A DNA stretch of 64,000 nucleotides from the NCBI RefSeq assembly GCF_004004565.1, contig NZ_SACM01000005.1, forward strand, positions 124,001 to 188,000. The letters are read 5' to 3'. The stretch comes from Inhella crocodyli (GTDB lineage: Bacteria > Pseudomonadota > Gammaproteobacteria > Burkholderiales > Burkholderiaceae_C). The translations under genes were made by a program, and so were the position numbers. Positions within the stretch are counted from its first letter, which is position 1. Each line of letters starts with the position of its first letter. Of this stretch, positions 1 to 64,000 are shown piece after piece. The notes beneath the pieces were generated by a model. That model did no database searches, had not been told where the DNA came from, and saw only the letters and a program-made list of their open reading frames with translations.

Positions 1-599
1 CTGATGGTGTGCAGGCGCCGGGCTTCGGGAACGATGCGCGGGTCGGTCGTGTACACGCCGTCCACGTCGGTGTAGATCAAGCACTCGTCGGCCTTCATGG
101 CCGCGGCCACGGCCACGGCCGAGGTGTCGGAGCCGCCCCGCCCCAGGGTGGTGACGTTGTCGTCCTCGTCCACGCCTTGGAAGCCCGTGATGACGACGAC
201 CCGGCCGGCGGCCAGGTCGGCGCGCACGCGGGCGTCGTCGATGCTCTGGATGCGGGCCTTGGTGTAGCTCTTGTCGGTGCGAATCGGCACCTGCCAACCG
301 CTGTAGCTGACGGCCTCCATGCCCTCTTGCTGAAGCGCGATGGACAGCAAACCCACCGACACCTGCTCGCCAGTGGCGGCGATGGCGTCGAGCTCGCGCT
401 GGATGGAGGGCGTGACCACCTCGGGGCTCAGCTCCTTGGCCAGGCCCAACAGTCGGTTCGTTTCCCCCGACATGGCCGAGGGCACCACCACCAACTGGTG
501 GCCCGCGCGCACCCATTTGGCGACGCGTTTGGCGACGTTGCGGATGCGCTCGGTGGAGCCCATCGACGTGCCGCCGTACTTGTGAACGATCAAGGCCAT
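1..599 (-). CDS. lysC: aspartate kinase, partial (C-terminus outside window)
   Basis: Aspartokinase, the ATP-dependent phosphorylation of aspartate that opens the lysine/threonine/methionine/diaminopimelate pathway. The start is the ATG read leftward from 599. The protein opens [15 protein letters not shown], the family's KYGGTS nucleotide-binding motif. The last visible stretch, [12 protein letters not shown], is the conserved substrate-site segment. About 199 residues are visible, and the regulatory ACT domains would lie beyond the left edge. A TAGAAT -10-like element sits about 42 bp upstream. The gene follows tilS on the same strand after a 78-bp gap that holds its own promoter elements, so it need not be co-transcribed with tilS. 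Confidence 0.95.
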
Positions 600-640
600 G
601 ATGTAACTGGGTTACGTGAAATCAGGCAAAAGGAGGGCGG

Positions 641-646
641 ATTCTA
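641..646 (-). promoter_or_regulatory. -10-like TAGAAT before lysC
   Basis: Read on the minus strand this is CCTAGAATC, a -10 form that recurs upstream of several genes here (4768, 25480, 39698, 61841). No good -35 hexamer is seen at 16-18 bp, so the assignment rests on the hexamer and its distance of about 42 bp to the lysC start. A palindrome GTAAC-tgg-GTTAC lies between it and the gene, at about 603-615. Confidence 0.35.
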
Positions 647-657
647 GGCAGCGCCCC

Positions 658-669
658 GGGGTTAACCCC
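658..669. repeat. perfect 12-bp palindrome GGGGTTAACCCC
   Basis: A perfect inverted repeat in the tilS-lysC gap, just upstream of the TAGAAT element of lysC. It could be an operator or the core of a weak hairpin. It has no run of T and is too short for a convincing terminator. Confidence 0.35.
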
Positions 670-677
670 TGACAGCG

Positions 678-1637
678 TTACTTCGCCTTGAGCGAAGGCT
701 CCAGCCGCATCACGCCCTTTCGAGAAAGCAAGCTGCCCTGGGGCGCCGGCCAGCGACCGCCCTGCCCGCGCCATTCGACCAACAAGCGGTCCACCAAGGC
801 GACGGGAACGCCCGCCGGCAGGCATTGGGCCAACCAGGCGTGCAGGGCGTTGGCGCGTCGCCCGGGCGGCAGGGCGCTCCAACAGCGAAAGACCAGACCG
901 CCATCGGGACCCGTGCAGCGGGGCAGGTCCTCGGCCGCCACCTCGTTGGCCAGCGAGCGGGCCCGCGCCGCTTGACGCGCCACGTCGCCCAGCACATGCA
1001 CGCTTTGCGGAAAGGCACTCGTCAGGGGCGGCATCACCTCTCGCCGCAAGCGGCTGCGGGCGAAGCGCGGATTGGCATTGCTGGCGTCGTCCACCCAGCC
1101 CAAGCCCGAGGCTTGCGCCGCCGCGCGCAGCTGGGCCCGGGGGCGGTCGAGCCAAGGCCGGGCCCAATGCAAGCCGTCCGCGTCCCACCGGGCCGGCATC
1201 CCTGCCAAACCGGCCGGCCCCGCCCCACGCAGGGCCTGCAAGAGCACGGTTTCGGCCTGGTCGTCGGCGTGCTGCGCCAGGAGCACCAAGCCCGCCCCGG
1301 CGTCCCGCGCCATCGCGGCCAAAGCGAGGTAACGCTCCCGCCGCGCCCAGGCTTCGACGCTGTCGCCTGGGGCCGGCGCGCCCGCCAGGCGGCGGACCAC
1401 CAGGCGCACCGGGCAGCCGACCTCGCCCAGGCGCTGAACGGTGGCCTCGGCGTGGGCCACCCAGGCATCGGCCTCGGGCATGAGGCCGTGGTGCACGTGC
1501 AGCGCCACGACGGACACGCCCAGCAAAACGCCCTGCCGGGCGGTCAACCACAGCAGGGCGGTGGAGTCGAGGCCGCCGCTGTAGGCGACGGCGACGCAGG
1601 GTCGCTCAGCGGGCTTTGGTGTCGCTGAATCGGCCAT
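678..1637 (-). CDS. tilS: tRNA(Ile) lysidine synthetase
   Basis: TilS converts the wobble cytidine of the CAU-anticodon tRNA-Ile to lysidine using ATP and lysine, which changes the tRNA from reading AUG to reading AUA. The PP-loop signature SGGLDS lies at residues 20-25, and a second motif ([10 protein letters not shown]) follows near residue 120. The 319-residue length fits the shorter TilS proteins rather than the roughly 430-residue E. coli form. Its start overlaps the 3' end of accA by 32 bp, which implies translational coupling. A later start would cut into the ATP site, so the overlap is probably real. Confidence 0.93.
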
Positions 1638-2577
1638 AGGCCAGCAGTCGCTCTTGGCGGCGTGCCAGCAGTTCGCTGGTCTTGAGGTCGGTGAGCTGAC
1701 GCAGCGATTCGCCCAGCGCGCGCTTGAGCGCGGCGGCCATGGCCTTGGCGTCGCGGTGGGCGCCGCCCACCGGCTCGTTGACGATCTTGTCGATCAGGCC
1801 CAGGGCCTTCAAGCGGTGCGCGGTGATGCCCAAAGACTCGGCCGCCTCGGACGCGCGGTCGGACGATTTCCACAGAATCGACGCGCAACCTTCGGGCGAA
1901 ATGACCGAGTAGGCGCTGTACTGGAGCATCAGCACCTGGTCGGCCACGCCGATGGCCAAGGCCCCGCCGCTGCCGCCCTCGCCGATCACCGTGGCGATCA
2001 GCGGCACTTCGAGCTGGGCGAACTCCAAGATGTTGCGGCCGATGGCCTCGCTCTGCCCGCGCTCTTCGGCCCCGATGCCGGGGTAGGCCCCCATGGTGTC
2101 GATGAAGCTGAACACCGGCAGGCCGAACTTCTCCGCCAGCTTGGCCAGGCGCAGGGCCTTGCGATAGCCCTCAGGGCGCGGCATGCCGAAGTTGCGCAGC
2201 GCGCGCTCTTTGGCGTCGCCGCCGCGCTGGTGGCCGATGACCATGCAGGCCTGGCCGTTGAAACGGGCCAGGCCGCCCACGATGGCCAGGTCGTCGGCGA
2301 AGTGACGGTCGCCGTGGAGTTCGATGAAATCGGTGAACAGCTCGCGGGCGTAGTCCAGCGTCTGTGGGCGCTGGGGGTGGCGGGCGATCTGGTAAATCTG
2401 CCAAGGCGCCAAACCGGCGTAGATGTCCTTGGTGAGCTGCTGGCTCTTTTTGGAGAGGCGGTCGATCTCTTCCGAGATGTCCACCGCGGACTCGCTTTGC
2501 ACGTAGCGCAGCTCGTCGATCTTGCTTTCCAGCTCGGCGATGGGGGTCTCGAAATCGAGGAAGTGGCGTTTGCTCAT
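1606..2577 (-). CDS. accA: acetyl-CoA carboxylase carboxyltransferase subunit alpha
   Basis: AccA and AccD form the carboxyltransferase that moves CO2 from biotinyl-AccB to acetyl-CoA to give malonyl-CoA, the committed step of fatty acid synthesis. The 323-residue protein has the family's N-terminal helical segment ([18 protein letters not shown]) and the crotonase-like core with [10 protein letters not shown] and the downstream [11 protein letters not shown]. Length and motifs are complete. It is followed by tilS with overlapping ends. The 64-bp gap upstream holds a palindrome (2611-2622) that also occurs near the TonB genes, a candidate operator for control of malonyl-CoA supply. Confidence 0.97.
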
Positions 2578-2610
2578 GCCGCGATTGTCTCAGCTTGTCA
2601 CCGGGCGCCC

Positions 2611-2622
2611 AACCGATCGGTC
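2611..2622. promoter_or_regulatory. palindrome AACCGATCGGTC upstream of accA
   Basis: The core ACCGATCGGT is a perfect inverted repeat about 35 bp upstream of the accA start. Related copies, with the full GACCGnnCGGTC form, lie at 49863-49874 and 54301-54312, both intergenic. The form resembles TetR-family operators. The regulator is not identifiable in this window. Confidence 0.35.
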
Positions 2623-2641
2623 GGGAAACTCCGTAGACGGG

Positions 2642-3292
2642 TCAATAGTCCACGGGCAGCGGGTCGAGGCTGCGCCACAGGTACCAGGTGGCCACCGAGC
2701 GGTACGGCGCCCAGGCGTCGCCCACCTCGCGGGCCTCGGCACGGCTCACCGGCTCGCCTGAAAAATAGTTCACGCTGATGCCTTTTAGCAGCCCGATGTC
2801 GTCCAAAGGCAGCACGTTGGGACGCATCAGGTGAAAGATGAGGAACATCTCGGCCGTCCAGCGGCCGATGCCGCGGATCGCGACCAGCTCTTCGATGATG
2901 GCCTCGTCGTCCATCTGCGCCCACTGGCGCACGTGCACCTGGCCGGCCTCGAAGTGCTGCGCCAGGTCGCGCAGGTACTCGGCCTTGCGCACCGACAAGC
3001 CGGCCGTGCGCAGCGAGGGCACGTCATGGCCCAACACCACCGCCGGTGCGACCTTGTGCGCGGGGCCGCCCATCAAGGCCACGAAGCGCTCCCAGACCGA
3101 TTGCGCCGCCTTGACGGAAATCTGCTGGCCCGTGATCGAGCGCGCCAAGGTGGTGAAAGCGTCGCCCTTGTTGGACAGGCGCGCCTCGCCGAACTGGGGG
3201 ATGAGCTTCTTCATCACCCGGTCGCGCTTGGCCAGGTGCTTGCAAGCCTCGTCCCAGTAGTCGGGGGTGACCACCCCAGGCCGGGGCGCCAT
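2642..3292 (-). CDS. DNA-3-methyladenine glycosylase II family protein (AlkA-like)
   Basis: Base-excision repair glycosylase of the HhH-GPD superfamily, expected to remove alkylated purines from DNA. The 216-residue protein has the helix-hairpin-helix IRGIGRWTAEMFL followed by the catalytic aspartate in LPLDDIGL. The N-terminal half carries TLARSITGQQIS, typical of the glycosylase core. The ATG at 3292 overlaps the cysS stop by one base (TGATG), so translation is coupled to cysS. An ORF reading through from further upstream is an out-of-frame shadow of cysS. Confidence 0.9.
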   Translation of the reverse strand: MAPRPGVVTPDYWDEACKHLAKRDRVMKKLIPQFGEARLSNKGDAFTTLARSITGQQISVKAAQSVWERFVALMGGPAHKVAPAVVLGHDVPSLRTAGLSVRKAEYLRDLAQHFEAGQVHVRQWAQMDDEAIIEELVAIRGIGRWTAEMFLIFHLMRPNVLPLDDIGLLKGISVNYFSGEPVSRAEAREVGDAWAPYRSVATWYLWRSLDPLPVDY

Positions 3293-4668
3293 CAGGCCTT
3301 GACCCAGGTGGTGCCCGCCGGGCCGTCTTTGAGCGTGATGCCGGCCGCCGTCAATTCGGCCCGGATGGCATCGGCGCCGGCGAAGTCTTTGGCCGCTTTG
3401 GCCGCCGCCCGGGCGGCAATGCGCTCGGCGATCCAGGCCTCGTCCACCCCGCCGCCGCGCTGCTGCAAGTAGCTGCGCGGGTCGGCCTGCAGCACGCCCA
3501 AGGTGCCGGCCAAGGCCTTGAGCAATCCGGCGCGCTCGGGGGAACGCGTGCGGTTCACCTCGCCGGCCAGGTCGAACAAGACGGCCAAAGCCTGCGGCGT
3601 GTTGAAGTCTTCGTCCATCGCCGCCTTGAAGGCGGCGGCCGTGGGCTCGGCCCAGTCCAAGGCCACGTCGGCCGGTGGCACGGCGTCCAGCGCGGTGTAC
3701 AGGCGCGTGAGCGCCACCTCGGCATCGTCCAGGTGGGCGTCGCTGAAGTTGAACGGCCGGCGGTAGTGCGTGCGCAGCATGAAGAAGCGCAGGGTTTCGC
3801 CGTCGAACTTCTGCAGCACGTCGCGGATGGTGAAGAAGTTGCCCAGACTCTTGGACATCTTCTCGCCATCGACGTTCAAAAAGCCGTTGTGCAGCCAGTA
3901 CCGGGCGAAGGGCATGCCCGCGCCCTGGCTTTGCGCGATCTCGTTCTCGTGGTGCGGGAACTGCAGGTCGGCGCCACCGCCGTGGATGTCGAAGGCCTCG
4001 CCGAGCAACGCGCAGCTCATGGCCGAGCACTCGATGTGCCAACCCGGGCGCCCCAGGCCGTAGCGGCCGCCTTCGAACTTTGCATCCAGCGGCTCGTCGG
4101 CCTTCGCCGCCTTCCAGAGCACGAAATCCAGCGGGTCGCGCTTGCTGTCGTCCACGGCGATGCGCTCGCCCGCCCGCAGGTCGTCCAGGCTCTTGCCGCT
4201 CAAGCGGCCGTAGCCCTCGAACTTGCGCACCGCGAAGTTCACGTCGCCGTCGTCGGCTTGGTAGGCCAAGCCTTTGGCCTCCAATTGCTCGATGAGGCCG
4301 ATCATCTGCGGCACGTACTCGGTGGCCCGAGGCTCGTGCGTGGGCAGGGTGATGCCGACCTTGGCGAAATCCTCGTGCATGGCGGCCGTCATCTCGTCCG
4401 TCAGTTGCCGGATCGGGATGCCGCGCTCCAGCGCCCGCTTGATGATCTTGTCGTCGATGTCCGTGATGTTGCGGACGTAGGTCACCTCGTAGCCCGAGGC
4501 CCTGAGCCAGCGGTAGACGACGTCGAAGGCCATCATCATCCGCAGGTGACCCATGTGGCACAGGTCGTAGATCGTCATGCCGCAGACGTACATCCGGACG
4601 TGGCCGTCTTGCAGGGGTCGGAACTCTTCGACCGAACGGGTCAGGGTGTTGTGCAGGCGCAGCGACAT
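3292..4668 (-). CDS. cysS: cysteinyl-tRNA synthetase
   Basis: Charges tRNA-Cys with cysteine. The 458-residue class Ia synthetase has the HIGH-like signature HMGHLR near residue 38, the KMSKS loop (KMSKSLGNF) near residue 268, and the zinc-binding Cys/His residues of the family ([24 protein letters not shown]). Its size matches bacterial CysRS. It is the first gene of a minus-strand run with the AlkA-like gene. The leader carries a strong hairpin (4687-4710) about 20 bases before the start. Confidence 0.97.
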
Positions 4669-4686
4669 GGGCGGTCGGAAGAAACC

Positions 4687-4710
4687 AACGGCCCCGTGGG
4701 AGGGGCCGTT
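4687..4710 (-). terminator. terminator-like hairpin in the cysS leader
   Basis: A 9-bp perfect stem, AACGGCCCC/GGGGCCGTT, with a 6-base loop. On the minus strand it is followed by GGTTTCTTCC. It lies between the likely promoter and the start of cysS, so it could act as an attenuator or simply as a leader stem-loop. No T-box features were seen. Confidence 0.4.
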
Positions 4711-4767
4711 TCAAACAAGGGGAACAGGGTAGTGGCAGCCGGACCGGCAGGGGCCTCGGGGCATCCC

Positions 4768-4773
4768 TAGAAT
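4768..4773 (+). promoter_or_regulatory. -10-like TAGAAT before the TPR/cyclophilin operon
   Basis: CCTAGAATC lies about 52 bp upstream of the start of the TPR gene in the divergent cysS/TPR gap. It has the same form as the -10 candidates of lysC, icd and sodB. No convincing -35 is visible. Confidence 0.35.
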
Positions 4774-4824
4774 CGCGGCTCAGTATATCGAGGCCCCTCC
4801 CCGGCGGCCCCGCACTTTCTCCCC

Positions 4825-5334
4825 ATGCACCCCTTCGCCGTCCTCCTCGGGCTCTGGCTGGCCGCGACCCCGGCCCTCGCTCAGGCCCCCAGCGCCAATC
4901 CGCTCGACCAGGCCCAGTCGCACTGGTACGGCGGCCGCCAGGCGCAGGCCATCGAGGTGCTGACGCAGGCCGTGCAGGCCGACCCCCAGCAAAGCCGCTG
5001 GCGCTTCACGCTGGCCTGGATGAAGCAAGAGCGCGGTGACACCGCTGGCGCGGAGGCGCTGTTGAGCCGCTTGATCGAGGACTTCCCCGACCACGCGGAG
5101 GCGCACAACAACCTCGCGGTCATCCAGGCGGCCCGGGGCGAACTGGACGCCGCCCACCAAAGCCTGGCCCGGGCCGTGCTGCTGAACCCGGCACACGCGC
5201 AAGCCCAAGAAAACCTGGGCGACGTCTTGTTGCGCCTGGCGCAACGGGCGTACGCCAAGGCCCAAGGCCTGCAGCCGCAAACGCGCCTGCAACTCAAGAT
5301 TTCCCAACTCGAGGCGCTGACGCGCGCCCGCTGA
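4825..5334 (+). CDS. secreted tetratricopeptide-repeat protein
   Basis: A 169-residue protein with a signal peptide (cleavage likely after ATPALA, near residue 19) and about three TPR units, seen as repeated W/A-G-A-P patterns such as HAEAHNNLAVIQAARGELDAA. TPR arrays mediate protein contacts, so this is probably a periplasmic or outer-membrane-associated scaffold. Its stop is two bases before the start of the exported cyclophilin, and it heads the operon TPR-ppiA-ppiB-lpxH-mtfA. A role in envelope protein assembly is plausible, but the partner cannot be named. Confidence 0.85.
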   Translation: MHPFAVLLGLWLAATPALAQAPSANPLDQAQSHWYGGRQAQAIEVLTQAVQADPQQSRWRFTLAWMKQERGDTAGAEALLSRLIEDFPDHAEAHNNLAVIQAARGELDAAHQSLARAVLLNPAHAQAQENLGDVLLRLAQRAYAKAQGLQPQTRLQLKISQLEALTRAR

Positions 5335-5336
5335 CC

Positions 5337-5903
5337 ATGCTCAAACCCCTCGTGCTGGCCGCCGCCCTGCTGGGCGCGACGGCCGCCTCGGCCCAGACCG
5401 TGGTGCTGAGCACCACCGCCGGTGACATCAAGATCGCGGTCGACGCGGAGAAGGCCCCCAAGAGCGCGGCCAACTTTCTCGCCTATGTGAAGGCCGGCCA
5501 CTACGACGGCACCATCTTTCACCGGGTCATCAGCGATTTCATGATCCAAGGCGGCGGCTTCACGCCGAAGATGCAGCAAAAGCCCACCAAATCGCCCATC
5601 CCGCTGGAGAGCCGCAACGGCCTGCGCAACGTGCGCGGCAGCGTGGCCATGGCGCGCACCGGCGACCCGAACTCGGCCACGGCCCAGTTCTTCATCAACG
5701 TCGTGGACAACGGCTTCTTGGACGCCGACCAGGCCCAAGACGGCAACGGCTACGCCGTGTTCGCCCACGTCACGGCGGGCATGGACGTGGTCGACAAGAT
5801 CCGCGCCACGCCCGTCGGCAACCAAGGCATGTTCCAGAACGTGCCGCTCACCCCCATCACCATCACCAAGGCGCGCATCGAAGCCGCCCCCAAGAAGAAA
5901 TGA
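5337..5903 (+). CDS. ppiA: periplasmic cyclophilin-type peptidyl-prolyl isomerase
   Basis: Catalyses cis-trans isomerisation of Xaa-Pro bonds in exported proteins. The 188-residue protein has a signal peptide (likely cleaved after ATAASA) followed by a full cyclophilin fold. The active-site arginine/phenylalanine segment [13 protein letters not shown] and the motif [18 protein letters not shown] are present. It overlaps the following cytoplasmic paralogue by 4 bp. The two differ chiefly in the signal peptide and look like an ancient tandem duplication. Confidence 0.93.
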
Positions 5904-6403
5904 AACCCACCGTCGAACTCCACACCAACCACGGCCTGATCAAGATCGAACTCGACGCCGAGAAGGCGCCGGCCTCGGTCGAAAACTTCCTCGGCTACGT
6001 CCGCCGCGGCCACTACGACGGCACGGTGTTCCACCGCGTCATCAAGGGCTTCATGATCCAAGGCGGCGGCATGACGGCCGACATGAAGCAAAAGGCCACC
6101 CAGGCCCCCATCCAGAACGAGGCCAACAACGGCCTGAAGAACATGAAGTACACGCTGGCCATGGCGCGGACCAACGACCCGCACTCGGCCACCGCCCAGT
6201 TCTTCATCAACACGAAGGACAACGACTTCCTGAACTTCACGCGCGAGAGCGGCTCGGGCTGGGGTTACGCCGTGTTTGGCGCCGTGATCGAAGGCCAGGC
6301 CATCGTCGACGCCATCGAAAAGGTGCGCACTGGCCGCTCGGGCTTCCACGACGACGTGCCGCTCGAGGCCGTGGTGATCGAGAAGGCCGTCGAGGCCGCC
6401 TGA
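5900..6403 (+). CDS. ppiB: cytoplasmic cyclophilin-type peptidyl-prolyl isomerase
   Basis: A 167-residue PPIase without a signal peptide. The catalytic segment [14 protein letters not shown] and the downstream [18 protein letters not shown] are conserved. It is clearly homologous to the gene immediately upstream. The ATG lies inside the upstream stop region (ATGA overlap). PpiB-type enzymes assist folding in the cytosol. It is followed after 4 bp by lpxH, an arrangement common in Burkholderiales. Confidence 0.95.
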
Positions 6404-6407
6404 TCGT

Positions 6408-7172
6408 TTGATCCGGCACCTGCAAGCGCCGCCCGCATGGCGGCGCCTGGCCTTCGTGTCCGACCTTCATCTGGGGCCGGACACGCCGCGCACCCTGGCG
6501 ACTTTTGAGGCCTTGCTCGGGCGCTTGCAGGCCGACGCCCTGTTCGTCTTGGGCGACCTGTTCGAAGCCTGGGTGGGCGACGACGCCCTGGACCTGCCTT
6601 ACGCCCAGCGCGTGGCCCAGGCCCTGTCAAGCAGCGCCCAGCATCGGCCGCAGTACTTCATCGCTGGCAACCGCGATTTTTTGGCCGGCGAGGCCTTCGC
6701 TCAGGCCTGCGGCTTGCAGCGCGTGGACGAACTGCTGACCCTCGACGCCTGGGGCGAGCGCTACCTCGTGGCCCATGGTGACGCCCAGTGCCTGGACGAC
6801 ACCGCCTACCAGGCTTTCCGCACGCAAGTGCGCCAGGCCGCTTGGCAGCAAGCCTTTGCCCAACGACCGCTGGAAGAGCGCTTGGCGCAAGCCGCCCAGA
6901 TGCGCGATGCCAGCCGGGCGAGCCAAGCCCAACAAGCGCAACAGGGCCTGCCCTTCGCCGACCCCGACGCCGCGCATTGCCGCGGCCTCCTGCTCACGGC
7001 CGGCGCCCGCCTGTTCATCCACGGCCACACCCACCGTCCGGGTTGCTTTTCTTTGGGCGACGGCCTGGCCCGTCTGGTGTTGAGCGATTGGGACCTGGAT
7101 CACGGCAACGCCCCACGCGCCGAGTGCCTGTACCTCGGGCCCGAAGGCATCCAGCGCGAAGCCCTGGCGTGA
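6408..7172 (+). CDS. lpxH: UDP-2,3-diacylglucosamine diphosphatase
   Basis: Lipid A pathway enzyme that hydrolyses UDP-2,3-diacylglucosamine to lipid X and UMP at the inner membrane. The 254-residue calcineurin-like phosphoesterase carries the metal-site motifs SDLHLG, GDLFEAWVGDD, GNRD and HGHTH in order. The GDLFEAWVGDD and GNRDF forms mark true LpxH, in contrast to the PlcP-type paralogue at 11190-12032, which has GNHD. The start is TTG at 6408, which keeps the conserved N-terminus. The stop overlaps the GTG start of mtfA. Confidence 0.93.
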   Translation: MIRHLQAPPAWRRLAFVSDLHLGPDTPRTLATFEALLGRLQADALFVLGDLFEAWVGDDALDLPYAQRVAQALSSSAQHRPQYFIAGNRDFLAGEAFAQACGLQRVDELLTLDAWGERYLVAHGDAQCLDDTAYQAFRTQVRQAAWQQAFAQRPLEERLAQAAQMRDASRASQAQQAQQGLPFADPDAAHCRGLLLTAGARLFIHGHTHRPGCFSLGDGLARLVLSDWDLDHGNAPRAECLYLGPEGIQREALA

Positions 7173-7912
7173 GTTGGCTTGCGCGCTGGCGGGCGTGGCG
7201 CGAGCAACGCCTGATCGACCGGCATCCCATCCCCGAAGCCCTGTGGCAGGCCACGCTGGCGCGCTACCCGTTCTTGCCGGATGCCCCTCGCCTGCGCGCG
7301 ATGACCAGCTTGTTCCTGGCCACGCGCGAGTTCCACGGCGCGGGCGGCCTGGTGGTGACCGACGCCATGGCGGTGGCCGTCGCGGCCCAGGCCTGCCTGC
7401 CGGTGATGCACCTGGGCCTCGGGGCCTATGGCCCCACGCGGGGCATCGTCATGCACCCCGGCGAAGTGCTGGCACCCCGAGAAGACGTGGACGAGCACGG
7501 CGTCGTGCACCAATGGGAAGAGCCCCTGGCCGGCGAGGCCATGCCGGGCGGCCCCCTCATGCTGACCTGGGACGCCGTGGACTGGCAGGACGACGGCGGG
7601 CCGGTCTTCAACGTGGTGATCCACGAGTTCGTCCACCTGATCGACCTGGGCAACGGCGAGTCCGACGGCCTGCCGCCGCTGCCCAGCGCCGAGGCCTCGC
7701 GCGCCTGGCTCGAGGGCTTGACCGCCGCCTGGGACCGCTTCGCCGACCGCGTGGCCCACCGCGAGCCAAGCTGCATCGACGACTACGGCACCGAGGCCTT
7801 GGACGAGTTCTTCGCCGTGGCGGCCGAGGCCTTCTTCGTCGACCCCGAGGCCCTGCGCGCCGAAGACCCCGCGCTGCACCAGCAACTGGCCGACTACTTC
7901 CAGCCCGCCTGA
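7169..7912 (+). CDS. mtfA: M90-family zinc metallopeptidase (MtfA-like)
   Basis: A 247-residue protein of the MtfA/YeeI peptidase family, known in E. coli to bind the glucose repressor Mlc and to have aminopeptidase activity. The zinc motif HEFVH lies at residues 152-156, inside VIHEFVHLIDL, with a downstream glutamate-rich helix (EALDEFFAVAAEAFF) typical of the family. The GTG start at 7169 overlaps the lpxH stop. Longer frames extending upstream are shadows of lpxH. The function here is inferred from the family only. Confidence 0.88.
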   Translation: MSWLARWRAWREQRLIDRHPIPEALWQATLARYPFLPDAPRLRAMTSLFLATREFHGAGGLVVTDAMAVAVAAQACLPVMHLGLGAYGPTRGIVMHPGEVLAPREDVDEHGVVHQWEEPLAGEAMPGGPLMLTWDAVDWQDDGGPVFNVVIHEFVHLIDLGNGESDGLPPLPSAEASRAWLEGLTAAWDRFADRVAHREPSCIDDYGTEALDEFFAVAAEAFFVDPEALRAEDPALHQQLADYFQPA

Positions 7913-7917
7913 AAGCA

Positions 7918-7950
7918 CAACGCCCACCGGCCCGAAGGCGGTGGGCGTTG
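7918..7950. terminator. bidirectional hairpin between mtfA and clpA
   Basis: A perfect 12-bp stem, CAACGCCCACCG/CGGTGGGCGTTG, with a 9-base loop, sits between two convergent genes. It lacks a long T run but is well placed to end both transcripts. Confidence 0.75.
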
Positions 7951-7967
7951 GAAGCTGAAGCGCAGGC

Positions 7968-10300
<2,333 letters not shown>

Positions 10301-10304
<4 letters not shown>

Positions 10305-10660
10305 GCGGCCTCCATGATGCATTGAAGGGGATGGCCGGCGCGCTTGGCAGCGTCCAGCACCAGTTCGACCTTGGTGGCCGCCACGTCCTTGGAGTAAACC
10401 CCGCAAACGCCGCGGCCTTCGTGATGGATCTTGAGCATGATGAGCGTCGCACTGTCCAGGTCGTGGCGGAAGTACTCCTGCAGCACCATGACAACGAACT
10501 CCATCGGGGTGAAGTCGTCGTTCAGCATCAGCACCTGGTACAGGCGCGGCGGCTCGGTGCGCTGCGCCTGGCGCTCGGCCACGGTTGAGCCCTGGCCGTT
10601 GTCGGGCAAGGGCCCTGGCGTGGGCGTGCCAGGTGGGGTGGAGAGGGAGGGAAACGGCAT
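10301..10660 (-). CDS. clpS: ClpS adaptor protein
   Basis: N-recognin that brings proteins with destabilising N-terminal residues to ClpAP. The 119-residue protein has the conserved core [18 protein letters not shown] and the later [12 protein letters not shown]. The roughly 40-residue proline-rich N-terminus is longer than usual, so a later start such as the GTG at VAERQAQ is possible. Translational overlap with clpA implies one operon. A minus-strand TAGAAT hexamer (10667-10672) lies only 7 bp before the annotated ATG, which would make the transcript leaderless or favour a later start. Confidence 0.95.
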
Positions 10661-10774
10661 GCGTTGATTCTAGGGAGCGGACCCCGGGCGCGCCGGCAGG
10701 TGCCCCGTTAACCCAGGTGGGCCGCACGGCCTCATTCTCAAGACCCGTGCCGCCAGGCAAGCCCAAGAATTGCC

Positions 10775-10794
10775 GCACTTGTCAGCACTTGTCA
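10775..10794 (+). repeat. tandem 10-bp direct repeat GCACTTGTCA x2
   Basis: Two perfect adjacent copies of GCACTTGTCA, with a third partial copy (GCAC), lie in the 242-bp gap between clpS and the cold-shock gene. The 10-bp period places both copies on one face of the helix. It may bind a regulator of either divergent gene. It does not fit a Pho box, which needs an 11-bp period. Confidence 0.5.
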
Positions 10795-10834
10795 GCACCA
10801 ACTTGGGGTCTGCCCCATCCGGGCACGCCCTGAA

Positions 10835-10864
10835 TTGACGCAGCCCGTGCCACCTCCTGAGAAT
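10835..10864 (+). promoter_or_regulatory. sigma70-type promoter of the cold-shock gene
   Basis: A -35 TTGACG (10835-10840) and a -10 GAGAAT (10859-10864) are separated by 18 bp. This predicts a transcript start near 10871 and a short leader of about 32 bases ending in CAAGGACGCGAC before the ATG. Confidence 0.55.
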
Positions 10865-10902
10865 CCGTGCCTCATTTTTGGGCAGCCCCTCAAGGACGCG
10901 AC

Positions 10903-11127
10903 ATGCAACACGGTACGGTCAAGTGGTTCAACGACGCCAAAGGTTTCGGCTTCATCGAACCCGAGGCCGGCGGTGCCGACGTGTTCGCCCACTTCAGCGC
11001 GATCAACATGGAAGGCTTTCGCACCCTGCGTCAAGGCAGCCGCGTGAGCTTTGAGTTGGTCGAGGGCCCCAAAGGTGTGCTGGCGCAAAACATCCAACCC
11101 GTCGAAAACGGCGCGCCGACCAACTGA
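10903..11127 (+). CDS. cold-shock domain protein
   Basis: A 74-residue single CSD protein (CspA family) that binds single-stranded RNA/DNA. RNP1 (KGFGFIEPE) and RNP2 (VFAHFSAI) are intact. The chosen ATG gives the usual MxxGTVKWFN opening. The frame extends upstream to 10867, but those residues are not family-like. The gene is monocistronic, with a clear promoter upstream and a strong intrinsic terminator downstream. No long cspA-type cold-shock leader is present, so it may be a constitutive or growth-phase member. Confidence 0.93.
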
Positions 11128-11148
11128 GCTCACCCGCAAACCCCCGTG

Positions 11149-11179
11149 CAAGGCCCGCCACAAGCGGGCCTTGTTTTTT
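11149..11179 (+). terminator. intrinsic terminator after the cold-shock gene
   Basis: A perfect 10-bp stem, CAAGGCCCGC/GCGGGCCTTG, with loop CACAA and followed by TTTTTT. This is a textbook rho-independent terminator. Confidence 0.92.
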
Positions 11180-11189
11180 GGGCGGCGTC

Positions 11190-12032
11190 TCAGGCGGAGG
11201 GCGCGGGCAAGGCCATGGGCAGCTTGGGCCGCACCGCCTGCGCCCAGCGCGCGGTCCAGTCGATGACCTCGAGCCGACCGTCCGGATGCTCGCCCAAGGC
11301 CGTGAGGCTCTCGACCCAATCGCCATCGTTGGCGTAGACGATGCCGTCGATGTCGCGCAGTTCGGCGTGGTGGATGTGGCCGCACACCACCCCGTCCAGG
11401 CCCCGCGCCTTCGCCTCGCGGGCCACGGCACGCTCGAAGTCGTCCACGTAAGCCAGGGCGCGCTTGACCTTGAGCTTGAGGTAGCGCGACAGGCTCCAGT
11501 ACGGCAGGCCCAGCCGGGCGCGCAAAGAGTTCAGGGCGTGGTTGGCTTCCAGCGCGCGGGTGTAGGCCCAGTCGCCCAGGTGGGCCAACCATTTGGCGAT
11601 CTGGATCACGCCATCGAAGTGATCGCCGTGCGTCACCCACAAGCGCCGACCGTCGGCCAAGGTGTGGATCACGTCGCCCAGCACCTCGATGCCGCCGAAG
11701 CTGGTGCCCAGGTACTTGCGGGCGAACTCGTCGTGGTTGCCCGGCACGAAGACCACGCGCGTGCCCTTGCGCACCTTGCGCAGGAGCTTTTGCACCACGT
11801 CGTTGTGCGCCTGTGGCCAGAACCATTGGCGTCGCAGTTGCCAGCCGTCGACGATGTCGCCCACCAAGTAGAGGGTGTCGCACTCCACGTGACGCAGGAA
11901 GTGCAGCAGGGCCTGGGCTTGGCAGCCGGGCGTGCCCAGGTGCAGGTCGCTGATCCAGACAGTCCGCAGGCGCAGGTCGCCGGGTTCGTCGTCGTGGCTG
12001 TCATGGCCGGGGGGCAAGGCATCTCGGTGCAT
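11190..12032 (-). CDS. plcP: PlcP-type metallophosphoesterase (phospholipase C family)
   Basis: Calcineurin-like phosphoesterase of 280 residues. Metal-site motifs in order are SDLHLG (28-33), GDIVD (58-62), GNHDE (98-102), THGDHFD (134-140) and GHIHHAE (218-224). The motifs QAHNDVVQKLLRK and GLPYWSLSRYLKLKVK match the family of Sinorhizobium PlcP, which cleaves phosphatidylcholine and phosphatidylethanolamine to diacylglycerol under phosphate starvation. Databases often call it UDP-diacylglucosamine hydrolase, but the true LpxH is at 6408. A near-consensus Pho box ends 24 bp before the start and overlaps the psd stop. The predicted transcript start is only about 2 bases before the ATG, so the mRNA may be leaderless. 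Confidence 0.85.
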   Translation of the reverse strand: MHRDALPPGHDSHDDEPGDLRLRTVWISDLHLGTPGCQAQALLHFLRHVECDTLYLVGDIVDGWQLRRQWFWPQAHNDVVQKLLRKVRKGTRVVFVPGNHDEFARKYLGTSFGGIEVLGDVIHTLADGRRLWVTHGDHFDGVIQIAKWLAHLGDWAYTRALEANHALNSLRARLGLPYWSLSRYLKLKVKRALAYVDDFERAVAREAKARGLDGVVCGHIHHAELRDIDGIVYANDGDWVESLTALGEHPDGRLEVIDWTARWAQAVRPKLPMALPAPSA

Positions 12033-12040
12033 GAGCCGCC

Positions 12041-12074
12041 ATGCTGCCCAGGGCTCACGACAGGCCGATGACAG
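12041..12074 (-). promoter_or_regulatory. Pho box and -10 of plcP
   Basis: Read on the minus strand, CTGTCATCGGCCTGTCGT (12074-12057) matches 13 of 14 defined positions of the PhoB half-site pair CTGTCAT-n4-CTGTCAT. Ten bases later comes CAGCAT (12046-12041), with A2, A5 and T6 of a -10 element. The same geometry occurs at five other promoters in the window. The box covers the last codons of psd. Confidence 0.85.
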
Positions 12075-12957
12075 GGCCGCGTCGCAACAAGGCCTGGCCC
12101 ATGCGCAGGCGCTCGCCGGTGCGCACCACAGGGGCCAAGCCGGGCGGCACCAAGATCACCAGCGTGGAGCCGTGCTCGAACCAGCCCATCTCCTGTCCTC
12201 GCGTCAGCTCGGCGTGGCAGCGGGTGTCGCGCGGACCGCGCCAGCGCAGGTGCATCAGCACGTCCAAGCAGTGCAAGCGGATGCTGGCCACCAAGATCGC
12301 GGCCACCGGCACGATGAGCAGGGGCTGGCCATCGTGCAAACGCAAACGCAGCACCGCGCGTTCGTTGCGACAGAACAGGCGCTCGACCCGCTTCAGGGCG
12401 ATGGGGTTGACGTTCCAGGTGTCCCCGCTGAGGTAGCGCACGTCGGTCACGGTGGCGTCGTCGGGCGCGTGGAAGCGGTGGTACATCGCCGAGGTCAGGC
12501 GCAGGGTCAGGTACTGGCCGCCCTCGAAGGCAGCGGCGTCCTCGGCGCTGCCGAGCAAGTCGGCCAAGGGATAGGGCATGCCCTTGGCCTGCAGCACCGT
12601 GCCGGCCTGCACGGTGCCCAACGCGCCGACGATGGCGTCGCAAGGGCTGACCAGCACGGCGGGGTCCGGGTCGACCGGCCGGGCGCCAGGCACCAATTCG
12701 CGCGTGAAGCAGGCGTGCAGGCTGTCAAAACGCTGCAACCGGGCGTCGCGCAGGTCCAACTCGGTGAACTGGCGCCACACCCAGATGCTCAGGCGCGCCA
12801 GCCAGGGCGAGCGGATCTTGCTGAACCAGCCCATGAAGCGGGTGAGCGCGATGCGCGGCACCCGGTTCGTGAGCAGGAAGTTGAGGTCTTCGTTGAGCAG
12901 CAGGCGGTCGCGCCAACGGGTTTTGGGGGATTCGGGGGCGTGGGCAAAGGGATTCAT
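12055..12957 (-). CDS. psd: phosphatidylserine decarboxylase (Psd)
   Basis: Pyruvoyl enzyme that makes phosphatidylethanolamine from phosphatidylserine at the inner membrane. The 300-residue E. coli-type protein has the catalytic Asp in SPCDAIVG (107), the two histidines of MYHRFHAP (160, 163) and the self-cleavage site HGSTLVILVP (GST at 263-265). It ends 22 bp before plcP on the same strand, so the gene making PE sits next to the gene expected to degrade it. The ATG at 12957 is preferred because the frame beyond it is not family-like. A PhoB-like sequence overlaps this start codon but lacks a matching -10. Confidence 0.9.
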   Translation of the reverse strand: MNPFAHAPESPKTRWRDRLLLNEDLNFLLTNRVPRIALTRFMGWFSKIRSPWLARLSIWVWRQFTELDLRDARLQRFDSLHACFTRELVPGARPVDPDPAVLVSPCDAIVGALGTVQAGTVLQAKGMPYPLADLLGSAEDAAAFEGGQYLTLRLTSAMYHRFHAPDDATVTDVRYLSGDTWNVNPIALKRVERLFCRNERAVLRLRLHDGQPLLIVPVAAILVASIRLHCLDVLMHLRWRGPRDTRCHAELTRGQEMGWFEHGSTLVILVPPGLAPVVRTGERLRMGQALLRRGPVIGLS

Positions 12958-13021
12958 GACCGTGTCAAGACAGGGACGTACACCCCTGGGCACCGACGAA
13001 CTCGACGCCCAAGGAACTCAA

Positions 13022-14665
13022 ATGACGGAATGGATGACGCTCGCCGCGGCCGGCGCCGGCCTGGCCCTGCTGCCCCGCGCGGTGCGGCGCCTGCAGCTCT
13101 CGGTGGCCAAGCACCCGAGCCTGGGGGGGCACAGCAAGATGGCCCTGCGCCTGGCGCGCTGGCTGCCCGGCTACGCCTTCGACGAGGCCCAGTTCTACGG
13201 CGCCGACGGGGCCGATGCCGCGTTGCAGCAGCGCCGCCGCGCCGGCCTGCAGCGCCTGGCCCACACGCTGAACACGCGCCACGCGCGCACCCTGGCGGCC
13301 ACGCGCGAGGCCCGGGAGGGCCTGAGCGACCTGCAGCTCACCGGCGCCTACCGCGTGCCCTTCCCCTTCAGCAAGACCCTGCGCGGCCTGCTGGGTGTCG
13401 GCGCCTTTGTGCAACGCACCGAAGGCGCTTGGCTGGTGGACCTGGACGACCAGCGCCTGCTGGACCTCACGGGCAGTTACGGCGTCAACGTGCTGGGCCA
13501 CGCCTTCTACCAACGCTGCATGGCCGAAGCCCAGCGCCGCGCGCTGCCGCTGGGCGTCAGCCTGGGCACCTACCCCGAGGCCCTGCTCGACGTGCTGGCG
13601 CGGCTGCGCCGCATCTCGGGCCAGGACGAGGTGAGCTTTCACATGTCGGGCACCGAGGCCGTGATGCAGGCCGTGCGCCTGGCCCGCTACCACACGGGCC
13701 GGCGCAAGGTGGTCCGCTTCTGCGGCGCGTACCACGGCTGGTGGGGCGACGTGCAGCCCGGTCCCGGCAACCCCATGCCGGCCGACCACACGTACACCTT
13801 GGAGGACCTGAGCCCCCGCGCGCTGCACGTGCTGCGCACGCGCCAGGACATCGCTTGCGTGCTGGTCAACCCTTTGCAGGTGCTGCACCCCAACAAGGCC
13901 GCCCCGGGCGACAGCGGCCTGATGGGCGCCCGCGCCCTGCCCGCCGTCGACGCCGAGGCCTACGCCGCCTGGCTGCGCCAGCTGCGCGCGGTGTGCACCG
14001 AGCGCGGCATCGCCCTGGTCTTTGACGAGGTGTTCATGGGCTTCCGCCTCGCCCCCGGGGGCGCGCAAGAGCGCTTTGGCGTGCAGGCCGACTTGGTGAC
14101 CTACGGCAAGACCCTGGGGGGCGGCTTCCCCCTGGGCGTGCTCTGCGGCCGGGCCCGCTGGATGAAGCGCTTCCGCGACGACCGGCCTGCCGACCTGTGC
14201 TTCGCCCGTGGCACCTTCAACGCCCACCCCCACGTGGTGATGGGCGTGCAGGTCTTCTTGGAACAGTTGGAAACGGCTGAGGTGCAGGCCCTGTACGCCG
14301 GCCAAGAGGCGCGCTGGGACGCCCGCGCTGCGCGCTTGAACGCAAGGCTGGCCGAAGGCGGCTGGCCGGTGCAGGTGTCGCACTGGAGTTCGGTGTGGAG
14401 CGTGGCCTACACGCAGCCGGGTCGCTACCACTGGTTGCTGCAGTTCTATTTGCGGGAGCAAGGGCTGACCTTGTCGTGGGTGGGCACGGGTCGCATGGTG
14501 TTCACGCTGGATTTCAGCGACGCCGACTTCGACGCCGTGTGCCAGCGCTTCGCGGCCGCCTGCGAACGGATGCAGGCCGACGGCTGGTGGGAGGCCGCGC
14601 CCAGCCCGAAGGCCTTGAAGCGCATGCTGCTGCGCGAAACCTGGCGCGCTTGGCGCCAGCGTTGA
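13022..14665 (+). CDS. class-III PLP aminotransferase with N-terminal extension (glutamate-1-semialdehyde aminomutase-like)
   Basis: A 547-residue fold-type I PLP enzyme. The catalytic core starts near residue 125. It shows SGTEAVMQAVRLAR (phosphate site, 209-222), GAYHGWWGD, DEVFMGFR (335-342) and the PLP lysine K363 in TYGKTLGGGFPLG. The first 120 residues are not part of HemL-type enzymes and begin with a hydrophobic stretch (LAAAGAGLALLP) suggesting membrane association. It is divergent from psd/plcP and convergent with the DUF962-like gene. It is probably not the haem-pathway enzyme. Its place in a lipid island suggests transamination of a lipid headgroup precursor, but the substrate is unknown. 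No clear Pho box was found in front of it. Confidence 0.8.
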   Translation: MTEWMTLAAAGAGLALLPRAVRRLQLSVAKHPSLGGHSKMALRLARWLPGYAFDEAQFYGADGADAALQQRRRAGLQRLAHTLNTRHARTLAATREAREGLSDLQLTGAYRVPFPFSKTLRGLLGVGAFVQRTEGAWLVDLDDQRLLDLTGSYGVNVLGHAFYQRCMAEAQRRALPLGVSLGTYPEALLDVLARLRRISGQDEVSFHMSGTEAVMQAVRLARYHTGRRKVVRFCGAYHGWWGDVQPGPGNPMPADHTYTLEDLSPRALHVLRTRQDIACVLVNPLQVLHPNKAAPGDSGLMGARALPAVDAEAYAAWLRQLRAVCTERGIALVFDEVFMGFRLAPGGAQERFGVQADLVTYGKTLGGGFPLGVLCGRARWMKRFRDDRPADLCFARGTFNAHPHVVMGVQVFLEQLETAEVQALYAGQEARWDARAARLNARLAEGGWPVQVSHWSSVWSVAYTQPGRYHWLLQFYLREQGLTLSWVGTGRMVFTLDFSDADFDAVCQRFAAACERMQADGWWEAAPSPKALKRMLLRETWRAWRQR

Positions 14666-14670
14666 CGGCC

Positions 14671-14695
14671 TCGCCCCGGGCTGGGCCCGGGGCGA
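14671..14695. terminator. bidirectional hairpin between the aminotransferase and DUF962-like genes
   Basis: An 11-bp perfect stem, TCGCCCCGGGC/GCCCGGGGCGA, with loop TGG lies between convergent genes, six bases after the aminotransferase stop. There is no T run. Confidence 0.65.
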
Positions 14696-14718
14696 ATCAC
14701 AAGCCCTGATCGTTGGGC

Positions 14719-15327
14719 TCAGTGCGCCTGGGCGTGGTGCATCGGGTCGATCAACTCGCCGCGCAGCAGGTGCAGCGGGGCGCGCCAGTACAGCATCACG
14801 TCGTGGAAAGGGTCGGTCAGGATCTTGCTGGCCCACACCAAGCCGGTGGACACATCGGCCAAGAAGAACAGGTGCACCGTGCGGAACACCAAACCGCCGA
14901 CCCCAAGCGCGAACCAGGCCATGCCCACGTCGTGCGCGTACTCGGTCAGGTTCGCGGCGGGCTGGATCAGGCCGCGCAGCGAAGGGTCCACCCACAGCCA
15001 CAGCGGCAGCGCCACCCACAGGGCCATCAGCACCACCTTGCGACGCAGGTTGTAGCCCACCTTGATCGCTTCCTTGTGCTCGTGCGTCGCTTGGTTGACG
15101 TGGTCGTAGCCCTTGGGCTCGAAGAAAAAGTGGCCGGCTTGGCGCGAGGTCATCGACACGCACCAAGCCAGCAGCGCGGCCCAGGCCGGGTCGACCGGCA
15201 GCAGGCCGTAGGCCACGATGAAGCTCAGCGCGCTCAGCAGGTGCAGGCTTTGGTTGATGCGGCTGTGGTGGTAATAGCGGTGGTCGTCCCAGCGCTGCGT
15301 GCGCAGCGCGTCCATGAATGCAGTCAC
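14719..15327 (-). CDS. DUF962/Mpo1-like multi-pass membrane protein
   Basis: A 202-residue protein with about four hydrophobic segments. Conserved polar residues include YYHHSRINQSLHLLS near the N-terminus and RQAGHFFFEPKGYDHVN about 45 residues later, followed by HEHKEAIKVGYNLRRKV. The H...N..H and R..GHffE spacing resembles the DUF962/Mpo1 family, whose yeast member is an iron-dependent dioxygenase acting on 2-hydroxy fatty acids. This is a resemblance only. GTG at 15327 is chosen because AGGAG lies 6 bases upstream; the first ATG is at 15315. A Pho-box promoter lies upstream, divergent from that of the glycosyltransferase. Confidence 0.7.
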   Translation of the reverse strand: MTAFMDALRTQRWDDHRYYHHSRINQSLHLLSALSFIVAYGLLPVDPAWAALLAWCVSMTSRQAGHFFFEPKGYDHVNQATHEHKEAIKVGYNLRRKVVLMALWVALPLWLWVDPSLRGLIQPAANLTEYAHDVGMAWFALGVGGLVFRTVHLFFLADVSTGLVWASKILTDPFHDVMLYWRAPLHLLRGELIDPMHHAQAH

Positions 15328-15358
15328 CCGGGGCTCCTGACAAGGTTGCGGAGCCGTG

Positions 15359-15392
15359 ATGCTGTCGCTGGCGCGTGAAGCGCCGATGACGG
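15359..15392 (-). promoter_or_regulatory. Pho box and -10 of the DUF962-like gene
   Basis: On the minus strand, CCGTCATCGGCGCTTCAC (15392-15375) has half sites 11 bp apart, the second weaker (TTCAC). Ten bases later comes CAGCAT (15364-15359). The predicted transcript starts near 15352, about 25 bases before the GTG start with its AGGAG site. Confidence 0.7.
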
Positions 15393-15416
15393 TTCCATGC
15401 CAATGCCACGACGGGG

Positions 15417-15450
15417 CCGTCATCAAGCCGTCGCACGGCCCACGCAGCAT
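15417..15450 (+). promoter_or_regulatory. Pho box and -10 of the agt-like gene
   Basis: CCGTCATCAAGCCGTCGC (15417-15434) is followed by a 10-bp spacer and CAGCAT (15445-15450). It is back to back with the Pho promoter of the divergent DUF962-like gene; the two boxes are 24 bp apart. The predicted transcript start, near 15457, almost coincides with the ATG at 15459. Confidence 0.78.
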
Positions 15451-15458
15451 CGCGGCCC

Positions 15459-16670
15459 ATGCACAGCACCGACATCGCCATCGAGTCCAGCGCCCGCCGC
15501 TGGTTGCGCATCGCCGTCGTCACCGAGACCTACCCCCCCGAGGTCAACGGCGTGGCCGGCACCATCGCCCGCGTGGTGGAGGGACTGCGCGAACGCGGGC
15601 ACGAGTTGCAACTCATCCGACCCCGCCAGGGCCCGGACGACGTCGCCCGCGTGCAAGAAGGCTTTGCCGAGATGCTGATGCGCGGCCTGCCGATCCCCCG
15701 CTACCCCGAACTGAAGATGGGCCTGCCGGCCAAGCGCGCGCTGGTGCGGCGCTGGAGCTTCGAGCGGCCCGACGTCGTGCACCTGGCCACCGAAGGGCCG
15801 CTGGGCTGGTCGGCCCTGCAGGCGGCACGCCACCTGCGCCTGCCGGTGGTCAGCGAGTTCCGCACCAATTTCCACGCCTACAGCCAGCACTACGGCGTGG
15901 GCTGGCTGCGCCACCCCATCCTGGCCTACCTGCGCAAGTTCCACAACCAATGCCAGCGCACCCTGGCCCCGGCGCCCGACCTGCGCGACCAACTCACCGA
16001 CCAAGGCTTCCAGCGCGTGTTCGCCAGCGCCCGCGGCGTGGACACCCAGCGCTTCCGACCCGAGCGGCGCAGCACGGCGCTGCGCCGGCAATGGGGCGCC
16101 GACGAAGGCGCACCGGTGCTGATCTGCGTCGGGCGCTTGGCGGCCGAGAAGAACCTGGGCACGGCCGTGGACGCCTTCGAGGCCCTGCGGCAGGTCGAGC
16201 CCCGCGCCAAGCTCGTGTTCGTGGGTGACGGGCCCGAGCGCGAACGCCTGCAAGCGCGCTGCCCCGATGCGGTCTTCGCCGGCTTGCGACGCGGCGACGA
16301 CCTGGCGGCGCATTACGCCAGCGCCGATCTGTTCGTGTTTCCCAGCCTGACCGAGACCTTCGGCAACGTCGTGCCCGAGGCCATGGCCTGCGGCCTGCCG
16401 GTCGTGGCCTACCACTACGCCGCCGCGGCCGTGCTGTTGCAAGACCACCGCGCCGGGGCCCTGGCCCCCATGGGCGACGCCGAGGCCTTCGTGCGCGCCG
16501 TGGTCGACCTGGGCCGCCTGCCCACCGCCCTGAGGGCCTTGGGCCGGGAAGCGCACGCCGTGGCCCGCACCCTGGGCTGGGACCGCATCGTGGCCGAGGT
16601 GGAAGGGCACCACCGTGCCGCCATGGCCGACCTGGCGCCCGACCTGCCGGCCGCGCTGCACCTCGCCTGA
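15459..16670 (+). CDS. agt: GT4 glycosyltransferase of the Agt/SQD2/MgtA type (probable lipid glycosyltransferase)
   Basis: A 403-residue GT-B enzyme. The N-terminal domain opens RIAVVTETYPPEVNGVAGTI, the signature of the SQD2/MgtA/Agt group that glycosylates diacylglycerol or similar lipids. The C-terminal domain has GRLAAEKN and the EX7E motif ETFGNVVPE (residues 299-307) that binds the nucleotide sugar. Agt with PlcP replaces phospholipids by glucosyl or glucuronosyl diacylglycerol in phosphate-starved bacteria. The Pho box upstream and the pst operon 0.8 kb downstream support that role here. A start nearer RIAVV (TTG at 15504) is possible, since the predicted mRNA begins within about 2 bases of the ATG. 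Confidence 0.82.
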   Translation: MHSTDIAIESSARRWLRIAVVTETYPPEVNGVAGTIARVVEGLRERGHELQLIRPRQGPDDVARVQEGFAEMLMRGLPIPRYPELKMGLPAKRALVRRWSFERPDVVHLATEGPLGWSALQAARHLRLPVVSEFRTNFHAYSQHYGVGWLRHPILAYLRKFHNQCQRTLAPAPDLRDQLTDQGFQRVFASARGVDTQRFRPERRSTALRRQWGADEGAPVLICVGRLAAEKNLGTAVDAFEALRQVEPRAKLVFVGDGPERERLQARCPDAVFAGLRRGDDLAAHYASADLFVFPSLTETFGNVVPEAMACGLPVVAYHYAAAAVLLQDHRAGALAPMGDAEAFVRAVVDLGRLPTALRALGREAHAVARTLGWDRIVAEVEGHHRAAMADLAPDLPAALHLA

Positions 16671-16696
16671 GGCCTGAGGCCGCCGCCCTGCGCGGC

Positions 16697-16730
16697 GCGT
16701 CACGCCCCTGTCACGGGCGGGGCGCACCAT
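16697..16730 (+). promoter_or_regulatory. Pho box and -10 of the pseudo-response-regulator gene
   Basis: GCGTCACGCCCCTGTCAC (16697-16714), a 10-bp spacer, then CACCAT (16725-16730). Both half sites contain GTCAC with an 11-bp period. Confidence 0.78.
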
Positions 16731-16770
16731 CCCGGTCCATCCCGGCTTCCAGCCTCCGCGCTTGCCCTCC

Positions 16771-17424
16771 GTGTCCGCCCTCTCCACCGTTCCGCCCACC
16801 CTGCTGGTCGCCTGCCCGGCCCACCCGGCGCTCGACCACTGGGTGGGCGTGGCCCGGGCCCACGGCGTGGTGGTGGCGCGCACGCAGGACCCCGAGCAGG
16901 CCCGCCGCTGGCTGGCCGTGCTGCAGCCCGACGTGGTGTTGGCCGAGCCGCCGTGCCTGGCCGCGCTGCAGCAGGCGCCCCTGGCCCCGAGTTGCCTGTC
17001 CGTGCCCTGGGAGGGCGAAGTCAGCCCCCTGCGCCACGCGCTGGCCCGCTGGATTCCCGAGTTGGCCGAGCCCATGCCCTTGCTGCGCGTGGGGGCACTG
17101 TGCATCGACGAGGCGCGGCAATTGGTCGGCCGGGCGCTGGACGGCGGTCGCCTGATCCAGGCCTCCCTGCCGCCGGTGGAACTGCGCCTGCTGCTGTGCC
17201 TGGCCCGCCAGCCAGGGCGGCTGATCACCCGCCAAGAACTGCAAGAGCGCGTGTGGCCGCACGAAGCACAGCCCCAGGCCCGCACCGTGGACCAGGTGGT
17301 GCGCCGCCTGCGCAAGGTGCTGGCCACCGTCGGCCTGGCCGAGGCCGTGCGGGCCCAGCGCGGTCTGGGCTACCAGTTCGACGCCCGCGCCACCCACGAC
17401 CACCCCATCCCCGCCGGACTTTGA
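16771..17424 (+). CDS. OmpR/PhoB-type winged-helix regulator with a degenerate receiver domain
   Basis: A protein of about 217 residues. The C-terminal half is a clear PhoB/OmpR DNA-binding domain (LPPVELRLLLCLARQPGRLITRQELQERVW, then TVDQVVRRLRKVL and RAQRGLGYQFD). The N-terminal 100 residues resemble a receiver only faintly. The acidic pair is missing (LLVACPAH), the phospho-acceptor position reads PDVVLAE instead of PDLVLLD, and the KP pair is absent. It is therefore unlikely to be phosphorylated. It sits between agt and pstS with a Pho box of its own, so it is probably induced by PhoB and tunes the same regulon. No partner kinase is adjacent. GTG at 16771 is chosen; TTG at 16762 is an alternative. 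Confidence 0.78.
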   Translation: MSALSTVPPTLLVACPAHPALDHWVGVARAHGVVVARTQDPEQARRWLAVLQPDVVLAEPPCLAALQQAPLAPSCLSVPWEGEVSPLRHALARWIPELAEPMPLLRVGALCIDEARQLVGRALDGGRLIQASLPPVELRLLLCLARQPGRLITRQELQERVWPHEAQPQARTVDQVVRRLRKVLATVGLAEAVRAQRGLGYQFDARATHDHPIPAGL

Positions 17425-17437
17425 GGGCACCCTGACG

Positions 17438-17471
17438 GCGTCACAAAGCCGTCACGAAGCAGGCCTAGAGT
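17438..17471 (+). promoter_or_regulatory. Pho box and -10 of the pst operon
   Basis: GCGTCACAAAGCCGTCAC (17438-17455), a 10-bp spacer, then TAGAGT (17466-17471). This is the best-supported PhoB site in the window, because pstS is the classical target. It calibrates the other five boxes. Confidence 0.88.
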
Positions 17472-17524
17472 CACGGTCATTCCAGCGGAAAACCGCACCT
17501 CACCCCCTCACAGGAGTTCCTGAA

Positions 17525-18508
17525 ATGCTCAAGATTGCCCAGACCGTTGCCCTGATCGGCCTGACCGCCGCCCTGGGCGCCCACGCCCAAGTCGTCAAGA
17601 TCGACGGCTCCTCCACCGTGTTCCCCATCACCGAAGGCGTGGCCGAGGACTTCCAGAAGGCCAAGAAGGGCTCGGTCAAGGTCACCGTGGGCATCTCGGG
17701 CACGGGTGGCGGCTTCAAGAAGTTCTGCCGCGGCGAAACCGACATCAGCAACGCCTCGCGCCCCATCCAGAAAAAGGAAATGGACGACTGCAAGGCTGCC
17801 GGCATCGAGTACTACGAGCTGCCCATCGCCTTCGACGCGCTGACCGTTGTCATCAACCCGAAGAACAGCTTCCTGAAGCAGATCACCGTCGCCGAGCTCA
17901 AGGCCATCTGGGAGCCTGCCGCCCAGGGCAAGATCACCCGTTGGAAGCAGGTCAACCCGGCCTGGCCCGACGCGCCGATCAAGCTCTTCGGCGCCGGCGC
18001 CGACAGCGGCACCTTCGACTACTTCACCGAAGCCGTCAATGGCAAGGCCAAGGCCAGCCGCGGTGACTTCACCGCCTCGGAAGACGACAACGTGCTGGTG
18101 CAGGGCATCAGCAGCGACGTCAACGCCATCGGCTACTTCGGCTACGCCTACTACGCCGAGAACCAAGCCAAGCTCAAGGCGCTGCCGATCGTAAACCCCA
18201 AGGGTCAGGCCGTGAGCCCTAGCGAAGCCACCGTGCTCAACGGCAGCTACGAGCCCCTGAGCCGCCCGATCTTCATCTACGTGAACGCCAAGTCGATCGC
18301 CAAGCCGGAAGTCAAGGAGTTCGTCGAGTACATGCTCAAGAACGCGGCCAAGATCTCCAAGGAAGTGAAGTACGTGCCGCTGCCGGCCAAGGCCTACACC
18401 CTGGGCCAAGAGCACCTGAACAAGGGCAAGAAGGGCACCGTCTTCGGCGGCAAGAACGAAGTCGGCATCACCATCGAGGAACTGATGGCCCGCGAGGCCT
18501 CCCTGTAA
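17525..18508 (+). CDS. pstS: phosphate ABC transporter substrate-binding protein
   Basis: Periplasmic phosphate receptor of the high-affinity Pst system. The 327-residue precursor has a signal peptide (cleavage likely after GAHA, near residue 21). The phosphate-loop motifs are [32 protein letters not shown] and [10 protein letters not shown]. This is the 320-350-residue SphX/PstS variant with the C-terminal YVEYMLKNA-type segment. It is the first gene of pstSCAB-phoU-phoB-phoR, directly behind a Pho box. A stable hairpin after its stop may raise PstS levels over the downstream proteins. Confidence 0.96.
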
Positions 18509-18522
18509 AGCGACTCAGGTGA

Positions 18523-18543
18523 ATCCCGGATGCCTGCCGGGAT
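18523..18543 (+). terminator. hairpin between pstS and pstC (partial terminator or mRNA stabiliser)
   Basis: A 7-bp stem, ATCCCGG/CCGGGAT, with a 7-base loop lies 14 bp after the pstS stop. There is no T run. Such structures commonly allow more binding protein than permease to be made. An inverted PhoB-like sequence (18542-18559) overlaps its right arm. Confidence 0.5.
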
Positions 18544-18651
18544 GACAATTCGGTGACGGCGGGCCTGCAGAATCGACACGCTGGCCCGCTGTCCCATTTG
18601 GAACGCCTGCCACCGCAAGCCCTTGCGGTGACGACAACGAATCACACCCCC

Positions 18652-19602
18652 ATGGCCATCGCCCCACCCGACGCCCTGCCCTCGCCGGCCCAGTCCAAAC
18701 TGGCCGAATTCGCGCGGGCCAAGGCCGCCCGAGCCCGCCGCGAACGCGCGATCGAAGGCCTTTTGCTGCTGTGCGCCAGCGTTTCGGTGCTCACCACGCT
18801 GGGCATCGTCTACATCCTGATCCGCGAGTCGGTCAGTTTCTTCGCCCAGGTGCCGATCAAGGACTTCCTGTTCGACACGCAGTGGACCCCGCTCTTTGAC
18901 GACGCGCATTTCGGCATCATGGTGCTGATGTCCGGCACGCTGACGAGCTCCTTCGTCGCGCTGTGCATCGCCATCCCCATGGGCACGGTCATCGCCATCT
19001 ACCTGAGCGAGTTCGCCGGGCACAAGACCCGCGAGACGCTCAAGCCCATGCTGGAGTTGCTGTCGGGCGTGCCGACCATCATCTACGGCTTCTTTGCCCT
19101 GCTGGTGGTCACGCCCCTTCTGCAAAAGGTGTTCCCGGAACTGCCGGGCTTCAACGTGCTGTCGGCCGGCATCGTGATGGGCATCATGATCATTCCCTAC
19201 GTGGCCAGCCTGAGCGAGGACGCCATGCGCGCCGTGCCGATGGCCCTGCGCGAGGGCTCCTACGCCATGGGCGGAACGCGCTTCCAAACCGCCGTCAACG
19301 TCGTGGTGCCGGCCGCCTTCTCGGGCATCGCGTCGGCCTACATCCTGGGCATCAGCCGCGCCGTCGGCGAGACCATGATCCTGGCCGTGGCCGCGGGCAT
19401 GCAGCCCACGCTCAGCTTCAACCCCATGGAGCCGGCCGCCACCATCACCAGCTTCATCGTGCAGGTGGCCATGGGCGACCTGCCCCACGGCTCGATCGGC
19501 TACCAGACCATCTTTGCCGCCGGCCTGTCGCTGATGCTGCTGACCCTGTGCTTCAACATGGCCGGCTACTACCTGCGCAAGAAGTACCGCGAGGCTTACT
19601 GA
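18652..19602 (+). CDS. pstC: phosphate ABC transporter permease PstC
   Basis: Inner-membrane permease subunit that pairs with PstA. The 316-residue protein has six predicted membrane helices and the ABC-contact (EAA) loop LREGSYAMGGTRFQTAVNVVVPAAFSGI. The ATG at 18652 follows a 143-bp gap after pstS. The frame extends upstream to 18553, but those residues are not family-like. The N-terminal 50 residues are a basic cytoplasmic tail. The next gene, pstA, starts one base after its stop. Confidence 0.95.
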   Translation: MAIAPPDALPSPAQSKLAEFARAKAARARRERAIEGLLLLCASVSVLTTLGIVYILIRESVSFFAQVPIKDFLFDTQWTPLFDDAHFGIMVLMSGTLTSSFVALCIAIPMGTVIAIYLSEFAGHKTRETLKPMLELLSGVPTIIYGFFALLVVTPLLQKVFPELPGFNVLSAGIVMGIMIIPYVASLSEDAMRAVPMALREGSYAMGGTRFQTAVNVVVPAAFSGIASAYILGISRAVGETMILAVAAGMQPTLSFNPMEPAATITSFIVQVAMGDLPHGSIGYQTIFAAGLSLMLLTLCFNMAGYYLRKKYREAY

Positions 19603-19603
19603 C

Positions 19604-20539
19604 ATGAACGCCGAAAAGACCTCCGCGCTGCGCGCCATCATCCGCAAGGCGCGCCGCTACGACCTGCTGGTGTCGGCCCTGGGCCTGCTGTTCCTGAGCA
19701 TCGGCATCCTGACCTTGGCCGCCTTGTTCGTGGACATGGCGCTGACCGGCATCCCGCGCCTGACGCCCGAGTTCTTCACGAACTTCCCCTCCCGCCGCCC
19801 GGGCGAGGCGGGCATCTTGTCGAGCTGGGTGGGTTCGCTGCTGGTGATGTTCGTCACGGCTTGCGTCGCCGTGCCGATCGGCATCGCCGGGGCCATCTAC
19901 TTGGAAGAGTACGCCCGCAAGAACTGGTTCACGGCCGTCATCGAGATCAACATCACCAACCTGGCCGGTGTGCCCTCGATCATTTACGGCCTGCTGGCCC
20001 TGGGACTGTTTGTCTACACCTTCAAGCTCGGCCAGTCGATCTTGACCGCCGGCCTGACCCTGGCGCTGCTGATCTTGCCCATCGTGATCACCGCCACCCG
20101 CGAAGCGCTGCGTTCCATCCCGCAGCACATCCGCGAGGCCGCCTATGCCTGCGGGGCCTCACAGTGGCAGGTGGTCAACGACCACTTGGTCAAGTACTCG
20201 ATGCCCGGCATCCTGACCGGCGTGATCATCGGCATGAGCCGCGCCATCGGCGAAACGGCGCCCATCATCACCATCGGCGCGCTGACCTTCATCGCCTTCC
20301 TGCCGCCGGCACCGGGCCAAATCAACATCGAAACCGGCGCCGCCGCCGGCCTGTTCGATTGGCTGTGGTCGCCCTTCACGGTCATGCCGATCCAGATCTT
20401 CAACTGGACCAGCCGCCCCGACCCGCGCTTCCACGAGAACGCCGCCGCCGCGAGCTTCGTGCTGGTGCTCATGACGCTGTCCATGAACGCCTTGGCGATC
20501 TGGCTGCGCTACCGCCTCCGCAAGAACATCAAGTGGTAG
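19604..20539 (+). CDS. pstA: phosphate ABC transporter permease PstA
   Basis: A 311-residue permease with six membrane helices. The EAA loop IREAAYACGASQWQVVNDHLVKYSMPGILTG and the substrate-channel segment GVPSIIYGLLALGLFV are present. It forms the channel with PstC. It is tightly coupled to pstC (1-bp gap) and separated from pstB by 83 bp that carry a large GC hairpin. Confidence 0.95.
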   Translation: MNAEKTSALRAIIRKARRYDLLVSALGLLFLSIGILTLAALFVDMALTGIPRLTPEFFTNFPSRRPGEAGILSSWVGSLLVMFVTACVAVPIGIAGAIYLEEYARKNWFTAVIEINITNLAGVPSIIYGLLALGLFVYTFKLGQSILTAGLTLALLILPIVITATREALRSIPQHIREAAYACGASQWQVVNDHLVKYSMPGILTGVIIGMSRAIGETAPIITIGALTFIAFLPPAPGQINIETGAAAGLFDWLWSPFTVMPIQIFNWTSRPDPRFHENAAAASFVLVLMTLSMNALAIWLRYRLRKNIKW

Positions 20540-20574
20540 GAACGCCGCCCCCAGTCTCACTTTGATCGCCACCC

Positions 20575-20600
20575 CCCGAGGGGGCCTTCGGGCCCTCGGG
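20575..20600. repeat. GC-rich hairpin with TTCG loop between pstA and pstB
   Basis: A CCCGAG/CTCGGG outer stem and a GGCC/GGCC inner stem surround a TTCG tetraloop, with a two-base GG bulge. It resembles the extragenic palindromes common in Burkholderiales intergenic regions. Within the pst operon it may stabilise or end part of the transcript. Confidence 0.6.
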
Positions 20601-20622
20601 ACGGCCCAACGGACCCTAGACC

Positions 20623-21417
20623 ATGCCCTCCACCATCACCCTGCCCCAGAACCCGCCTCCTTTGAAGGCGGAGGCCAAGAGCCTGGACTTCTACTACGGC
20701 GACTTCAAAGCGCTCAAGGGCGTGTCGATGCCCGTGTACGAGAACAAGGTCACCGCCCTGATCGGCCCCAGCGGCTGCGGCAAGAGCACCTTCTTGCGCT
20801 GTTTCAACCGCATGCACGACCTCTACCCGGGGCACCGCTACGACGGAAAGATCGAGCTCTACCCCGACAACGTCGACCTGCTGGACAAGCAGGTGGACCC
20901 CATCGAGGTGCGCATGCGCATCAGCATGGTGTTCCAGAAGCCCAACCCCTTCCCGAAGTCGATCTTCGAGAACGTGGCCTACGGCCTGAAGGTGCGCGGT
21001 GAAAAGAACCGCACCGTGCTGGAAGACAAGGTTGAGGTGGCCCTCAAGGGCGCCGCGCTGTGGAACGAGGTCAAAGACCGCCTGGACGACCTGGCGGTGA
21101 ACCTGTCGGGCGGCCAGCAGCAGCGCCTGTGCATCGCCCGTGCCCTGGCCACCGACCCGGAAATCATCCTGTTCGACGAGCCCACCTCGGCCCTCGACCC
21201 CATCGCCACGGGCTCCATCGAAGAGCTGGTGGGCGAGATCAAGCACAAGGTCTCGATCCTCATCGTGACCCACAACATGCAGCAAGCCGCCCGCGTGAGC
21301 GACTTCACCGCCTACATGTACCTGGGCGAGTTGATGGAGTTCGGCGAAACCAACGACATCTTCATGAAGCCCAAGCGCAAAGAGACCGAGGACTACATCA
21401 CCGGACGTTTCGGTTGA
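20623..21417 (+). CDS. pstB: phosphate ABC transporter ATP-binding protein
   Basis: ATPase of the Pst transporter. The 264-residue protein has Walker [10 protein letters not shown] near residue 50, the Q-loop [12 protein letters not shown], the signature NLSGGQQQR, Walker [13 protein letters not shown] and the switch histidine in IVTHNMQQA. It is complete by length. It follows pstA after the GC hairpin and precedes phoU by 13 bp. Confidence 0.97.
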
Positions 21418-21430
21418 CCAGGAGCACCCC

Positions 21431-22135
21431 ATGAGCGACAAACACCTTTCGACCCAGTTCGACACCGAGCTGAGCGCCATCTCCACCCGTGTCTTGGAAA
21501 TGGGCGGTTTGGTGGAGCAGCAAGTGGCCGCCGCCGTCGAGGCCCTGGGCAACTTCAGCGAAGCCATGGCCACGCAGGTCCTCAAGACCGAAGAGCGCGT
21601 CAACCAGATCGAGCTCGAAATCGACCGCGAGCTCTCGGGCATCATCGCCCGCCGCCAGCCCACGGCGCGCGACCTGCGCCTGCTGATCGGGGTGTCGAAA
21701 ACCATCGGTAACCTGGAACGCGTCGGCGACGAAGCCGCCCGCATCGCGCGCATCACGCACCGACTCATCAGCAACGGCACCCACGGCCGCCTGTTCCCCA
21801 CGACGCAAATGGGCTCCGAGGCCACCCTGGCCAACGCCTCGCTGCGCCGTGCGCTCGACGCCTTTGCCCGCTTGGACGTGAACCTGGCGATGCAGGTCAT
21901 CAAGCAGGACAACGAGATCGACGCCGAGTTCGACGGCCTGATGCGCAAACTGGTCACCTACATGATGGAAGACCCCCGCACCATCAGCGCCTCCATCGAC
22001 CTGGTGTTCGTCGCCAAGTCCTTGGAGCGCGTGGGCGACCACGCCAAGAACCTGGCCGAGCAGGTGATCTACATCGTCAAAGGCGCCGACGTGCGGCACA
22101 CGCCGCCCGAAGGCCTGGAGTCGGCCGTCAGCTGA
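21431..22135 (+). CDS. phoU: phosphate signalling regulator PhoU
   Basis: PhoU links the Pst transporter state to the PhoR kinase and represses the Pho regulon when phosphate is plentiful. The 234-residue all-helical protein has two PhoU repeats, with the family's E/D-rich metal-binding motifs seen in RVGDEAARIARI and its second-half equivalent RVGDHAKNLAEQVIY. An AGGAG site lies upstream. phoB follows after 44 bp. Confidence 0.96.
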   Translation: MSDKHLSTQFDTELSAISTRVLEMGGLVEQQVAAAVEALGNFSEAMATQVLKTEERVNQIELEIDRELSGIIARRQPTARDLRLLIGVSKTIGNLERVGDEAARIARITHRLISNGTHGRLFPTTQMGSEATLANASLRRALDAFARLDVNLAMQVIKQDNEIDAEFDGLMRKLVTYMMEDPRTISASIDLVFVAKSLERVGDHAKNLAEQVIYIVKGADVRHTPPEGLESAVS

Positions 22136-22179
22136 TGCCCCGGCCCCGGCAAGGGGCCCTTCCAACGAAAGCAAACACC

Positions 22180-22872
22180 ATGGGACGCGTCCTCGTCGTG
22201 GAAGACGAGCTGGCGATAGCGGAGCTCATTGCCCTGCACCTTCGCCATGAGGGGCACCAGCCCCGCATGGCCGCCAGCGCAGCGGAGGCCTTGGCCGCCG
22301 TGACCGAACAACTGCCGGACCTCGTGATCCTGGACTGGATGCTGCCCGGCGACCCGGGCACCACCCTGCTGCAACGCTGGCGGCAGGACCCGCGCACCAA
22401 GACCCTGCCGGTCATCATGCTCACGGCCCGGGTGCAGGAGAGCGACAAGATTCGCGGGCTGGACGCCGGGGCCGACGACTACCTGACCAAACCTTTCTCG
22501 CCGGGTGAGTTGATGGCCCGCGTGCGCGCCCTGCTGCGGCGGCGCGCGCCCGAAGCCCTGGAAGCCGCTTTGCAAATCGGGCCGCTGCGCCTGGACCCGG
22601 CGGCACGCCGTGTCTACCACCTGGAGACCGAGCTGCACTTGGGCCCGACCGAGTTCCGCCTGCTGCGCTTCATGATGAGCCACCCCGAGCGCGTGCACAC
22701 CCGCGCCCAGTTGCTGGACAAGGTCTGGGGCGATCACGTGTTCATCGAAGAACGCACGGTGGACGTGCACATCAAGCGCTTGCGCGACGCCCTGTCGCCG
22801 GCCGGCTGCGCCGAGCTGATCGAAACCGTCCGCGGCTCTGGCTATCGCCTGAGCCAATCGCAAGCCGGCTGA
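22180..22872 (+). CDS. phoB: phosphate regulon response regulator PhoB
   Basis: Transcription factor that binds the Pho boxes described here once phosphorylated by PhoR. The 230-residue protein has an intact receiver: acidic pair in VVEDE, phospho-acceptor Asp in LVILDWMLPG, and the KPF lysine. Its winged-helix domain carries GPTEFRLLRFMM and RTVDVHIKRLRDAL. ATG at 22180 gives the usual N-terminus. It differs from the degenerate paralogue at 16771, which lacks all receiver residues. Confidence 0.96.
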   Translation: MGRVLVVEDELAIAELIALHLRHEGHQPRMAASAAEALAAVTEQLPDLVILDWMLPGDPGTTLLQRWRQDPRTKTLPVIMLTARVQESDKIRGLDAGADDYLTKPFSPGELMARVRALLRRRAPEALEAALQIGPLRLDPAARRVYHLETELHLGPTEFRLLRFMMSHPERVHTRAQLLDKVWGDHVFIEERTVDVHIKRLRDALSPAGCAELIETVRGSGYRLSQSQAG

Positions 22873-22877
22873 GCCCC

Positions 22878-24116
22878 ATGGAATGGCTCGGTTGGAGCGT
22901 GGCTTTGGCGGCCGGCGCGGGCAGCGCCTGGGCGCTCGAGCGCTGGCGCTTGCATCGCCTGCTGCGCTGGGTGGGGCGCGACCCAGCCTCGCCAGCGCCG
23001 GCCCTGCACGGTGCGCACGGCGAGCTGGCCTACCGCATCGAGAAGGCGCTGCGCGTGCGCGAGTCGCGCGCCCAGCGCGAGCGGCAACGGCGCGAACAGT
23101 TCCTGCAAGCCCTGGAGGCCTACCCCAACGGCCTGGTGCTGCTGGACGCCGAGGACCAGATCCAATGGCTCAACCCGGTGGCGGGCGAGCACCTGGGCCT
23201 GGACCTGCGCCGCGACCTGCAACAGAACGTCCGCAACCTGGTGCGCGCGCCCGCCTTTGTCGAACTGCTGGCGCGACCCGACCGCGAGGGCCAAGCCTTG
23301 ATCGCCTTGCACCAAGGCGAACTCAAGCTGGCGGTGTCGCTGCGCCGTTATGGCGACGACGGCCGGGGCGCGATGAGCCTGCTCGTGTCGCGCGACGTCA
23401 CGGAATCGGCCCGCATGGAACGCATGCGGCGCGACTTCGTGGCCAACGTCTCGCACGAGATCCGCAGCCCACTGACGGTGCTCAGCGGCTTCCTAGAGAG
23501 CTTGCAGCAGTTGCCCCTGGATCCCGACGAACAACGGCACATCCATGGCCTGATGCAGCAGCAGACACAGCGCATGCAAGCCCTGGTGACCGACTTGCTG
23601 ACCTTGGCCCAGCTGGAGGGCAGCCCACTGCCGGTCGCTGAAACCCGGTTCGCCCTGCGCCCCTTGTTGGAACGGCTTCTGGCCGACGCAAGGGCACTGG
23701 ACGAAGGGCGGCACCCCATCGAGGCCGAGGGCTTGGACGAGGCCGAAGGCTGGCAGATGGCCGGGCCCGAAGGCGAGTGGCACAGCGCCTTCGGCAACCT
23801 CGTCTCCAACGCGCTGCGCTACACGCCCCCCGGCGGCCGCGTGCGCCTGCAGTGGCGTGCGCTGGCACAAGGCGGCGGCGAGTTCGCCGTCCACGACGAG
23901 GGCGTGGGCATCGCGGCCGAGCACCTGCCGCGGTTGACCGAGCGCTTCTACCGCGTGGATGCCAGCCGCTCCCGCGGCACCGGTGGCACCGGCCTGGGCC
24001 TGGCCATCGTCAAGCACGTGCTGCAGCGCCACGGGGCCGAGTTGGACATCCAGTCGCAACCCGGTGTGGGCAGCCGATTTGCCATCCGCGTGCCCGCCAG
24101 TCAGCTTCAACGCTGA
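22878..24116 (+). CDS. phoR: phosphate regulon sensor histidine kinase PhoR
   Basis: A 412-residue inner-membrane kinase/phosphatase of PhoB. It has a short hydrophobic N-terminus, a PAS-like region near residues 85-170 (PNGLVLLDAEDQIQWLNP), the H-box VSHEIRSPLTVLSGF with the phospho-accepting His, and the ATP-binding N, G1 and G2 boxes (NLVSNALRY, DEGVGI, GTGLGLAIVKHV). It starts 5 bp after phoB and ends the operon at a strong hairpin. Confidence 0.96.
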   Translation: MEWLGWSVALAAGAGSAWALERWRLHRLLRWVGRDPASPAPALHGAHGELAYRIEKALRVRESRAQRERQRREQFLQALEAYPNGLVLLDAEDQIQWLNPVAGEHLGLDLRRDLQQNVRNLVRAPAFVELLARPDREGQALIALHQGELKLAVSLRRYGDDGRGAMSLLVSRDVTESARMERMRRDFVANVSHEIRSPLTVLSGFLESLQQLPLDPDEQRHIHGLMQQQTQRMQALVTDLLTLAQLEGSPLPVAETRFALRPLLERLLADARALDEGRHPIEAEGLDEAEGWQMAGPEGEWHSAFGNLVSNALRYTPPGGRVRLQWRALAQGGGEFAVHDEGVGIAAEHLPRLTERFYRVDASRSRGTGGTGLGLAIVKHVLQRHGAELDIQSQPGVGSRFAIRVPASQLQR

Positions 24117-24127
24117 GCGCCCAAGAA

Positions 24128-24161
24128 AAAGCCCCGCCCGAGCCAAGCTCGGCGGGGCTTT
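24128..24161. terminator. bidirectional terminator between phoR and icd
   Basis: A stem of about 15 bp, AAAGCCCCGCCCGAGC against GCTCGGCGGGGCTTT with one bulged base and a CAA loop. An A run lies on the left, which becomes a T run on the minus strand. It separates convergent transcripts. Confidence 0.88.
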
Positions 24162-24181
24162 GCTTCTGGCGGGGCCAGGGC

Positions 24182-25435
24182 TTACATGTGGTCGATCATG
24201 ACCTGGCCGAAGCCCGAGCACGACACCTGCGTCGCGCCTTCCATCAGGCGGGCGAAGTCGTATGTGACCTTCTTGCTCAGGATGGCCTTTTCCATCGCGC
24301 TGATGATGGTGTCGGCGGCTTCCGTCCAGCCCATGTGGCGCAGCATCATTTCGGCCGAGAGGATTTCGGAACCGGGGTTCACGTAGTCCTTGCCGGCGTA
24401 CTTCGGCGCGGTGCCGTGCGTGGCTTCGAACATGGCGATGGAGTCGCTCAGGTTCGCGCCCGGGGCGATGCCGATGCCGCCCACTTGCGCGGCCAGGGCG
24501 TCGGAGATGTAGTCACCGTTCAGGTTCAGCGTGGCGATCACGCTGTACTCGGCCGGGCGCAGGATGATCTGCTGCAAGAAGGCGTCGGCGATGGAATCCT
24601 TGACGGTGATTTCCTTGCCGGTCTTCGGATTCTTGAACTTGCACCACGGGCCGCCGTCGATCAGCTCAGCGCCGAACTCCTTCTGCGCCAGGGCGTAGGC
24701 CCAGTCGCGGAAGCCGCCTTCGGTGAACTTCATGATGTTGCCCTTGTGCACGATGGTCACGCTGGGCTTGTCGTTGTCGATCGCGTACTGGATGGCCTTG
24801 CGCACCAGGCGCTCGGTGCCCTCTTGGCTGACCGGCTTGATGCCGATGCCCGAGCTTTCCGGGAAGCGGATCTTCTTGACACCGAACTCGGTCTGCAGAA
24901 AGCCGATCAGCTTCTTGGCCTTGTCGCTGCGGGCTTCGAACTCGATGCCGGCGTAGATGTCTTCCGAGTTCTCGCGGAAGATGACCATGTCCACCTTGTG
25001 CGGCTCTTTGACCGGGCTGGGCACGCCGTCGAAGTACTGCACGGGGCGCAGGCACACGTACAGGTCGAGCTCTTGGCGCAGGGCCACGTTCAGCGAACGG
25101 ATGCCGCCGCCCACGGGCGTGGTCAGCGGGCCCTTGATCGACACCACGTAGTCCTTCAGGACTTGCAGGGTTTCTTCCGGCAGCCAGACGTCGGGACCGT
25201 AGACCTTGGTCGACTTCTCGCCGGCGTAGATCTCCATCCAGTGGATCTTCTTGGCGCCGCCGTAGGCCTTGGCCACAGCCGCGTCCACCACCTTGATCAT
25301 CACGGGGGTGATGTCAAAACCGGTGCCATCGCCCTCGATGTACGGAATGATGGGGTTGTTCGGGACGTTGAGCGAGAAGTCGGCGTTGACCGTGATCTTC
25401 TGGCCGCCTTCGGGCACTTTGATGTGCTGGTACAT
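24182..25435 (-). CDS. icd: NADP-dependent isocitrate dehydrogenase
   Basis: TCA-cycle enzyme converting isocitrate to 2-oxoglutarate. The 417-residue protein is of the E. coli Icd type. The substrate loop has the regulatory serine region [15 protein letters not shown], and the NADP site has [22 protein letters not shown] at 25435 is chosen over an upstream extension that is not family-like. A minus-strand TAGAAT lies about 45 bp upstream, inside the end of the neighbouring gene. Confidence 0.97.
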
Positions 25436-25479
25436 GGATGGACGCTCCAAGCGCGGGTGGGAAAACAATTAGACGCGGG

Positions 25480-25485
25480 ATTCTA
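25480..25485 (-). promoter_or_regulatory. -10-like TAGAAT before icd
   Basis: CCTAGAATC on the minus strand overlaps the stop of the TauE/SafE-like gene and predicts a leader of about 38 bases. No good -35 is seen. Confidence 0.35.
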
Positions 25486-26136
25486 GGTACACCAGGCGAC
25501 GACTTGCGCCCAAAGCCCATGGCCCAAGGCCCAGGCGGAACCGGCGACCAGCATGAGTCCGGCCAAGCGCGGCGCCCACAAGGTGCCATCGCGCCGGGCC
25601 ACGAGGCGGCGCAGCGCCACCGGGGCCAGCACGAGCCCAGGGCTCGAGGCCAGCGCAAAAGTTGCCATGGCCGAAGCCCCACCCCAGGGGGTGTTCGCCA
25701 GCGCGGCCACGAGCAGGCTGCCCTGCAGGACCCCACAGGGCCAGGCGAACCACAACAGGCCGCTGCCGGCGGCCCGCGACCATCGCACGGGGGCGCCGCT
25801 GGGGCCGCTGCCATGCCGCCCCAACCAGCCTGGCCACTGCGCCCGCACCAGCAACCACAGGCCCAAGCCCAACAGGGCCACCTGCAGGAGGGTCCACAAG
25901 GGACGCAGGGCGCTGCTCCACTGGCTGGCCTCGCGCAACAGGCCCATGCTGGCGGCCGCCACCGCTCCGGCCGCGGCATAACCCAAGACGCGGCCCACCT
26001 GGAACGCGGCCACCGACCCAGGCCGATCGCCCCCGCCTGCCACCGCGGCGCAGGGGGCGCCGCACATCAACGCGCAATGCGGCACGCTGGCCAATCCCAT
26101 CAGGCCCAGGGTGCCGGTCAGCGCGAGGTCGAGCAT
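25483..26136 (-). CDS. TauE/SafE-UreH_2-like membrane protein
   Basis: A 217-residue protein with about six hydrophobic segments. It has the HCALMCGAPCAA motif near the N-terminus typical of the UreH_2/heavy-metal-transport branch of the TauE/SafE group. Genes of this type often accompany cbb3 oxidase and hemN, where a role in copper handling for oxidase assembly has been suggested. Its ATG overlaps the hemN stop by one base, so it is translated with hemN. The substrate is not known. Confidence 0.75.
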   Translation of the reverse strand: MLDLALTGTLGLMGLASVPHCALMCGAPCAAVAGGGDRPGSVAAFQVGRVLGYAAAGAVAAASMGLLREASQWSSALRPLWTLLQVALLGLGLWLLVRAQWPGWLGRHGSGPSGAPVRWSRAAGSGLLWFAWPCGVLQGSLLVAALANTPWGGASAMATFALASSPGLVLAPVALRRLVARRDGTLWAPRLAGLMLVAGSAWALGHGLWAQVVAWCT

Positions 26137-27581
26137 CAGATGATTTTGGAATACCGCTCGCGGGCCCGGTCGGCTTGCAGGTGGCGGTCGAACACGGCAG
26201 CCACCGAGCGCACGAAGAACCAGCCCAGGGGCGTGACGTCCACCGCCTGGTCGCTGATCTGCACCAGCCCATCGGCCGCCTGCGAGGCCAGGGCCTCCAG
26301 CTCCTGCGCGAAGTAGACCTTCGGGTCGATCAGGTGCGCATCGGCCAGGGCCTGGAAGTCAAGGCGCCCCTGGCACATGAGCGCCATGATGGCGCTGCGC
26401 CGCACCAGGTCGTCCCGGGTGGAAGCAATGCCCCGCACCACCGGCCATTGGCCCTGGGCCAGGGCGTCGGCGTACTCCTCGATGGTCTTGGCGTTCTGGG
26501 CAAAGGTCGGGCCCACGCGGCTGATGGCCGACACGCCCAGCCCGATGAGATCGCCATCCGGCTGCACGGTGTAACCCTGGAAGTTCCGGTGCAAGCGGCC
26601 TTGGCGCTTGGCCTGCGCCAGGGCATCGCCCGGCAAGGCGAAGTGGTCCATGCCGATGTGCTCGTAGCCGGCCGCCAAGAAGGCGGCGATGGCGTCGGCG
26701 TGCAGTTGCAAGCGCACGTCGGCCGCCGGGATGTCGGTGGTGTGGATGCGGCGTTGCGCCTTGAAGCGGGTGGGCAGGTGGGCGTAGGCGTACAGGGCGA
26801 TCCGGTCCGGCCGCAGTTGCACCACCTGGGCCAGGGTCTTGGCAAAGCTCTGCGCGGTTTGCAGGGGCAGGCCGCAAATCAGGTCCATGTTGACGGAGGC
26901 GAAACCCAGCTCCCGCGCATCGCGCATCAGCTGGGCCACCTGCTCGAAGGGCTGCACCCGGTGCACGGCCTGCTGCACCTTGGGGTCGAAATCCTGCACG
27001 CCATAGCTGATGCGGTTGAACCCCAGCGACTGCAAATGCGCCAAGCGCGCGCGGGTCACGGTGCGCGGGTCGATCTCGATGGACGCCTCGATCCCGGGCA
27101 ACCACTCAAAGGCATCGCGCAGGCGAGCCGCCAACTGCGAGAGCTCGTCGTCGCTCAGGAACGTGGGGGTGCCACCCCCGAAGTGCAACTGCGACACCGC
27201 AGCGCGCGAGCCCAGGTTGCGGGTCCACAGGTCGATTTCGGCATCCAGCAACTTCAAGTACTCGGCGCCGCGCTCGTGGTGCTTGGTGACGATCTTGTTG
27301 CAGGCGCAGTAGTAGCAAAGCGACTCGCAGAAGGGCACGTGCACGTAAACCGACAGCGGCGCCACCTTGCCCGGCCCCTGCGCCCGCTGCACCAAGGCCT
27401 GCAGGTGTTGCTCTGGCCCGTGGGCCTCGACGAAACGATCGGCTGTGGGGTAGCTGGTGTAACGAGGCCCTGCACTGCCCAAGCGGTCCAACAGGGCCGG
27501 CGGCAGGAATTGCACCGGGGCGCCGGGTTCGAACGGGGCGCGGGAGGTCTGCGTGGGCGCGGAAAGGGGCTGCGTGCTCAT
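26136..27581 (-). CDS. hemN: oxygen-independent coproporphyrinogen III oxidase
   Basis: Radical SAM enzyme that decarboxylates coproporphyrinogen III to protoporphyrinogen IX without oxygen, supplying haem under microaerobic conditions. The 481-residue protein has the cluster motif with cysteines in PFCESLCYYCACN, then FGGGTPTFL and the C-terminal HemN domain. Residues RYTSYPTADRF near the N-terminus are diagnostic of HemN rather than HemW. It is divergent from fnr, with an FNR-like box in the gap. Confidence 0.95.
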   Translation of the reverse strand: MSTQPLSAPTQTSRAPFEPGAPVQFLPPALLDRLGSAGPRYTSYPTADRFVEAHGPEQHLQALVQRAQGPGKVAPLSVYVHVPFCESLCYYCACNKIVTKHHERGAEYLKLLDAEIDLWTRNLGSRAAVSQLHFGGGTPTFLSDDELSQLAARLRDAFEWLPGIEASIEIDPRTVTRARLAHLQSLGFNRISYGVQDFDPKVQQAVHRVQPFEQVAQLMRDARELGFASVNMDLICGLPLQTAQSFAKTLAQVVQLRPDRIALYAYAHLPTRFKAQRRIHTTDIPAADVRLQLHADAIAAFLAAGYEHIGMDHFALPGDALAQAKRQGRLHRNFQGYTVQPDGDLIGLGVSAISRVGPTFAQNAKTIEEYADALAQGQWPVVRGIASTRDDLVRRSAIMALMCQGRLDFQALADAHLIDPKVYFAQELEALASQAADGLVQISDQAVDVTPLGWFFVRSVAAVFDRHLQADRARERYSKII

Positions 27582-27615
27582 GGCGGCATCCTGCCGAAAA
27601 CCCCAAACTGGCACC

Positions 27616-27629
27616 TTGATCTTCCGCAA
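27616..27629. promoter_or_regulatory. FNR/ANR-like box between hemN and fnr
   Basis: TTGATCTTCCGCAA keeps one perfect half site (TTGAT) and a weaker second half (CGCAA for ATCAA). Its centre is about 41 bp from the hemN start and 45 bp from the fnr start, so it could serve hemN activation and fnr autoregulation. Confidence 0.5.
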
Positions 27630-27667
27630 GGGAGCCTGTCAGGCTGGCGCCAGTCAGACGTTGCAGA

Positions 27668-28414
27668 ATGTCAGGCATGCACACCGCCCTGCCCCCCATT
27701 CGCACCGAACCGCTGCGCACCGCTTGCTCGGCCTGCAATCTGCGCGAACTTTGCCTGCCCCTGGGCCTGAGCAGTGCCGACATGGAGAAGCTGGACGGCT
27801 TGATCAGCACGCGGCGCACGGTCCCTCGCGGGGAGAGCCTGTTCCGGGCGAACGAGCCCTTCCATGCGCTGTACGCCGTACGCACCGGTTTTTTCAAGAC
27901 CTGCCTCAGCGCCGAAGACGGGCGGGTGCAGGTCACCGGCTTCCAGATGGCCGGTGAACTCCTGGGCTTGGACGGCATCGGCAGCGGCAACCACACGGTG
28001 GACGCCCAGGCGCTGGAAGACTCGTCGGTGTGCGTGCTGCCCTTCTCCGACCTGGAGAACCTGGCGCGCGAGTTCGGTGCGCTGCAGATGCAGCTGCACA
28101 AGATCATGAGCCGCGAGATCGTGCGCGACCACGGCGTCATGATGCTGCTGGGCAGCATGCGCGCCGAGGAGCGCGTGGCCGCCTTCTTGCTGAACCTGAC
28201 CCAGCGCCTGCAAGCCCGCGGCTACTCGGCCAACGAGGTGGTGCTGCGCATGACGCGCGAAGAGATCGGCTCCTACCTGGGCTTGAAGCTGGAAACGGTG
28301 AGCCGCACCTTCAGCCGCTTCCAGGACGACGGCATCTTGGACGTCAAGCAGCGTCAGATCACCGTCAAATCGCCCGAGGCCCTGCAGCGCCTGGTGTCCA
28401 CCGCCGCCTGCTGA
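27668..28414 (+). CDS. fnr: FNR/ANR-type oxygen-sensing transcription regulator
   Basis: Global regulator that binds TTGAT-n4-ATCAA when its [4Fe-4S] cluster is intact. The 248-residue protein has the N-terminal cysteines in CSACNLREL with the following Cys, and a later cysteine in SSVCVLPF, giving four cluster ligands. It also has the cyclic-nucleotide-like beta barrel and the recognition helix ETVSRTFSRFQ. The start could also be the ATG at 27677. Targets visible here are hemN and the cbb3 operon. Confidence 0.93.
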   Translation: MSGMHTALPPIRTEPLRTACSACNLRELCLPLGLSSADMEKLDGLISTRRTVPRGESLFRANEPFHALYAVRTGFFKTCLSAEDGRVQVTGFQMAGELLGLDGIGSGNHTVDAQALEDSSVCVLPFSDLENLAREFGALQMQLHKIMSREIVRDHGVMMLLGSMRAEERVAAFLLNLTQRLQARGYSANEVVLRMTREEIGSYLGLKLETVSRTFSRFQDDGILDVKQRQITVKSPEALQRLVSTAAC

Positions 28415-28454
28415 GGTTTTGCTGCACTGCACAAAGCAGGCGTAGCATGGGCCC

Positions 28455-29753
28455 ATGCCCGATGCCCAACGCCCGCAAGTGCTCATCGTGGGGTGCGGCT
28501 TCGGCGGCCTGGAGGCCGCCCGAGCCCTTCGCCACGCCCCGGTCGACGTGACGATCGTCGATCGCAGCAACCACCACCTGTTCCAGCCCCTGCTCTACCA
28601 AGTCGCCACCGGCGGCTTGTCGGCCCCGTCGATTGCCGCGCCGGCGCGCAGCTTGTTCCGCGGCCAACGCAACGTGACCACCTTGCTGGGCGAGGTGGTG
28701 GGGATCGACGCCGACGCGCGCCTCGTGCAGCTGGCCGACGGTCGCCAGTTGCCCTTCGATCACCTGATCGTCGCGGCAGGCGCCACCCACAGCTACTTCG
28801 GTCGCGACGACTGGGCGGCGCACGCCCCGGGCCTGAAGAGCCTGGACGACGCCTTTGAGATCCGACGCCGGCTGCTGCTGGCGTTCGAGCAGGCCGAACT
28901 GCGGGCCGACACCGAGGCGCTGAACTTCGTGGTCGTGGGCGGTGGCCCCACGGGGGTCGAACTGGCGGGCACCATGGCCGAGATCGCCCGCCACACCCTG
29001 CGCGACGAGTTCCGTCGCATCGACCCTGCCCGCGCCCGCGTGGTGCTGCTGGAGGGCGGCCCCCGCGTGCTCGCCGCCATGCCCGAGGGCCTGAGCGAGA
29101 GCGCCCGCCAGCAGCTGCAGCGCTTGGGCGTGGACGTGCGCACCGGGGCCCGCGTGACGGCCATCGACGCCGAAGGCCTGCAGGTCGACGGGGCCGATGG
29201 CCCCTACCGACTGGCCAGCGCCTGCACCGTGTGGGCGGCCGGCGTGGCCGCCTCGCCCCTGGGCCGCGTGCTGGCCGGGGCCACGGGCTGCGCCCTGGAC
29301 CGGGCCGGTCGGGTCCTGGTGGCGCCCGATCTCAGCCTGCCGGGTCACCCCGCGATCAGCGTGATCGGCGACCTGGCCGCCGCGCAGAGCCATGTCGCGG
29401 GCCGTCCCCCCAAACCCGTGCCCGGCGTGTCGCCGGGCGCCAAGCAGATGGGGCGAACGGCCGCGCGCAACCTGCTGGCGCGGCTGGACGGCAAGCCCAC
29501 GCAGGCCTTCCGCTACCGCGACTACGGCAACCTGGCCACCCTGGGGCGGCACAGCGCCGTGGTCGACCTGGCCACCCCCCTGGGCCCGCTGCGCTTTTCG
29601 GGCTGGGCGGCCTGGGTGTTCTGGCTCTTCGCCCACGTGTACTTTTTGATCGGCTTTCGCAACCGCCTGGTGGTGCTGATGGACTGGGCCTGGGCGTACT
29701 GGACGCACGAGCGCCACGCCCGCGTCGTCACCACCCTGCAGCCGCGCGAGTGA
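28455..29753 (+). CDS. type II NADH dehydrogenase-like FAD oxidoreductase
   Basis: A 432-residue NDH-2 family flavoprotein that would pass electrons from NADH to quinone without proton pumping. Two dinucleotide sites are present: VLIVGCGFGGLEAAR at the start (FAD) and FVVVGGGPTGVELAG in the middle (NAD). The C-terminal 60 residues contain the hydrophobic FWLFAHVYFLIGFRNRLVV, expected to anchor it to the membrane. Its stop abuts the stop of the convergent ugd gene with no intervening base, so no terminator fits between them. Confidence 0.9.
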   Translation: MPDAQRPQVLIVGCGFGGLEAARALRHAPVDVTIVDRSNHHLFQPLLYQVATGGLSAPSIAAPARSLFRGQRNVTTLLGEVVGIDADARLVQLADGRQLPFDHLIVAAGATHSYFGRDDWAAHAPGLKSLDDAFEIRRRLLLAFEQAELRADTEALNFVVVGGGPTGVELAGTMAEIARHTLRDEFRRIDPARARVVLLEGGPRVLAAMPEGLSESARQQLQRLGVDVRTGARVTAIDAEGLQVDGADGPYRLASACTVWAAGVAASPLGRVLAGATGCALDRAGRVLVAPDLSLPGHPAISVIGDLAAAQSHVAGRPPKPVPGVSPGAKQMGRTAARNLLARLDGKPTQAFRYRDYGNLATLGRHSAVVDLATPLGPLRFSGWAAWVFWLFAHVYFLIGFRNRLVVLMDWAWAYWTHERHARVVTTLQPRE

Positions 29754-31121
29754 TCAGGCGCGCAGGCGCTCGGGCGCCGCGGCCAGCAGGGATGGCGCCG
29801 TGCCGCGGCCGATGCCCACGTGCTCGAAACCCAGCGCCCGCACCGTGGCCGGGTCGTAGAGGTTGCGACCGTCGTAAACGATGGGCTGCGCCATCGCGGC
29901 CCGCAATCGCTCGAAGTCCGGGCTGCGGAATTCGCGCCACTCGGTGACCACGAGGAGGGCATCCGCCCCACGCGCGGCGGCGTACGGGTCGGGCGCGTAC
30001 TGCAAGCCGCTCAGGTCGGGCCAGCGGGCGGCCGCGCTGGCCATGGCGATCGGGTCGTAGCCCGCCACCTCGGCGCCGCGGGCCAGCAGCTCTTCGATCA
30101 GCACGCGGCTCGGCGCTTCGCGCACGTCGTCGGTTCCCGGCTTGAAGGCCAAGCCCCACACGGCAAAGCGCCGGCCGCGCAAGTCCGGGCCGAAGCGCTG
30201 CACCACGCGCGCCGCCAACAGCTGGCGTTGCCGGTCGTTGACGGCCAGCGTGGCGTCCAGCAACTGGGAGCCCACGCCATGGGTGTGGCCCAGGTGGGCC
30301 AGGGCCTTGACGTCCTTGGGGAAACACGAGCCGCCCCACCCGCAGCCCGCGTACAGAAAGTGCGTGCCAATGCGCGGGTCGCTGCCCACGCCCTGGCGCA
30401 CCTGCTCGACGTCGGCACCGACCGCGTCGGCGAGCAGCGCCATTTCGTTCATGAAACTGATGCGCAGGGCCAGCATGGCGTTGGCGGCGTACTTGGTCAG
30501 CTCGGCGCTGCGCGCGTCCATGGTCAAGAGGCGATCGCGGTTGCGCAGGAAAGGCGCGTACAGCGAGCGCAGCATGTACATCGCACGGTCGTCGTCGGCG
30601 CCCACGATCACGCGGTCGGGCGACATGAAGTCGTCGACGGCAGCGCCCTCCTTCAGAAACTCCGGGTTGGACACCACCGAGAAGGGCAGCACCGCCGCCC
30701 GCTGGTGCAACTCGCTGGCGATGACACCGCGCACCCGCTCGGCCGAGCCCACGGGCACCGTGCTCTTGTTGACCACCACCTTGTAATCGTTCATGTACCG
30801 GCCGATGCTGCTCGCGGCCGCCAACACGTGGCGCAGGTCGGCCGAGCCGTCTTCCGCCGACGGCGTGCCCACGGCGATGAACACGATGGAGCCGTGCGCC
30901 ACGGCGGCGGCGGCATCGGTGTCGAAGCGCAAGCGGCCGGCGGCCAGGTTGCGCGCCACCAAGTCGGCCAGGCCCGGCTCGTGGATGGGCATCTCGGCCC
31001 GCTGCAAGCCGGCGACGCGGGCCTCGTCCACGTCCAGACCGACCACGCTGTTGCCCATTTCCGCCAAGCAGGCGGCGGTGACGAGGCCCACATAGCCTGC
31101 GCCGATCACGGTGATCTTCAT
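29754..31121 (-). CDS. ugd: UDP-glucose 6-dehydrogenase
   Basis: Oxidises UDP-glucose to UDP-glucuronate. The 455-residue protein has the NAD site ITVIGAGYVGLVTAACLAE, the catalytic cysteine in GWGGSCFPKD and the C-terminal UDP-binding domain. ATG at 31121 has GGAG 6 bases upstream; the frame beyond it is not family-like. A Pho box with three half sites and the same spacer and -10 as plcP and pstS lies directly upstream. It therefore probably supplies UDP-glucuronate when phosphate is scarce, for example for glucuronosyl diacylglycerol made by the agt product. Capsule or LPS use is the alternative. Confidence 0.95.
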   Translation of the reverse strand: MKITVIGAGYVGLVTAACLAEMGNSVVGLDVDEARVAGLQRAEMPIHEPGLADLVARNLAAGRLRFDTDAAAAVAHGSIVFIAVGTPSAEDGSADLRHVLAAASSIGRYMNDYKVVVNKSTVPVGSAERVRGVIASELHQRAAVLPFSVVSNPEFLKEGAAVDDFMSPDRVIVGADDDRAMYMLRSLYAPFLRNRDRLLTMDARSAELTKYAANAMLALRISFMNEMALLADAVGADVEQVRQGVGSDPRIGTHFLYAGCGWGGSCFPKDVKALAHLGHTHGVGSQLLDATLAVNDRQRQLLAARVVQRFGPDLRGRRFAVWGLAFKPGTDDVREAPSRVLIEELLARGAEVAGYDPIAMASAAARWPDLSGLQYAPDPYAAARGADALLVVTEWREFRSPDFERLRAAMAQPIVYDGRNLYDPATVRALGFEHVGIGRGTAPSLLAAAPERLRA

Positions 31122-31153
31122 GCGTGCTCCAAGCGCCAGGAGGGCGCCTGGGC

Positions 31154-31198
31154 ATGGTGCAAAGCGGCCGTGACGCCGCCATGACGCCACCGTGAAGC
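31154..31198 (-). promoter_or_regulatory. Pho box (three half sites) and -10 of ugd
   Basis: On the minus strand the half sites GCTTCAC (31198-31192), GCGTCAT (31187-31181) and GCGTCAC (31176-31170) repeat every 11 bp. A 10-bp spacer and CACCAT (31159-31154) follow. The predicted transcript starts near 31147, about 26 bases before the ATG. Box, spacer and -10 match the promoter at 16697-16730 almost exactly. Confidence 0.8.
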
Positions 31199-31230
31199 TT
31201 GGGTGTCGCTTCAGCGACGCCCGGTGTGGG

Positions 31231-31449
31231 TCAGCGTTTGCCGCCCGTGGCAGCGTGGTTGCGCGCTTCCACCGCCGGCCGCTCGGGCGCCTGCTTGGCT
31301 TGAGGCTGGATGACCTCGTCGGCGTTGCGGATGGCGATCACGGCCGTCGTCGTGCCGGCCACCACGGCCGACAGCGGCAAAGCCAACACCAAGAACATGA
31401 ATCGGGTGCGCCACCAAGGTTGACGCGGCATGGGGTTGCGGGGGTTCAT
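31231..31449 (-). CDS. short FixH/CcoH-like membrane protein
   Basis: A 72-residue protein with one hydrophobic segment (RFMFLVLALPLSAVVAG) after a short basic N-terminus containing PWW. It lies where ccoH/fixH stands in cbb3 oxidase clusters, 30 bp after ccoG. The length is well under half of the usual 150-170 residues, and the periplasmic FixH domain is missing. Short forms like this occur in related bacteria. It may still help cbb3 subunit assembly. The identity rests mainly on position and the PWW-membrane pattern. Confidence 0.6.
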   Translation of the reverse strand: MNPRNPMPRQPWWRTRFMFLVLALPLSAVVAGTTTAVIAIRNADEVIQPQAKQAPERPAVEARNHAATGGKR

Positions 31450-31479
31450 GGCATGACTCCAAGCGGTGCGGGCACCCGG

Positions 31480-32910
31480 TCAGCGGGGCACGACGAAGGT
31501 GGACGATTCGATCACTGCCAACGCGCCGTCGCGTTCCGAGGCGAGCCGCTCGACCACGAAGCGAACCGGGTGGGCGCCGTCTTTCGGCGGCGCGGTGTTG
31601 GCCGGCAGGTGCACGCTGACCGGCACCCAGCGCGCCTCGATGCTGGCCAGTTGAACCTCGGCCGGTGTGCCGAGTTGCAGGCCCGGTACGTCTTGGCTCT
31701 CCACGCGAATGCGGTAGGTTTGGCCGCGCTCGACGAGGTTCATCAGCTGCAGGCGGTACACGTTTTCCAACTGGCCCTGCTCGTTCCAGCGCGCCAAGGC
31801 GCCTCGGTCGCGCACGACGTCGAACCGCAGCGGCGGGCGCATCCACAAGCTCACGCCCACGGCCGCGATGATGAGCCACATCACCGCGGTGTACACCCAC
31901 ACGCGCGGCCGCAGCACGCGCAGGAACTCGGTCTTGCGGTCCAGGTGCTGCTCGATGCCGTTCTCGGTGTCGTAGCGCACCAAGCCACGTGCGTAGCCCA
32001 TCTTGTCCATGACCTGGTCGCAGGCGTCCACGCAGGCGGCGCAGCCGATGCACTCGTACTGCAGCCCCTTGCGGATGTCGATGCCGGTCGGACAGACCTG
32101 CACGCACAGGCCGCAATCGATGCAATCGCCCAGGTTCTTCGCCTTCAGGTCGTCCTTGCGCCCGCGGGGCCCGCGCGGCTCGCCGCGTTCTGCATCGTAG
32201 CCAATGATGAGCGTGTCGCGGTCGAACATCGCGCTCTGGAATCGCGCGTACGGGCACATGTACTTGCACACCTGCTCGCGCAGAAAGCCGGCGTTGCCCC
32301 AGGTGGCCAGGCTGTAGAAAAAGATCCAAAAGGTCTGCCACGGGCCCAGGTTCGCCGTGATCACCTCCGACGCCAGCGTTCGGATGGGCGTGAAGTAGCC
32401 CACGAAGGTGAAGCCCGTGATGAGCGCGATGGCCAACCACGCGCCGTGCTTGCTGACCCGGCGCCAGACCTTGTCCCAGGTCCACGGCGCCGTGTCCAGG
32501 CGCTCGCGCTGGATCTTGCTGCCATCGATCTTCTGCTCGACCCACAGGAAGATGGACGTGTAGACCGTTTGCGGGCAGGCGTACCCGCACCACAAACGCC
32601 CGGCCACCGCGGTGAACAGGAACAGCGCATAGGCGCAAACGACCAGCAGCGCCGTGAGGTAGATGAAGTCCTGCGGGTAGAACACCAAGCCCAGCAGGTA
32701 AAAGCGCCGGGCCTCCAGGTCGAACAGCACCGCCTGGCGGCTGCCCATCTCGGTGGCCCATTGCAGCCATGGCAAGCCGTAGAACACGGCCTGCGTGAGG
32801 AACACGAACACCCAGCGCCAGCTTTGGAACCGGCCGTGAATCTCGCGGGGGTGGATCTTCTGGCGCTTCTTGTAAAGCGACACCACCGCTGGCGCAGGGG
32901 AGGTGCTCAT
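31480..32910 (-). CDS. ccoG: cytochrome c oxidase accessory protein CcoG
   Basis: Membrane ferredoxin-like protein needed for cbb3 oxidase maturation, thought to reduce copper for CcoI/CcoN delivery. The 476-residue protein has several membrane helices, the conserved WCGYACPQTVY and VCKYMCPYARFQ motifs, and two ferredoxin clusters (CIDCGLCVQVCPTG and CIGCAACVDACDQ). A C-terminal immunoglobulin-like FixG domain follows. It starts 7 bp after ccoP and belongs to the same transcript. Confidence 0.95.
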   Translation of the reverse strand: MSTSPAPAVVSLYKKRQKIHPREIHGRFQSWRWVFVFLTQAVFYGLPWLQWATEMGSRQAVLFDLEARRFYLLGLVFYPQDFIYLTALLVVCAYALFLFTAVAGRLWCGYACPQTVYTSIFLWVEQKIDGSKIQRERLDTAPWTWDKVWRRVSKHGAWLAIALITGFTFVGYFTPIRTLASEVITANLGPWQTFWIFFYSLATWGNAGFLREQVCKYMCPYARFQSAMFDRDTLIIGYDAERGEPRGPRGRKDDLKAKNLGDCIDCGLCVQVCPTGIDIRKGLQYECIGCAACVDACDQVMDKMGYARGLVRYDTENGIEQHLDRKTEFLRVLRPRVWVYTAVMWLIIAAVGVSLWMRPPLRFDVVRDRGALARWNEQGQLENVYRLQLMNLVERGQTYRIRVESQDVPGLQLGTPAEVQLASIEARWVPVSVHLPANTAPPKDGAHPVRFVVERLASERDGALAVIESSTFVVPR

Positions 32911-32917
32911 CGTGCCC

Positions 32918-33838
32918 TTACTTGGCAGCCACGGCGGCCGACTTCGGCGCCGACAGGCTCCAGACGTAGCCCGCCAGCACGTGGATTTGCTCGGGCGTCA
33001 GCAACTGGTTCTGCGCCGGCATCACGTTGTGCTTGCCGTTCTGGATCATGGCCAGGATGGCGGCCTCGCCCCAGCCGTGCAGCCAGATCTTGTCGTTCAA
33101 GCGAGGCGCGCCCAAGGCCGTGTTGCCCTCGCCCTTGCTGCCGTGGCACGCCGCGCAGGCGGCGAACTTCGGTTGACCCAGTTGGGCCTTCAGGCTGTCG
33201 TGGGCGCTGCCGGACAAGCTCAGCACGTAGTGGGCCAGGTTGCGCTGGTCCTCGCTGCCGCCGACGGCAGCGGCCATCGGGGGCATGTTGCCCTCGCGGC
33301 CTTGCGCGATGGTTTGCTTGATGGTGTCGAACTGCCCGCCCCACAGCCAGTCGCTGTCGGTCAAATTCGGGAAGCCCTTGCTGCCCTTGGCGTCAGAGCC
33401 GTGGCACTGCGCGCAGTTGTTGATGAACAAGCGCTGGCCGATGGCCATGGCCTCTGGCTGCTGGGCCAATTGCTCGGGCCCCATGGCCGTGAACTTGGCG
33501 TACAGCGGGGCCACCTTGGCGTTGGCCGCATCTTGTTCGGCCTGCAACTGGCCCTCTTGGCTCCACTTGAGCGCGCCAGCCGACGAGCCCAACCCGGGGT
33601 AGAAGTACAGGTAGATGGCCGCGAACACCACGGTGATGATGAACAGGCCCAGCCACCACCGGGGCAGCGGGTTGTTCATTTCACGCAGGTCCTCGTCCCA
33701 CACGTGGCCGGTGGTGCCGTCGTCGGACATCGCGGTCGTTTTGCTGCTCGCGATCAGCAGCCACAGGCAAAAGGCCAGGCCCAGGACGGTCACGATCGCG
33801 ACGTACCACGACCATCCGCTGGAGAAAAAGTCACTCAC
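32918..33838 (-). CDS. ccoP: cbb3-type cytochrome c oxidase subunit III (dihaem)
   Basis: Membrane-anchored dihaem cytochrome c that feeds electrons to CcoO/CcoN. The 306-residue protein has one N-terminal helix, the conserved WDEDLREMNNPLPRWW segment, and two haem sites, CAQCH and CAACH, with later axial methionines (NMPPM, NVMPAQ). The start is GTG at 33838 and overlaps the end of ccoQ by 8 bp. Confidence 0.96.
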   Translation of the reverse strand: MSDFFSSGWSWYVAIVTVLGLAFCLWLLIASSKTTAMSDDGTTGHVWDEDLREMNNPLPRWWLGLFIITVVFAAIYLYFYPGLGSSAGALKWSQEGQLQAEQDAANAKVAPLYAKFTAMGPEQLAQQPEAMAIGQRLFINNCAQCHGSDAKGSKGFPNLTDSDWLWGGQFDTIKQTIAQGREGNMPPMAAAVGGSEDQRNLAHYVLSLSGSAHDSLKAQLGQPKFAACAACHGSKGEGNTALGAPRLNDKIWLHGWGEAAILAMIQNGKHNVMPAQNQLLTPEQIHVLAGYVWSLSAPKSAAVAAK

Positions 33839-34004
33839 GAGGGGCTCCTTGCTGAGTAGTCTCGTCGTCGGTAAAGGGCAACGCGGCGGCCTGCGCGTGG
33901 CTGGACTGCTCGGCGGGGCGCCAGGTGCGCCACACCACCAGCACGAAGGCCACGAAGCCCAGCAGCGTGGCGGCGCTGCGCAGCGTGTTCAGGTCCCAAT
34001 TCAT
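33831..34004 (-). CDS. ccoQ: cbb3-type oxidase subunit CcoQ
   Basis: A 57-residue single-helix protein ([20 protein letters not shown]...) in the canonical position between ccoO and ccoP. CcoQ stabilises the oxidase complex. The hydrophobic stretch ends in VVWRTWRP and is followed by a short acidic tail. The start overlaps the ccoO stop (ATGA) and the stop lies inside ccoP, which supports translation as part of the operon. Confidence 0.85.
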
Positions 34005-34669
34005 GGCGTGACCCCCGACGAAGCGGCCGCCTGCTGGGCCTTGGCCGCTTCACGCGGTGCCGTGCCCATGACCTGCAGGTAGGCGATCAAGGCTTCCATC
34101 TCGGTCTTGCCCTTCACGGCCTCCCCCGCGGCCTCGATCTCGCTGTCGCTGTAGGGCACTCCCACCAAGCGCAGGGCCTTCATGCGAGGCGCCATGCCAG
34201 CGGGGTTGACCGTGGCCGTCGCCAACCAGGGGTAGGCCGGCATGTTGGACTCGGGCACCAGGTCGCGCGGGTTCGTCAGGTGGAGGCGGTGCCACTCGTC
34301 CGAGTACCGGCCGCCCACGCGGTGCAGGTCGGGGCCCGTGCGCTTGCTGCCCCACTGGAAGGGGTGGTCGTACACGAACTCACCCGCCTTGCTGTACTCG
34401 CCGTAGCGCAGGGTCTCGGCGCGGAAGGGGCGAATCATCTGCGAGTGGCAGTTGTAGCAACCCTCGCGGAGGTAGACATCGCGCCCGGCCAGTTGCAGGG
34501 CGCTATACGGCTTAAGGCCGGGCGCCGCTTCCGTGGTGCTGCGCTGGAAGAAGAGCGGCACGATCTCAACCAGGCCGCCGAAGGCGACGGCCACGAGGAT
34601 CAGCACGATCATCAGGAAGTTGTTGGTCTCGATGCGCTCGTGACCGCGAACAGGCTTGTTGTCAGCCAT
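34001..34669 (-). CDS. ccoO: cbb3-type cytochrome c oxidase subunit II (monohaem)
   Basis: Membrane-anchored monohaem cytochrome c. The 222-residue protein has an N-terminal helix, the haem site CYNCH in [17 protein letters not shown], and the axial-methionine segment [10 protein letters not shown]. It lies 10 bp after ccoN. Confidence 0.97.
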
Positions 34670-34679
34670 GGGGTTCTCC

Positions 34680-36116
34680 TTAAGCCGCGGCCAGTTTGGG
34701 GGCCGTCACCAGGGCCTTGCGGCCCTTGACGGTCATCCAAACGTTCCAGGCCATCACGAACATCCCGCTCAGGTACAGCAAGCCGCCGACCAAACGGATC
34801 AGGTAGTAGGGGTAGGTGGCCTTCACGCTCTCGACGAAGCTGTAAACCAGCGTGCCGTCGGCGTGCGTGGCGCGCCACATCAGGCCCTGCATGACGCCGG
34901 CGATCCACATCGCGGCGATGTACAGCACGATGCCCAAGGTGGCGATCCAGAAGTGCAGCTCGATGGCGCGCTTGCTGTGCATGCCCGGCAGGCCCCACAG
35001 GCGCGGGATCAGCGAGTACAGCGCGCCCATCGACACCAAGCCCACCCAGCCCAAGGCACCGCTGTGCACGTGGCCGATGGTCCAGTCGGTGTAGTGGCTC
35101 AGGGCGTTCACCGTCTTGATGGACATCATGGGGCCCTCGAAGGTGCTCATGCCGTAGAACGACAGGGACACGATCAAGAACTTGAGCACCGGGTCGTCGC
35201 GCAGTTTGTGCCACGCCCCGCTCAAGGTCATGATGCCGTTGATCATGCCGCCCCAGCTGGGGGCCAGCAGCACCAAGCTGAACACCATGCCCAGGCTTTG
35301 CGCCCAGTCGGGCAAGGCCGTGTAGTGCAGGTGGTGCGGACCCGCCCACATGTACGTGAAGATCAGGGCCCAGAAGTGCACGATGGACAGGCGGTAGCTG
35401 TACACCGGCCGTTCGGCCTGCTTGGGGATGTAGTAGTACATGATCCCCAGGAAACCGGCCGTCAGGAAGAAGCCCACGGCGTTGTGGCCGTACCACCACT
35501 GCACCATGGCGTCTTGCACGCCGGCATAGGCGCTGTAGCTCTTCCAGAAGCTCACCGGCACGGCCGCGCTGTTCACGATGTGCAGCAGGGCCACCGTGAT
35601 GATGAAGGCACCGAAGAACCAGTTGGCCACGTAGATGTGCTTGACCTTGCGGATGCCCACCGTGCCGAAGAAAACGACGGCGTAGGCGACCCACACGACC
35701 GCGATCAGCAAGTCGATGGGCCACTCCAACTCGGCGTATTCCTTGCCGCTGGTGATGCCCAGCGGCAGCGTCACCGCGGCCAGCAAGATGATGAGCTGCC
35801 AGCCCCAGAACGTGAACCACGCCAACTTGGGCAGGAACAGGCGGGTGAGGCCGGTGCGCTGCACCACGTGGTAGCTGGTGGCGAACAGCACGCTGCCACC
35901 GAACGCGAAGATCACCGCGTTCGTGTGCAAGGGTCGCAGTCGGCCGTAGCTGAGCCAAGAAATGCCAGCAGTGAGGTCGGGGAAGGCCAGTTGGGCGGCA
36001 ATCACCACCCCCACCAGCATGCCCACGATGCCCCAAACGACCGCCATCAGCGCAAAGGCGCGGACGGGGCCGTCTTCGTAGGCGGCCACTGCCGCCCGGG
36101 TGTCAGGTCGCGTCAT
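34680..36116 (-). CDS. ccoN: cbb3-type cytochrome c oxidase subunit I
   Basis: Catalytic haem-copper subunit reducing oxygen to water with proton pumping, of high oxygen affinity. The 478-residue protein has about 12 membrane helices and the conserved histidines (for example [53 protein letters not shown]). ATG at 36116 is chosen; the upstream extension is not family-like. An FNR box is centred about 63 bp upstream. Confidence 0.97.
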
Positions 36117-36144
36117 CGAAGAAGTCCTCCATGGGATGCCTGGC

Positions 36145-36186
36145 ATTCTTCAGGCTCGCTCCCTTGAAGGAGTTGACGCGCGTCAA
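36145..36186 (-). promoter_or_regulatory. FNR/ANR-activated promoter of ccoN
   Basis: The perfect palindrome TTGACGCGCGTCAA (36173-36186) fits the TTGAc-n4-gTCAA form of FNR/ANR sites. A -10-like AAGAAT (minus strand, 36150-36145) is placed so that the box centre is near -41.5, the classic class II activator position. The box starts two bases downstream of the ccoS stop. Confidence 0.8.
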
Positions 36187-36187
36187 G

Positions 36188-36364
36188 TTAAGGGGGGTTC
36201 TCTCGCCCCGGCCCGTCGGCTTTGAGTTCTGAATCCGACAGGATGCGCTCGCCCTCGGCCTCGATGTCGTCGAACTGCCCCCCTTGCAGCGCCCAGGCGA
36301 ACACGCCCAGGACGAGCAAGGCCAGCAGCACCGACACGGGCACCAAGAGGTAGAGGATGTCCAT
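36188..36364 (-). CDS. ccoS: cbb3 oxidase maturation protein CcoS
   Basis: A 58-residue single-helix protein (MDILYLLVPVSVLLALLVLG) followed by the conserved QGGQFDDIEAEGERIL segment. CcoS is required for haem and copper insertion into cbb3 oxidase. It lies between ccoI and ccoN. The gene is shorter than many ORF cut-offs and easily missed. Confidence 0.88.
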   Translation of the reverse strand: MDILYLLVPVSVLLALLVLGVFAWALQGGQFDDIEAEGERILSDSELKADGPGRENPP

Positions 36365-36392
36365 GGGACGGGATTGTGGGCCGCCGTGGCCT

Positions 36393-38570
36393 TCAGCGTG
36401 CCAGGCGCAGCGCGTTGAGCACGACCAGGGCCGAGCTCAGCGCCATGCCCAGCCCCGCCGCCCAAGGCGGCAGCCAGCCCATCAGGGCCAGGGGCACGGC
36501 CGCGGCGTTGTAGGCCGCCGCCCAAGCCAGGTTCTGGCGGGTGATTCGCCGGGTGCGCCGCGCCTGCACGATCAGGTCCGGCAAGGCGCTGAGTTCGGCC
36601 CGCAGCATGACCGCGTCGGCCGCGCGGCCCGCCAAGGCGCTGGCCCCGCCCACGGCCACCGCCACGTCGGCCTGCGCCAACACGGGGCCGTCGTTCACGC
36701 CGTCGCCCACCATCAACACGCAGCGCCCCTGGCCTTGCAAGGCCTGCACGGCCGCGCGCTTGGCCTCGGGGGCGCAATCGCCGTCGGCGGCATCCATCCC
36801 CAGCTCTTCGCCCAGCGCACGCACACGGGCGCTCCGATCGCCCGACAACAAGCGCAAGGCCAGGCCCTGGGCACGAAGCCGCTGCATCACGCGCGCCGCG
36901 AGCGGCACCGGCTCTTCATCGCGCCGAAAGCGCAGGCGCGCCGGCTCGCCCTCGCGGCCGAAGGCCAGCGCGACCTCCTCGTCCGCGCTCACGGCTTCCA
37001 CCCATGCCGGTGCGCCCAAACGCCACGCCCGGCCCTCGGGGTCCAAGCCCCGCAGGCCGGCGCCAGGCTGCTCGGCCACCGACTGCCAGCGCCACGGCGG
37101 TGCGGCGGACGGCTGGGGCAAGCGGGACAGGGCGCGGGCCATGGGGTGCTGCGACCAACTGGCCAAGGCCTGGGCCGCGGCCTGCAAGGCCGGCGCGTCG
37201 GTTTGCAGCGGCCGCACGCTGGGGCGCGTGAGGGTGCCGGTCTTGTCCAGCACCACGTCGTTGACCCGCGCCAACGTTTCCAAGGCCTCCAGGCGCTGCA
37301 GCACGATGCCCCGTCGCGCCAGCGCCCGGGCGCTGGCCACGCGCGCCGCCGGGGCCGCCAAGGCCAATGCACAGGGACAGGTCACGATCAGCGTGGCGCA
37401 GGCCACCATCAAGGCGCGCGACGGCTCCACCCACAACCAGCCCAGCCCCGCCCCCAGCGCCAAGAGCAACACCGCCGCCAGGAAGGGGCCGGCCCAGCGC
37501 TCGGCCTCCAAGGTCAGGCCGGGCCGTTCGGTCAACGCCTGCTGCAGGGACTGCGCAAGGCGTTGGCCTTGGCTGTCGTGGCGAGCGCGGGTCACGCGCA
37601 CGCGCACCGGCGCGCCCAGGTTCACGCTGCCGCCCAAGAGGGCGTCGCCAGCGCGTTTGGCCACGGGCAAGGACTCGCCGGTCAGCACCGCCTCGTCCAT
37701 CTGGGTCGGACCGTCCAGCAGCACAGCGTCGCAGGCCAAGGCCTCACCGAGCGCCACCCGCAACACCTCGCCGGCCTGCACGCGCTCGGCCGACACGGTT
37801 TCCACGCCACCGTCGGCCCGCTCGCGCGAAACCTCGGCCGCCTCGTCCCCTTGCAAGTCGGCCAAGGCCTGCGCAGCCGCATGGCGGGCCTTGAGCTCCA
37901 ACCAACGGCCGGCCAACAAAAAGGCCACGAACATCGTGAGCGAGTCGAAGTACACCTCGGCTTGGCCGGTCGGATCGCCCAGCGCCCAGGTGCTGGCCCC
38001 AAAGGTGATCAAGATGCCCAAGGCCACGGGCACGTCCATGCCCAACTGCCGACGGCGCAGCGAGCGCCAAGCCCCGCGCAGGAAGGGCGTCGCACTGAAC
38101 ACCATCACCGGCCAGGACAGCACCCAACTGCCCCAGTGCAGCAAGCGGCGCAAGTCGGGCGGCACCTCGGCGCCCGACGCGAAGTAGGTCGGGGCGGCCA
38201 GCATCATGACCTGCATCATGCAAAACGCGGCCACGAAGAAGCGCCACAGCAAGGTGCGGGCCTCTTGCCGACGAAGTTCGGCCGCGTCGGCCGGCTGGGC
38301 CGGGGCCAAGGCGAAGCCCGCCCGGCGCACCGCCTCCGGCAAGCCCTGCTGCACGGCCGCGGGCGCGTGTACCACCGCCAGGGCGGCCGCGTAGCCCACG
38401 TCCACGCGCTGCACCCCGGGCTGCGCTCGCAGCAAGTCGGCCAGGCTGTCGGCACAGGCGGCGCAGTGCAGGCCGGCCACGGCCCAGGCGCGCGCCGTGG
38501 CCGGGCCATCGGCCGCTGGGGTCGAGATAATGGCCGGATCGCCCGGCGCTGTGCTGTCCATCGGGCCCAT
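36393..38570 (-). CDS. ccoI: CcoI-type copper-transporting P1B ATPase
   Basis: Heavy-metal ATPase that supplies copper for the cbb3 oxidase. The 725-residue protein has an N-terminal metal-binding domain with GLHCAACADSL, about eight membrane helices, the CPC motif in TCPCALALAAP, the phosphorylation site DKTGTLT, the TGES motif and GDGVNDGPVLA. The HP dipeptide is present in WSQHPMARAL. It precedes ccoS by 28 bp. The start may be ATG 38570 or 38561. Confidence 0.93.
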   Translation of the reverse strand: MGPMDSTAPGDPAIISTPAADGPATARAWAVAGLHCAACADSLADLLRAQPGVQRVDVGYAAALAVVHAPAAVQQGLPEAVRRAGFALAPAQPADAAELRRQEARTLLWRFFVAAFCMMQVMMLAAPTYFASGAEVPPDLRRLLHWGSWVLSWPVMVFSATPFLRGAWRSLRRRQLGMDVPVALGILITFGASTWALGDPTGQAEVYFDSLTMFVAFLLAGRWLELKARHAAAQALADLQGDEAAEVSRERADGGVETVSAERVQAGEVLRVALGEALACDAVLLDGPTQMDEAVLTGESLPVAKRAGDALLGGSVNLGAPVRVRVTRARHDSQGQRLAQSLQQALTERPGLTLEAERWAGPFLAAVLLLALGAGLGWLWVEPSRALMVACATLIVTCPCALALAAPAARVASARALARRGIVLQRLEALETLARVNDVVLDKTGTLTRPSVRPLQTDAPALQAAAQALASWSQHPMARALSRLPQPSAAPPWRWQSVAEQPGAGLRGLDPEGRAWRLGAPAWVEAVSADEEVALAFGREGEPARLRFRRDEEPVPLAARVMQRLRAQGLALRLLSGDRSARVRALGEELGMDAADGDCAPEAKRAAVQALQGQGRCVLMVGDGVNDGPVLAQADVAVAVGGASALAGRAADAVMLRAELSALPDLIVQARRTRRITRQNLAWAAAYNAAAVPLALMGWLPPWAAGLGMALSSALVVLNALRLAR

Positions 38571-38596
38571 TGTTGGCCGTCGTGGCCGTGTTTGAG

Positions 38597-39043
38597 ATGA
38601 CGAACGTCAAGTCCATCGCGCTCTGTTTGCTCTCGGCCGCCCTGGCCGCCCAGGCGCAAACCCCGCAACGCTTGCCCACCGTGCCCCTGCGGGCGGGCAT
38701 GTACCAAATCCAGGCCCAGGTGGCCCAAAGCCCCGAGCAGCGGGCGATCGGCCTGATGAACCGCAAGAGCATGCCGTCGCACGAAGGCATGCTTTTCGTC
38801 TTCGAATCCCGCGAGATTCAGTGCTTCTGGATGAAGAACACGCTGCTGCCCCTGTCGATCGCCTTCGTGGCAGACGACGGGCGTGTGGTCTCCATGGCCG
38901 ACATGCAGCCCATGGACGAAACCAGCCACTGCAGCAAAGAGCCCGTGCGCTACGCCTTGGAAATGAACCAAGGCTGGTTCGCGCAGAAGGGTATCAAGCC
39001 AGGCGCCCGCTTGGCCGGCGCCCCGTTCGACGCCCCGAAATGA
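38597..39043 (+). CDS. DUF192 family secreted protein
   Basis: A 148-residue protein with a signal peptide (cleavage after LAAQAQ). It has a DUF192 domain containing AQSPEQRAIGLMNRKSMPSHEGMLF, CFWMKNTLLPLSIAFV and the C-terminal ALEMNQGWFAQKGIKPG. The family is widespread and its biochemical role is unknown. ATG at 38597 is preferred over 38570 because it begins just before the hydrophobic signal. The gene is divergent from ccoI. Confidence 0.85.
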   Translation: MTNVKSIALCLLSAALAAQAQTPQRLPTVPLRAGMYQIQAQVAQSPEQRAIGLMNRKSMPSHEGMLFVFESREIQCFWMKNTLLPLSIAFVADDGRVVSMADMQPMDETSHCSKEPVRYALEMNQGWFAQKGIKPGARLAGAPFDAPK

Positions 39044-39067
39044 ACAAGGCCCCGTCAGGGGCCTTGT
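39044..39067. terminator. bidirectional hairpin between the DUF192 gene and sodB
   Basis: A perfect 10-bp stem, ACAAGGCCCC/GGGGCCTTGT, with loop GTCA follows directly after the DUF192 stop codon. A strong T run is lacking. Confidence 0.75.
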
Positions 39068-39089
39068 GATTTCGTCGGGTGCGGGGCGC

Positions 39090-39671
39090 TCAGGCGAAGT
39101 TGGCCTGCGCGAATTCCCAGTTCACCAGGTTGCTGAAGAAGGTCTCGACGAACTTCTGGCGCAGGTTGCGGTAGTCGATGTAGTAGGCGTGCTCCCACAC
39201 GTCCACGGTCAGCAGCGCCTTGTCGGCGGTGGTCAGCGGCGTGCCGGCAGCGCCGGTGTTGACGATGTCCACGCTGCCGTCGGGCTTCTTGACCAGCCAG
39301 GTCCAGCCGGAGCCGAAGTTGCCCACCGCGCTCTTCACGAAGGCTTCCTTGAAGGCGGCGTAGCTGCCCCACTTGGCATTGATGGCCTCGGCCAGGGCGC
39401 CGGTGGGCTCGCCGCCGCCGGCGGGCTTCATGCCGTTCCAGAAGAAGGTGTGGTTCCAGATTTGGGCGGCGTTGTTGTAGATGCCGCCGCTGCTCTTCTT
39501 GACGATGTCTTCCAGCGACATCGATTCGAACTCCGTGCCCTTTTGCAGGTTGTTCAGGTTCACCACGTAGGCGTTGTGGTGCTTGCCGTGGTGGAACTCC
39601 AGCGTCTCGGCGCTGTAGAACGGGGCCAGGGCGTCTTTGGCATAGGGCAGCGGGGGCAGGATGTGTTCCAT
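39090..39671 (-). CDS. sodB: superoxide dismutase (Fe)
   Basis: Cytosolic Fe-type dismutase of 193 residues. Metal ligands are seen in [10 protein letters not shown] (first His region), NHTFFWNGM (second His) and [11 protein letters not shown] (Asp and His). The residues around the active site (GSGWTWLV) fit the iron enzymes. The gene is convergent with the DUF192 gene and has a TAGAAT -10 candidate 27 bp upstream of its start. Confidence 0.96.
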
Positions 39672-39697
39672 GGAAGGCTCCAGTTGAGATGGGCTGA

Positions 39698-39703
39698 ATT
39701 CTA
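39698..39703 (-). promoter_or_regulatory. -10-like TAGAAT before sodB
   Basis: CTAGAATTC on the minus strand overlaps the stop region of xseA. The leader would be about 20 bases and includes a GGAG site. No good -35 is visible. Confidence 0.35.
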
Positions 39704-41002
39704 GAGAGCGCCCTCAGGCCCCAGCAGGGGCAGGGACACCGCCTCCACCCGCAGCGCGGCCTCGCCGTCGGCCAACTGGGCCCGCACGGACTGTTGGGGG
39801 GAGAGTTGGGCCGCACGCGTCACGGCGCGGCCTTGGTCGTCGCTCAGGTAGGCGAACCCCCGGGCGAGGGTGCGCTGGGGCGCCAACGCATCCAAACGCT
39901 CGCCCAGGCTTTGCAGGCGGTGGGCATGGCGGGTCACTTGGGCCTGCCAGGCGGCCTCGCGGGCCTGCGACAAGCGCTCCAGGCGCGCAGGCGCCACGGC
40001 CAAGCTGCGTGACACCGCCGATCGCAGGCGCTGCTGCAGCGCCTGCAAGCGCATGGCCTGCCGGTTCAGGGCCTGGGTCGGGCGCGCCAAGCGAAGCGTT
40101 GCGCGGTCCAGCCGCTGCGCATGCTGATCCAGGCGACGCAACACCGCGTCGCGCAGGGCCGTGGAGGCCGATTGCAGTTCGCGCAGTTGGGCTTCGCGGG
40201 GCGGCGCGGCCAATTCGGCGGCTGCCGTGGGGGTCGGAGCCCGCAGGTCGGCCGCGAGGTCGCACAAGGTGATGTCGGTCTCGTGCCCCACACCGCACAC
40301 GACTGGCAAGGCCGAGCTGGCCACGGCCCGCACCAGGCCTGGATCGTTGAAGGCCCAGAGGTCCTCCATCGAGCCGCCGCCGCGCACCAGCAACACAGCG
40401 TCCACCTCGGCACGGGCGTTGGCGGCGGTCAGGGCCGCGACGAGCGCCGCGGGCGCTTCCGCGCCCTGCACCACGCTGGGGTAGACCACCACGCGCACGT
40501 GCGGTGCCCGTCGCGCCAGCGCGGTCAGCACGTCCCGCAGGGCGGCCGCGCCCTGGGAGGTCACCACCCCCAAGGCCTGCGGGTGACTCGGCAATACGCG
40601 CTTGCGCCCGGCGTCGAACCAGCCCTCGCTGGCCAGTTGGGCCTTCAAACGCAAGAACTGCTCGTACAGCGCACCGGCCCCGGCCGGCTCCAGGCTTTCG
40701 GCGACGAATTGCAGCTCGCCACGGGGCTCGTACAAGGCCAAACGCCCCGTCGCCCGCACCCGCTGGCCGTCCTGGGGCGCAAAGCGAAGCGCAGCGGCCG
40801 AGCGCCGGAACAAGGCGGCCCGGATCAAAGCGGGCGATCCGTCGGCGTCTTTCAAGCTGAAGTAGCAGTGGCCCGAGGCGGCGCGGGTGAAGCCCGCCAA
40901 CTCGGCGTCCACCGTCACCTGGGCGAACTGGCGGGACAGGGTGCCGCTGAGGGCGGCCAAAAGGTCGGCCACCCGCCAAACGGGGGCAGAAGCTGAATTC
41001 AT
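39701..41002 (-). CDS. xseA: exodeoxyribonuclease VII large subunit
   Basis: Large subunit of ExoVII, which degrades single-stranded DNA. The 433-residue protein has the N-terminal OB-fold ([24 protein letters not shown]), the catalytic domain with [17 protein letters not shown] and [19 protein letters not shown], and a long helical C-terminal region. ATG at 41002 gives the family N-terminus. The gene is divergent from exbB across 99 bp. Confidence 0.95.
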
Positions 41003-41101
41003 GGAAAGCCGAGGGGTGCGGCAGGGGGTGGCGTCGCCATAATGCCGCGCGGGGCCGCCATGGGGGCGGTCTTCGCGTTGTTCCCCTGCAAGGAGCCGGT
41101 G

Positions 41102-41764
41102 TTGCTTTCCATCGTACAGGCCGCGGGCTGGCCGATTTGGCCGCTGTTGTTGTGCTCCGTGTTGGCCCTGGCCATCATCGTGGAGCGCGCTTGGAGCCTG
41201 CGCACCTCCCAAGTGGTGCCCGAGGCCTTGCTCGGCGACCTCGACCGCTTCGACGCCAAGCAGCTGCCCGGTGTTGAGGTGGCCGACCGCCTGGCACACA
41301 GCTCTTTGCTGGGCCAGCTGCTCTCGGCCGGCCTGCGGGCCGTCATCGACGACCCCACCATCAGCGACGCCCGACTGCGGCAGGTGATGGAGTTGGCCGG
41401 TCGGCGCGTCGTCCACGCGCTCGAGCGCTTCCTCACCGCCCTGGGCACCATCGCCACCGCCGCCCCCCTGCTCGGCCTGCTGGGCACCGTGGTGGGCATG
41501 ATCGAGATCTTCGGCAGCCAGGCCCCGGGCACCGGCAACCCCGCCCAGCTGGCCCATGGCATCGCCATCGCGCTCTACAACACGGCCTTCGGCCTGATCG
41601 TGGCCATCCCCTCGCTCGTCGCCCACCGGCACTTCCGTGCCAAGGTGGAGGCCTTCGAGCTGGAGTTGGAAGCCGCGGGCGAGCGCCTGTACGGACAACT
41701 GACCCGCCACACGCACGCCGCCATGCGCGCCGTGCGCGGCATGGCCCAGCCCCCACACGCATGA
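41102..41764 (+). CDS. exbB: MotA/TolQ/ExbB proton channel family protein
   Basis: Motor protein that with ExbD uses the proton gradient to drive TonB- or Tol-like partners. The 220-residue protein has three membrane helices with the conserved SVLALAIIVERAW and APLLGLLGTVVGMI segments. TTG at 41102 is chosen because AAGGAG lies 6 bases upstream and it gives MLSIVQAAGWPIWPLLL. The frame continues upstream to 41042 without family likeness. It overlaps exbD by 4 bp. This system is separate from the tonB-linked set at 47-49.6 kb. Confidence 0.9.
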   Translation: MLSIVQAAGWPIWPLLLCSVLALAIIVERAWSLRTSQVVPEALLGDLDRFDAKQLPGVEVADRLAHSSLLGQLLSAGLRAVIDDPTISDARLRQVMELAGRRVVHALERFLTALGTIATAAPLLGLLGTVVGMIEIFGSQAPGTGNPAQLAHGIAIALYNTAFGLIVAIPSLVAHRHFRAKVEAFELELEAAGERLYGQLTRHTHAAMRAVRGMAQPPHA

Positions 41765-42180
41765 AGTTCCGCCATCGCCACCGCGACGAGCCGGAGATCA
41801 ACCTGATCGCCTTCATCGACGTGCTGCTGGTCGTGCTCATCTTTTTGATGATGTCCACGACCTACAGCCGCTTCACCTCGCTGCAGGTGGCCTTGCCCCA
41901 AGCGGGTTCGGCTCCGCCCAAAGCGGCGGCGATCGAAATCGTGGTCAGCGTCAGCGCCGATGGCCGCTACGCCGTGAACGGCGCGGCCTTGGGCGCCATC
42001 GACGTGCCCGGCCTCACGGCCGCGTTGCGCGAAGCCGCGCGCGGGCGGGCCGAGGCCCAGGTGGTCGTCGCGGCCGACGCACTGGCGCCCCACCAGCGGG
42101 TGCTCAACGTGCTGGACGCCGCCCGCGGCGCCGGCCTGGCCAAACTGGCCTTCGCGGCGCAGCACAGCCCCAGCCCGTGA
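41761..42180 (+). CDS. exbD: ExbD/TolR family biopolymer transport protein
   Basis: A 139-residue protein with one N-terminal helix. It carries the proton-path aspartate in NLIAFIDVLLVVLIFLMMSTTY and a periplasmic TolR-like domain. It is translationally coupled to exbB upstream and lpxK downstream (4-bp overlaps). The link to lpxK is conserved in many proteobacteria and suggests an envelope role. Confidence 0.93.
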   Translation: MKFRHRHRDEPEINLIAFIDVLLVVLIFLMMSTTYSRFTSLQVALPQAGSAPPKAAAIEIVVSVSADGRYAVNGAALGAIDVPGLTAALREAARGRAEAQVVVAADALAPHQRVLNVLDAARGAGLAKLAFAAQHSPSP

Positions 42181-43259
42181 GCCCGCCTCGCGCCTGGGGC
42201 TCGCGCGGTCCACTGGCCCGGGCCTTGTGGCCCCTGAGCCAGGTGTACCGGGCGCTGGCCGCCTTGGACCGGGCGCGTTACCGCTGGGGCTGGGCCCCCA
42301 TCCACCGCCCCCCCGTGCCCGTCGTGGTGATCGGCAACTGGATCGTTGGAGGGGCTGGAAAAACGCCCACGCTGCTCCTCGTGCTCGAACTGCTCGCCCA
42401 GTGGGGCTGGCGCGCGGGTGTCGTGTCCCGCGGCTACGGCCGGCAGTCCGCGGGCGTGCAACTCGCCCACGCCACCAGCACCGCCCACGACTTGGGCGAC
42501 GAGCCCCTGCTCATCCACCGCCGCAGTGGGGTCCCCTTGGCCGTCGCCGAGCGTCGCGCCGAAGCGGCAAAGGCGCTGCTGACCGCGCACCCCGAGGTGC
42601 AGGTGATCGTCAGCGACGACGGCCTGCAGCACCACGGCCTGGCGCGCGACCTGAGCGTGCTGGTGTTCGACGCGCGAGGCCTGGGCAACGGCTGGCTGCT
42701 GCCGGCCGGGCCCTTGCGCCAAGACCGCGATGCCCCGCCCTTGCCTGGCAGCGCCGGCACCCAACTGCGCCTGTACACCGACGGCGTCGCCTCCACGCCC
42801 TGGCCCGGGCACCTGGCGCAACGCCAACTCTCGGCGGCCTGGCCCCTGGCCGCTTGGTGGGCCGGTCGGGCGTCGGACCGCAGGCCCCTGGCGGCCTTGG
42901 CCCAAGCATCGCAACTGGCCACGGCGGGCGCCGGGCACTGGTGGGCCGCCGCCGGTTTGGCCCAGCCCGAGCGCTTTTTCGCGATGCTGTCGGCCGCCGG
43001 CATCCATGCGACCCACCTGCCCCTGCCCGACCACGCGCCCTTCGATCCCCTGCCCTGGCCCGCCACCGCCACCGACGTGCTGGTGACGGAAAAAGACGCC
43101 ATCAAGCTTCGACCCGAGGCGCTCCCACCCGGGCAGCGCGTCTGGGTGCTGCCCCTAGACTTGCAAGCCCCTCCCGAATTCGAACAGGCCTTGGGCAAGG
43201 CGCTCGCCGCGCTGCTCGGCCCCCCTCCCGGATCGCCCCATGGACCCCCGCCTCGTTGA
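42177..43259 (+). CDS. lpxK: tetraacyldisaccharide 4'-kinase
   Basis: Phosphorylates the lipid A precursor to lipid IVA at the inner membrane. The 360-residue protein has the P-loop-like [21 protein letters not shown], the DDGLQHH motif and the C-terminal TEKDAIKL. The GTG start overlaps the exbD stop. The 3' end overlaps the following small gene by 20 bp. Confidence 0.95.
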
Positions 43260-43425
43260 ACTGCTCGTCTGCCCGCTGTGCAAGGGCCCGCTGCAACTGC
43301 TGCAGGACGCGGATCGCACCGAGCTCCTGTGCCCGGCCGACCGCCTCGCATTTCCCGTCCGTGATGGCATCCCGGTGATGCTGGAAAGCGAAGCCCGGGC
43401 GCTGGACCCGGACAGCGGATCGTGA
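43240..43425 (+). CDS. Trm112 family (YcaR-like) small protein
   Basis: A 61-residue protein with [20 protein letters not shown] and [20 protein letters not shown], the family pattern with three cysteines. It stands between lpxK and kdsB as in E. coli (ycaR). The function in bacteria is unclear. It overlaps both neighbours (20 and 4 bp). Confidence 0.92.
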
Positions 43426-44180
43426 GCTTTCACGTCCTCATCCCGGCACGCATGGCCTCGAGCCGGCTGCCCGACAAACCCCTGGCCGACCTGGCGGGCA
43501 AGCCCATGGTCGTCCGCGTGGCCGAGCGGGCCGCCTTGAGCGGCGCGCTCACCGTCGTTGTGGCTTGCGACGACCTGCGCATCCAGGCCGCCTGCGAGGC
43601 GCATGGCGTGCGCGCCGTGTTGACCCGCGCCGACCACCCCAGCGGCTCCGACCGCTTGGCCGAGGCGGTTGAGCGTTTGGGCTGGAACGACGACGCCATC
43701 GTCGTGAACGTGCAAGGCGACGAACCGCTCATCGCCCCGGGCATGGTGGGGGCCTGCGCCAGCACCTTGGCCGCGCACCGCGATTGCCCCATGGCCACCG
43801 TCGCCCATGCCATCGACGACGACGACGAGTACCGCAACCCCAACGTCGTCAAACTCGTCACCGACGCCGCCGGCCGCGCGCTGTACTTCAGCCGCGCCCC
43901 GATTCCGTGGTGGCGGGACGGCCCGGCCCCCGCCACCGTGCACCCCGGCGCGGTGTGGCGGCACGTGGGGTTGTACGCCTACCGCGTGGGTTTCCTGAAG
44001 CAATTCCCCACGCTGACGGCGAGCCCCCTGGAAGCCATCGAATCCCTGGAGCAATTGCGTGTGCTGTGGCACGGGCACCGGATCGCCGTGCACATCAGCG
44101 CCGAACGCCCCGGGCCCGGCGTCGACACCCCGGCCGACTTGGAGCGCGTTCGCACCCTGTTGAGGGCCGCTCCGCCCTGA
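43422..44180 (+). CDS. kdsB: 3-deoxy-manno-octulosonate cytidylyltransferase
   Basis: Activates Kdo as CMP-Kdo for LPS core assembly. The 252-residue protein has the nucleotidyltransferase opening [26 protein letters not shown], the motif [11 protein letters not shown], and the substrate-binding YFSRAPIPW with [12 protein letters not shown]. The start is GTG at 43422, overlapping the preceding stop. Confidence 0.96.
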
Positions 44181-44250
44181 TCGCAAGGCTTCCGTAAGAC
44201 CCCCCGTGCTATCCTGCCGCGCCCCAAAACGGGGCCCTCAACCCACCTAG

Positions 44251-44913
<663 letters not shown>

Positions 44914-44934
44914 GGCTTGCGCCTCTCACCAATC

Positions 44935-44960
44935 TGGGTCGCCACAAGCGACCCATTTTT
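44935..44960 (+). terminator. intrinsic terminator after adk
   Basis: An 8-bp stem, TGGGTCGC/GCGACCCA, with loop CACAA is followed by TTTTTG. It ends just before the ribosome site of the next gene. Confidence 0.85.
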
Positions 44961-44985
44961 GTTTCTGTCCCACAAGGAGTGAACC

Positions 44986-45744
44986 ATGGACATCCAAGGC
45001 AAAGTATTCATCGTGACCGGTGGCGCCAGCGGCCTGGGCGAAGGCACGGCCCGCATGCTGGCCCGCGAGGGCGCGAAGGTCGTCGTGGCCGACTTGCAGG
45101 CCGAGCGCGGCCAGGCGGTGGCGCAAGACATCGGAGGCCTGTTCGTGCGCTGTGACGTCACCAGCGCCACCGACGCGCAGGCCGCCGTGGACGCCGCCCA
45201 AGGCCTGGGCAAGCTGGTCGGCTTGGTCAACTGCGCGGGCATTGCCCCCGCAGCACGCACCGTCGGCAAGGAAGGCGGCCACGCGCTGGACCTGTTCAGC
45301 AAGGTCGTGCAGATCAACCTGATCGGCAGCTTCAACATGATCCGCCTGGCCGCCACGGCGATGGCCGCCAACGAGCCGGAATCCACGGGCGAGCGCGGCG
45401 TGTTGATCAGCACCGCGTCCATCGCCGCGTACGACGGCCAAATCGGCCAAGCGGCCTACGCCGCCAGCAAGGGTGGCGTGGTCGGCATGACCCTGCCGAT
45501 CGCCCGCGACCTGGCACGCCATGGCATCCGCAACATGACCATCGCCCCTGGCATCTTCGGCACGCCCATGCTCTTCGGCATGCCGCAGGAGGTGCAAGAC
45601 GCCCTGGCCGCCGGGGTGCCCTTCCCGTCCCGCCTGGGCAAGCCGGAGGACTACGCCAAGCTCGTGCACGCCATCGTGACCAACGAAATGCTGAACGGCG
45701 AAGTCATTCGCCTGGACGGCGCGATCCGCCTTGCCCCGAAGTAA
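44986..45744 (+). CDS. short-chain dehydrogenase, 3-hydroxyacyl-CoA dehydrogenase type II-like
   Basis: A 252-residue SDR with the NAD motif TGGASGLGEGTARML, VNCAGIAPA, the catalytic serine in LISTASIAAYDGQ, and YAASK with Tyr and Lys. The tail GTPMLFGMPQEVQDALAAGVPFPSRLG matches the HSD17B10-like 3-hydroxyacyl-CoA dehydrogenases used in short-chain fatty acid and branched-chain amino acid oxidation. AAGGAG precedes the ATG. The gene is flanked by terminators on both sides and so is monocistronic. Confidence 0.9.
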   Translation: MDIQGKVFIVTGGASGLGEGTARMLAREGAKVVVADLQAERGQAVAQDIGGLFVRCDVTSATDAQAAVDAAQGLGKLVGLVNCAGIAPAARTVGKEGGHALDLFSKVVQINLIGSFNMIRLAATAMAANEPESTGERGVLISTASIAAYDGQIGQAAYAASKGGVVGMTLPIARDLARHGIRNMTIAPGIFGTPMLFGMPQEVQDALAAGVPFPSRLGKPEDYAKLVHAIVTNEMLNGEVIRLDGAIRLAPK

Positions 45745-45766
45745 GGCGCAAGGGCGGACCAAAAAA

Positions 45767-45787
45767 AACGGCCCCATCGGGGCCGTT
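45767..45787. terminator. bidirectional terminator between the SDR and TPR genes
   Basis: A 9-bp stem, AACGGCCCC/GGGGCCGTT, with loop ATC is preceded by a run of eight A, which becomes a T run for the minus-strand gene. Confidence 0.85.
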
Positions 45788-45824
45788 GTTGTTGAGACCC
45801 GGGTCCGCGCGGACCCGGTGCCCA

Positions 45825-47075
45825 TCACTTCTTCGCTTGCTTGGCGTGGATGGCCCACAGGCGCGCCAGATCGCCCGAACCGTCCGTGCCTTTGACGCCG
45901 CGCCAGGTGGACTGCGCCTTGGCGCTGTCACCGGCCAAGAAGTAGGCCATGCCCAGGTACAGCTTGGCGTCGTCTTCGCGCTTGAGGTTGCCCTTGGCGA
46001 TGCCCTCTTCGATCATTGCCGCGCCCTTCTTGCCCTCGCCACGTTGGGCGAGTTGAAGGCCCAGCGGGATCAAGCCGTTGCCATCCTTGGTATCGCGCGC
46101 AGCCGCTTCGGCCGCGGCAAAGCCCGCCTTGGCATCGGCCACCTTCTTGGCCATGAAGTCCTTCAGGCGCTGGTGGCGCGCAGCGTCCTTGCCTTGGCCC
46201 AAGACGCCGGCCGCAAAGCCAGCGTCAACGGCCCGCATGCCTTCGTCAGGGAAGCCATTGCCGCCGGCCAGTTGGGCCAACTCCATGTAGTCGCCCTCGC
46301 CGCGCATGTTGCCGCTCACCAAGCGCAAACGCAGGATGTCCAGGGTGAATCGGTCGGCAAAGCCCTTGCGCGATTGCACGCGGGACAGGGCGTCCGCCCA
46401 CTGCTCTTTGCTCGGGTAGTAGCTCAGCAGCTTTTCCGCGGCCAAGGCCTCGGTGTTGCCGTCCTTGGCCCGGGTGGCCGCCGTCAACAGCAGGTTCAGC
46501 TTGTCCTTGGACGGCACGCCACCGGCCTTTTCCGTGGCGGCGATTTCGGCCGCGGTGGACTTGATGATGGCGCCCATGTCGCCGCTGTAGAACTGCGCCG
46601 CGGTTTGCACCTGTTTCATCGCCGCGCTGTTGCCGCCCTCGGCGAAATACCGGTTGGCCCAGGTCAGCGCCTTCGGGTGCTGGTTCAGGCGCGAGTAGGT
46701 CCCGGCGATGGCTTCGATGTACTGCAGGTTCTGCGCACCACCCAGACGGCCCGCGGCCTTCAAGGCCTCGAAGGCACGCACCATGGTCTCGGGTTCACCG
46801 GCACCTTGGGCGCCCGCAAATCGCATCTGCTCGATGATGGCGTTCTCGCCCGCGTTGCGGTTGGCCACGCCTTCGGCATCGCGCAGTTTGGCCAGGGCTT
46901 CGCGGTACTTGCCCGCCTTCAGCATGGCCTGCACGTCCTTGAGGTGCTTGCCGACTTCGGCGCCCACCTTCTCCTGGGCGGCCGCCGAGGCCCACCCCAA
47001 GGTGCCATCGGGCGCTTGGCCCAAGCCCAAGGCCATTGCACCGGCCATCACGACCACCAAGGTCTTCAATTTCAT
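45825..47075 (-). CDS. exported TPR-like protein of the TonB cluster
   Basis: A 416-residue protein with an N-terminal signal sequence (MKLKTLVVVMAGAMALGLG) and mostly helical TPR/Sel1-like repeats, for example AMLKAGKYREALAKLRDAEG. No enzymatic motif is seen. It follows exbD on the same strand but is separated from it by a strong terminator (47099-47131). It may be expressed at a lower level or from its own promoter. The location suggests a periplasmic helper for TonB-dependent transport. Confidence 0.8.
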   Translation of the reverse strand: MKLKTLVVVMAGAMALGLGQAPDGTLGWASAAAQEKVGAEVGKHLKDVQAMLKAGKYREALAKLRDAEGVANRNAGENAIIEQMRFAGAQGAGEPETMVRAFEALKAAGRLGGAQNLQYIEAIAGTYSRLNQHPKALTWANRYFAEGGNSAAMKQVQTAAQFYSGDMGAIIKSTAAEIAATEKAGGVPSKDKLNLLLTAATRAKDGNTEALAAEKLLSYYPSKEQWADALSRVQSRKGFADRFTLDILRLRLVSGNMRGEGDYMELAQLAGGNGFPDEGMRAVDAGFAAGVLGQGKDAARHQRLKDFMAKKVADAKAGFAAAEAAARDTKDGNGLIPLGLQLAQRGEGKKGAAMIEEGIAKGNLKREDDAKLYLGMAYFLAGDSAKAQSTWRGVKGTDGSGDLARLWAIHAKQAKK

Positions 47076-47098
47076 TTCAAACCCTTCACAAGGAAAAA

Positions 47099-47131
47099 CG
47101 CTGCCCGGGTTGGCGTCAACCGCGGGCAGCG
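47099..47131 (-). terminator. intrinsic terminator after exbD (minus strand)
   Basis: A 9-bp stem, CGCTGCCCG/CGGGCAGCG, extends inward by GGTT/AACC around a bulged base. On the minus strand five T follow (AAAAA at 47094-47098). It lies between the exbD pair and the TPR gene. Confidence 0.85.
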
Positions 47132-47163
47132 TGAGTACTGCGTCAATCAGGCAGCACGGGGGC

Positions 47164-47586
47164 TCAGAGGAACTGCTCGTTGCCCACCATGCCCAACTTC
47201 TTCAGGCCCAAGCGCTGCGCCGTGGCCATCACGTGGGCGACGTGGCCGTAGTCCACCAGCTTGTGCGGCTTGATGTGGATTTCGGGCTGGTCAGCCTCGG
47301 CCGTTGCCACTTGCATGCGCTGCTCCAACGTGGCGCGGTCCACCGGTTCGGCGTTCCACGACAGCTGGCCGTCGAAGTCGATGAAGATCTCCACGACCTT
47401 CGGCTCCGTCTTGGGCTGATTCGGGTTGGGAATCGGCATGTCCAAATTGACCGCGTGAAGCTGGATGGGGATGGTGATGATCAACATCACCAACAGCACC
47501 AACATCACGTCGATCAGCGGCGTCGTGTTGACGTCGAGGATCACATCCGGTTCCGCACCCGAGTTCGAGCCGACGTTCATTCCCAT
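47164..47586 (-). CDS. exbD: ExbD family protein, second copy
   Basis: A 140-residue ExbD with the membrane helix and acidic residue in NTTPLIDVMLVLLVMLIITIP. A TolR-like periplasmic domain follows (EIFIDFDGQLSWNAEPV). It lies 21 bp after its paralogue. Two ExbD genes after one ExbB is the arrangement known from Xanthomonas, where the second ExbD is needed only for some receptors. Confidence 0.93.
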   Translation of the reverse strand: MGMNVGSNSGAEPDVILDVNTTPLIDVMLVLLVMLIITIPIQLHAVNLDMPIPNPNQPKTEPKVVEIFIDFDGQLSWNAEPVDRATLEQRMQVATAEADQPEIHIKPHKLVDYGHVAHVMATAQRLGLKKLGMVGNEQFL

Positions 47587-47607
47587 GGCTTGCTCCTACG
47601 GGGCCGA

Positions 47608-48039
47608 TCAGCCGCCACGAGCCGGTGGCTCGGTGACGAAACTGACCTTCAAGATACCAACCTGCTGCGCGGCCAAGATGACCTTGCCCACCGATTCGTA
47701 GCGGGTTTTCTCATCGCCACGGATGTGCACCTCGGGCTGAGGGTCCATCTTCGCGATGCCGCGCAGACGGTCCTTCAAGGCCTCGACGTTCGGCACGTTG
47801 GCCGTGTTCCAGTAAATCTCGCCTTCCTTGGTCACCGCCAGCTCGATGTTCTCGGGCTTGGTCTTGCGAACCTGGTTGGTTTCCTTCGGGAGGGCGAGGT
47901 TGACCGACTGCGTGACCACGGGAATCGTGATCAAGAAGATGATCAACAACACCAACATCACGTCCACGAGGGGCGTGGTGTTGATGGTGGAGACCACCTC
48001 CTCTTCACCGCTGTCGGATGCTCCGACGTTCATGCCCAT
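47608..48039 (-). CDS. exbD: ExbD family protein, first copy
   Basis: A 143-residue ExbD with INTTPLVDVMLVLLIIFLITIPVVTQ carrying the proton-path aspartate. The periplasmic half has the ELAVTKEGEIYWN segment. It is closely similar to the following gene and lies 28 bp after exbB, in one operon with tonB. Confidence 0.94.
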   Translation of the reverse strand: MGMNVGASDSGEEEVVSTINTTPLVDVMLVLLIIFLITIPVVTQSVNLALPKETNQVRKTKPENIELAVTKEGEIYWNTANVPNVEALKDRLRGIAKMDPQPEVHIRGDEKTRYESVGKVILAAQQVGILKVSFVTEPPARGG

Positions 48040-48067
48040 GATGGGACTCCTGGACTTCGGAAGCGAA

Positions 48068-48907
48068 TCAGCGCTTGATCTGACGGCTGCCCATCAGCAC
48101 GCCGTGGAGGTCACCCGCGAAGGCACGCACTTGGCCCATCACGGCCTTGTTGCGGTTCAGCAGCCAGTTGTAGCCCAGCACGGCGGGCACGGCGACGGCC
48201 AGACCGATGGCGGTCATGATCAGGGCTTCACCCACGGGGCCGGCAACCTTGTCGATCGAGGCTTGGCCGGCGACGCCGATGGCGGTCAGGGCTTGCAAGA
48301 TGCCCCACACGGTACCGAACAGGCCGATGAAGGGGCTGGTCGAGCCGACGGTGGCCAGGAAGCCCAGGCCCGAACCCATCTTGGCGTTCACATCGCTCAC
48401 GGCGCGGTCGACGTTCATCGTGACCCAGGTGTTGCGGTCGATGTTCTCGGTCAGGGCACCTTCGTGATGCTCACCAGCTTCCACCGCGGTTTGGGCGATG
48501 TAGCGGAACGCCGAGCCTTCCGGCAGCGACTTCACGCCTTCGGCCAGCGTGGCCTTCTTGAAGAACGAGACGCGCACGTTCTTGGCTTCATTGCCCAGCT
48601 TGTGCTGGTCCCACAGCTTCGTGAACATGATGAACCACGAGCCGGCGGACATGATGACCATCAGGGCCAACACGGTCTTCGAGACCATGTCGCCGTGTTC
48701 CAGCATGGCCTTCAGGCCGTAGGGGTTGTCGCTCGCTTCGCGGGCCTTGGGGGCGTCGGCCGGGGCGGCATCGGCCACGGCCGGGGCGGCGGTCTGCTCA
48801 GCAGCCGCAGGAGCCGAGGCGGCGTCGGACTGGGCGAAAGCCGGTGCGGCCACCAGCGAGGCAGCGACGGCCAAGGTCGCAATCAGAGCGGAAAAACGAG
48901 AAAACAT
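48068..48907 (-). CDS. exbB: ExbB proton channel protein with N-terminal extension
   Basis: A 279-residue ExbB of the longer type, with a signal-like N-terminus (SALIATLAVAASLVAAPAFAQ) and an Ala-rich linker before three membrane helices. Motifs include STSPFIGLFGTVWGIL and TAIGLAVAVPAVLGYNW. It powers TonB for outer-membrane uptake. An 86-bp gap to tonB includes a CGGGGG/CCCCCG stem that could lower readthrough. Confidence 0.94.
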   Translation of the reverse strand: MFSRFSALIATLAVAASLVAAPAFAQSDAASAPAAAEQTAAPAVADAAPADAPKAREASDNPYGLKAMLEHGDMVSKTVLALMVIMSAGSWFIMFTKLWDQHKLGNEAKNVRVSFFKKATLAEGVKSLPEGSAFRYIAQTAVEAGEHHEGALTENIDRNTWVTMNVDRAVSDVNAKMGSGLGFLATVGSTSPFIGLFGTVWGILQALTAIGVAGQASIDKVAGPVGEALIMTAIGLAVAVPAVLGYNWLLNRNKAVMGQVRAFAGDLHGVLMGSRQIKR

Positions 48908-48993
48908 AAAAAGCTCCTGAGAGGGAAGCAGGCCCGGGTGGGCTCATCAACGAAAACGGGTTCGGGGGCGGACCCCCGCGCTGGAAACTCGGC

Positions 48994-49638
48994 TTATTCG
49001 GCCTTGAACAAGAAGTCTTGCGTGGCCTGCCCTTCGAAGGTGCCGCACTTGTACTGTGCGGTGGCCGCTTCGATCGAGGCAATCAGCGAACGCTGTGCGC
49101 GACGGTCGCTCAAACCGCGCTTGACGGTCACTTGGCGAGCCACCACTTTGCCGTTGGCGATCGTCATCAGCACCGAGAACTCGGCATCGCCCTCCAATTG
49201 GACGGAAATCTCGGGCTTCGGACGCTCGGTACACACGATACCGACTTGCACGGGACCGGCAGGACGCGGCGCTGCCACGGGCGCGGGCGCCGGGGCGGGA
49301 GCCTGGGCCTGCACGGTGCGCACCGGCGGCGGATCGTTCGAGGTCGGAGTCTGGATCGCCGTGGGCGGCGGGGGCGTCTGAACCTGGATCTCGGGCACCG
49401 GCACGAACGGCGGGGGCGGGGTCTTCAGGTCAGGGGGCGGCGGGACGATCTTCTCGGGCGGCGGCGGCGGCGGTTTGATCTCTTCGATCACCTTCGTCTC
49501 GATCGGGTCGGTCACGGCCTTCACGATCTTGCGCGCCAAACCCGAGGCCAAGGCCCAGATCATCAAAATGTGCAGCAGCACCACGATCACAAATGCAGTC
49601 GTGCGCGAGCTGGCCTTGTTCTCTTGCGCAAAATTCAT
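48994..49638 (-). CDS. tonB: energy transducer TonB-like protein
   Basis: A 214-residue protein with an N-terminal helix (AFVIVVLLHILMIWAL containing the key His) and a long Pro-rich spacer (PPPPPPEKIVPPPP and more). The compact C-terminal domain has two cysteines (GIVCTERP, YKCGTF). The classical TonB YP motif is not seen, so this is a divergent subtype. AGGAG lies 5 bases before ATG 49638; GTG 49644 is less likely. It is the first gene of the tonB-exbB-exbD-exbD operon. Confidence 0.88.
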   Translation of the reverse strand: MNFAQENKASSRTTAFVIVVLLHILMIWALASGLARKIVKAVTDPIETKVIEEIKPPPPPPEKIVPPPPDLKTPPPPFVPVPEIQVQTPPPPTAIQTPTSNDPPPVRTVQAQAPAPAPAPVAAPRPAGPVQVGIVCTERPKPEISVQLEGDAEFSVLMTIANGKVVARQVTVKRGLSDRRAQRSLIASIEAATAQYKCGTFEGQATQDFLFKAE

Positions 49639-49787
49639 GCGCACTCCTTCTCAACCGAAGTCTTGACGTCAGCGGTGCGCCAGCGCTCACCGCCTATGAC
49701 TACCACCGGGGCCCAAATGTGCCACGGGTTCTCTTCACCAACACCCCATCGGTTTCCATACCCCGCACCATGCGTGTGCAAGGCTGT

Positions 49788-49800
49788 GTAACCAGGTTAC
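49788..49800. promoter_or_regulatory. palindrome GTAAC-cag-GTTAC upstream of tonB
   Basis: A 5-bp inverted repeat with a 3-base centre, 150 bp before tonB. The same arms with centre TGG occur near 603-615, upstream of lysC. The function is unknown. Confidence 0.3.
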
Positions 49801-49862
49801 GGCAAAGCCCAGCATGATACGAAATTGCCCCTGCCAAAAGGCATAGGGTAAGTCTCTAGTCC

Positions 49863-49874
49863 GACCGATCGGTC
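49863..49874. promoter_or_regulatory. perfect palindrome GACCGATCGGTC upstream of tonB
   Basis: It lies 225 bp before tonB and 11 bp after the stop of the hydroxylase gene. It shares the form GACCGnnCGGTC with 54301-54312 and the core ACCGATCGGT with 2611-2622. A TetR-type operator is the best guess. Confidence 0.4.
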
Positions 49875-49884
49875 AGGAACGATG

Positions 49885-51072
49885 TCACAAGGGCATGGCG
49901 GCGGCGGCGCCAGTGAATGCGTCGCTGGCCCTCGCCAGCGCACTGATCATGCGCCGCTCGGCCTCGTTCAGGTCCGGGTGCCACACGTCGAAGATCAGCA
50001 CGGCGCGCAACTCGTCGCTGCGGTTCCAGGCCTCGTGCTCGATGGTGTCGTCGAACACACAAACCTCGCCGGGTTGCCAGGCGTGGGTCGTGCTTCCGAC
50101 ACGGAGGGCGCAGTCGCGCGGCACCACCAAGGGCAGGTGCGCCACCAGGCGCACATTGCTGATGCCCACGTGGGGCGGGATGTGGGTGTGCGGCTTCAAC
50201 AAGGAATACATGGCCACCGGCGTGCGCCCCTGCTGCACCGGCTGGTCCACGGCTGCCAGGGCCGCCAGGGTGCGCGGGCAACGCGACGCGTTGGGCTGCA
50301 GTGGCAACCCGTCCTTGAGCAGGTGGTAAGCGCTCCAGCGCGGGTTGCGATTCAGTTCCGCCCACTGTTGCAGCGGTTGGTCGGGGTCGTAATCCAGGTA
50401 GGGCGTGATGTGCGCCTCGTCGCCCAAGGCCGCCAAGCACTCCGCCCGGATGTCCGCGGTTTGGGCCTCCAGGCCCTCGATCCATGGGAAGCGACGGCGC
50501 TCGAAGAACTCGGTCGGGGCCAAGCGGGCGTAGAACAGGCCCATGGGCTGCGGATCAAAGCGCTGCCGCCGGCCCAGGTGGATGTCCAGGGTTTGCCAAA
50601 AGCGAGCCAGCTCCTCGGGCGCCAAACCCTTGGCCGCGGCGGCCATCTGTTGGTCGAGAAAGGCGCTGTAGTCGGCCTGGTACGTGGCCGCGAAACGCCG
50701 AGCCCGGTCCAGCAGGGGCTGCAGATCGGGCGACACCGCAGCCGGCGATTGCTCGGCCACCGTGAGGGCCCCGCGGTACACCTTCACCGCCGCGTGCGGC
50801 TGGCCGCCTCGCTCCAGCCAGTTGCCCTTGAGCAGCAAGGCCATCAGGTCGAACGGATGGGTCTCCAGGGCCTTGGTGAGCGCCAGGCCTTCCTCGTCGC
50901 GGCGCCCGAGGCCGCGCTCGGCCATGGCCAGGTGCAGCCACACCGGGGTGACGGAGGGGTCCAGTTGCAAGCTCTCGCGGAAGCACTCGGCCGCCGCGGC
51001 GAACTGCCGTTGGCGCAGCCATTGCACACCGTCAAGTGCTCGGCCTTGGGCTTCGTTGGAGGATTCGCTCAT
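49885..51072 (-). CDS. TPR-containing aspartyl/asparaginyl beta-hydroxylase
   Basis: A 395-residue protein. The N-terminal 150 residues hold TPR-like repeats (RQFAAAAECFRESLQLDP). The C-terminal part is a 2-oxoglutarate/Fe(II) dioxygenase of the AspH/LpxO family, with KPHTHIPPHVGISNVRLVAHLPL and the second His region VFDDTIEHEAWN. Similar TPR-AspH proteins stand next to TonB-dependent receptors in other proteobacteria. Here the receptor is directly upstream on the same strand. Hydroxylation of a protein or lipid substrate is inferred. ATG 51072 is chosen; the frame upstream is unrelated. Confidence 0.85.
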   Translation of the reverse strand: MSESSNEAQGRALDGVQWLRQRQFAAAAECFRESLQLDPSVTPVWLHLAMAERGLGRRDEEGLALTKALETHPFDLMALLLKGNWLERGGQPHAAVKVYRGALTVAEQSPAAVSPDLQPLLDRARRFAATYQADYSAFLDQQMAAAAKGLAPEELARFWQTLDIHLGRRQRFDPQPMGLFYARLAPTEFFERRRFPWIEGLEAQTADIRAECLAALGDEAHITPYLDYDPDQPLQQWAELNRNPRWSAYHLLKDGLPLQPNASRCPRTLAALAAVDQPVQQGRTPVAMYSLLKPHTHIPPHVGISNVRLVAHLPLVVPRDCALRVGSTTHAWQPGEVCVFDDTIEHEAWNRSDELRAVLIFDVWHPDLNEAERRMISALARASDAFTGAAAAMPL

Positions 51073-51117
51073 GGGCAGTAGAAGGTGATCGATGCCCTCG
51101 GGCGAGCATCCATGAAA

Positions 51118-51140
51118 AAGGGCCGCGCGAGGCGGCCCTT
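51118..51140 (-). terminator. intrinsic terminator after the TonB-dependent receptor
   Basis: A 9-bp stem, AAGGGCCGC/GCGGCCCTT, with a 5-base loop is followed on the minus strand by a T run (AAAAA at 51115-51119). It separates the receptor from the hydroxylase, which must then rely on readthrough or its own promoter. Confidence 0.88.
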
Positions 51141-51185
51141 GAGGGTCCCTGCCGCCCCGAGGGGCGACAGGCGCGTTCGGCAAGC

Positions 51186-54098
51186 TTAGAACTTGGCCGT
51201 GACGTTCAGCGAGATCTGGCGACCGTTGGCCTCGTACACCTGCGGGTAGGTGTTGCCGTTGGTGAAGCCAGCGCCGTTCGTGCGGATCGGGGGATCCTTG
51301 TCCAGCAGGTTGTTCACCGCGGCACGGATGGTCACGTTCTTCGTCAGCTTGTACGACGCGGCCAGGTCCAGGTAGTCACGCGCGGCCAGCGAAGCGACCT
51401 GAGCGGTCGACGCGGGGTTGTCGTGCTTGACCGAGTCGATGTGGCGCAGCGTGGCAGCCAGGTTCACGCCCCAAGGCGTGTTCCAGCTGAAACGCAGCTT
51501 GTGGCGCCACTTGGGCAGCGGGGTGCCGCAGTTGCCGTCACCGAACTTGCCAGCGCAGTCGTCGCCACCGGCGCCTTCGACGTACTTGTTGAGGTACGTG
51601 CCGACGATGCTGGTGTTCAGGCTGCCCCACTCGCCCAGCTTGAAGGTGCTGTCGGCGGCGATGTCCACACCTTCGGTTTCGACTTCACCAATGTTGAAGT
51701 TGGTGTTGACGATGTAGGCGTTCGGCGTCAGCCACAGCGAACCCACCGCGTCGCGCTTGATCAAGCTGCAGGAGCTCGAAGCGCCGGTGTTCAAGCACTC
51801 GTTCAGGATGTTCACGGCGCCGCGGGTGCCGATGGTGTCCTTCACCTTGATGTTGAAGTAGTCCAAGGACACGCTGGTGTTGCGCATCGGCTGGAGGATC
51901 ACACCGAAGGTGGTCGACTTCGAGGTTTCCGGCGTCAGGTTGGGGTTGCCACCCGAGATCTGGTTGTACTGGCCAGCCGGGCTGTCCGGAATGCGACCGT
52001 ACTGGCCGGCCGTCACACCGGTGCGGGCGCAATCGGCCAGCGAACGGGTGGGAGCGGCGCCGGCGCACGGATCGGCGTCGTTGTCGTACAGGCCCAGGCC
52101 TTGTGCCGAGAACAGTTCGATCACGTTGGCAGCACGCGAAGCCTGCTGGAACGAGCCGCGGAACTTGACTTCCTTGATCGGCGCGTACTCCAGGCCCAGA
52201 CCGTAGGTGTCGGTCTTCTTCTTGGTGCTGTAGTTCGACTTGCGGTACGAAGCCGTCAGGCTCAACTGCTCGACGAAGGGCATCTTCTCGATCAGGGGCA
52301 TGCGCAGTTCGGTGAACACGTCGTTCACGGCGTACTGGCCACCCACGCCGATGGTCGGGCCGCCTTGGCCGGCCAGGTCACCCGTGGTGAAGGCGGCGTC
52401 GGTGCTCAATTCCATCTTTTCGACGCGGCGCTCCAGGCCCACAGCGAAGCCCAGGCCGCTGCTGGCCATCGGGCTCTTGATGCCGTAGTCGGTCAGGTCA
52501 CCGCTGACGGTGGCGCCGGTCACGGCGGTGGCCGTGAAGCCCTTCTGGAAGCCCGGGGTCTGCACATAGCCGAGAGCCTGCGGCGTCACGCCACCCAGCT
52601 TCCAGATGTTCCAGGGCACGCAGTTCGGGTCGGTGCCGTCCAGTGCCGAGCGGCAAACGGCATTGCCGTTGGCGTCCGCCACCACGTCCAAAGCACGTGC
52701 CGTGCGGGCGATCGAGAAGTCGTTCTTGTAGGTCTCTTGGTAGACCACGCGACCGACCAGGGCGTAAGCGTCGTAGCTCAGGGCGGGGTTGATTTCACCC
52801 TTCACGCCGACCACACCGCGGTACGAGGTGTGACGGATGTCGTCTTGGCGACCACCGCCTTCGACGTTGCGACGGCCGATGAACAGCGTGTGGGTGTCAC
52901 CGGCCTTGTTGAAGGTGCCGTTACCGTCGGCCACGTTGGCGGCGTGGAAGGCATCCTTGAAGCCTTGCGACAGCAGCGGGTTCTCGTACGAGACCGTCAC
53001 TTGGTTGAAGAACGAGCCCGAGGGCGCGATCTGGGCCACGGTGCTGTCGTCGTGGAAGTTCAACTCGGCGTACACGCGGGCAGCGTCCGAGATGTCGTAG
53101 TGCGCGAATGCGGCCGCGGTGTAGCGGGTGCTCGGGCGCTGGAAGTAGTTCAGCGGGCCGAAGTTGTACGCGTCGGTGGCGCCCGAGTAGTTGCGAGGCG
53201 TGCCGTTGGCGTCGGCCACCGTCAGTGCGTAGTTCGAGAAGTCCGAGAACTGGCCGGGGAAGCTGGTGCCCGAGCCGCCGCAGGTGAAACCGCCGAAGGC
53301 GTTGGCCGCGTTGTTGCGGTTGTAGTTCAGGGCGCAGGCCGTGAAGTCACGTTGAGACTGCAGCAGCGCGTCGGTGGTCTTGCGCGACACGAACAAGGTG
53401 GCGTTGCCCTTGTTGTCGGCGAAGTTCGAGCCCATGGTCAGGCTGAAGTCCATGACCTTGCCGTCGGCGCTGATGTCGCCGGGCACCTTGTACTGGCTGG
53501 GGTTGGTCGCGGCGCGCGAGGCCACCAAAGCCTGGATCTTGTCGTTCTGTTGGCTGTGGTTGAAGAACGAGTAGTTGGCCTCGACTTCGACGCCTTCGAA
53601 CTTGTCGTTCATGACGAAGTTCACCACGCCAGCGACGGCGTCCGAACCGTACACGGCCGAGGCACCACCGGTCAGCACTTCCACGCGCTTGATCAGCGAC
53701 ACGGGGATCTGGTTCAAGTCGGTGGGCAGCGAACGCGGGCTGCCAGCGGGCATGCGGCGGCCGTTGATCAGCACCAGGGTGCGGTCAGCGCCCAGGTTGC
53801 GCAGGTTGACGGTGGCGGTGCCGGTCGAACCGTTGGAGACTTGGCCACCTTGGTCGGCGAAGACCTGGGGCAGGTTGTTCAGCAGGCTCTCGACGTCACG
53901 CTTGCCTTCGACCTTGATGGCTTCAGCGCCGAGGCTGATCACGGGCGAGGCGGTTTCGGTGTTCAGCGTCTTGATGCGCGAACCGGTGACTTCCACACGC
54001 TCCAGCTGCTGGGCAGGGGCGGCTTGCTGGGCGAACACGGGCGCGGCGACGCCGAGCGCGATGAGAGCGGCGACGTTGACGCTCTTGCGTTTGAACAT
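51186..54098 (-). CDS. TonB-dependent outer-membrane receptor
   Basis: A 970-residue receptor. It has a signal peptide (cleaved near PVFAQ), a plug domain (VEVTGSRIKTLNTETASPVISL, LVLINGRRMP, VEVLTGGASAVYGSDAVAGVVNFVMND) and a large beta barrel ending in the C-terminal aromatic signature (ISLNVTAKF). The type, with GSRI and few metal-siderophore traits, is common in Caulobacter and Xanthomonas, where members take up oligosaccharides or other nutrients. AAGGAG lies 6 bases before the ATG. The substrate is unknown. The tonB operon is 1.5 kb downstream. Confidence 0.93.
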   Translation of the reverse strand: MFKRKSVNVAALIALGVAAPVFAQQAAPAQQLERVEVTGSRIKTLNTETASPVISLGAEAIKVEGKRDVESLLNNLPQVFADQGGQVSNGSTGTATVNLRNLGADRTLVLINGRRMPAGSPRSLPTDLNQIPVSLIKRVEVLTGGASAVYGSDAVAGVVNFVMNDKFEGVEVEANYSFFNHSQQNDKIQALVASRAATNPSQYKVPGDISADGKVMDFSLTMGSNFADNKGNATLFVSRKTTDALLQSQRDFTACALNYNRNNAANAFGGFTCGGSGTSFPGQFSDFSNYALTVADANGTPRNYSGATDAYNFGPLNYFQRPSTRYTAAAFAHYDISDAARVYAELNFHDDSTVAQIAPSGSFFNQVTVSYENPLLSQGFKDAFHAANVADGNGTFNKAGDTHTLFIGRRNVEGGGRQDDIRHTSYRGVVGVKGEINPALSYDAYALVGRVVYQETYKNDFSIARTARALDVVADANGNAVCRSALDGTDPNCVPWNIWKLGGVTPQALGYVQTPGFQKGFTATAVTGATVSGDLTDYGIKSPMASSGLGFAVGLERRVEKMELSTDAAFTTGDLAGQGGPTIGVGGQYAVNDVFTELRMPLIEKMPFVEQLSLTASYRKSNYSTKKKTDTYGLGLEYAPIKEVKFRGSFQQASRAANVIELFSAQGLGLYDNDADPCAGAAPTRSLADCARTGVTAGQYGRIPDSPAGQYNQISGGNPNLTPETSKSTTFGVILQPMRNTSVSLDYFNIKVKDTIGTRGAVNILNECLNTGASSSCSLIKRDAVGSLWLTPNAYIVNTNFNIGEVETEGVDIAADSTFKLGEWGSLNTSIVGTYLNKYVEGAGGDDCAGKFGDGNCGTPLPKWRHKLRFSWNTPWGVNLAATLRHIDSVKHDNPASTAQVASLAARDYLDLAASYKLTKNVTIRAAVNNLLDKDPPIRTNGAGFTNGNTYPQVYEANGRQISLNVTAKF

Positions 54099-54128
54099 GG
54101 GGAACTCCTTCTTGGGGGAAAAGACGAA

Positions 54129-54144
54129 CGCCCCGGTAGGGGCG
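54129..54144 (-). terminator. terminator-like hairpin in the receptor leader
   Basis: A CGCCCC/GGGGCG stem with a GGTA loop. On the minus strand it is followed by TTCGTCTTTTCC, 30 bp before the receptor start. It may work as an attenuator or block upstream readthrough. Confidence 0.4.
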
Positions 54145-54300
54145 CCTTGCGGGACCGGTAGGCCCCACTGCAACCCGGAACGCGCCAGGTTGAAGGTGCG
54201 CGGAGTGTCAGGGCAGCATGACGTGCGGCACCCCTGGGAAAGACCCCGGGCAGGCCCCCAAAGCAGCCTAAGTCATTGATTTAAAAGAGTTCAATGCCCC

Positions 54301-54312
54301 GACCGACCGGTC
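54301..54312. promoter_or_regulatory. palindrome GACCGACCGGTC upstream of the receptor
   Basis: An inverted repeat of form GACCG-ac-CGGTC, 203 bp before the receptor start and next to an AT-rich stretch. See the related sites at 2611 and 49863. Confidence 0.4.
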
Positions 54313-54408
54313 GATTGGCACTCAAATGTTGTCGCACTGCAACATCTGCTCGCTTGCCTCGGCGCGAAATCTGGTTGGCGCGCCCGCGATGGGGCGCGCC
54401 GGCGTGCC

Positions 54409-56101
<1,693 letters not shown>

Positions 56102-57706
56102 TCACTCCCATTCGATGGTGGCGGGCGGCTTGCTGCTCACGTCGTAGGTGACGCGGTTGATGCCCCGCACTTCGTTGATGATGCGGCCGCTCACGCGCTT
56201 GAGCAAGCTGTAGGGCAGCTCGGCCCAGTCGGCGGTCATGAAGTCGCTGGTTTGCACGGCGCGCAGGGCCACCACGTAGTCGTAGGTGCGGCCGTCGCCC
56301 ATCACGCCCACGCTCTTCACCGGCAGGAAGACGGTGAAGGCCTGGCTGGTGAGGTCGTACCAACTCTTGCCCGTGGCGGCGTCCTTCGTGGCTCGCAGCT
56401 CCTCGATGAAGATGGCGTCGGCCCGGCGCAGCAGGTCGGCGTACTCCTTCTTGACCTCGCCCAGGATGCGAACGCCCAGGCCCGGACCGGGGAAGGGGTG
56501 CCGGTAAACCATGTCCGGCGGCAGGCCCAGGCCCACGCCCAGGGCACGAACCTCGTCCTTGAACAGCTCGCGCAGCGGCTCCAACAGCTTCAGGCCGAGC
56601 TGATCGGGCAGGCCACCCACGTTGTGGTGGCTTTTGATGGTGGTGGCCTTCTTGGTCTTGGTGCCGCCGCTTTCCACCACGTCGGGGTAGATGGTGCCCT
56701 GGGCCAAGAAGGTGGCGCCCTTGTGACCCTGGCCGCTCGCCTTGAGCTTCTCGGCCTCGGCCTTGAAGACGTCGACGAACAGGCCACCGATGATCTTGCG
56801 CTTCTTCTCGGGATCGGTCACACCGGCCAGCTGACCGAGGAACAGATCGGACGCGTCGACGCGAATGACTTTGGCGTGCAGCTTGCCGGCGAACATGTCC
56901 ATGACCATGTCGCCCTCGTTGAGGCGCAGCAGGCCGTGGTCGACAAAGACGCAGGTGAGCTGATCGCCAATGGCGCGGTGGATCAGGGCCGCCGCCACGC
57001 TGGAGTCCACGCCGCCCGACAGGCCCAGGATGACCTCTTCGTCGCCCACCTGCTCACGGATCTTGGCCACGGCCTCGTCGATGTAGGAGCCCATTTGCCA
57101 GTCGCCTTGGCAGCCGGCGATGTCGCGCACGAAGCGGCGCAGCAGGGCCTCGCCCTTCAGGGTGTGCGTGACCTCGGGGTGGAACTGCACCGCGTAGAAG
57201 CGACGCGCCTCGTCGGCCATGCCGGCGATCGGGCAACTCGGCGTGCTGGCCATCAGCTTGAAGCCAGGCGGCAGCGCGGTGACCTTGTCGCCGTGGCTCA
57301 TCCACACCTTCAGCATGGCGTGGCCCTCGGGCGTGGCGAAGTCTTCGATTCCGCTCAGCAACTGCGTGTGCCCGTGAGCGCGCACCTCGGCGTACCCGAA
57401 CTCGCGGCTGTCGCTCCAGCTGACCGTGCCGCCCAACTGCACCGCCATGGTTTGCATGCCGTAGCAAATGCCCAGCACGGGCACGCCTTGCGTCCACACC
57501 CGGGCCGGCGCCCGCAGCTCGTGGTCCTCGTAGGTGCTGGCGTGGCTGCCGCTCAGGATGATGGCCTTGGGGTTGAAGGCCTGGATGAACTCGTCGCTGA
57601 CGTCGTTGGGGTGGATCTCGCAGTAAACCTGCGCCTCGCGCACCCGGCGCGCGATGAGCTGGGTGACTTGCGAACCGAAGTCGAGGATCAGGACCTTGTC
57701 ATGCAT
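56102..57706 (-). CDS. guaA: GMP synthase (glutamine-hydrolysing)
   Basis: Converts XMP to GMP using glutamine and ATP. The 534-residue protein has the class I amidotransferase domain (catalytic Cys in LGICYGMQ, later His/Glu in [10 protein letters not shown]), the PP-loop ATPase [11 protein letters not shown] near residue 230, and the C-terminal dimerisation domain ([15 protein letters not shown]). Its 5' end overlaps the preceding transporter gene by 8 bp. guaB lies one gene further upstream on the same strand. Confidence 0.97.
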
Positions 57707-58928
57707 GGGCGTTCACCGGTTGGACGGGATGGGTGCGCTGAAAACGCAGGGCAAAAACGAGCGCCACGGCTTGCAGCCCGGCGCAAAGAAGGAAGGGGGC
57801 GCCCAGGCGCCAGTCGTCGCGCGGCAGTTCGGCCACCAACGTGAGCAGTCCCGGGCCGATGAGCGGACCCAACACGGCCATCAGGCTGTTGAGCGAGGCC
57901 ACCGCCCCCATCGTTGCCCCTTGGCGCGTCGCGTCGACGCTGTTGGAGACGATGCTCTGGATGGCGGCCGAGGCGGCGTAACCAAAGATGTTCATGCCAA
58001 TGATGACGAACATCATCCAGGGCTGCGGCGCCAAGGCCCAGCCCAGGTAGGCCAGCGTGCTCGACACCAAGGCCAGCACCACCAGCCGAGGCGACGAGAA
58101 GCGCTGCAGCATCTTGGGCAACAGGAAGCCCTGGACGACGACCGACACCAAGCCGACGGCGAACAGCGACCAGCCGTTCTCCTTGGGGCCCCACCCAAAC
58201 TTGAAGGTGGTGAACAGCACCCAACTGCTGTGCAAGATGAACTGCGCCAAAGCCGACAGCCCGATGACCACCACCAGCACGCCCACGCCCTTCAAATGCG
58301 CGAGCTTGTTCAGGCTGCTGATGGGGTTGGCGCTGCGCCAATCGAAGGCCCGCCGCTTGTCCAGCGGCAGTGACTCGGGTAACACGAAGTAGCCGTAAGC
58401 CAGGTTCACCAGCGCGAGGCTGCCGGCCACGACGAAAGGCAAGCGGATGTCGATGGCCCCCAACAGGCCGCCGGTGGCCGGACCCAGGATGAAGCCCACC
58501 CCAAACGCGGCGCCCAGTTGACCGAAGCGCTTGGCGCGGTCTTGCGGCGCGGTGATGTCGGCCACGTAGGCGTTGGCCACCGAGATGTTGGCCTGCATGG
58601 CGCCGCTGACCAGTCGCACGGCCACCAGCACCCACAAGGCCGTGGCGGCGGCCGTCACAAAGAACGACAGGGCCAGGCCGCAAAAGCCAATCAAGAGCAC
58701 CGGCCGGCGGCCGTACTGGTCCGACAGCGCGCCCAGCACCGGCGAGCCGACGAAGTTGGCCAAACCGAAGGCGCCGGCCACCAGCAGGTAGGCCATGGCG
58801 TGGTCGGCCTGCGTGCTGGAGAAACTCCCGGCGATGACAGGCAGCACCGGGATGATGAGCCCGATGCTGATCATGTCGATCAGCACCGTGGCGAAGATGA
58901 AGCCCATCGAGGCCTTGGCGTCGCGCAT
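57699..58928 (-). CDS. MFS transporter of the TetA(DHA1)-type
   Basis: A 409-residue protein with 12 predicted helices. It has the DHA1 motif A ([14 protein letters not shown]), motif C-like [13 protein letters not shown] and the TetA-like opening [14 protein letters not shown]. Members export drugs or metabolites. It lies between guaB and guaA, an unusual insertion into the guanine pathway pair. A terminator after guaB separates it from guaB, but it overlaps guaA. Export of purine-related compounds is conceivable but not shown. Confidence 0.85.
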
Positions 58929-58938
58929 CGCTAAAAGA

Positions 58939-58964
58939 GCAGGCGGGGCTCTCGCCCCGCCTGC
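58939..58964 (-). terminator. terminator after guaB
   Basis: A perfect 11-bp stem, GCAGGCGGGGC/GCCCCGCCTGC, with a 4-base loop is followed on the minus strand by TCTTTTAG. It lies between guaB and the MFS gene. Confidence 0.85.
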
Positions 58965-58980
58965 CGTTCACTCCTGGTGC

Positions 58981-60447
58981 TCACTCCGCCCGGTAGTTGG
59001 GCGCTTCCTTGGTGATCTGCACGTCGTGCACATGGCTCTCGCGCATGCCCGCCGACGTGATCTCCACGAACTCGGCCTTGGACTGCATTTCCGCGATGCT
59101 GGCGCAACCGCAGTAGTGCATGGAGGCCCGCAAGCCCCCGGCCATTTGGAACAGGACCTGCACCACCGAGCCCTTGTAGGGCACCTGCCCTTCGATGCCT
59201 TCGGGCACGAGCTTGCTGGTGTTGGGGTTGTTGCCGCCTTCTTGGAAGTAGCGGTCGGCGCTGCCCTTGGCCATCGCCCCCAAGCTGCCCATGCCGCGGT
59301 AGCTCTTGTAGCTGCGGCCTTGGTACAGGATCAGGTCACCCGGGGCCTCCTCGGTGCCGGCAAAGGCGCCGCCCATCATGACGGCGTCGGCGCCCGCGGC
59401 GATCGCCTTGGCCAAATCGCCCGAGAAGCGCACACCGCCGTCGGCGATGACAGGCACGCCCGACCCGCGCAACGCGGTGGCGACGTTGTCGATGGCGGTG
59501 ATCTGGGGCACCCCCACGCCCGCGACGATGCGCGTCGTGCAGATGGAACCGGGGCCGATGCCGACCTTGACGCCGTCGGCCCCCGCATCCGCCAGGGCCT
59601 TGGCCGCCGCGCCAGTGGCGATGTTGCCGCCGATGACATCGATCTGGGGGTAGTGCTGCTTGACCCAACGCACCTTGTCGACCACGCCAGCGCTGTGGCC
59701 GTGGGCGGTGTCGACGATCAGCACGTCCACGCCGGCCTTTACGAGGCGCTCCACGCGCTCTTCGGTGTCGTCGCCGAAGCCCACCGCCGCGCCCACGCGC
59801 AGCTTGCCGTGCGCGTCACGGGCGGCGTTGGGGAAGCTGGTTTGCTTGGTGATGTCCTTGACGGTCACCAGGCCCTTGAGCTCGAAGGCGTCGTTGATCA
59901 CCACCACGCGCTCCAGGCGGTGCTTTTGCAGCAGCGCCTTGGCCTCGTCCAGGGTGGCCCCCTCGCGGATCGTGATCAGGCGCTCCGCCGGGGTCATGAT
60001 TTCGCGCACCGGCAAGTCCATGCGCGACTCGAAGCGCAGGTCCCGCCCGGTGACGATGCCCACCACCTTCTTGCCCTCCAGCACGGGGAAGCCCGAGACG
60101 CCGTGCTGGCGGCTCAGTTCCAGCACCTCGCGCACCTTCAGGTCTGGCCCGATGGTGATCGGGTCGCGCAGGACGCCGCTTTCGTAGCGCTTGACGCGCG
60201 CCACCTCGGCCGCCTGGGCCGCGGCCGACAGGTTTTTGTGCACGATGCCGATGCCACCCTCTTGGGCGATGGCGATCGCCAATCGGGCTTCGGTCACGGT
60301 GTCCATCGCTGCCGACACGAGCGGCAGGTTGATGCGGATGTTCCGCGTCAGTTGGGTGGACAGGTCGGTGTCGCGCGGCAACACCTGGGAGAACGCAGGG
60401 ACCAACAACACATCGTCGAAGGTCAACGCTTTGCCAAGAAGGCGCAT
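58981..60447 (-). CDS. guaB: inosine-5'-monophosphate dehydrogenase
   Basis: Oxidises IMP to XMP, the first committed step to GMP. The 488-residue protein has a TIM barrel with the catalytic Cys loop [15 protein letters not shown] and a pair of CBS domains in the middle ([19 protein letters not shown]). The flap motif [10 protein letters not shown] is also present. Complete length. Confidence 0.97.
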
Positions 60448-60545
60448 GGGGAAAGCTCCAGACGCAAAGCAAGATTATGGCAAACCCCAGGACGCCCCCT
60501 GCCCTCCTACACTCAGCCCACGTGTTCGGCCCCCGGTGAAAGACC

Positions 60546-61064
60546 ATGCGTTTGCCCTTCGTTGTCGTCCTCGCAGTGCTCTTGCAAGCGGGGCTTGCTT
60601 CGTCCCTCCACGCCGCACCGGCCTGGCAGTGGCGAGACCCCCAAGGCAACATCCAGTTCAGCGACCGGCCGCCCCCGCCCAACGTTGCCGATAAAGACAT
60701 CCTCAAGCGCCCTCCCGGCGCCAAAGCCCCGGTGCGCTTGGTCTCCACGGAGGCGGCCTCGGCCCCGGTGGCGCCGGCCCCTGCGGCCAGCGAGCCTGGG
60801 CTGAGCGCCGAGGAGCGCAAAGCCCGCGACGCCGAAGCCAAGCGGATCAAGGCCGAAGAGGCCGAACGCAAGGCCGTCGAAGCCAGCAATGCCAAGATCA
60901 AGGCGGAGAACTGCAAGGCCTCCCAGGCCTACCTGCGCGACCTGCAATCGGGCCAACGGATTGCCCGGACCAACGACAAGGGCGAGCGCGAGTTCCTGGA
61001 CGACCAGCAGCGCAACGCCGAGCTGGCCAAGGCCCGGGCCCTGGTGGCCACCGACTGTCGCTGA
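60546..61064 (+). CDS. DUF4124-containing exported protein
   Basis: A 172-residue protein with a signal peptide (cleavage after SLHA). The DUF4124 motif [19 protein letters not shown] and a charged helical coiled-coil-like region ([27 protein letters not shown]) follow. The function is unknown. It is divergent from guaB and convergent with rnfH. Confidence 0.85.
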
Positions 61065-61078
61065 GGCCCGTCGGCCGT

Positions 61079-61399
61079 TCAGCCGCTCTTGGGGCCGGCC
61101 GGCCGGTGGCGCGAAACGATGCGCCGGCCGCCTTGCAGCGCGTGCCGTCGGTGGCGGGCCAGCATCGGGTCCACGGTCAGCGGACGGTAGACCTCCACGC
61201 GGTCGCCGTCGCGCAAGGCCTCCGTCAGGGCCACCTTGCGGCCCCACACCCCGACCGACTCGGCCTCACCCAGGGTCCAGCCCAGGGTCGCCAAGGCATC
61301 GCCCACGGTGCTGGCCGCTGGCAGGCGCAATTCCTGGGACTCGACGCCGCCCTCGACTGGCGCGCGCAGCACCCGCACCGTCAAGTCACCGCGGCCCAT
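61079..61399 (-). CDS. rnfH: RnfH family ubiquitin-like protein
   Basis: A 106-residue beta-grasp protein of the RnfH/YfjF family (VRVLRAPVEGG, VGVWGRKVALTEALRDGDRVEVYRPLTVDP). It overlaps ratA by 14 bp, the usual ratA-rnfH pair. The function is not established. Confidence 0.9.
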   Translation of the reverse strand: MGRGDLTVRVLRAPVEGGVESQELRLPAASTVGDALATLGWTLGEAESVGVWGRKVALTEALRDGDRVEVYRPLTVDPMLARHRRHALQGGRRIVSRHRPAGPKSG

Positions 61400-61841
61400 A
61401 CACAGCCTCTGCCCGCTCGACGAAACGGTCGACGAAGGTCTGCGCCACCTTGTCGAACACGGGGCTCAGCACCGCTTCCAAAGCCCCGTTGGAAAAGGCG
61501 TAACGCATCTCGAACTGCACCTTGCAGGCATTGGCCTGGTCGGAGCCCGGGCGCATCAGGGGTTTGAAGTGCCAGTCGCCATCGAGGTGCGAGAACGGCC
61601 CGTCCACCAACGACACCTGCACGCGGCGTCCCGGCTCGTGCAAATTGCGGGTCGTGAAATGGGTGCGCACGCCGGCAAATGCCAAGCTCAAGCGCGCCGT
61701 CAAGCCGTCGTCGCGGCGCTCCAGCACCTCGGCCCCCTCGCACCACGGCAAGAACTGGGGGTAGCTTTCCACCCCGGTGACGAGCTCGTACATCTCTTGC
61801 GCGCTGTACCAGAGCAGAACTGACTTGGTGACCGGTTTCAT
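61386..61841 (-). CDS. ratA: RatA/coenzyme Q-binding SRPBCC family protein
   Basis: A 151-residue START-like protein (KSVLLWYSAQEMYELVTGVESYPQFLPWC, homologous to COQ10 and E. coli RatA). Proposed roles are coenzyme Q binding and inhibition of 70S ribosome association. It is divergent from smpB, and the gap holds back-to-back -10-like elements. Confidence 0.93.
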   Translation of the reverse strand: MKPVTKSVLLWYSAQEMYELVTGVESYPQFLPWCEGAEVLERRDDGLTARLSLAFAGVRTHFTTRNLHEPGRRVQVSLVDGPFSHLDGDWHFKPLMRPGSDQANACKVQFEMRYAFSNGALEAVLSPVFDKVAQTFVDRFVERAEAVYGPR

Positions 61842-61859
61842 AGAATGGTGCTCATTCTA
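61841..61859. promoter_or_regulatory. back-to-back TAGAAT elements between ratA and smpB
   Basis: The inverted repeat TAGAATG-gtgct-CATTCTA places one -10-like hexamer for smpB (61841-61846, plus strand) and one for ratA (61859-61854, minus strand) only 7 bp apart. The two promoters should interfere, or the palindrome is an operator. The left element overlaps the ratA start codon. Confidence 0.45.
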
Positions 61860-61861
61860 GG

Positions 61862-61883
61862 AACGCCCCCGAGGCGTTTTTTT
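61862..61883 (+). terminator. terminator-like hairpin in the smpB leader
   Basis: A short stem, AACGCC/GGCGTT, with a 5-base loop is followed by seven T in total (61877-61883), 7 bp before the smpB ATG. No gene ends here on the plus strand, so it would act on the smpB transcript itself. Confidence 0.5.
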
Positions 61884-61890
61884 GTTCGCC

Positions 61891-62355
61891 ATGAGCATCG
61901 TTGACAACCGCCGCGCCCGTTACGAGTACCACCTCGAAGAAGAGTACGAGGCCGGCATGGTGCTGGAAGGCTGGGAGGTCAAGGCCATCCGCGAGGGCCA
62001 GGTCCAGCTGACCGGGGCCTACGTGGTCGTCAAGGACGGCGAGCTGTTCTTGATCGGCTGCCAGATCAACCCACTGCGCACCGCGAGCACCCACGTCCGG
62101 CCCGAAGCGCAGCGCACAAAGAAGCTGCTGCTGGCCAAGCAGGAGATTCGCCGCCTGATCGGCAAGACCGAGCAGAAGGGCTACACCCTGGTGCCGCTGA
62201 ACCTGCACTACAAGGGCGGTCGCGTGAAATGCCAGTTCGCGCTGGGCAAGGGCAAAGCCCTGCACGACAAGCGCGAGACCGAGAAGAAGCGGGATTGGGA
62301 GCGAGAAAAGGGCCAACTGATGCGACACAAAGTCTCTTCGGCCGGCAAGGACTGA
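61891..62355 (+). CDS. smpB: SsrA-binding protein SmpB
   Basis: Partner of tmRNA in trans-translation. The 154-residue protein has the SmpB core ([30 protein letters not shown], then [25 protein letters not shown]). It ends in a basic tail ([23 protein letters not shown]) longer than the common REKxxIMR ending. The tail codons lie in a 47-bp direct repeat whose second copy begins 87 bp downstream. ATG 61891 gives the family start MSIVDN. Confidence 0.95.
62306..62352 (+). repeat. direct repeat, copy 1 (3' end of smpB)
   Basis: 47 bp, 45 identical to 62393-62439. It runs from AAAAGGGCCAACTGATGCG through GGCCGGCAAGGAC. Weaker similarity continues about 18 bp further in both copies (GAGGtCGCCGAGtGCG). 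It encodes the last 15 SmpB residues. Confidence 0.9.
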
Positions 62356-62392
62356 GGTCGCCGAGTGCGACTTGGCCCCTTCGCCGTCAGGC

Positions 62393-62439
62393 AAAAGGGC
62401 CAACTGATGCGACACAAAGTCTCATCGGCCGGCAAAGAC
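62393..62439 (+). repeat. direct repeat, copy 2 (gap and 3' end of metC-like gene)
   Basis: Second copy, differing from copy 1 at two positions. It spans the smpB-metC gap and the last codons of the metC-like gene on the opposite strand. The two copies start 87 bp apart. Confidence 0.9.
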
Positions 62440-63594
62440 GGAGGCCGCCGAGCGCGCCAGGTCGTCGATCAGGTCGTCGGCGGATTCCAGGCCGATCGCC
62501 AAGCGCACCATCCAGCCCTTGGGGCTGTTGGGCAGGCTGCGCAGGGTCTCCAAGTGGTAAGGCACTGCCAGGCTGATGGGGCCGCCCCAGCTCCAACCGA
62601 TGTGGAAGAGTTGCAGGCCGTCGATCCAGGCCTCCACCGTTTCGCGGGTCGTGCCCTCCGGCAGCCGAATGCCCACCAAACCCGCCGCCTGCGTGCACAA
62701 GGCCGACCAGGCGGCGTGGCTGGGCGACGACGGCAGCGCAGGGTGCAGCACCTCACGCACCCAAGGCTGGGCCTGCGCCCACTGGGCGATGCGGCGAGCC
62801 GCCTGGTCCTGCGCGGCGTAGCGCAGGGGCAGGCTGGGCAGGTTGCGCAGCACCAACTCGCAGTCGTTCATGCCCACGCCCACGCCCAAGCGGCTGTGGC
62901 ACAGGGCCAGTCGCTCGTACACCTTGGCGTCACGGCAGGCCACCGAGCCCATCAACACGTCGCCGCCCCCGCTGGGGTACTTGGTCAGGGCATGGATGGT
63001 GACGTCCACGCCGAGCGCGAAAGCGTCAAACGCCAGTCCCGCGCCCCAGGTGTTGTCCAGGGCGATGAGGGCCTGCGGAGCGTGCGCGCGAATGCCCTGG
63101 ATGAGCGCCGGCAGGTCGGGGAACTCGAGCGTGACGGAACCCGCCGCCTCCAACCACACCAGGGTCACGTCCGGCGTGAGCGCCAGTTGCTCGGGGGCCA
63201 TCGGGTCGTAGAACGCATGCCCGATGCCCCAGGCCTGCAACTCGTGCCGCGCCATCGCGCGGCTGGGACCGTACACGTTGTCGGGCAGCAGCACCCGGTC
63301 GCCCTGGCGCAGCAAGGCCTGGTTGACCAAGGCGATGGCGGCCAAGCCGCTGGGCAGCAGCAAGGCGTGCTTCGCGCCCTCCAGCGCGGCGATGCGCGCC
63401 TCCAACTCGAAGCTGGTGGGCGTGCCATGCAGGCCATAGGTGTAGGCCTGCTTGTCGAGCCAGTCGCGCTCGCGCAGCTCGCGGCAGTTGCTGAAGAAGA
63501 CCGTCGAGGCCTTGTGCACCGCCGGTGCGGGGGCGGCGAATCCAGCCGGGGCTTGGTAGCCGTGGTGGATGAGCTGGGTGCTTTTGTCTTTCAC
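62422..63594 (-). CDS. metC: cystathionine beta-lyase-like PLP enzyme
   Basis: A 390-residue Cys/Met-metabolism PLP enzyme, expected to cleave cystathionine to homocysteine, pyruvate and ammonia. The PLP lysine is in IHALTKYPSGGGDVLMG, and KDKSTQLIHHGYQAP marks the MetC N-terminus. GLHGTPTSFELEARIAALEG is the substrate region. The last codons fall inside the smpB-related repeat, so the C-terminus (ARSAASVFAGR) may have been altered by it. rimO lies upstream on the same strand. Confidence 0.88.
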   Translation of the reverse strand: MKDKSTQLIHHGYQAPAGFAAPAPAVHKASTVFFSNCRELRERDWLDKQAYTYGLHGTPTSFELEARIAALEGAKHALLLPSGLAAIALVNQALLRQGDRVLLPDNVYGPSRAMARHELQAWGIGHAFYDPMAPEQLALTPDVTLVWLEAAGSVTLEFPDLPALIQGIRAHAPQALIALDNTWGAGLAFDAFALGVDVTIHALTKYPSGGGDVLMGSVACRDAKVYERLALCHSRLGVGVGMNDCELVLRNLPSLPLRYAAQDQAARRIAQWAQAQPWVREVLHPALPSSPSHAAWSALCTQAAGLVGIRLPEGTTRETVEAWIDGLQLFHIGWSWGGPISLAVPYHLETLRSLPNSPKGWMVRLAIGLESADDLIDDLARSAASVFAGR

Positions 63595-63619
63595 CGGGTC
63601 TCCATCACGGCCGCCGCGC

Positions 63620-64000
63620 TCACAGCGGTTGGGCGATGAGGTCGTGGCCTTCGGCCGCCACGACCCTGGCGCGTTTGAACTCGCCCACCTTCAAGGTGAC
63701 GCTGGCCTTCTCCGGCGGCAGCAGGCGCACGGTGCCGTCGATCTCGGGCGCGTCGGCATAGCTGCGGCCCAAGCCGCCTTTGCGGCCCAGGGCCGGGGCG
63801 CTGTCCACCAGCACCTGCAGGGTTTGGCCGACGCGGCGGGCCAGCTTGCGCGCCGACACCTCTTCGGCCACGGCCATGAAGCGGGCGCGGCGCTCTTCGC
63901 GCACTTCATCGGGCAGCGCGCCCGACAGTGCGTTGGCGCTGGCCCCCTCCACGGGCGAGTAGGCGAAGCAACCGGCGCGGTCGATCTCGGCCTCGCGCAG
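63620..64000 (-). CDS. rimO: ribosomal protein S12 methylthiotransferase RimO, partial
   Basis: Radical SAM enzyme that methylthiolates Asp88 of ribosomal protein S12. Only the C-terminal 126 residues are visible; the start lies beyond the right edge. [14 protein letters not shown] and [23 protein letters not shown] are typical RimO sequences. The TRAM domain follows ([31 protein letters not shown]). It ends 25 bp before the metC-like gene. Confidence 0.9.

Follow-up and report, generated by a model that had tools for sequence, protein, structure and literature searches.

The genes next to the pst-pho cluster of Inhella crocodyli raise the question of whether this locus exchanges phospholipids for glycolipids in the known way, or carries a further lipid branch. 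The sequence-only reading of the 64-kb stretch of DNA analysed here (hereafter the window) had proposed a PhoB-controlled remodelling island with components beyond the described phosphoesterase and glycosyltransferase pair. We consider it rather likely that this is a PhoB-controlled membrane-remodelling locus of the PlcP-Agt type, to which a three-enzyme lipid branch, PSD-AT-MP, has been added. The genes concerned are the following.

11190..12032, minus strand: PlcP-type calcineurin-like phosphoesterase, a predicted phospholipase C (PF00149, 47.6 bits)
12055..12957, minus strand: PSD, a second phosphatidylserine decarboxylase (PF02666, 191.8 bits; TIGR00163, 147.5 bits, cut-off 111.75)
13022..14665, plus strand: AT, a PLP aminotransferase of class III whose N-terminal helix is hydrophobic (PF00202, 121.3 bits)
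14719..15327, minus strand: MP, an Mpo1/DUF962-like membrane protein with a GTG start (remote PF06127 match)
15459..16670, plus strand: GT, a GT4 glycosyltransferase of Agt type, predicted substrate diacylglycerol (PF13692, PF00534, PF13439)
16762..17424, plus strand: REG, a winged-helix PhoB-like DNA-binding domain without recognisable receiver (PF00486 only)
17525..18508, plus strand: pstS, which opens the pst-pho cluster (TIGR02136, 318.8 bits, above cut-off)
22135..22872, plus strand: phoB (TIGR02154, 325.7 bits, above cut-off)
22878..24116, plus strand: phoR (TIGR02966, 373.3 bits, above cut-off)
29754..31121, minus strand: nucleotide-sugar dehydrogenase, outside the island (TIGR03026, 435.3 bits, above cut-off)

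Profile searches with Pfam and NCBIfam bear out the PlcP-type phosphoesterase, the GT4 glycosyltransferase, the degenerate regulator and the three pst-pho genes that had been named from the letters alone. The earlier gene list for the interval was incomplete, having overlooked PSD and AT, both in its most conserved part. The phosphoesterase is predicted to belong to the PlcP family and to be distinct from LpxH. It falls far under the cut-offs of two LpxH models (45.3 bits against 134, and 36.1 bits against 190.35). Another gene, at 6408-7172, reaches 214.4 bits with the first of these models, above its cut-off, and 175.3 bits with the second, below it. In Sinorhizobium meliloti the phosphoesterase has a homologue on pSymB (56% identity over 85%), which carries the annotation UDP-2,3-diacylglucosamine diphosphatase and is not necessarily the characterised PlcP. 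As for GT, its best NCBIfam matches include lipid-glycosylating models, all below cut-off, and at family level it appears to correspond to the GT4 glycosyltransferase of PlcP-Agt systems. REG matches TIGR02154 over residues 96-207 with 59 bits, below cut-off; its Pfam scan gave Trans_reg_C and no Response_reg match, so the receiver of a PhoB-type response regulator was not found. The dehydrogenase is probably a UDP-glucose 6-dehydrogenase, with a predicted role in UDP-glucuronate supply; its top named model is that of TuaD (460 bits, below the cut-off of 700).

The two overlooked proteins have well-defined families. PSD passes the cut-offs of PF02666 and TIGR00163, and the C-terminal part of its 85 full-length relatives carries the motif GST (84) or GSS (1), which we take to be the self-cleavage site; its substrate is predicted. 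An additional PSD gene lies elsewhere in the genome. AT passes the PF00202 cut-off, and its residues K363 and D335 are invariant among 93 sequences; it also has a conserved segment, LSxAKHxSLxGH. Its AlphaFold model (pLDDT 84) has a helix at residues 2-29 that, judged by eye, is apparently a membrane anchor. The fold is that of class III PLP aminotransferases: the top PDB match is 6kfm (E 7.8e-29), and among solved structures AT is nearest to the AMT domain of mycosubtilin synthase, to glutamate-1-semialdehyde aminomutases and to beta-transaminases. AT itself is rejected as a glutamate-1-semialdehyde aminomutase, with 166.8 bits for TIGR00713 against a cut-off of 527.3. The description of MP as DUF962-like holds as a remote relation. 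All 20 of 20 family members match PF06127 (E up to 10), the best at 8.7e-6, and the window protein stays below the Pfam cut-off (E 0.0027; 18.3 bits against 24). For the latter, DUF962 was not reported at E 1e-3 and was recovered by the family-wide scan. The MP model is mostly helical (pLDDT 86), with no PDB fold match at E <= 0.001.

PSD, AT and MP, usually with GT, form the conserved unit. The trio is present in 72 of 80 named loci, 39 of 40 family/order loci and 17 of 20 distant loci, and among species-representative genomes at least 534 candidate stretches have MP relatives, spread over several proteobacterial classes and MAGs labelled Verrucomicrobia. GT was not seen adjoining the trio in L207-L209 and in Sphingomonas L223. 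The PlcP gene is often unlinked, lying within the retrieved stretch in 31/80 named and 17/40 family/order loci. Besides the window, a pst-pho cluster with PstS (at least 300 bits) and REG occur in 4 of 120 loci (L056-L095, L123-L202); genes of the PstC or PhoU families lie close to the module in the more distant loci L086, L087, L218 and L222. A methyltransferase adjoins MP in seven loci of alphaproteobacterial type and in L223. The single one scanned with NCBIfam is PmtA-like (top match NF045882, below cut-off).

These partners bear on a first alternative, in which the trio alters lipid tails: MP, like yeast Mpo1, would oxidise 2-hydroxy acyl chains, AT would aminate a keto-acyl chain like AMT, and PSD would be only a supplier of phosphatidylethanolamine. 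AMT, the closest solved fold to AT, acts on keto-acyl chains, in line with this alternative. The PF06127 relation of MP agrees with it as well; PMC9624242 assigns Mpo1 to fatty acid metabolism, as an Fe(II)-dependent dioxygenase. Nevertheless, PSD and the PmtA-like methyltransferase suggest headgroups, and a by-eye, non-systematic reading of recurrent neighbour families gave no acyl carrier or ketosynthase gene adjoining the trio. We give the acyl-chain explanation a minor chance beside the added branch of PlcP-Agt remodelling.

The trio also goes together with PlcP at the level of genomes. In the family sample, PlcP is present in 38 of 38 genomes with AT and in 67 of 112 without (P 1.0e-7, not corrected for phylogeny). 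In the phylum sample, the count is 18 of 25 genomes with MP against 130 of 373 others (P 2.9e-4). Seven MP-bearing genomes, those from which L210-L216 come, are without PlcP; in six of these a large fusion protein ending in a GT stands in its place, and the contig of the seventh breaks off at this point. The N-terminal domain of this fusion was recovered in 6/7 of these genomes and in 0/18 of those with PlcP. It is termed here just a probable metallohydrolase, since the four sequences scanned with Pfam yielded nothing significant and one of two scanned with NCBIfam a weak CehA/McbA metallohydrolase match (E 0.0052). An assignment to PHP, based on motifs from one sequence, was dropped given the same Pfam result. 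In six loci AT and PSD flank the fusion gene within what resembles an operon. If the fusion acts as PlcP plus Agt, it would be an alternative entry to the same pathway.

The 38 of 38 association would also suit phosphate salvage, in which the trio frees phosphate and builds no new lipid. PSD would still make phosphatidylethanolamine, and MP would take the aldehyde or the lipid product. AT would be no transaminase; as a PLP phospho-lyase it would attack the ethanolamine headgroup, or else phosphoethanolamine released by PlcP. The class III fold does include ethanolamine-phosphate phospho-lyases, and the methyltransferase beside MP fits a phosphatidylethanolamine setting. On the other hand, the nearest solved relatives of AT are those listed above, and soluble phosphoethanolamine would be an unusual substrate for an enzyme anchored in the membrane. 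We hold salvage to be improbable beside the added remodelling branch, for which promoters provide further evidence.

Sites were scored against the Pho-box consensus CTGTCATNNNNCTGTCAT of PMC8528852, with C also allowed as the final base of either half site. The five boxes proposed earlier were confirmed, at 10-13 of 14 consensus positions. They are given here with the weak AT site and one further box from a scan of the whole window.

12057-12074, minus strand: plcP Pho box, 13/14, CAGCAT at +10; overlaps the 3' end of psd
15375-15392, minus strand: MP Pho box, 10/14, CAGCAT at +10
15417-15434, plus strand: GT Pho box, 11/14, CAGCAT at +10
16697-16714, plus strand: REG Pho box, 12/14, CACCAT at +10
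17438-17455, plus strand: pstS Pho box, 11/14, TAGAGT at +10
12951..12968, plus strand: AT weak Pho-like box, 9/14, TACACC at +10; overlaps the psd start codon
31170..31187, minus strand: Pho box of the dehydrogenase gene, 10/14, CACCAT at +10

The common geometry that had been claimed is largely upheld, with a 10-bp spacer in all five boxes of the island region and a strict nAnnAT in four, because the pstS hexamer is TAGAGT. A box of at least 10/14 with nAnnAT at +10 occurs five times in the 64 kb, where 20 first-order Markov sequences gave an expectation of 0.50; four of the five sites are in the island and one precedes the nucleotide-sugar dehydrogenase gene. Boxes of at least 10 alone show no enrichment across the window (61 observed, 100.5 expected), so the signal lies in the complete geometry. 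In the whole genome, CNGTCAYNNNNCNGTCRY matches at three places, including the boxes of plcP and GT, and its reversed control at four, which makes the bare consensus a weak discriminator.

Upstream regions of relatives, with identical ones collapsed and the window included, present the same architecture. A box of at least 10 with nAnnAT at +10 precedes MP in 73/138, GT in 86/125 and PlcP in 27/47 distinct regions (53-69% of loci; controls 1.4-1.9%). For AT, this form was found in just 4/135 regions, rising to 58/134, or 59/134 in a separate count (10/14 or more; control 1.4%), when TAnAnn is also accepted; both figures are post hoc, given that this class was added after inspecting the sites. 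PSD has a box of island geometry in 3/133 distinct regions (control 1.7%). Distant loci seldom have a Pho promoter (MP 2/20, GT 0/13), and none was found in those labelled Verrucomicrobia (MP 0/9, GT 0/8, AT 0/8). It is quite improbable that the locus performs plain PlcP-Agt remodelling beside an unrelated phospholipid-maintenance unit, co-located as membrane genes, whose PSD restores phosphatidylethanolamine after starvation: PSD without a Pho box and the frequently unlinked PlcP gene agree with this, but the Pho promoter at MP and in many loci at AT, the presence of PlcP in every AT-bearing genome of the family sample, and the GT-ending fusion lying between AT and PSD speak against it.

The evidence shows which families the genes belong to, their conserved linkage, the co-occurrence with PlcP or with the GT-ending fusion, and the Pho promoter architecture. 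Conserved promoters and the PlcP association favour the proposed PhoB-controlled remodelling island, whose list of extra components was incomplete. The island genes are probably switched on at phosphate depletion. As we infer it, PhoB would act at the Pho boxes, which would stand in for the -35 element, and activate plcP, GT and MP when phosphate is scarce; in many relatives AT would be under PhoB control too. PlcP would convert phospholipids to diacylglycerol, UDP-glucose dehydrogenase would provide UDP-glucuronate, and GT would glycosylate the diacylglycerol. An extra branch of the same remodelling, located at the membrane, would join PSD, serving as pyruvoyl decarboxylase, with AT, which would aminate, and MP, which would work as an oxygenase of Fe(II) type; by this branch a nitrogen-bearing lipid would be made or converted. 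The sequence in which these reactions run, and their end product, are likewise predictions. In one scheme, which we regard as tentative and rather unlikely, the trio (with PmtA in alphaproteobacteria) would turn glycosyl-diacylglycerol into a phosphorus-free mimic of phosphatidylethanolamine or phosphatidylcholine. GT would add a sugar, perhaps glucuronic acid, to diacylglycerol; MP would cleave or oxidise that sugar, AT would aminate the carbonyl, PSD would take off the carboxyl and PmtA would methylate the amine. In organisms without PlcP, the fusion of glycosyltransferase and probable metallohydrolase would perform phospholipid cleavage and glycosylation in one protein.

In terms of known systems, the PlcP-Agt remodelling of Pseudomonas aeruginosa, Methylosinus, SAR11 and Agrobacterium shares with the island a PlcP-type phosphoesterase, a GT4 glycosyltransferase and Pho boxes before genes, which are described upstream of the glycosyltransferase genes (PMC8528852, PMC9239053, PMC4796936). 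Unlike in these systems, GT is here partnered by PSD, AT and MP. None of the six plcP neighbourhood types in the text of section 13 of PMC4796936 names any of the three; the word "decarboxylase" is absent from the main text of that paper, and "aminotransferase" and "decarboxylase" from the main text of PMC9239053. The plcP-btaBA betaine-lipid neighbourhood (type 1 in PMC4796936) likewise turns diacylglycerol from PlcP into a nitrogen-bearing phosphorus-free lipid. Unlike there, BtaA-type PF11899 was not found in the Inhella crocodyli genome, so that a BtaAB betaine-lipid pathway is not indicated, and it occurs in 1/150 family genomes. An acyltransferase of ornithine-lipid type (PF13444) is present in 132/150, Inhella crocodyli included. 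A nitrogen-bearing phosphorus-free lipid may therefore already exist there, and being near universal in the family this gene is uninformative for or against an amine lipid.

The pathway through phosphatidylserine decarboxylase and PmtA to phosphatidylethanolamine and phosphatidylcholine has the PSD family in common, along with a PmtA-like methyltransferase in loci of alphaproteobacterial type. What sets the island PSD apart is that it is an additional copy whose partners are AT and MP and whose setting is phosphate starvation. MP is a remote relative of yeast Mpo1 (DUF962/PF06127), below cut-off for the window protein; its partners differ, and its activity and substrate are predicted. The AMT domain (6kfm) and glutamate-1-semialdehyde aminomutase share with AT the class III fold and the invariant lysine and aspartate, but AT is a stand-alone gene with its N-terminal helix and the LSxAKHxSLxGH segment, and scores far below the cut-off of HemL models.

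Among titles and abstract openings, no paper connected plcP with PSD, with a class III aminotransferase or with DUF962/Mpo1; this absence is weak, since all bioRxiv preprints and the majority of subscription papers fall outside that coverage. Within the same literature, no description was found of roles of this kind for a class III aminotransferase or an Mpo1-like protein. The best reading is that the lipid swap by PlcP and a glycosyltransferase is known and that the three-enzyme branch is undescribed.

Bacteria are known to answer scarce phosphate with glycolipids, betaine lipids and ornithine-type lipids. The trio and its Pho promoters in many Burkholderiales suggest one more such response, in which the trio may make a further phosphate-free lipid, so far undescribed. 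Which lipid is lost upon deletion of AT, PSD or MP is now a directly testable question.

The island, the run of genes behind Pho boxes at 11190-17471, lies in a genome of 3.76 Mb (17 contigs). The gene list of the sequence-only reading overlooked two members with family-level profile matches, PSD and AT. The features are as follows.

Features of the island and of one outlying gene
11190-12032, minus strand: plcP, a PlcP-type phosphoesterase; both LpxH models matched, far below cut-off
12055-12957, minus strand: PSD, a second phosphatidylserine decarboxylase; Pfam and TIGR00163 cut-offs exceeded
13022-14665, plus strand: AT, a class III PLP aminotransferase; Pfam match, invariant lysine and aspartate, N-terminal helix at residues 2-29 in the predicted structure model
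14719-15327, minus strand: MP, an Mpo1/DUF962-like membrane protein; remote Mpo1-like family relation, via relatives
16762-17424, plus strand: REG, a receiver-less regulator; PhoB-like DNA-binding domain, own Pho box, adjoins pstS
29754-31187, minus strand: nucleotide-sugar dehydrogenase gene with Pho box; TIGR03026 above cut-off, 14 kb from the island

The glycosyltransferase, GT, is a GT4 enzyme by Pfam match. A separate lpxH-type gene at 6408-7172 is above the cut-off of one of two LpxH models. The genome holds two PSDs, which share 31% identity where they align. No Pfam model matched MP of the window at 1e-3; the Mpo1-like family was matched by 20/20 diverse MP relatives with E values no higher than 10, the best being 8.7e-6. 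Profile scans of REG recognised no receiver domain. Among the loci searched, REG is found only in the window and four relatives (40-68% identical), and it could tune the Pho response.

We found MP relatives encoded in at least 534 stretches of public species genomes. The best 80 of these were kept and examined as named loci, a set biased to close relatives, the closest MP among them being that of an Inhella MAG (90% identity); the genome is accordingly that of a burkholderialean, probably near Inhella. The complete trio of PSD, AT and MP is found in 72 of these best 80, in 39/40 family/order loci and in 17/20 more distant loci, and GT is present in 75 of the best 80 and in 36/40 family/order loci. 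The single family/order exception, L069, is without MP. Short contig ends explain several absent trio genes, not all, as L150 has space yet no PSD. AT orthologues are present in 38/150 family genomes, own counted (56-69% identity excluding own), and MP in 23/200 order and 25/398 phylum genomes. Pairwise distances of the members correlate (rho 0.60-0.76, species phylogeny not controlled for), as expected from co-inheritance.

The module is also present in MAGs labelled Verrucomicrobia, in records from several sources though with mis-binning possible; MP is 75% identical among them versus 63-66% to the betaproteobacteria compared. An MP relative (Blr4581-like, 52-53% identical) is found on Bradyrhizobium plasmid pNK6a (9001-9639 of locus L224) and on 7 further Bradyrhizobium plasmids. 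On pNK6a it is flanked by transposases, with no PSD or AT annotated within 9 kb. REG and a pst-pho cluster like that of the window were found in the window, L056, L057, L123 and L126. PstC- or PhoU-family genes are located close to the module in L086, L087, L218 and L222. Such genes (PstC, PstB or PhoU family) in L086, L218 and L222, loci not closely related to the window, are a further hint of a phosphate link.

All five Pho boxes placed in the island by the sequence-only reading were found in our scan, at the coordinates it gave and with the geometry it described. Boxes agreeing with the consensus at 10/14 or more positions are, alone, not above chance in the window (61 observed, 100.5 expected). 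Boxes with nAnnAT at exactly +10 number 5, where 0.50 are expected; the island holds four, and the fifth is at 31170-31187 (minus strand), around 50 bp upstream of the dehydrogenase gene. Both the plcP box (12057-12074) and the AT box (12951-12968) run into psd, the former at its end and the latter at its start codon; the control regions are therefore interlocked with psd.

In relatives, counted by row and with the window included, box (at least 10/14) plus nAnnAT at +10 was well above controls (random stretches from the same loci) for MP (74/139, control 1.6%), GT (86/126, 1.4%) and PlcP (27/47, 1.9%), with PSD about at control (3/134, 1.7%). Collapsing identical upstream regions, which may still count near-identical strains twice, gives 73/138, 86/125, 27/47 and 3/133. 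For AT, nAnnAT alone gives 4/135 (control 1.4%). AT sites tend to a box with a CTGTCAA end, 10 bp, then TAnAnn, a layout seen in the window at 12951-12984 (box 9/14). Allowing TAnAnn, a class picked after inspecting the sites, gives 59/134 versus 1.4% (58/134 collapsed). Distant loci seldom have the nAnnAT geometry (MP 2/20, GT 0/13), and the Verrucomicrobia-labelled loci tested have none (MP 0/9, GT 0/8, AT 0/8 with TAnAnn allowed). This counts against a universal Pho link; such loci may have different Pho boxes or different control.

PlcP is present in 38/38 AT-bearing family genomes versus 67/112 without AT (Fisher P 1.0e-7, relatedness not corrected for), and in 18/25 MP carriers versus 130/373 other phylum genomes (P 2.9e-4). 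A count by eye puts a PF13444 (ornithine-lipid-type) acyltransferase match no more than about 1 kb from plcP in at least 40/105 PlcP-bearing family genomes (such as G073:C1:2045166-2046733 and G002:C4:84810-86290), some of which hold the trio too. This suggests plcP-olsB pairs.

Loci L210-L216 come from the seven MP carriers in which PlcP gave no match at E 1e-40. In six of these loci, AT, PSD and MP are accompanied by an open frame some 890-960 residues long, which is flanked by AT and PSD in an operon-like run.

Fusion genes (L212 and L216, coordinates not stated)
L210, 7377-10070, minus strand
L213, 10611-13484, minus strand
L214, 3674-6352, plus strand
L215, 2344-5022, plus strand

The C-terminal part is GT4 in 4/4 scanned. 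The N-terminal half is only a probable metallohydrolase: Pfam gave no convincing family in the four scanned, one of two scanned with NCBIfam had a weak CehA/McbA metallohydrolase match (E 0.0052), and metal-binding-like motifs are readable in L215. This domain occurs in 7/398 phylum genomes, namely six of the seven PlcP-less carriers and G469, where MP was not found, and in 0/18 PlcP-bearing MP carriers. In the seventh carrier, G593, the contig stops within GT. The simplest reading is that the fusion would stand in for PlcP plus GT.

As for other neighbours, an LplT-type lysophospholipid transporter is near the module in 55/132 loci (above the NCBIfam cut-off in the one scanned), and the nucleotide-sugar dehydrogenase family in 21/132. 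The window's dehydrogenase has the promoter architecture of the island, as do 5/22 loci of the family, window counted. Among named models a UDP-glucose 6-dehydrogenase scores best for it, though below cut-off; it is probably a UDP-glucose dehydrogenase and could feed UDP-glucuronate to GT. Across the 132 loci, a methyltransferase lies beside MP in seven alphaproteobacterial-type loci (L203-L209, classed in this way because the named matches are Sphingomonas and Bradyrhizobium); the one put through an NCBIfam scan is PmtA-like. A methyltransferase also lies beside MP in Sphingomonas parapaucimobilis (L223, 8351-9624), where the two genes overlap by 4 bp.

Building on the observed family-level gene identities, linkage, co-occurrence and promoter architecture, we propose that PhoB would activate the locus, PlcP would free diacylglycerol, GT would glycosylate it and the trio would run an additional branch. 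The boldest consistent product would be a phosphorus-free ethanolamine- or choline-type lipid, since MP resembles an oxygenase family, AT resembles amine-transferring enzymes, PSD is related to pyruvoyl decarboxylases and a phospholipid-methyltransferase-like gene joins the trio in the alphaproteobacterial version. Possible alternatives are that the trio modifies lipid chains, that it serves phosphate salvage, or that it clusters with remodelling genes by coincidence.

Pho-controlled remodelling by PlcP and Agt is already well established, according to passages of PMC8528852, PMC9239053 and PMC4796936. The literature searched gave no description of the PSD-AT-MP addition or of the fusion.
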